Positions 1 through 23,376 of a stretch of 23,376 bases of DNA are shown one piece after another. The position numbers were made by a program, and so were the translations under genes. The notes beneath the pieces are model-generated. The model was not told the origin of the DNA. It saw only the letters and a list, made by a program, of their open reading frames with translations, and searched no databases. The DNA comes from a virus. The stretch covers positions 1 to 23,376 of IMG/VR virus record IMGVR_UViG_3300020187_000226; one strand, given 5' to 3'. Positions within the stretch are counted from its first letter, which is position 1; every line of letters begins with the position of its first letter.

Positions 1-1412
1 TACAATTTACTCAAGCAGAGGATGAAGCCCATAAACAGTTTGGGTGGGTTGATGATAGCATGACCGCGTTCATCTTAGGGGATCGTGTTATCTACGGTAA
101 TGATGAAGACTACAACCCACCATCTACACAGACTGCAAGTATGATAGATTACTTTACCCCCAAGGGTACTGAGCAAGGCTATCTTGATGCAATAGACTTC
201 TACAATCGGGATGGGTTTGAGTTACACCAATTCACAATCGCTGCGTCCTACGCTTCGATACTTATGCCACTAACAGGGATCGGCTCTGCTGGGTTACATA
301 TGTACGGAGACACAGGTGTTGGTAAAACTACTATGTTGATGGCAGGGTTATCGGCATGGGGCAACCCCGAAGAACTTTTGCTTGAAGAGCAAGACACATA
401 TAATTCTAAGATGCACCGTGGGGAAATATATCACAACCTACCACTTATGATGGACGAACTTACTAATACCAAAGGGGGTAAGCTGTCTGATCTAGCGTAC
501 CAATTAACAGGTGGTAAGCAGCGTAATCGCATGTCTCAAGGCGGTAACACCGAGCGACACAGGGGCAAACCGTGGAGCCTACTGGCTATCAGTACAGGTA
601 ACACTAGCTTTATAGAAATGATTAGTAGGGTTAAAGGTTTTCCCAAAGCGGAGGCTCAACGCATACTAGAGTTTAGGACTGAAGCGAAGTTCTTTGGTTC
701 TGCTAGTAAAGCGGAGACTGATAAACTGTGGCCCGCTTTAAAAGGCAACTACGGTCATGCAGGAGTACGGTTTGTGCAGTGGGTCATAAACAATCGTGTG
801 GAGTGTGAACGTACTATAAAGCATGTGCAATCGCGTGTAGATGAAAAGGCTGAACTTGGTCCTGAGAACCGATTTTGGTCTGCCGCTGTTACGGCTATTA
901 TATCTGCGCTTATGATAGGCAGGAAGGCAGGGGTACTACCTTTTGAGGTAAAGCCTGTATTTACGTTTGCGGTGAATAGGTTGCGGGAGCGTAGAGCCTA
1001 CGTTGCCGATATGGGTTCCTCTGTAACTGAGACGTTGAACAATTATATATCCGAACATTGGAGCAACATACTCTGGATCAAAAGTACAGATGATGGTCGT
1101 GGTGATATAGACAGTAACCCCTTAGATATGTTGGCACTGCCCGAGGTCACACCCCGAGGTAAGTTTGTCGCTAGGTACGAGACTGATGTTAAAAAAGTCT
1201 ATCTATTACCGAAGCCGCTGAAGACTTGGTGCATAGACCAACAGATAAACTATGAACAGTTGGTTAGAGATTTAACCGAGAAGATGAAAGCTAAGAAAGT
1301 GAGTATACGCCTGAGTAAGGGCACACATATGAACCTACCCGTTGCTAGAGTTATATGTGTAGATTTTTCTATTGATGGAGTTCCTGATGGATCAGAAGGT
1401 GATGAAGATTGA
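1..1412 (+). CDS. DUF927-like primase/helicase ATPase, C-terminal part (5'-truncated by window edge)
   Basis: This is the C-terminal ATPase part of a replication protein of the DUF927 / virus-type primase-helicase kind, likely a DNA-unwinding ATPase. An ATG at 60 could be read as the start, but the frame is open to the window edge (first whole codon at nt 3, reading QFTQAEDEAHKQFGW). The true start is therefore upstream. A P-loop reads GDTGVGKTT at 306-332, followed by an SAWGNP motif typical of DUF927. A Walker-B-like LPLMMDEL lies at about 438-461, and a sensor-like SLLAISTGN at about 576-602. The C-terminal third has no motif I recognise. It is the only large gene on the plus strand, so it probably ends an early/replication operon that converges on the late genes. 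The family call is from motif memory, not from a search. Confidence 0.8.
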   Translation, partial: QFTQAEDEAHKQFGWVDDSMTAFILGDRVIYGNDEDYNPPSTQTASMIDYFTPKGTEQGYLDAIDFYNRDGFELHQFTIAASYASILMPLTGIGSAGLHMYGDTGVGKTTMLMAGLSAWGNPEELLLEEQDTYNSKMHRGEIYHNLPLMMDELTNTKGGKLSDLAYQLTGGKQRNRMSQGGNTERHRGKPWSLLAISTGNTSFIEMISRVKGFPKAEAQRILEFRTEAKFFGSASKAETDKLWPALKGNYGHAGVRFVQWVINNRVECERTIKHVQSRVDEKAELGPENRFWSAAVTAIISALMIGRKAGVLPFEVKPVFTFAVNRLRERRAYVADMGSSVTETLNNYISEHWSNILWIKSTDDGRGDIDSNPLDMLALPEVTPRGKFVARYETDVKKVYLLPKPLKTWCIDQQINYEQLVRDLTEKMKAKKVSIRLSKGTHMNLPVARVICVDFSIDGVPDGSEGDED

Positions 1413-1614
1413 AGACCTTAATCCTGACGGGATTAGAGTAATTGTAAACTGGGATAAACTTACGGTTAGCGGGTCTGTGTTTATACCCTGTGTGGACACT
1501 GAGAAGACTAAAGATCAGGTGTCTACCGTTGCATCGCTACGACAATGGGAAGTTAAACACGAAGTTCGTGTAGAAAACAAAATATTGGGGTTACGTATAT
1601 GGCGTACCGCATGA
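1387..1614 (+). CDS. small hypothetical protein, 75 aa, end of replication operon
   Basis: I do not recognise a function. The frame can open at a TTG (1372) or ATGs at 1375, 1387 and 1402. I choose 1387 because GGAG at 1377-1380 lies 6 nt upstream, an ideal Shine-Dalgarno spacing. This leaves a 26-nt overlap with the end of the DUF927-like gene, so translation is probably coupled. The product is soluble, with no membrane segment, and has a central VNWDKLTVSGSVFIPC stretch and a C-terminal GLRIWRT. The pattern resembles small conserved proteins that sit beside replication genes in marine phages (weak recollection). It is followed directly by the structured region and terminator at 1619-1700. 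Confidence 0.6.
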   Translation: MDQKVMKIEDLNPDGIRVIVNWDKLTVSGSVFIPCVDTEKTKDQVSTVASLRQWEVKHEVRVENKILGLRIWRTA

Positions 1615-1618
1615 TATA

Positions 1619-1676
1619 GGGCAGTTAGGCAATATCCATTTCCACTGCGTGTTGCCTGTTCTCCCTTGAACTGCCC
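1619..1676 (+). promoter_or_regulatory. long RNA stem competing with the downstream terminator
   Basis: GGGCAGTT at 1619-1626 is perfectly complementary to AACTGCCC at 1669-1676. Directly inside it, AGGCAA at 1627-1632 pairs with TTGCCT at 1652-1657. Together they make a 14-bp stem with an 11-nt bulge on the 3' arm and a 19-nt loop. Its 3' arm uses bases 1673-1676, which also form the 5' arm of the terminator hairpin at 1673-1694, so the two folds exclude each other. Both pairings are read from the sequence. A regulatory role (antitermination, 3'-end processing or a stable small RNA) is inference. Confidence 0.5.
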
Positions 1677-1700
1677 CTGCTTAATTGCAGGGGCTTTTTT
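1673..1700 (+). terminator. rho-independent terminator of the plus-strand operon
   Basis: GCCCCTGC (1673-1680) and GCAGGGGC (1687-1694) form a perfect 8-bp GC-rich stem with a 6-nt loop (TTAATT). Six T residues follow on the plus strand (1695-1700). The T-run overlaps the stop codon (TAA, 1701-1699) of the convergent minus-strand giant gene. Read from the minus strand, the stem is followed by AGTTCAAGGG rather than a T-run, so it should work in one direction only. Confidence 0.88.
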
Positions 1701-4700
1701 AACTTACAGGAGAGGACAACCCACCATCATATTCACCAGCACTTCTACGCATACTAGGTGAGTACTGCATCCCACCTACCATCTCTTCGGATACGCGTTG
1801 GAAGTTTTTATAAGAATTTTTAAATGAGTCCGAAGTTATTACTAGCTTTCTAGCATCAGATGGAAGCCTACTATTGTGTTCATTTGCTTCTTCATATGCT
1901 CTACGTAACCCTTCAACGTCTCCTTCTCTGCGCGCTTTATTAGCCTTACGCAGTATTTTCCTTTTGCGATCCTGCATAGAATAGTATTTTTGCCGCTCGT
2001 TACGGTTCATATTAAGTTGCTCAATATGAGCGTGGCTTGCAAACCCCAACAACTGCCCTGCTAATGTGTACGGACTTGTCGCTGTTATTTCATCGCCACG
2101 CAGGGTTAAATTGCCTTCGGTAGCGTAACGTCCAGTTTTCATAACATTGCGTACCGCCGCAGGAGATGCAGCTTCAATACCACGCCAGACATTACCCTCT
2201 GCAATAAGGCTTGCGCCTCTGCTAACCTGACTTGTTATACCGATGACAGGACCACCTAACTGTTCTGCCAAAGTAAACAGCGGGTTCTGGTCTTTGTCTA
2301 TAAGAGGTGGACGGTACAGCATATTGTTAAGTGCGATGCGATCACCGATTTCAAGACCTGTCATGTCGACAAGCCCGCCATACACAGGATCACCCATCCA
2401 CTTTTTAGTCATAACATCCCAGTTATCTTCATCTTCATCTCTAAATAACAAGTCGTACATAATGCCGAGTTCTCCAAACAACGGCATTCCTGATGCACCT
2501 GCGATAAGTCCTGTAGTTATAAGAAAGTTAGCCCCTTGTGCGCGGGCTATCCTACGACCATCTACCGCATCTTGGTATGCTTCTTCAGTATCATACTGAT
2601 CTCGTGGTAATACTTTAGTGGCATCATTAAGCATGCGAAGCATCATGTAGTATTTACTAATCGCAAATCGTTTAAACAAGAATAGGATGTTACCTATTGG
2701 ACCCTGTGCGTATACGGGGCGTCCTGCCGATGCAGTACCTCCGAGAGTAAACTCTACAAAATCTACTGCCGCCTCAGCCGCAGCTTGTTTGTCCGCATCG
2801 GTTAATGCTTTTTTACCACCATTACTTAGTTTATCTATTTCTAGTTTATAGGCGGCGACCAGTGATACTTCACGTCCGTAGCGTTCCGAGTGATGAAACA
2901 TAGCCCCACCCCACTTCTGTGAAGTGTCAATTATCTTCTTACCAATACGGGATACCCTATCTGAACCTGTATCTCCTGTATACATATCTAATTCTAAGGT
3001 TTCTTGCGTTAGTGATTGACCCATTTGCGCTTGTTCAGTTGCATATCTAACCAACACATCTAAATCACGTAATCCTTCTGGCACAGATGCAGGATCACTA
3101 AAATCTAAATTACCTAATGATAATCCGAAAGCCCCTAGATCATACTGCTCTTTAACTTTGTCACCATTCTCATCGTCTACAGTTAGAGTTTTAGCGCGAG
3201 GTGCAGCAGCTATTGCCTTAACCGCATCACCAAATGCTCGGGTAGTTTTACCCGCGCCATATTTACCCGACAGTAACGGCATCACCGACATACCTACATC
3301 GAAGAAGGTCAAGGCCGCAGACGAGAAGTTTAACCCCATAGTCCAGTTAAATCCAAGGTTTGTAGCTATCTGCGACCAGCGTGATACGTTGGGTCGCTGT
3401 CCAAATTCTGCGATCTTTTGTAGTCGATCACCTATTTCAGCGGTCTCTGGGTCTGTGGTAAGTTTAACAATGTCACCCATCACACCTTGAATTTCGGCAC
3501 TAGATTGTAGTTGAACAACCTGACGATTAAGGTCACGGCCTTTAGTCTCCATCATATCTATAAGATCGAAGTTAGCGAGGGAGTAGCCTGTAGGTGTAGT
3601 GTCACCCAAGAAACCACGGACGCCCTTACGTGTTCGGAACCCTTGCATAAACGAGCGTTCAGGCAGAGCATCTAATGATAGGTCAAGAATATCGCTGATG
3701 ACCTTACTACCTTTGCCACCTTCCATCTTCTGCACACCTGCAGCCTGTAAGACATTCAACACATTAAACACGAACCCCGACGAAGGTGCTTTGCCATAAT
3801 CGCTGTTTGGGGTTAGCTTTGTAGCTTCAGGTTCTAAACTTTCTGCAGACAGCATGGGGTTTGGTCTGCTTTGCCCCGTCTTCTCGTCAAAGATTGTATC
3901 TAAATTTGCTGCTATAACATCTGGTCGTTTAAGCATAGCTGCATTATAATCTTTGACCTTTTGTTTTGCTTCCATCATTGCAATTTTAGTGGGAAAATAT
4001 TCCACAAAACGATCTACCTGTGGCTTGGCATCAGGGTCTTGATCTTGCGGGTCGATAGCTGTGTAAGATAGACGATAACTACCCTTACGCATAAGTGGGA
4101 AGTATGGCGTGATTATACCGCTGTCCTTGAGTAGTAGTTCAGACAACTTATCAAACGCGGTCTTACGTACCGCTGCATCGTCACTTATACTATTTATACG
4201 ATCCCTTAGAGCAGGTGCGATTTCGTCATATGTCTCTTGGAAATAGTTACGCATGGTGCGGTATACGCGCTGCCCATCTTCACCTATATTTTTGTAGTCT
4301 TCTGCCAACGCATCATAGACTGCCAACTTATCTTTACTTAACGGGGCGATCTTGGTTATCTTAAAATCAGGATGTTTAGCCGTAAACTCTTTAATATAGT
4401 TTTCACGTCTCTCTAACGTGGAATGATTTGTGCGTTCCTTTTCTAACGATACCGGATCAGTAGTTACAACGCCATAAGAAGTGTAGATATTACGCTTAAC
4501 TGATGGGTCTATTCTATTAAGCGTGGATGTAGGTACTAGCTGTTGTAGTGCGTTGTATTGTTCCGCACTCGCTGCCCTACGAAAGTCTTTAATTTGATTT
4601 ACGATGTAATCTAATTTGATCGTCTTATCACGCAATTTAGAACTTTGCTTGTTAATCACCTTGTTTAGACGCATTCCCGCATCATTGTCGTGGTTGCGCT

Positions 4701-7700
4701 TCAACGTGTCGGCAAGAATATTTAACGGGGAGACGCCGTAAAAGAAACTTTTAGCGCCTGTGTATGGCGCTGAGTTTTTAGCGCGGTCCTGCATGTCTCT
4801 TAGCTCTTCGCGTGTAGTAGGTTTCACGGCGTCTGTAGCCTCTTTAGTGGCGTCTACTGCCCCCTCGGGTGTACTAGCTGTAAGATACATAGCGGGAGCG
4901 GCACGGGTGCTTAATTGCGGTGCTAAGATATAGTCTAGTAGCAGATCAGTTCGGTCAAACACTGACTCGGGTGCCCTGCCCATTAAGTTGCGGAACACAC
5001 GGCGTACCGCTTCTTTAAAATTTTGCCAAGCTGTAGGAAATTTTAAACCTGACATAGGTATACCCGCTAACTTAACTTGGAAGTCGGGGTTACTAAACGC
5101 TTCTGCGATAAATTCATCTATGCTTCGTGTCGCATAGTCACTACCTTCGGGCATTTGAGCTTTAACAGCTTCGTATATACGTGTGAGCTGCCGTACTTCT
5201 GGTAGATTTTTCCTAGCTAATTGTGCGGCAGTTCCTGCATGTAGTACCTCATGCAGTATGGTGTGAGCGTTCATGCCTAAATTACTATCTATAGCGATAG
5301 TGTTGGTAGCAGGGTAAAACACACCTGCAGCAACGTTACCCTGCGGGTCTTTAAGTCCACCAGATACCAGTTGTATCTTTGTATCACCTGTATAACCCGC
5401 TAATTTATTTGCTACGGAACGTAGAGCCTTCGATGGACTAATGTTTGCGATAGCTATTAACGCACCGGATAAATCTCCTGCGGCTAATGTGTTACGTATA
5501 CTTGGGGGTAGTGGTACACTCTGTGCATACAACTCACTAGCCAGTAAGTACCTACTATCGTAGTCATCATCACGACTAAGGGTTTCCGACCTACGTTCAA
5601 ATTGGGCTTCAAGTTGTGACTGTGACAGTCCCAGCCCTATACTATCTTGGTTAATATTTTCATCTAAAAGAATATCGGCTGATACTTCTGCGACATTAGC
5701 TTCTGATAGTAAATCAGCGTCCGCTAATAAGGGCGCATCCTTTAGGTACGCTTCTTCTGTCGAATTTAACTTGATTTCGGCTAAGTTTGCTTGATCCTGA
5801 TCGAATTGGTTAGGCTGTCCTTGTGATGCAGCGGCTGCGGCCTTGTTCTTCTTTCTTATGTAGTTTGCATAGTCAGCAGCCAACGCTTTCATACGCGCTT
5901 TTTTATCTGCTTCCTGCGCTCTGTCGTAACCGCCTTCGCTACGCATACGTTCAATACGTTCTGCGCGTTGCCGTGCATATGCTACCGCTCTAGCTTCGGC
6001 TAATACAGCAGCGTCCTGTCCCTCTGGTGAGTTTTCAAAACGTTGCTGCGCTTCTTCTGCCGCCGACATTTCTCTTAGACGTTTATCCTCGTCCCTGCGA
6101 CCTTTTTGGAGTTCACTCTTTCTCTCCCTACGTAACTGTATCTGAGCATCTCGTTCCGCAGGGGTGAGGGTGTGGACCGCCATATCTAGTTGTTCGGCTA
6201 TTACATCAGACGCAAAGTTGTTCACGTCATCCGACATATTGCTTTCCATCCACTGTAACGCCTGCAGTGCTTTTTCTTGCGTCTCGTTACTGTAAAATTC
6301 ATACGCGGCGTCTGATACTTCTGCGGCTTCTTCAAATATGGTATCTCCGTACACAAAGCCATCTTCGGGGTTTAGTGCGGACGCCATAGCGGGTGTGCCT
6401 TCGGGAAACTTTGTAACCTTTGAGGTTCGTTTCTGTATCTTAGGGTTTTTAGGTGAGGACGCAGGAGCATACAGCACCGACACGACTGCTGCTTCTTCTA
6501 TCGCGTCTACAGGACGTAGAAAGTTTTTAAAGAATGCTCGCGCAGCAAAGGCATTCGGGTCTTTCATCTTCTTAGCCGCGTCATCTGTCATATCTAACAA
6601 GTTCAATATGCGTTTTTTGTCTTCTAAATCGGTTATATCAGGTTGCTGGTTTGCGTCCGATATTGCGCCTTGCTGTAGTAGGATACTTCTAGCCGCCTCA
6701 CCTTGTTTAGTGTTTCGTGTGAGAAACAGTTCACCTATCTTGTTGAGTAATAGGTTGCCTTGTAGCGACTCTGCTTCCGCTGCTTCTATTTCGCGGGTCA
6801 GCATGGCCTTTTGCTGTGCTGGTGGCAGTTCACTTATGGCCTCTAGTACTTCTGTCCTAACTTTAACGGGGGCCTTTTCTGCTGTGTAGTTTAACCCACT
6901 TGTGTCTGATATTTTTGGTCCAGCTACAGGGTTAAGAGCCTTATCGTAACTTTGCACGAACTCACTACCCGTTGCACCTGCATCGGGAAATGCTTGATCC
7001 GTAGCGTCACCTACAAACTCTCCACTTTCATCTCTTAAATTTTTGGTCCCAACAGGCAGTTGTGCGCCCTGTTCGGGTTCTGCAACAGGTTCAACTTCGG
7101 GTTCTGTAACAGGTTCAACTTCGGGTTCTGCAACAGGTTCAACTTCGGGTTCTGCAACAGGTTCAACTTCGGGTTCTGTAACAGGTTTAACGCCTGTGCT
7201 ACCATCTAGTTCTGTTGTAGAAGTTATAGTGTCTGGAACTATTGGCGCACTATCAGGTGTACTTTCTACAGTTATAGGTATGTATTTACGTCTGCCTTTT
7301 TTATCGGCAGGGCCAACTATAGGGTTTGTTTCAGCAGCAAGAAGACTAATTAATTTTGCTGCTCGTGCCCCAGAAATTTTTAAATCACGTTGTAAGGCAC
7401 TAACTGAAGCTACCTTACGTTCAGTTACTGATTTTCTAGCATCTTCAAGTAAAGCAGCGTCATCCACTTTAGATTTTACTGTAGGCTCAGTACTTTTAAA
7501 CTGTTGTAATGTTTGATTACCCCCAAGCGTTGATCCTCCATATCTGTCACCAACTTCTGTAGGAGTGTCTTGTAATGTTTGACTACCACCAAGCCCCGCT
7601 ATAAATGCGTCTACATTATCCCCATCTACATCTGAAGCTGATACTCGATCTGCAGCGTTTTCTACAGCGGGAGGCAAACGTCCAGTTAGTCCAGCTAATC

Positions 7701-8769
7701 CTCCAAGTGGAGTTTGTGTTGCTTCAAAGTCCTTTAACCCTGCTGCACTGTAAGTTCCAATTCCCGTAGGTTTTTTAGGCGATGATAATTTGACTGAATC
7801 TACATCACTGCCTACATCTGAAGATGCGTCATCTACAGGAGGTTTTAATTTAGTATCAGTGCCTTTATCTAATGATGGCCTTACTATGTTTATTCCACTA
7901 CCGATTGTACCGCCAAGCAGACCTGCGGCAATACCTACTTCACGATATTCTGCTATTGCCTCTGCATCATCTAAAGGCATACCTGCTTGCCAACGTTCTA
8001 ATACTTGTTGACCAATTTCAGTCGGCACTTCTGATACAGTACCCTGTACCCCGCCTGATACTGCTCTAGTAAATATATTTTTTCCGGGTTTTAATAATCC
8101 GGTAAGTAACAGTCTATCTGCAATAGTATTTAATGTAGCCGATCCTACAGCCGCTGTTAAGGTATTAGTTCTGTTAACAGCGTCTAATTCACCTTTTGCA
8201 ACTTGTTCTTCAGCACGTTGTAAACCGCTGCCATAAAAAAACGGGGTCATAACTCCAATACCTGCAGCACCTCCTACAAGAGGACCACCTGCTAAAGTAC
8301 CTATTCCAGTAGCAGCTAAACCTGCGCCCATTTGAGGTCCAGATTGTCCAGCAATCTCACCCAAATAAGATAGTGTATCTGCAATGCCGCCTTCTCGGGC
8401 TTCATCAAAAGTTCTAAACGGTGTAGTTGTACCTGCACGAGAGAGCTGCGTTCTACGTGCTGCTGCTTCTTGACCAGCGCCAAGATCACTAATAAAGTCA
8501 GACCCTACTACATCACCAAAATCTCTAACAGTAGTACCTAATGCACTGCGCGCTTGTGTTAAGCCAGATTCAAACCCACGACCAAATGCAGTACCATCAT
8601 CTACTGCCTGATCTCCGTAAACACTTTCAAATTTAGTTTCAAAAGCACGTTCTAAGGCTTGAATTTGACCTGTAGCATTAGCAATCTCTTCAGGCGTTGG
8701 CTCGTCTCCAGCAAACTGCACATCATATGTTTTACCGCTGTAGTCGCCCCTGACTTGCATCATGCCCAT
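1699..8769 (-). CDS. giant polyvalent / internal virion (ejection) protein with HEVLH zincin motif, 2356 aa
   Basis: This is probably an internal virion protein injected with the DNA, of the large 'polyvalent protein' type. Visible parts in order: a short N-terminal segment with PTPEEI; Gly/Ala-rich hydrophobic stretches at about 147-182 and 280-297; two copies of an LGG(S/N)QTLQ motif 22 residues apart; an FtsK-gamma-like winged-helix segment at 444-497; an octapeptide PEVEPV(A/T)E repeat at about 526-565; a charged coiled coil at about 867-975; a zincin motif H1173-E-V-L-H1177 with E1219 or E1223 as possible third ligand; and a C-terminal region from about 2000 resembling LPD38, with hydrophobic segment 2077-2108 and a basic C-terminus. 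The ATG at 8769 has AAGGA 9 nt upstream; ATGs at codons 3 and 4 are alternatives. It is the last gene of the block, 12 nt after the 1120-aa gene. Domain calls are from motif recognition; the ejection role is inferred from size and position. Confidence 0.8.
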   Translation of the reverse strand: MGMMQVRGDYSGKTYDVQFAGDEPTPEEIANATGQIQALERAFETKFESVYGDQAVDDGTAFGRGFESGLTQARSALGTTVRDFGDVVGSDFISDLGAGQEAAARRTQLSRAGTTTPFRTFDEAREGGIADTLSYLGEIAGQSGPQMGAGLAATGIGTLAGGPLVGGAAGIGVMTPFFYGSGLQRAEEQVAKGELDAVNRTNTLTAAVGSATLNTIADRLLLTGLLKPGKNIFTRAVSGGVQGTVSEVPTEIGQQVLERWQAGMPLDDAEAIAEYREVGIAAGLLGGTIGSGINIVRPSLDKGTDTKLKPPVDDASSDVGSDVDSVKLSSPKKPTGIGTYSAAGLKDFEATQTPLGGLAGLTGRLPPAVENAADRVSASDVDGDNVDAFIAGLGGSQTLQDTPTEVGDRYGGSTLGGNQTLQQFKSTEPTVKSKVDDAALLEDARKSVTERKVASVSALQRDLKISGARAAKLISLLAAETNPIVGPADKKGRRKYIPITVESTPDSAPIVPDTITSTTELDGSTGVKPVTEPEVEPVAEPEVEPVAEPEVEPVTEPEVEPVAEPEQGAQLPVGTKNLRDESGEFVGDATDQAFPDAGATGSEFVQSYDKALNPVAGPKISDTSGLNYTAEKAPVKVRTEVLEAISELPPAQQKAMLTREIEAAEAESLQGNLLLNKIGELFLTRNTKQGEAARSILLQQGAISDANQQPDITDLEDKKRILNLLDMTDDAAKKMKDPNAFAARAFFKNFLRPVDAIEEAAVVSVLYAPASSPKNPKIQKRTSKVTKFPEGTPAMASALNPEDGFVYGDTIFEEAAEVSDAAYEFYSNETQEKALQALQWMESNMSDDVNNFASDVIAEQLDMAVHTLTPAERDAQIQLRRERKSELQKGRRDEDKRLREMSAAEEAQQRFENSPEGQDAAVLAEARAVAYARQRAERIERMRSEGGYDRAQEADKKARMKALAADYANYIRKKNKAAAAASQGQPNQFDQDQANLAEIKLNSTEEAYLKDAPLLADADLLSEANVAEVSADILLDENINQDSIGLGLSQSQLEAQFERRSETLSRDDDYDSRYLLASELYAQSVPLPPSIRNTLAAGDLSGALIAIANISPSKALRSVANKLAGYTGDTKIQLVSGGLKDPQGNVAAGVFYPATNTIAIDSNLGMNAHTILHEVLHAGTAAQLARKNLPEVRQLTRIYEAVKAQMPEGSDYATRSIDEFIAEAFSNPDFQVKLAGIPMSGLKFPTAWQNFKEAVRRVFRNLMGRAPESVFDRTDLLLDYILAPQLSTRAAPAMYLTASTPEGAVDATKEATDAVKPTTREELRDMQDRAKNSAPYTGAKSFFYGVSPLNILADTLKRNHDNDAGMRLNKVINKQSSKLRDKTIKLDYIVNQIKDFRRAASAEQYNALQQLVPTSTLNRIDPSVKRNIYTSYGVVTTDPVSLEKERTNHSTLERRENYIKEFTAKHPDFKITKIAPLSKDKLAVYDALAEDYKNIGEDGQRVYRTMRNYFQETYDEIAPALRDRINSISDDAAVRKTAFDKLSELLLKDSGIITPYFPLMRKGSYRLSYTAIDPQDQDPDAKPQVDRFVEYFPTKIAMMEAKQKVKDYNAAMLKRPDVIAANLDTIFDEKTGQSRPNPMLSAESLEPEATKLTPNSDYGKAPSSGFVFNVLNVLQAAGVQKMEGGKGSKVISDILDLSLDALPERSFMQGFRTRKGVRGFLGDTTPTGYSLANFDLIDMMETKGRDLNRQVVQLQSSAEIQGVMGDIVKLTTDPETAEIGDRLQKIAEFGQRPNVSRWSQIATNLGFNWTMGLNFSSAALTFFDVGMSVMPLLSGKYGAGKTTRAFGDAVKAIAAAPRAKTLTVDDENGDKVKEQYDLGAFGLSLGNLDFSDPASVPEGLRDLDVLVRYATEQAQMGQSLTQETLELDMYTGDTGSDRVSRIGKKIIDTSQKWGGAMFHHSERYGREVSLVAAYKLEIDKLSNGGKKALTDADKQAAAEAAVDFVEFTLGGTASAGRPVYAQGPIGNILFLFKRFAISKYYMMLRMLNDATKVLPRDQYDTEEAYQDAVDGRRIARAQGANFLITTGLIAGASGMPLFGELGIMYDLLFRDEDEDNWDVMTKKWMGDPVYGGLVDMTGLEIGDRIALNNMLYRPPLIDKDQNPLFTLAEQLGGPVIGITSQVSRGASLIAEGNVWRGIEAASPAAVRNVMKTGRYATEGNLTLRGDEITATSPYTLAGQLLGFASHAHIEQLNMNRNERQKYYSMQDRKRKILRKANKARREGDVEGLRRAYEEANEHNSRLPSDARKLVITSDSFKNSYKNFQRVSEEMVGGMQYSPSMRRSAGEYDGGLSSPVS
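7075..7194 (-). repeat. 24-bp tandem repeat, five units, in frame in the giant gene
   Basis: Five consecutive 24-bp units start at 7075, 7099, 7123, 7147 and 7171. The first four are identical except for one C/T position, and the fifth diverges at its end. On the minus strand each encodes the octapeptide PEVEPVAE or PEVEPVTE, giving an extended acidic Pro/Glu/Val linker. The unit is a multiple of three, so copy-number change would keep the reading frame. Confidence 0.93.
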
Positions 8770-8781
8770 AGGTTACTATCC

Positions 8782-11700
8782 TTACCTAACATCAATTATT
8801 GGATTGTTTATATTTTGATACGGCAATGTCGGAACTATACCTGCGGGTGCAAGATGTTCAACTAAAGCTGTTTGCGCTCGTTGTAAGTCTTCTCTTGCTT
8901 GCATTGCCTCAGTTTTATTTACACCGGGTAAAAGTTCCCCATTTAAATTAGTAAATTTTTCATAAGTTTCTGCAGCAGTATCAACGTCTTTTTGAAGTTG
9001 AGTATTTATTTGCCCAAAAGTCATTAACGGTTTTTGCGATTTAGCATTTGCCGCCATGCGCGCAATATCTTTACGAGCTTGTAACGTCTGCTGTGCCATA
9101 TCCATATCAGCAAGTTTGCCAAGAATATTGAGTTCTTCAGCATCCTGTGCTTTTTGACCTTTCATATATGATCCAAAGGCACCCAGACCTGACTCACCTA
9201 TGGCACTAAGCAGGTTAGGATTACTGCTAGCCATAAGCCGCATACCCATCTCAGCTAGACCTAACCACTTATCTTGATCTGCCGACTTCTCACGTTCTGC
9301 TAAAATATCCAACAGCTTCTGCTCGTAGGACGATGGAGAGTCACTAGCACGGTTAGCCATAGGATTAATGGCAGCTATGCCTGTATCTTTTGCGGGTGTA
9401 ACTACATTTCCATTCTTAACAGTTTTGTCGATTAACGGTAGATTTTTTAAAATTTCTGCTGCGTCTTTGTCTATAACTGTATCAGTTTTAGGAGGCCCAT
9501 CATAACTAAACGGAAGCGTTGTATTAGCATCTCCAGCATCATTGGGCACCATAAAGTCGGTTGTAGATTTTGGAGGAATAGTTGTAGTCTCTTCTAAGTC
9601 AAAATCAAAATAGTTATCTCCACCACCAAGGGCTGCTGCTCCGAAGTTAGCCGCTGTTTTTCCAGTATTTAGAACTGCAGTCCCTACATTATCCGCAGCC
9701 GTAATAACTTGTCCCGAAGTTAACGCTCGTTCAGGTACAACAGATGGCTCAGGTATATATTCCGCTCCCGCAGCCCTTGCTAATACGCTTGTCATATCAC
9801 TTGCTTTTTTTATTGCAGAATCAGTTCTATCTAAAAGAGCCTCTTCTTGACGTTTGCGGGCTGTTTCAAATTTACGTAATCTATGTGCTTCTTTCTGATC
9901 ATCAGTTAAATTATCTACAAGTCCTACACCTTCTGCTGTAGCAACTCTGTTATCCATATCAAACGTATTAGGAAACGCCGAACCTGTGTATGCTTTAATT
10001 CCTGTTTTTGCATCTCGTGCTTGCTTAGAGATAAGTTCTTTATAAGATAAATCTGGATTATCTAATTGATTACGTGGAGCGGAAGGTACTAACCCTAGCC
10101 CTGTTTTTTGTAAAGTTGTATAGTCTAGAGACGAGCGCACGGGACTAGAAGCTGTATAAGCGTTTTCTCCTGCGGTTAATCCTTCGGCCCTTTCTGCATC
10201 CAATCTTGCTTCTGCGAGATCAAATCTTTCATCAGCATCAACGTCTTTTTCCTCCATTGCGCGTAACCGTTTACGCACTTCAACAGGACTTACAGGGTAA
10301 TTTTCATTAGCAGTAACTTTAGCAACGTCAGCAACGGCTTCAGCTTGCAGATCATCGGCTTTTAGTTTGTTTAATGCGTTAACTGTATCTTTTCCAAAAT
10401 ATCTTTCTGTAGCAAAATCACCACCAAAGCCACTTGCAGGTACTAGACCACCAATATTTTTATATAGTAAGTTAAAATCATCTTTTGCCGCTATAAGTTC
10501 TTTCTTTAATGTGTCTGTAAGTTCACCTGCCCCAAAGCGACCTACGCCTGCCTCTACATCATAATTATAGTCTCCAGTGCCACTTCGTTTTGCTATACGC
10601 GCGCGCTGAAGTCTTTTTTCTAAACTTTCAACTTTTTGCTCTGCATCTATAAATCGGTTATTTAACATTGTAAGCGTTGCAGCTTTTTCTTCTGGTGTTT
10701 TTAACTCATTTATGCGTTTTATAATTGTTTTTGCATCATAATTTTCATCATCTGTTGGGGCATCATCAGCAAGTGCTTGATACATAAACAGACCTTTAAG
10801 CGGATCAAACACTTCAGGTTTTTTAGTTTCTGGAGCCTTGTTAAACGCAAAAGGGTTTACACGATCTGTTGCAAATACTTCTAGTTGCGCGTTTGTAACT
10901 TCTTCAGATGGTTTTACTGCGGAGTCAATAGTAATAGGTTTAGGGTCTTGCGCGCCATCAGAAGTTGCATTAAACGGAGCTTTGCTAACGGCAAATGGAT
11001 TTGGTTTAGCCTCTCCTGTGGAAATGGTCTCTACTGCGTCTGACTCTAACGGAACACTAAACGCTTTGCGTGTGTCCGCCGCATCTTGTGCTATCTCCCC
11101 AGCCTCGGCTATGTCGGCTCGTTGCCGTGCAACCTCTTCTCGTCTTAACGTGTCGCTAAGAGTTTTTTGATTACGGGCCGTTTGTGACGGAGACAACTCA
11201 CCGCTATACGGATCATTGTTAGTTAGTGCTTCAACTATACTCGTGGAATAAGCCCCCCTGCCTTCAGGATACTTTGCACCAAGAATACCTCCGGGTTGCC
11301 CCTGTGCATTGTTAGGCGCTAGGCTTTCAAGAAACGCGGCCTCCGATCTTTTTGCATCAGAGTCTCTAATCCTTCGGACATTTTCAATACCCACCCCGTT
11401 TATAGACGCAAGGTTATCTTGTGTAGACGCTGTGGGAGAACTAATTTCAGCGGTAGCTGGAGGAATAGAAACAGGGGCTAAGTCAGGGGCTGCAGCACTA
11501 TCTGCTGCGCGTTGCTCCAACAAACGGTTGACCCTAGTGCCAATTAAAGCATCGCCCTCTCTCGCTAATGCAACAAGCGCAGAGTCGCGTTCGTTCATCA
11601 TAAGCTCTACGGACTTAACCTTATCCCCGCGCCGTGCCATAACTTCAGGAATGGCATTGTTTAACTCTTCCAACGTTTTGGCTGAGACTTTTACAAACTG

Positions 11701-12144
11701 CCCTTCACGAATACCTAACTCAGGTATATTAGTAAGGATAAACTGTTCACTTGGATCACCGCCCTCCTGCATCTTTAAAATACCACCACTAGCCATAGTA
11801 GCTACAGGCGCGACAGAAGCTATACCTGTGTTTTGATTTACGTTAGTCTTAGGGGCCATAGACTGTGCCATGCCACTAGCAACACCTTGAGGCATACCTG
11901 CCACATTAGTCTGTGGTGTAGGGGCTGGAGCCGTACCTGTTAGTTGTTGCAACACTGTGGGCTGGCCTAGCCCTTCTTGCCGTGTCTGCTCATCGCGCAT
12001 TTCTTTGCGGATATTTGCTTCTACTAAAAGCATAAAAGGCGGGGGACCAGAAGGATTAGGATTCTGCATACCCTGCATTATCTGTTGGTCACTCATACTT
12101 TTAACAGTATTTTCGTGAGCCTCATAGTTAGTGGCAATACCCAT
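8782..12144 (-). CDS. large internal virion / ejection-type protein, 1120 aa
   Basis: Probably a structural protein of the inner virion, like the large proteins that precede the giant polyvalent protein in marine podoviruses; no enzymatic motif is visible. The N-terminus (SDQQIMQGMQNPNPSGPPPF) and a following MASGGILKMQEGG stretch are of a kind I associate with such proteins. The middle is low-complexity Ala/Asp/Glu/Thr, with a short coiled coil (EQKVESLEKRLQRARIAKR) at about 491-510. The most ordered part is about 938-1037, including WLGLAEMGMRLMASSNPNLL, a Gly-rich turn and a long Ala/Gln/Lys helix. The ATG lies 2 nt after the stop of the 353-aa gene, with a G-rich stretch upstream. It ends 12 nt before the giant gene. 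The function is inferred from neighbours. Confidence 0.72.
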   Translation of the reverse strand: MGIATNYEAHENTVKSMSDQQIMQGMQNPNPSGPPPFMLLVEANIRKEMRDEQTRQEGLGQPTVLQQLTGTAPAPTPQTNVAGMPQGVASGMAQSMAPKTNVNQNTGIASVAPVATMASGGILKMQEGGDPSEQFILTNIPELGIREGQFVKVSAKTLEELNNAIPEVMARRGDKVKSVELMMNERDSALVALAREGDALIGTRVNRLLEQRAADSAAAPDLAPVSIPPATAEISSPTASTQDNLASINGVGIENVRRIRDSDAKRSEAAFLESLAPNNAQGQPGGILGAKYPEGRGAYSTSIVEALTNNDPYSGELSPSQTARNQKTLSDTLRREEVARQRADIAEAGEIAQDAADTRKAFSVPLESDAVETISTGEAKPNPFAVSKAPFNATSDGAQDPKPITIDSAVKPSEEVTNAQLEVFATDRVNPFAFNKAPETKKPEVFDPLKGLFMYQALADDAPTDDENYDAKTIIKRINELKTPEEKAATLTMLNNRFIDAEQKVESLEKRLQRARIAKRSGTGDYNYDVEAGVGRFGAGELTDTLKKELIAAKDDFNLLYKNIGGLVPASGFGGDFATERYFGKDTVNALNKLKADDLQAEAVADVAKVTANENYPVSPVEVRKRLRAMEEKDVDADERFDLAEARLDAERAEGLTAGENAYTASSPVRSSLDYTTLQKTGLGLVPSAPRNQLDNPDLSYKELISKQARDAKTGIKAYTGSAFPNTFDMDNRVATAEGVGLVDNLTDDQKEAHRLRKFETARKRQEEALLDRTDSAIKKASDMTSVLARAAGAEYIPEPSVVPERALTSGQVITAADNVGTAVLNTGKTAANFGAAALGGGDNYFDFDLEETTTIPPKSTTDFMVPNDAGDANTTLPFSYDGPPKTDTVIDKDAAEILKNLPLIDKTVKNGNVVTPAKDTGIAAINPMANRASDSPSSYEQKLLDILAEREKSADQDKWLGLAEMGMRLMASSNPNLLSAIGESGLGAFGSYMKGQKAQDAEELNILGKLADMDMAQQTLQARKDIARMAANAKSQKPLMTFGQINTQLQKDVDTAAETYEKFTNLNGELLPGVNKTEAMQAREDLQRAQTALVEHLAPAGIVPTLPYQNINNPIIDVR

Positions 12145-12146
12145 AA

Positions 12147-13208
12147 TTAACCCCCATAGGCTTTATAGAGAGATAGTCCCGTAAGACCTGCACCCGCTAA
12201 CTGTTGCATAGTTCCCGGTTCTCGCACGGGGGTAGTAGACGTACCCTGATACGTATTTGTACCCGTAGCAGCAATCGGCATACCCGATAAGATACCCGTC
12301 ATGTTACCAATTTGTTCTGCGGTGTAGCCTTTTTTAGCTAAGAACTCATTGTAGTCTAAGTCAAGTTGTTGCTGGTCTCTGCCTTCTGCAGCAGCGCCGA
12401 TACCTTCTAGTAGCTGTAGGTTTTGTATGTCGGTTTGACGATCTAACTCACCCAAAGCCACCGAATCTTTAGCAAGCCCTGATCCTACACCTAGTGCAGC
12501 AAGTCCTTGTTTAGCAGCAAACTGATCTGCGTCCTCCGTAGACTTCTCAAACCGTGCAAGCTCTGCGGCACGGGCCTTGTCAACATCCATGTCTGCTTTA
12601 CGAGCGGCAGTAAACTGTGTGGTTGCATCTTTGTAAGCGTCACGCAGTCCTTTATCTTGAATCATGCCCATACGGTTCATCATAGCATCTTCAGCTAAAA
12701 AGTTACGTACCGCGCCGCGTGATCCACCAAATGCACCTGCTTGTACTGCTTGTGCATTTCTAGCGCCTTGAGTTCGTTGAAAGTCACGCATGGCTTCGGC
12801 TTTTTGCCGATCTACAACATTTTGTGTGTAGGGATTCATGTACTGCCCTACATTAGCGCCCGTAAATTTAGCAGCATCATTATAGTCATATTCACTAAAC
12901 GTATTAGGGTTGTAATCACCTAACGTCTCTGCGGTAGCCATACCGTCTGTCATATAATCTTGTGCGCCAGAAAGACCTGTTATTCCCACCTCTCGGTTAG
13001 CAAGGTCACGCGTACCCGATATGGCATCAAGCGTATCTTGGCTTTGCCCTGCAAGCCGATCACCCGTGTAGGCTTCATATGGCTTACCGTACTCGGCTTC
13101 GGCTTTAGCTAAGTTACGTTCAAAGTAAGGTTTGGCCCATGCGGGTAAGTCCGCAACAGAAGAACCCGCTTGAGTAGTTGTGCTGTTGTATGTTGTACTA
13201 CCGCCCAT
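12147..13208 (-). CDS. virion-associated protein, 353 aa (tail/ejection module)
   Basis: A conserved-looking marine phage virion protein of unknown exact role. It starts with a Ser/Thr-rich stretch, then LPAWAKPYFERNLAKAEAEY and YTGDRLAG. A central part reads YMNPYTQNVVDRQKAEAMRD and AGAFGGSRGAV, followed by helical repeats and a short Gly-rich tail (AGLTGLSLYKAYGG). An upstream ATG at 13253 would overlap the preceding gene by 56 nt and lacks a good ribosome site. The ATG at 13208 has GGAG 7 nt upstream and overlaps the preceding stop by only 11 nt, so I take it. It sits between the GNAT-like and 1120-aa genes, which suggests the same internal-protein assembly. No catalytic motif is seen. Confidence 0.75.
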   Translation of the reverse strand: MGGSTTYNSTTTQAGSSVADLPAWAKPYFERNLAKAEAEYGKPYEAYTGDRLAGQSQDTLDAISGTRDLANREVGITGLSGAQDYMTDGMATAETLGDYNPNTFSEYDYNDAAKFTGANVGQYMNPYTQNVVDRQKAEAMRDFQRTQGARNAQAVQAGAFGGSRGAVRNFLAEDAMMNRMGMIQDKGLRDAYKDATTQFTAARKADMDVDKARAAELARFEKSTEDADQFAAKQGLAALGVGSGLAKDSVALGELDRQTDIQNLQLLEGIGAAAEGRDQQQLDLDYNEFLAKKGYTAEQIGNMTGILSGMPIAATGTNTYQGTSTTPVREPGTMQQLAGAGLTGLSLYKAYGG

Positions 13209-13647
13209 CGGATAACTCCATTTTGTAAGCAATGTATTCTGGCTTCCAGCCATACTTTTTTAGGCATCGCCCCCATGCCTTACGTCCGTAACCTTCTATA
13301 TGGTCACAGTTATTATCTTCTGCACATTTACGTAGTGTAGACTGAGACAAAGCTAATACCTCTACCATGTTACCACCGCCAACCCAATCAACTGCTAGCC
13401 CACGTTTATTAGGGTATTCTAGTATGCGAGTTGTAAGTGCAGTCACAATAACATCATCCTTAACAATAATCCATAACGTATAAAAACCACGTTTTATATC
13501 ATCATAAACGCTTTGAGTAGTGAACTTGTCGTTTGTAGTCCGCACCGCACGATCCATAAACTCCTCAACTTGAGGCCACACCGTATCTAGGTACTCAACA
13601 GGTACAGGTGTTATGACAGGGTTGTTTTCTACAATTACGTCTTTCAT
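13198..13647 (-). CDS. GNAT-fold acetyltransferase-like protein, 149 aa
   Basis: The pattern is that of GNAT acetyltransferase-like proteins that occur among virion genes of marine T7-like phages. After an N-terminal helix (VWPQVEEFMDRAV) come beta strands FYTLWIIVKDDVIVTALTTRI. A VDWVGGGN turn follows, then a helix (LSQSTLRKCAEDNNCDHIEG) and a C-terminal YGRKAWGRCLKKYGWKPEYI segment typical of this subgroup. The classical acetyl-CoA loop (Q/RxxGxG/A) is not evident, so it may be a structural or degenerate member. The ATG at 13647 overlaps the stop of the 457-aa gene by 4 nt (ATGA), and its own end overlaps the next gene by 11 nt. Fold call moderate; substrate unknown. Confidence 0.65.
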   Translation of the reverse strand: MKDVIVENNPVITPVPVEYLDTVWPQVEEFMDRAVRTTNDKFTTQSVYDDIKRGFYTLWIIVKDDVIVTALTTRILEYPNKRGLAVDWVGGGNMVEVLALSQSTLRKCAEDNNCDHIEGYGRKAWGRCLKKYGWKPEYIAYKMELSDGR

Positions 13648-15017
13648 GCGGTCATCATCTTATTAAGTTCTTTAGCTGCATTAGAACCCGCATCATTTAC
13701 TTTATCTACGTTTACCCCTGCATCTTTTAGTGCTTCGTAAGCATCTTTACGCAACACAAACTCACCTTCTGCTAGCAATACATCTTGTTCAGAATTGCCT
13801 TCTTTGAGTTTAGCGGGTACTTTATCGTCTGTGCCTGATCCATCACCATTGCCACGCACTACCCCGTTTTTCCCCATTGCAAACCGTGCGCGAGTTTCAT
13901 CGGCTTCACCAGTGCGTACACTATTTACCAAGTCTCTTAACGCACCTTCTCCGTACTGCTGCACGTATTGAGCAAGAATAATAGCAGCTCTAGTCTCGTC
14001 TAACTCACCACGTATAGCTTTTTCAGCATCGTTAATCAGGTCTTTCTCATTACCGCCTAGCGCCGACTCAACCTCACCACCTTTTGCCATGCCTAATATA
14101 GACTTTTGATATTCGGCAATCTGATCATATGTAGGGTTAATAATGTACTTAGAAGACATAGGGTCATTAGGATCATAGTTGGGATCGGGTATAGGCATAA
14201 ACGCACCCGATGCAGCGGCTTCGGACATAGCACTTATAGCGGGTAAACCACCAGTAGGCACGGTAGCCTGTGTACCTACAGGACGTACCGCAGCAACGCC
14301 ACCCTCACCACCAGCAGCGGCAGCTTGGTCTTCTATTAACTTAGAATTACCCGTTTCAGGATTAATTTCGTAAGTATTACCAAACATATTCATTTTAAAT
14401 TGTTTAGAGGTATCCCCGTCTTTAAAAAACGCGCCTTCTATGCGTCCTTTGCCTTCTCGTATCTGTTTAAGTTGATCTTCAGTAAATGATCTACCTTCTT
14501 TCCCCAAACGTCCAAAGTCGCGGCTAAATTCTTGCGCTGCTGCTTTCTTTCTAAATTCAGAATCAGCTTTAAGAGTACGGTCTATTGGAAATGCAGGGTT
14601 TTTCTGATTGTATCTATTACGGCTACCTGCCGCTATAGTACCCGCCATAATTGCGCCGGGAAGCCCTCCTGCTATAAGTCCTAGATTAGCCATAGTTGAA
14701 GGTCTGCGAGTTATAGCGCCAAGACCGTTAGAAAGACCACCTCTATCACTTGTAGCGTTAGAGCCTAACGGCGTAGTGCCTGCATTGCCTTGATTTAAGT
14801 TGTAACTGTAGGCATCTGTATTGCTAGAGTCGGCTCTTCCAAGAGGACCGTATTTAGAGTCTGATCCAAACTGATCCTTACTAACAGGGTTGTTAGTTGT
14901 ATTGTCATATAGAGTACCCCCACGATACTCGTAGTTATCGTCTTTTGTGGTTACGTTTGCTAGGCTTTCTTGAAAGCTATTACCGCCGCCGAATGTGCTA
15001 GACCAAAAACCTGCCAT
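13644..15017 (-). CDS. virion-associated protein with C-terminal 'GEFVLRKDA' motif, 457 aa
   Basis: No function recognised. The N-terminal 100 residues are Gly/Ser/Asn-rich and probably flexible. Residues 109-131 form a hydrophobic Gly/Ala segment (NLGLIAGGLPGAIMAG) that could cross or insert in a membrane. A basic stretch and a Pro/Gly linker follow. The C-terminus contains MAKGGEVES and then GTDDKVPAKLKEG, LLAEGEFVLRKDAYEALKDAG, a motif recurrent in marine-phage virion proteins (recollection). The ATG at 15017 has AAGGA 9 nt upstream, and it starts 13 nt after the 83-aa gene. It lies between tail-hub and internal proteins, so a role in the head-tail or ejection apparatus is likely but not shown. 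Confidence 0.7.
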   Translation of the reverse strand: MAGFWSSTFGGGNSFQESLANVTTKDDNYEYRGGTLYDNTTNNPVSKDQFGSDSKYGPLGRADSSNTDAYSYNLNQGNAGTTPLGSNATSDRGGLSNGLGAITRRPSTMANLGLIAGGLPGAIMAGTIAAGSRNRYNQKNPAFPIDRTLKADSEFRKKAAAQEFSRDFGRLGKEGRSFTEDQLKQIREGKGRIEGAFFKDGDTSKQFKMNMFGNTYEINPETGNSKLIEDQAAAAGGEGGVAAVRPVGTQATVPTGGLPAISAMSEAAASGAFMPIPDPNYDPNDPMSSKYIINPTYDQIAEYQKSILGMAKGGEVESALGGNEKDLINDAEKAIRGELDETRAAIILAQYVQQYGEGALRDLVNSVRTGEADETRARFAMGKNGVVRGNGDGSGTDDKVPAKLKEGNSEQDVLLAEGEFVLRKDAYEALKDAGVNVDKVNDAGSNAAKELNKMMTA

Positions 15018-15030
15018 TAGAAAATATCCT

Positions 15031-15282
15031 TCATACTACTATCCTCAGTTCGCCACCAGCAGTCTTGTAGATACTGTTAACGGCTAGTCCGCCAGATACT
15101 GCTGCTGTGTTATTAGCAAACACAGGAAGATTAGTCATCACTAGAGTTGTACCCCGTATAGGGCCGGGATTGTTTGTCTGTTGGGCAAACAACGAAAAGT
15201 TACGTACAACTTGTGTAAAGTACGATGGAGAGTATTCCGGTGGAGCATCCCCAAAATAAGGTATGGGTACTTCAGTAGTCAT
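15031..15282 (-). CDS. small conserved tail-module protein, 83 aa
   Basis: No known function. It has an N-terminal DAPPEYSPSYFTQVVRNFSLF segment followed by NPGPIRGTTLVMTNLP, and ends with beta-like SIYKTAGGELRIVV. This is a layout I associate with small proteins that accompany the tail-hub gene in marine podoviruses. Its ATG shares one base with the stop of the 620-aa gene (TAATG), and a GGGAG motif inside that gene's last codons lies 6 nt upstream. It is therefore almost certainly translated by coupling and works with the upstream product. No membrane segment or signal peptide is present. Confidence 0.7.
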   Translation of the reverse strand: MTTEVPIPYFGDAPPEYSPSYFTQVVRNFSLFAQQTNNPGPIRGTTLVMTNLPVFANNTAAVSGGLAVNSIYKTAGGELRIVV

Positions 15283-17144
15283 TATCGTCTCCCATCTGGA
15301 CGCACATCTATTCTAGGGGTGCCGAGTCTCCACGATACACCAGACATGCCAGATATAGAGCTTAGTTTAATTGCTACAGACCTACCTCTAATACGTATAT
15401 CTACTTCTTCAGTAAATGTACCTACAGCTATGGGCTGTCCTGTTATGGTGTTATCCTCAGTACCAAAAGCACTGCCACCGGGATTGTTCCTCGCAGATAT
15501 GCTAAGTTCAGCAGATGCTGTAGCGCCACTTGCAGAGTTCCTAAAAGATATATCCGGTAGTATTCTACGCCCAAACATAAATTGATTACCATCCCCTAAC
15601 TCAATTGGGCTAGACTCAATAAATGCTCCTATATCAGACACAGGGTCTGTGCTACCATCATCATTACCAAATTCATGCGTATACAAATACCCGTCTGTAC
15701 TAGCAGCAATAGGTAATCCGCTGTTGGTATTATCCGTCCACGCAGTTCTGGGTAACGAACCGTAATACCATATGTTTTCGGTATAGTTAAAAATAACATA
15801 TTTATCATTATTGGCAGAGTTTTTAGATGGGTAGAACCACCAGACTTCTGAAAACGCAGAGTTGCTAGAAGCCATAACTTTAGCAGACTGAGTTAGGTTA
15901 ATATCATTAAAAACGTATTCTTTTACCGCACAAGGTATCTCTGTTATATTACCATTATAGATATAGAACTGCCCTTTACCCATCCAATAAACAGAATCAC
16001 CTACTGCTACAGCAGCGTTTTGCCCTGCAATAGATATGTTTGTAGATATCTCGGACAATCCGTAGGTAAACGGAGCGCCTACGTACTGCATGGCGTGTGC
16101 AGATACGTCTGTGAGCACAAGAATTTGTTGTTTAGTTTGAACTGCTGCAACAATACTACTGCCTGTACTAAGCTGTAACTCACCTGCCGTAGTAGTATCT
16201 AAGGTACGCCATTCTGTAGCTGATTCTTGATTAGAAAACCGTATAGTTAATGGGTTCTGTACCCCCGGATCGCTTTCTGGATCACACCCAAAAGCTATTA
16301 AATGTCTATCTTTCTCGGACACTAGAATTATATTAGTCACTGTAGGTACAGATTGGGCGTTAGGTAACGTAGACAGTTCAACAGCGCGATTAAGTACACC
16401 ACCAGATAAATCCCAGTAATATATACCACCTCCGCGAAGGGCTATAACAAGGTCTTCTCCAAAGTTGTCCTGCGACCATATGCGTAACGCTGCACCCGCA
16501 ATCTGTACATTTGCTTCGGACCCCCAACCTAGACGAGACCATGCCCCCGCGCCCCAACCACCGCCAAGTACAACAGTGTCTAGCCCTACGTTTATTTGGT
16601 ATGCGCCTTTAGCATTAACCCCACCATTACCAGTATCACTAGCATTTGCGGTCACAGCCGAGGTAATTTCATACGCGGAAGCACTAACATACCCAGTAAT
16701 TTGATACTCTTTGTTAAGTACATCAGCCGTTATTGCACCTCCTAAACTAGCTGCCCCCGAAAAAGTAACAAAGTCATTTAGTAACGCGCCATGCCCTATA
16801 TCATTTACACGTATAACGTCGGAGCCATCTGTGGCTGTGAACGTAACGGGCCTGTTGCTGGCCCTAATAGGAGTAATATCTTCGGGAAAGTTACCTGCTA
16901 GTACGTAAAATTTTAAGTTTGTACCCGCGCCTATAAACGATGTTCCTGATAGATTGCTCCAATTATGTAGTGATCTACACGTCCCTAAAATTGTGGTGTT
17001 AGTTAATCTGACCCACCCCCCAATAGTTTCAGGAAAGCCCATACGAAACCTAATGCGGTTACTATCAAACCAGCCGCCATTATTACTGTACCGCGTAATA
17101 TCACGCACAATGCCCGGTTTGAACTGCAGTTTTGTATAGGCCAT
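15282..17144 (-). CDS. tail hub/nozzle-type structural protein (P22 gp10 / T7 gp12-like), 620 aa
   Basis: Likely a component of the short tail below the portal/adaptor. The N-terminus has the marine-phage hallmark GGWFDSNRIRFRMGFPETIGGW split over residues 23-44. An inserted beta domain at about 97-170 (TATDGSDVIRVNDIGHGALL, then VLNKEYQITGYVSAS) follows, and after it a beta-strand-rich body of propeller type. The stretch AHAMQYVGAPFTYGLSEIST, followed by VGDSVYWMGKGQFYIYNG, recalls the corresponding part of T7 gp12. The C-terminal about 110 residues are a beta domain ending VDIRIRGRSVAIKL. The ATG at 17144 has AGGAG 8 nt upstream, overlapping the endolysin stop. The functional call rests on layout and motif resemblance rather than a search. 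Confidence 0.68.
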   Translation of the reverse strand: MAYTKLQFKPGIVRDITRYSNNGGWFDSNRIRFRMGFPETIGGWVRLTNTTILGTCRSLHNWSNLSGTSFIGAGTNLKFYVLAGNFPEDITPIRASNRPVTFTATDGSDVIRVNDIGHGALLNDFVTFSGAASLGGAITADVLNKEYQITGYVSASAYEITSAVTANASDTGNGGVNAKGAYQINVGLDTVVLGGGWGAGAWSRLGWGSEANVQIAGAALRIWSQDNFGEDLVIALRGGGIYYWDLSGGVLNRAVELSTLPNAQSVPTVTNIILVSEKDRHLIAFGCDPESDPGVQNPLTIRFSNQESATEWRTLDTTTAGELQLSTGSSIVAAVQTKQQILVLTDVSAHAMQYVGAPFTYGLSEISTNISIAGQNAAVAVGDSVYWMGKGQFYIYNGNITEIPCAVKEYVFNDINLTQSAKVMASSNSAFSEVWWFYPSKNSANNDKYVIFNYTENIWYYGSLPRTAWTDNTNSGLPIAASTDGYLYTHEFGNDDGSTDPVSDIGAFIESSPIELGDGNQFMFGRRILPDISFRNSASGATASAELSISARNNPGGSAFGTEDNTITGQPIAVGTFTEEVDIRIRGRSVAIKLSSISGMSGVSWRLGTPRIDVRPDGRR

Positions 17145-17155
17145 AGATAACTCTC

Positions 17156-17611
17156 CTAAAGCATTAGTTCAAAGTGCGGTGCATCAATGAACGGCCTACG
17201 CGCCTGTGATCTACGTGTGTCTATGTACGAACACATAGCATGTTCTGCTGTGCCGTCATAAGCGCCTAAATCGTCGATAGTCCATGCAGCGCCCCACCGT
17301 AACTTAACACCTGCAGCCTCTGCGCCTTCTTTCATGGCATCGGCAATCTCATCGTACAGGTTAAGCTCCCACCGACCCCCACCGTTGCAGTAGGCCATTA
17401 GGTCTACAGCGTTACCGTCAATGTGTTTTGATTTCATGGTCTGCGATGCGCCCTTTGCTACTAAGGCACGTTGCTCGTCTATTGTTCGCAGTCCGCAGAT
17501 TACCGAGAAGTCTTGTTTGGTAACACCTATGGCGTACTTCACGACAGTTACCAGACTTTCGTCTACACCTTCTAGCCTTGACAGACTTCGTTTTCCTAAC
17601 TTGTAGCCCAT
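17156..17611 (-). CDS. M15-family zinc peptidase endolysin, 151 aa
   Basis: An endolysin that should cut the peptide stem of peptidoglycan (L-alanoyl-D-glutamate / D,D-carboxypeptidase type). The zinc site is visible: SKHIDGNAVD gives H63 and D70, and DAPHFEL near the C-terminus gives H146, with D143 in the DxxH spacing used by T5-type endolysins for the catalytic acid. CGLRT at 39-43 and LRWGAAW at 104-110 also fit M15. A stretch of about 30 residues between RWGAAW and DAPHF (TIDDLGAYDG to RRSQARRP) is longer than in the compact T5 enzyme. There is no signal peptide, so export should depend on a holin. The ATG is 2 nt after the stop of the three-TM holin candidate, with GGGGAAG upstream. Confidence 0.92.
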   Translation of the reverse strand: MGYKLGKRSLSRLEGVDESLVTVVKYAIGVTKQDFSVICGLRTIDEQRALVAKGASQTMKSKHIDGNAVDLMAYCNGGGRWELNLYDEIADAMKEGAEAAGVKLRWGAAWTIDDLGAYDGTAEHAMCSYIDTRRSQARRPFIDAPHFELML

Positions 17612-17613
17612 AA

Positions 17614-18069
17614 CTACTTCCCCGCATATTTAGAGATTGCTCTATTCCCAAACCAAAACGCTAACACTGCACTAAATAAACCTGACGTTTCACCATCCCA
17701 CATCAAGTCAACAGCTTGCATCCAATCACCACCTGCCTGTGTAACCTTAACCATAATCACAACTTTTGTGGTTACGAACAATCCGAAAAAGGCATAAGTA
17801 ACAACAGGACGAACACTACCCCGAAGAGCGTTGATAAATCCTCCAGCGTCAATAGATCGGTCATGCTCATACAACCCTCTTGTTTCTTCAATGTCAGCTT
17901 TTTTATCTAGCTCGACCAGCTTCATCTCAGAACGTTTTTGAGCAAGCTCCGTCTCTAGCTGCATCATTTCCATACGATGCTTCTGCGCTTGGTTTGCTCT
18001 AAAATAGCTAAGAACCTCGGGAAGAAAAGAACTCCCAAAACCTAGCAAACTTCCCAATAATGCCATCAT
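17614..18069 (-). CDS. holin candidate, 3-TM / GTA-holin-like, 151 aa
   Basis: Membrane protein likely to form the lysis hole for the adjacent endolysin. Residues 1-22 form a first hydrophobic segment (MMALLGSLLGFGSSFLPEVL). A charged helix at about 25-70 (MMQLETELAQKRSEMKLVEL) follows. SVRPVVTYAFFGLFVTTKVV gives the second membrane segment, and FSAVLAFWFGNRAISKY the third. The VRP...FG.R layout is what I know from 'holin of 3TMs' proteins of alphaproteobacterial gene-transfer agents and phages. The ATG overlaps the stop of the 66-aa gene by 4 nt (ATGA), and the endolysin follows after 2 nt. Confidence 0.8.
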   Translation of the reverse strand: MMALLGSLLGFGSSFLPEVLSYFRANQAQKHRMEMMQLETELAQKRSEMKLVELDKKADIEETRGLYEHDRSIDAGGFINALRGSVRPVVTYAFFGLFVTTKVVIMVKVTQAGGDWMQAVDLMWDGETSGLFSAVLAFWFGNRAISKYAGK

Positions 18070-18266
18070 TTTTCGTGACTCAACCAGACAGCGAATGCGC
18101 CCGTCATGGCTCCCGTTACAACAGAAATTAAAGACGCTTGCTGCGTAGATAAGTCAGGCTGCGTTAGCGCCCATTCTATGCACCGTACATACACCACCGT
18201 CATAGTGAACATCATAAAACGCGGTAGCAGCTTATATTCTAGTATCTTCTTAAAAGCTATCTGCAT
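18066..18266 (-). CDS. small two-TM membrane protein, holin/antiholin candidate, 66 aa
   Basis: A basic N-terminus is followed by KLLPRFMMFTMTVVYVRCIEW (membrane segment 1), a short polar loop (TQPDLSTQQ) and ASLISVVTGAMTGAFAVWL (membrane segment 2), then a charged tail. This is a class-II holin layout, and the sequence resembles a small marine-phage family I recall as DUF7940 (uncertain). It has the best ribosome site of the block: AAAGGAGG 6 nt before the ATG. The ATG shares one base with the preceding stop (TAATG). Its end overlaps the larger holin candidate by 4 nt, so the pair may act as holin and antiholin. Confidence 0.72.
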   Translation of the reverse strand: MQIAFKKILEYKLLPRFMMFTMTVVYVRCIEWALTQPDLSTQQASLISVVTGAMTGAFAVWLSHEK

Positions 18267-18532
18267 TAGAAACCTCCTTTCAGGCCATCCAATATCTCTG
18301 ACAAACTAGGGCGTTTGTCTTTCTTTTCGTAAAGACAACTAAACACTTTGGGACACTCAGAAAAACTTTTTGTAGGGTAATGATAACCCAAACCTCCATA
18401 CCCTGCAGTAAATCTGTATACACACACCTTTTGACCGTTTTCGGCTGTAAGCCGTTTCCATAAGTGGCATTGCACATGAGTCGGGTTAGCGACCCCCGCA
18501 AGCGTTACTGATAGTATTAACGCATTTATCAC
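18266..18532 (-). CDS. small exported Cys-containing protein, spanin-like position, 88 aa
   Basis: Unknown function. The reading frame extends up to a TTG at 18577, but that would overlap the preceding gene by 49 nt. I choose the GTG at 18532, which makes a clean 4-nt GTGA overlap with the preceding stop. From this start the product opens with a short hydrophobic signal-like stretch (INALILSVTLAGVANP). A basic region and four cysteines follow (QCHLWKRL, KVCVYRF, SECPKVFSC), then a charged C-terminus (YEKKDKRPSLSEILDG). It is probably exported to the periplasm, where the cysteines could pair. Its place in the lysis cluster makes a spanin-like role possible, but no spanin motif or lipobox is evident. 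Confidence 0.6.
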   Translation of the reverse strand: MINALILSVTLAGVANPTHVQCHLWKRLTAENGQKVCVYRFTAGYGGLGYHYPTKSFSECPKVFSCLYEKKDKRPSLSEILDGLKGGF

Positions 18533-19008
18533 TGGGTAGCCAACATTATTAAATACATACCACCACCTAACATACACAATATACCCAAACTTAACCCACC
18601 TATAGCCATATTATTCTGTATTTGGCGCTTGGCTTCCATAGCCTTATATACAGTCTCTTCCCGTTCAGCACGTATTTTGCGGCGCATACCTAGCATCTCA
18701 TCGTAAGTCCCTAAGCCAAACCTATAGTCTAGCATGAACTTAATCTCTTTTTCTTTTTCTATCAAAGTTTTCTTGCGGATCACAATGTCCATAGCTTCTT
18801 GCTCTATGTTATCGGTTCCGTGCGTCTTTTTATCTAACCACGTTGGATTTTTACGTTGAGTTTCTGCCCTGCTTATATCCGCAACGGCGCAATACCATTG
18901 TCCAAGCTGCTTGCTAACGTCCTGCATCTCACGGCCAGCACCGACCAACATCTTTACGCCTTTAAAGGCTGCGTTAGCTGCTGCAAAAGCTGTAACAGGA
19001 TCAATCAT
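18529..19008 (-). CDS. hypothetical protein with C-terminal transmembrane segment, 159 aa
   Basis: No function recognised, although the start (MIDPVTAFAAANAAFKGVKM) is of a type I remember from marine podovirus lysis/structural regions. A helical N-terminal half is followed by a highly charged helix (EKEIKFMLDYRFGLGTYDEM, then MRRKIRAEREETVYKAMEAK) and a final membrane segment at about 134-156 (GGLSLGILCMLGGGMYLIML). The layout, a cytosolic coiled coil anchored at its C-terminus, could be an i-spanin-like or holin-regulating protein, but that is inference. The ATG overlaps the preceding stop by 8 nt, with AAGG 9 nt upstream. Confidence 0.65.
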   Translation of the reverse strand: MIDPVTAFAAANAAFKGVKMLVGAGREMQDVSKQLGQWYCAVADISRAETQRKNPTWLDKKTHGTDNIEQEAMDIVIRKKTLIEKEKEIKFMLDYRFGLGTYDEMLGMRRKIRAEREETVYKAMEAKRQIQNNMAIGGLSLGILCMLGGGMYLIMLATQ

Positions 19009-19213
19009 AAATCTTTACCTTACTAGGATCGACTGATTTAGGTACACAATAAGCTGTACCGTAATCCCTTGTTTCAGGATACCCGAAGCGCCTAACTAAG
19101 TGTTCAGCGTACCAATTACATATGTCTAATCTTTTAAAGTACAGATCAGTGCTTATTGCAACACGTTCTGACCCTATGCCTATATACAGTATAAGAACAA
19201 AAACGTGTACCAC
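19001..19213 (-). CDS. small secreted-looking protein, 70 aa (GTG start)
   Basis: Unknown function. The start is GTG at 19213, 4 nt after the stop of the 59-aa XhlA-like gene. The overlapping ATG at 19215 is in another frame and soon meets a stop. The N-terminus is hydrophobic (VVHVFVLILYIGIG), like a short signal peptide or anchor. A soluble part follows with two cysteines (RLDICNWYAEHLVRRFGYP and GTAYCVPKSVD). The C...YCVPK pattern resembles small exported proteins of marine phages. It overlaps the next gene by 8 nt (ATGATTGA). Confidence 0.55.
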   Translation of the reverse strand: MVHVFVLILYIGIGSERVAISTDLYFKRLDICNWYAEHLVRRFGYPETRDYGTAYCVPKSVDPSKVKIYD

Positions 19214-19217
19214 ATGC

Positions 19218-19397
19218 TTACCCCATACGACTAAGAATTGTTAACAACATGATAATGGTTGCGCCAGATGTAGCTATAAGTACGGTCTCAAGACGTTTTA
19301 TTCTAGTAAAGACCTCTTTAAACTGTATCCTGACTTCCGTTTGCAAAGCAGCCATATCCCTTTCTAACGCGGAGACGCGTTCATCTATATCAGGCAT
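19218..19397 (-). CDS. XhlA/hemolysin-like coiled coil plus TM protein, 59 aa
   Basis: Read directly from the minus strand: ATG at 19397-19395, TAA at 19220-19218. The protein opens with MPDIDERVSALERDMAALQ, a heptad-like coiled coil, continues through EVFTRIKRLETVL, and ends with a single membrane segment (IATSGATIIMLLTILSRMG). This is the classical layout of XhlA-type phage lysis proteins: an N-terminal coiled coil of about 35 residues and a C-terminal TM. Its ATG overlaps the stop of the 91-aa gene by 8 nt (ATGCCTGA). It opens the lysis-like cluster and probably works with the holin candidates downstream. Gene call firm; role moderate. Confidence 0.72.
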   Translation of the reverse strand: MPDIDERVSALERDMAALQTEVRIQFKEVFTRIKRLETVLIATSGATIIMLLTILSRMG

Positions 19398-19665
19398 TAG
19401 GTGCAGTCGGCCAAGTTACATCAGGAAATCCGTCCTGCGCCGGTAAGTCTCTGAGCGCCTGTCGGTACGCGCGCCACTCGTCAGTTATCCTGTCAGCCAG
19501 AGCCATATGATCAGACGCCACTAGTAGTTCATCACGCTGCGCTCTGACTTGCGTTGCGCTTGCTGCCACGGGGTCAGCTTGAAAATCAGGCCAGTTTGAC
19601 ATATCCTCTGCATCATCAAAGACTGCACCATCGCCCGTTGTTTTATTGTACCAAATTTTAGACAT
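19390..19665 (-). CDS. phage tail assembly chaperone-like protein, 91 aa
   Basis: A small soluble accessory protein of the Phage_tail_APC type, expected to assist folding or assembly of the fibre encoded just upstream. The N-terminal half (IWYNKTTGDGAVF, then NWPDFQADP) precedes the family core. That core reads RAQRDELLVASDH, then DEWRAYRQALRDLPAQDGFP and VTWP. Its ATG lies inside the last codons of the 331-aa fibre gene (8-nt overlap ATGTCTAA), so expression is coupled to it. A shorter paralog occurs at 22840-23019 with the same core. Confidence 0.82.
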   Translation of the reverse strand: MSKIWYNKTTGDGAVFDDAEDMSNWPDFQADPVAASATQVRAQRDELLVASDHMALADRITDEWRAYRQALRDLPAQDGFPDVTWPTAPNA

Positions 19666-20653
19666 GATAAACCCTTACATTTCCTGCTGCACCTGTGCCG
19701 CCTGTGCCGCCTGCATTTTGGCCTGCAGCACCGCCACCTCCCGGGAAAATTCCATTTACGCTTGCTGTTGTTCCACCGTTGCCCGAAAGCAAACTTGTAG
19801 AGGTAGCATTGCCAAAACGCTGTGGCGCTTGACCATATCCACCGCCAAAAACAACATTCTGCCCACCGCCAGCACCAAACATTCTGGTATATCCGCTGGG
19901 CAACGCATTGATTGAAAAAGTGTACGCTTCGGCAGCACCGCTATTTAAATAAGTACCACTATTCTTAATATTTGGAGCCGTTACGACATTAAGTATGTTA
20001 TCAGTGTCAGAGTCAGGCGTTGAATAAATAGTACCGCCATTTCCTGAAGTTAGAGTTAAAGTTGTGGGGTTACCGACAATGGGACTAGCATTTTGGCTAA
20101 TGCCTGCTACAGCCGCGCCAATAGCAAAAGCCGCGCCATTAAACAGCCCAGCTTTGCCGTAGATTAATTTGACATTACCGCCAGCAGCAGCATAAGTTTC
20201 AGCCCCGCCGCCGCCACTTGATATAAGAAAAAACCACACGTAGGCATCGTCGGACAAGCTGCCCTTAGACCATGTGCCAGATGAATTGTATGTGTTAGTT
20301 GGGCTGGCCCAGTCTGAAGGAAAAACAACCGCTGCGGGGTCTGAACTAACCGTAGCCCAAGCCGCTGTTGTGCCGTTAGACTGAAGTAATTGTGCGTTAG
20401 AGCCTATGGTCAGCGGAGCAGCCACACCTGACGAGTTACCTACTTGTATAGCACCCTGTGCTAGAGCGCCCGTAACCGCGCCCACGACAGCAAGATTTGT
20501 AGTGCCGTCAGCCACCGTAGCCACTGTAGCGTTAGCGCCGTTCTTGATTACAACGTCTGTGCTGCTACCATCGCCCTTGAGAACCAAGCCATCAGAAGCT
20601 GTGGTTGTTACAGAGGATGACGCGAATCCTGCAAGGTCTCTAGCTTTTGTCAT
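19658..20653 (-). CDS. tail fibre / adhesin with Gly-rich C-terminus, 331 aa
   Basis: Likely a receptor-binding fibre. The N-terminus (MTKARDLAGFASSSVTTTAS) and GDGSSTDVVIKNGANATVAT at about 27-46 follow the pattern of many marine-phage fibres whose N-terminal part docks onto the tail. Residues about 60-110 are beta-helical linker repeats (GNSSGVAAPLTIGSNAQLLQ). The C-terminal half is Gly-rich, with GGGG at 147-150 and a terminal PGGGGAAGQNAGGTGGTGAA segment before a final VRVYH strand. This recalls the Gly-rich receptor-binding tips of T-even gp38-type adhesins (fold analogy, not homology). The start ATG lies 3 nt after the 85-aa gene's stop, with GGAG 6 nt upstream. Confidence 0.8.
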   Translation of the reverse strand: MTKARDLAGFASSSVTTTASDGLVLKGDGSSTDVVIKNGANATVATVADGTTNLAVVGAVTGALAQGAIQVGNSSGVAAPLTIGSNAQLLQSNGTTAAWATVSSDPAAVVFPSDWASPTNTYNSSGTWSKGSLSDDAYVWFFLISSGGGGAETYAAAGGNVKLIYGKAGLFNGAAFAIGAAVAGISQNASPIVGNPTTLTLTSGNGGTIYSTPDSDTDNILNVVTAPNIKNSGTYLNSGAAEAYTFSINALPSGYTRMFGAGGGQNVVFGGGYGQAPQRFGNATSTSLLSGNGGTTASVNGIFPGGGGAAGQNAGGTGGTGAAGNVRVYHV

Positions 20654-20656
20654 GTC

Positions 20657-20914
20657 TTACTCCGCTTCTTCTTCGGGCATCGCTACCCATGCTGGGTTGT
20701 CAGACCAAGTTGTACCGTCAAACATGTACTTTCCACCACCAACGTATTCATTAGGCTCAGTAACGCTTTCGTACAAAAGACAATTAGAACTATTCATATC
20801 ACCAATGTAATATTCTACTGGTTCTCCCACAGCAACGTTTACACTATTAATTGTTATAATTTTGCTATCCGCAAACATGTAGTAAGAAATACCATCTTTG
20901 CATAAAGTCTTCAT
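20657..20914 (-). CDS. fibre-associated small protein, 85 aa
   Basis: Probably an accessory of the preceding beta-propeller fibre. It is soluble and beta-rich, with YVGGGKYMFDGTTWSDNPAW near the C-terminus and an acidic tail (MPEEEAE). The FDG.TW..NP.WV pattern recurs in small proteins next to fibre genes of marine phages (recollection). Its ATG shares one base with the fibre's stop (TGATG), and GAGGGG lies about 7 nt upstream, so it is translationally coupled. It has the same position relative to its fibre as the two chaperone-like proteins but no clear sequence similarity to them. Confidence 0.65.
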   Translation of the reverse strand: MKTLCKDGISYYMFADSKIITINSVNVAVGEPVEYYIGDMNSSNCLLYESVTEPNEYVGGGKYMFDGTTWSDNPAWVAMPEEEAE

Positions 20915-22830
20915 CAGACTGACCCCTCGCTAATGTAAAGTTTAGTGGCAGAAATTGCTTTTCCTATTTTATTAGCGGGACCAGCGGCAACTGCTGACCC
21001 TGTTGTTGGAAGCCCATAGTCAAACCCTGTTATAAGACTTGATTGGCTTTCATTTATGCCGCCCACCACTGTAATTGCCCCCGCAGCACCGTCAGAAATA
21101 TTTTCTTTGGCTATACCGACATATGTGGGGGCAGAAGGGTTTATGACCATAGCTCCAGCGCTGCCGTTTACAACAACCGCCCTCGAAGTATCAGGGTCGT
21201 AAATCATGCCACCACTATTGCCAACAACCTGACTGTTTGGAATTTTTCTTATTGGCCCTGCTACAACAACGGTTCCGCTGACTTTAACAGTTTGAATGAC
21301 AGCACCGGACACACTGCCAGTATAATTAAGTTCAACAGTATTGCTGTCAGAATTAAAGGCCATACCCATAGTGCTGCAAGTTTCTAAACCGTTTACCACA
21401 GTAGGATTTCCAAAGCTGATAGTTGTGCCACTAACTGTCCCAACCAGAACAGTAGGCAAATTTCCATTAGCTGAATCTGGGAAGCCAAAGACTACCTTGT
21501 TAGCATTTGTGTCGTAAACAGGGTACATCGTACTAAGGCCTGTAAAGCCGACTGTGGCAGACAAGTCTATCGCAGTGCCAAACGAAATGCTTGTTCCTGA
21601 AACTGTCCCAACTACACACTTTGAAGTCGATCCTACTACATAAAAAATAACAACCTTATTAGTATCAGGGTCATAAACCGCGCCACGCTGATTGCTGCCA
21701 GTAGCGCTATCCATAACAACAACCGAACCCCACGAAACGCTTGTCCCGCTAGTTGTTACTACATACGCAACGTGCCTATAGCCGCTACCAAGGTTTTTGC
21801 GATAAACAGCTAATGTTTTGTTTGAACCAACATTTAGCCATATAAGGCCAGCATCAGTAATATCTCCTGATTCATTAGGACCAGTAACGGCTGAACCAAA
21901 CGTCATTGAATTGCCGCTAACAATTCCAGAAATTGCATGTGGCATTTGAGGATTGTTTTGAACCGTAACATACAAAATGTTTGTTCTGCCAGTAGCGGGA
22001 TCAAAAGCAGGACGGGCCAGATATGTTCCTACACTGTTTAACGCAACCTCAGACGCAATGCTTATAGTGTTATCGGCAGCGATAGTGCAAACTTGCACGT
22101 ATCCGTAGTAGGGAGAATTGCTGCTTCGTGCTGATGCTATTACAAGTTTGTTGGCATTGGTGTCATAAGTTATTCCACATCTGTTAAGTTGAGCGCCTAT
22201 GGTGGTTGTTGAACTTGTAAGACTTCCGTTATAAGGCGAAAAAGTGCTTATTGTTCCATCAGGAATTATACCAACAATTTGACCAGCGGTGATTGCACCT
22301 GTAGCCGTGAATGTTTGCTCACCGCCACCGCTTGCCTCTACCCAACTAATGTCATCAGCACCAGCGGTCAGTACTGTACCCGTTGCGCCTTTGCTTAGTC
22401 TTGCTGTAGCTGCACTGCTGTTACCGTAAATAATAGAACCACGGGGTACTGCGGCTAGCGTGTTTAATTCAGCCGCCGTGCTGGTAACTCCAAGATTTGG
22501 TAAAGTTATACCCAAGTTTGTTCTTGATGTAGATGCACTTACTACGTCCGACAAATTGTTTGCAGCGGCTAACCCACCACTAGCTACAAAGGATGTAAAC
22601 GCTACAATCTCTATAATGTCATTAACCAAAGCAGCGGTAGCCAACACAACGTCAGAGCCGTTAGTCGCGGTATAATCCGCAGCGGCTAGTTTTACGCCGT
22701 TCATATATACATCGACAAAACCTACGCTGTACCCGCTTGTAGCAAAGGTAGTCTGCCCTGCCGTAGCAGTAAAAGCCTGACGCTTCTGCGTGGCCTGTGG
22801 TACTGGCTGTGTGCCTATGTATCCTGACAT
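20914..22830 (-). CDS. tail fibre with seven-repeat beta-propeller-like body, 638 aa
   Basis: Likely a host-recognition fibre. Residues 20-81 hold the marine-phage fibre N-terminal domain (GQTTFATSGYSVGFVDVYMN, then NGSDVVLA and NDIIEIVAF). A linker with NNLSDVVSASTSRTNLGI (91-108) and RGSIIYGNSSAATARLSKG (130-148) follows. Seven repeats start near 218, 273, 328, 383, 436, 488 and 540, spaced 52-55 residues. Each has a YD(P/T)xxNKVVI-like strand pair, and several have a GTVSGTxISFG strand, as expected for a seven-bladed propeller. The last 70 residues (YVGIAKENISDGAAGAITVV onward) form a C-terminal domain shared with the partial fibre at the right edge. The ATG has GGAG 6 nt upstream. Confidence 0.85.
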   Translation of the reverse strand: MSGYIGTQPVPQATQKRQAFTATAGQTTFATSGYSVGFVDVYMNGVKLAAADYTATNGSDVVLATAALVNDIIEIVAFTSFVASGGLAAANNLSDVVSASTSRTNLGITLPNLGVTSTAAELNTLAAVPRGSIIYGNSSAATARLSKGATGTVLTAGADDISWVEASGGGEQTFTATGAITAGQIVGIIPDGTISTFSPYNGSLTSSTTTIGAQLNRCGITYDTNANKLVIASARSSNSPYYGYVQVCTIAADNTISIASEVALNSVGTYLARPAFDPATGRTNILYVTVQNNPQMPHAISGIVSGNSMTFGSAVTGPNESGDITDAGLIWLNVGSNKTLAVYRKNLGSGYRHVAYVVTTSGTSVSWGSVVVMDSATGSNQRGAVYDPDTNKVVIFYVVGSTSKCVVGTVSGTSISFGTAIDLSATVGFTGLSTMYPVYDTNANKVVFGFPDSANGNLPTVLVGTVSGTTISFGNPTVVNGLETCSTMGMAFNSDSNTVELNYTGSVSGAVIQTVKVSGTVVVAGPIRKIPNSQVVGNSGGMIYDPDTSRAVVVNGSAGAMVINPSAPTYVGIAKENISDGAAGAITVVGGINESQSSLITGFDYGLPTTGSAVAAGPANKIGKAISATKLYISEGSV

Positions 22831-22839
22831 ACTTTACTC

Positions 22840-23019
22840 CTACTCAGGCCAAAGGGGCCAAGTTATGTTTTCGGGAAACCCAGCTTGTTGAGGTACATCA
22901 CGCAATGCTTGTCGAAAAGTGCGCCACTCATCCGTCACATAGTCAGGCCAAACGTGACTGTCAGATAGTTCAAGCATCCTTTTACGTTGCTCTCTAGCTG
23001 CATCAGAAAGATCAGACAT
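22840..23019 (-). CDS. short tail assembly chaperone-like protein, 59 aa
   Basis: Read directly from the minus strand: ATG at 23019-23017, TAG at 22842-22840. The product is a compact version of the APC-type chaperone at 19390-19665. It begins MSDLSDAAREQRKRMLELSD and carries the core DEWRTFRQALRDVPQQAGFP followed by NITWPLWPE. It lacks the N-terminal about 35 residues of the longer paralog. The ATG shares one base with the stop of the partial fibre gene (TAATG), so it should serve that fibre. The next fibre starts 9 nt downstream of its stop. No other reading frame competes here. Confidence 0.8.
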   Translation of the reverse strand: MSDLSDAAREQRKRMLELSDSHVWPDYVTDEWRTFRQALRDVPQQAGFPENITWPLWPE

Positions 23020-23376
23020 TATAATTTCCCTGCGTTAAGATAAATTGAAGAAGAAGATAGAGCCACACCAAAGGCTCCATCCCCAGAAACCCCAATTTCC
23101 GAAATAGTTGCTGAACCACTTGGTAATCCATACTCCGTACCAGCCGTTAGCCCACTTACAGATGTATTAATTCCACCAACGACTGTAACCGTGCCAGTTG
23201 CCCCATTTGAAATATTTTCTGCCGCAATACCTACAAAAGATGGAGCTGTTACATTGTAAATGCGAACATTAGAGGCGTCAACATTTACAATAACCCCAGC
23301 GTCAGGATCGTAAACCGAATCGCTAAATGTGCCTGCGCCCCACCGAGTTCTTGAGGCTAAGGGTCCAAACACTACC
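23019..23376 (-). CDS. tail fibre, C-terminal part only (5' end beyond window)
   Basis: The frame is open to the right edge. A GTG at 23372 could be read as a start, but the protein begins in the middle of a beta strand, so the real start lies outside. What is visible is one propeller-like repeat (SDSVYDPDAGVIVNVDASNV) and then a C-terminal domain (FVGIAAENISNGATGTVTVV, GGINTSVSGLTAGTEYGLPS). These match the end of the 638-aa fibre in order and spacing, so the two fibres are paralogs at least over this part. It is followed with a 1-nt overlap by the 59-aa chaperone-like gene. Confidence 0.8.
   Translation of the reverse strand, partial: VVFGPLASRTRWGAGTFSDSVYDPDAGVIVNVDASNVRIYNVTAPSFVGIAAENISNGATGTVTVVGGINTSVSGLTAGTEYGLPSGSATISEIGVSGDGAFGVALSSSSIYLNAGKL

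Follow-up and report, generated by a model that had tools for sequence, protein, structure and literature searches.

The window analysed here, a virus record of 23,376 bases, carries three fibre genes in a row, and raises the question of what kind of tip the middle one bears and what that tip may be for. All features named below lie on the minus strand (−), where the order is slot-1 fibre, 59-aa APC ORF, slot-2 fibre, 85-aa ORF, slot-3 fibre and 91-aa APC ORF. Slot 1 is represented by the 3' end of a paralogue (23019–23376) that is cut by the contig edge and is 43% identical to slot-2 residues 536–637; the gene is complete in locus L003 (which matches the window at 100% identity along 5,217 bp), where its propeller shares 25% identity with the slot-2 propeller of the window. 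The 59-aa ORF (22840–23019) overlaps the slot-1 stop (TAATG) and matches Phage_tail_APC (PF16778; 57.7 bits, cut-off 26.6). Next comes the slot-2 fibre (20914–22830), whose stop is overlapped (TGATG) by the 85-aa MKTL ORF (20657–20914). The slot-3 fibre (19658–20653) joins an MTKARDLAGF anchor to a Gly-rich tip in place of a propeller, and is followed by a 91-aa ORF with a Phage_tail_APC (PF16778) domain (19390–19665). Similar Gly-rich tips also sit on the slot-2 anchors of other loci, with 69% identity over 257 aa in L037, 46% in L026 and 37% in L029. Farther along the strand are an endolysin, a virion protein resembling phage stabilisation proteins and an ejection protein; the virus is probably a short-tailed phage. 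The 620-aa protein encoded at 15282–17144 (−) shares 40% identity with a protein of phage DSL-LC04 that is annotated as a stabilisation protein, and 35% with a protein of roseophage CRP-901, and a very long ORF (2,356 aa) occupies 1699–8769 (−).

The slot-2 fibre is a modular protein of 638 aa, formed by an N-terminal anchor, a stem and a frame domain with an inserted, predicted seven-bladed propeller. An earlier note, made from the letters of this DNA, had described an ORF with seven regular repeats at 20914–22830, and we confirm both the ORF and the repeats. Their cores, located by AB turns of the model and by motif matches, begin at residues 222, 276, 332, 386, 439, 492 and 544, with spacings of 54, 56, 54, 53, 53 and 52 (range 52–56 residues); the count and regular spacing given earlier for starts between residues 218 and 540 hold, with the true-register cores beginning 3–4 residues later. 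A YDPxTNKVVI-like core had been assigned to every repeat. We find its YDPxTNK-like part plain in five of the seven, and degenerate in blade 3 (LNVGSNKT) and blade 6 (FNSDSNTV). The four SGxSxSFG-type strands also claimed are present at residues 305, 361, 411 and 467, accompanied by a degenerate fifth at 518. The top 40-residue self-match at lags of 45–61 scores 46 (lag 56), whereas 500 shuffles average 19.3 and reach 44 at most. Averaged over the whole core at a single lag, the score stays within shuffles (best −0.19 at lag 106; shuffle maxima mean −0.32, largest −0.01) owing to the divergence and uneven spacing of the repeats, and one sequence by itself is thus modest evidence for them. It is the unit lengths of the family and the predicted structure that settle the count of seven.

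AlphaFold2, run on frame plus propeller (470 aa) with a 97-sequence alignment, returns a closed seven-bladed β-propeller (pLDDT 87.8, pTM 0.88). A first model, from a 40-sequence alignment, is a closed propeller too (residues 1–144 have pLDDT < 50). The seven-bladed reading proposed earlier is therefore borne out by two runs on different alignments, and the elongated β-solenoid or Ig chain that had been named as its refutation is ruled out, both models being closed rings. The propeller spans residues 194–563 (21142–22251). Six blades are complete in themselves, with four strands each: blade 1 (residues 216–258, 22057–22185), blade 2 (271–311, 21898–22020), blade 3 (330–367, 21730–21843), blade 4 (378–417, 21580–21699), blade 5 (438–473, 21412–21519) and blade 6 (485–529, 21244–21378). 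Blade 7 (541–563, 21142–21210) has three, its fourth being supplied by residues 194–196 from ahead of repeat 1, which close the ring; the 97-sequence model thus holds 27 blade strands plus the closing strand. On either side of the ring lie conserved flanks, residues 169–193 (22252–22326; GGEQxFTATGAITAGxxVG) and 564–638 (20917–21141; VGxAxExISNGATGKVTVxGGINTSQSGL), which look like the two halves of one small β domain split by the propeller, and which we call the frame.

Structure searches give propellers as the best matches to the ring. With the propeller part of the first model (residues ~198–569), the VIA-align matches listed include CylK (Z 30.4), YncE (Z 29.5) and a PLL lectin (Z 27.8); with the second model the list is headed by YncE (Z 28.4, 304 residues aligned) and a PLL lectin (Z 27.7, 311 residues aligned), and more Photorhabdus lectins, Sec12, integrin alpha and WD40 rings stand below them, propeller matches lying at Z 25–28. 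Foldseek puts the Photorhabdus lectin PHL in the first row for the second model (E 1.2e-6, on a par with a TolB chain), and for both models lists a mixture of rings that includes TolB and sialidases. CylK, YncE and the PLL lectins are seven-bladed propellers; TolB and the sialidases are six-bladed rings. A search of viral structural models gives as its third match a 515-aa protein of phage ICBM2 (E 1.4e-21), of the same length as gp49 of that phage, to which we return below. Used as a single-sequence query, the slot-2 fibre matches no Pfam family over its cut-off, no PHROG and no PDB chain at E 10. Among 40 members of the family, ten Pfam families are matched at E 0.1; sialidase/BNR, Kelch, PQQ and WD40, of which the earlier note had proposed the first three for a search, are absent from them. 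Three PHROGs, one of them a virion structural protein, are matched at E 0.01, each by one or two of the 40 relatives. Likeness of fold is by itself no proof of function.

Mapping variation onto the ring separates its two faces. BC and DA loops lie on one face of a propeller. AB turns have four residues in all seven blades of the slot-2 fibre model, and inserted residues per sequence in the 97-sequence alignment number 0.00 in AB and 0.10 in CD, against 8.51 in BC and 6.45 in DA; strand C columns hold a further 4.35, probably alignment slack beside BC, and the loop counts are to that extent not clean. Mean entropy is 2.75 in BC and DA versus 1.85 in AB and CD (Mann–Whitney p 1.4e-11, 97 sequences). 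Substitutions show the same division: across 16 disjoint pairs, taken from 47 pairs with 85–98.5% identity, dN/dS is 0.66 (0.51–0.87) for BC and DA versus 0.11 (0.06–0.19) for AB and CD, with strands at 0.29 and frame at 0.18. The variable face, at dN/dS below 1, is compatible with relaxed constraint and is no demonstration of positive selection. As the BC and DA loops vary while the AB and CD turns are conserved, this face looks like a binding surface, a candidacy read from the aligned sequences.

A rival reading makes the propeller an enzyme, a depolymerase of the sialidase or lyase kind acting on glycans of the host surface. In its favour, the fold matches include sialidases and a rhamnose-glucuronate lyase, the enzyme CylK leads with the first model, and phage endosialidases are described as containing a propeller fold (PMC4901313). 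Against this, the only BC and DA positions conserved in at least 60% of the 97 aligned units (a few rows of alignment A1 are truncated) are G202, S240, V262, G312, G368, S369, G418 and G474, none of them charged, and the 40 members bring no BNR or sialidase match in Pfam at E 0.1. We regard an enzymatic tip as improbable, save perhaps in a subgroup with a site of its own.

The remainder of the protein points to the tail. Its N-terminal anchor, residues 1–90 (22561–22830), matches phage records annotated as tail fibre: a stretch starting at residue 32–38 and ending at 81–146 finds 29 phage records, 23 of which carry that annotation there, from pelagiphages, roseophages, cyanophages and a few others. 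The same search finds no match to the propeller part at E 1e-5. Between anchor and frame lies the stem, residues 91–168 (22327–22560).

The small ORF behind the tip may link it to fibre assembly. Chaperone-family (PF16778) ORFs lie directly downstream of slots 1 and 3, and slot 2 has the MKTL ORF instead, which has no Pfam or PHROG match at E 0.1. Both kinds meet in an isolate, Lentibacter phage vB_LenP_ICBM2, whose gp48, annotated as a tail assembly chaperone, has an N-terminal half corresponding to the MKTL ORF (43% over 77 aa, E 2e-21) and an APC half that is 56% identical over 52 aa to the 59-aa ORF of the window. Because gp48 joins the two, a single kind of fibre chaperone has probably been divided between the MKTL ORF and the APC ORF, and the 85-aa ORF after slot 2 is, from these similarities, a putative tail-fibre assembly chaperone or, probably, half of one. 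Directly before gp48 lies gp49 ('hypothetical protein'), which matches the frame-plus-propeller profile over positions 2–466 of 470 (233 bits). Like the window, where the small ORF is a putative chaperone, ICBM2 has a frame and propeller, matched over the whole length, and directly downstream an annotated chaperone; it differs in that gp49, of putative role, shares 27.6% identity with the slot-2 tip of L010, a sister tip, and in having one fused chaperone where the window has the halves as separate ORFs after different fibres. The paper describing ICBM2 assigns tail fibres and assembly proteins to the stretch from the terminase to the end of the genome, which includes gp49; the word 'propeller' is absent from its main text.

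These neighbours also bear on whether the protein could be a head fibre or capsid decoration. The frame has a weak likeness to Phage_cement_2 (PF09956), seen in one of 40 members (E 0.016) and in the fragment of slot 1, which scores 11.7 bits (E 0.005) where the cut-off is 24; both matches fall short of the cut-off. The anchor, on the other hand, is common to annotated tail fibres, the neighbouring ORFs are Phage_tail_APC, and the ICBM2 counterpart falls within the region that its authors assign to tail fibres and tail assembly proteins, which makes a place on the head very unlikely.

Reading the protein as a tail fibre, we find its frame and propeller to be a recurrent unit. Among 149 loci, gathered by similarity to the slot-2 tip and with some contigs under two locus ids, 98 of 104 distinct full units measure 429–512 aa, so blade number is probably kept. 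The other six are of 730–860 aa (L079:3974, L111:8807, L112:447, L127:1944, L127:4457 and L137:5071) and perhaps contain two propellers or an extra domain. Two or more full units occur in 27 of the 106 loci that have one (some contigs are counted twice). The unit is also found behind other N-termini, in tandem rows of up to six: L104:763–11850, on a 21.9-kb contig, has six propeller-fibre genes in tandem, and L111, L112, L122, L124, L127, L130 and L136 have three each (L127 and L136 are apparent near copies). Within such arrays the N-termini are more conserved than the propellers in L104 (78% versus 52% identity) and L130 (76% versus 41%), and hardly so in L124 (55% versus 50%). In bacterial and archaeal genomes 258 stretches fit the search pattern and none encodes a relative, an absence of little weight, as the scan covered just two short patterns.

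Comparison between slots shows how anchor and tip part company. Sixteen slot-2 proteins, picked by a start motif that favours alike N-termini, have a mean identity of 92.5% over the first 85 residues versus 33% over their propellers (120 pairs). When 48 propellers are arranged in a tree and labelled by anchor (26 slot 1, 19 slot 2, 3 slot 3), the label changes 17 times, against a mean of 17.4 for shuffled labels, so propeller type says nothing about slot; taking slot labels singly, well-supported branches alone force 13, 12 and 3 changes. This tree omits the six units of 730–860 aa, 48 (by subtraction) with another N-terminus and two slot-1-like units excluded by the motif cut, and carries a long-branch warning; label counts are equal in quick and careful trees. 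The kind of small ORF after the stop behaves otherwise. For the 42 of 48 rows scored (APC 23, MKTL 19; three have no such ORF and three lie too near a contig end), it changes twice, against a shuffled mean of ~14, and none of 500 shuffles is as low. To judge from this tree, the kind of small ORF follows the propeller, and the propeller appears independent of the N-terminal anchor.

DNA comparison locates the borders. In all six pairs of like propellers in different slots, hand-chosen as close neighbours on the tree, similarity begins 3–69 nt before the frame (66–69 nt ahead, within the stem, in four of them) and runs on through the small ORF to a point 202–278 nt downstream of the stop. Synonymous divergence is 0.38 in the N-terminal half of the frame versus 0.09–0.16 in other classes, which is what a border of exchange should show. 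These comparisons indicate that the tip and the small ORF overlapping or directly after its stop travel together, as a single DNA cassette, between three or more fibre anchors. Gly-rich tips move between slots too, as the slot-3 tip of the window and the slot-2 tip of L037 show. Where one locus has two slotted propellers, they are 25–37% identical in all eight locus pairs (L019 and L021 are near copies). That the variable face is merely unconstrained, and the propeller a spacer or generally sticky surface, would suit a dN/dS below 1 but is highly improbable, as there is tight conservation of unit length and of the opposite face, the small ORF remains associated with its tip, and eight of eight locus pairs maintain two different types side by side.

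Parts of this arrangement have precedents. The C-terminal domain of phiKZ gp131 (PDB 4GBF) is, like the tip in the window, a seven-bladed propeller in a tail structure, located at the baseplate periphery and suggested, unconfirmed, to be receptor-binding or an enzyme; the passage on it in PMC4901313 describes no moving cassette with a chaperone, which sets it apart, and 4GBF is not among the 50 VIA-align rows listed for either model, an absence that does not count against a match. The receptor-binding protein of Staphylococcus phage phi11 shares the presence of a propeller in a tail protein, there trimeric with a cavity proposed for GlcNAc, and differs in its five blades, its platform between stem and tower and its Gram-positive host, again as described in PMC4901313; our model shows seven blades and no five-bladed ring of this type. 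Close in fold are the lectins PLL and PHL of Photorhabdus (Z ~26–28 over ~305–313 residues), whose structures were determined with sugars. These differ in being bacterial lectins at ~7–11% identity, and the slot-2 protein alone as query finds no PDB match at E 10 that would make them relatives in sequence. For the module as a whole the comparison is with Alteromonas phages A5 and V22, which show that marine phages of distant families share a fibre and its cognate chaperone; theirs have lectin-like head domains and a DUF4376 chaperone, and PMC10579305 makes no use of the word 'propeller'. Propellers in phage receptor-binding and baseplate proteins, and marine fibre-plus-chaperone modules, are already known (PMC4901313 and PMC10579305). 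New, as far as our searches show, is that a seven-bladed tip inserted in a frame is combined with a single variable face and with exchange between slots together with a small ORF; none of the open-licence literature matches listed has a title on a frame-plus-propeller family.

We consider it very probable that the slot-2 protein is a tail fibre with a frame-inserted seven-bladed tip, one conserved and one variable face, and a tip-plus-ORF cassette, with putative roles in docking, folding and binding. The N-terminus would dock on the tail, the cognate small protein would help the tip to fold, and the variable face may bind a host surface molecule, most likely a glycan; with two different propellers per virus, their exchange could shift host range. 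A ligand-binding propeller is plausible, in view of one-sided variability and the exchange of tips with chaperone-type ORFs. Swappable tips with a helper gene suggest interchangeable grippers for choosing bacterial hosts.

Which hosts a marine phage selects is difficult to tell from its sequence. With moderate confidence, we favour the view that these tips form an unnamed marine phage family, with a fixed seven-bladed scaffold in a frame, a face of length-variable loops and a plug-in cassette with a matched chaperone, which passes between the slots of one virus group, occurs also behind other N-termini in arrays of up to six, and would constitute a shared pool of interchangeable host-specificity modules. 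If this is true, the individual residues of the surface that sets specificity can be listed (those of the BC and DA loops) and its matched chaperone is identified, and an 85-aa ORF with no Pfam or PHROG family gains a likely role. As the tip would move as a unit, tip typing and host prediction from metagenomes would become testable, and the family would be comparable in principle to antibody-like scaffolds.
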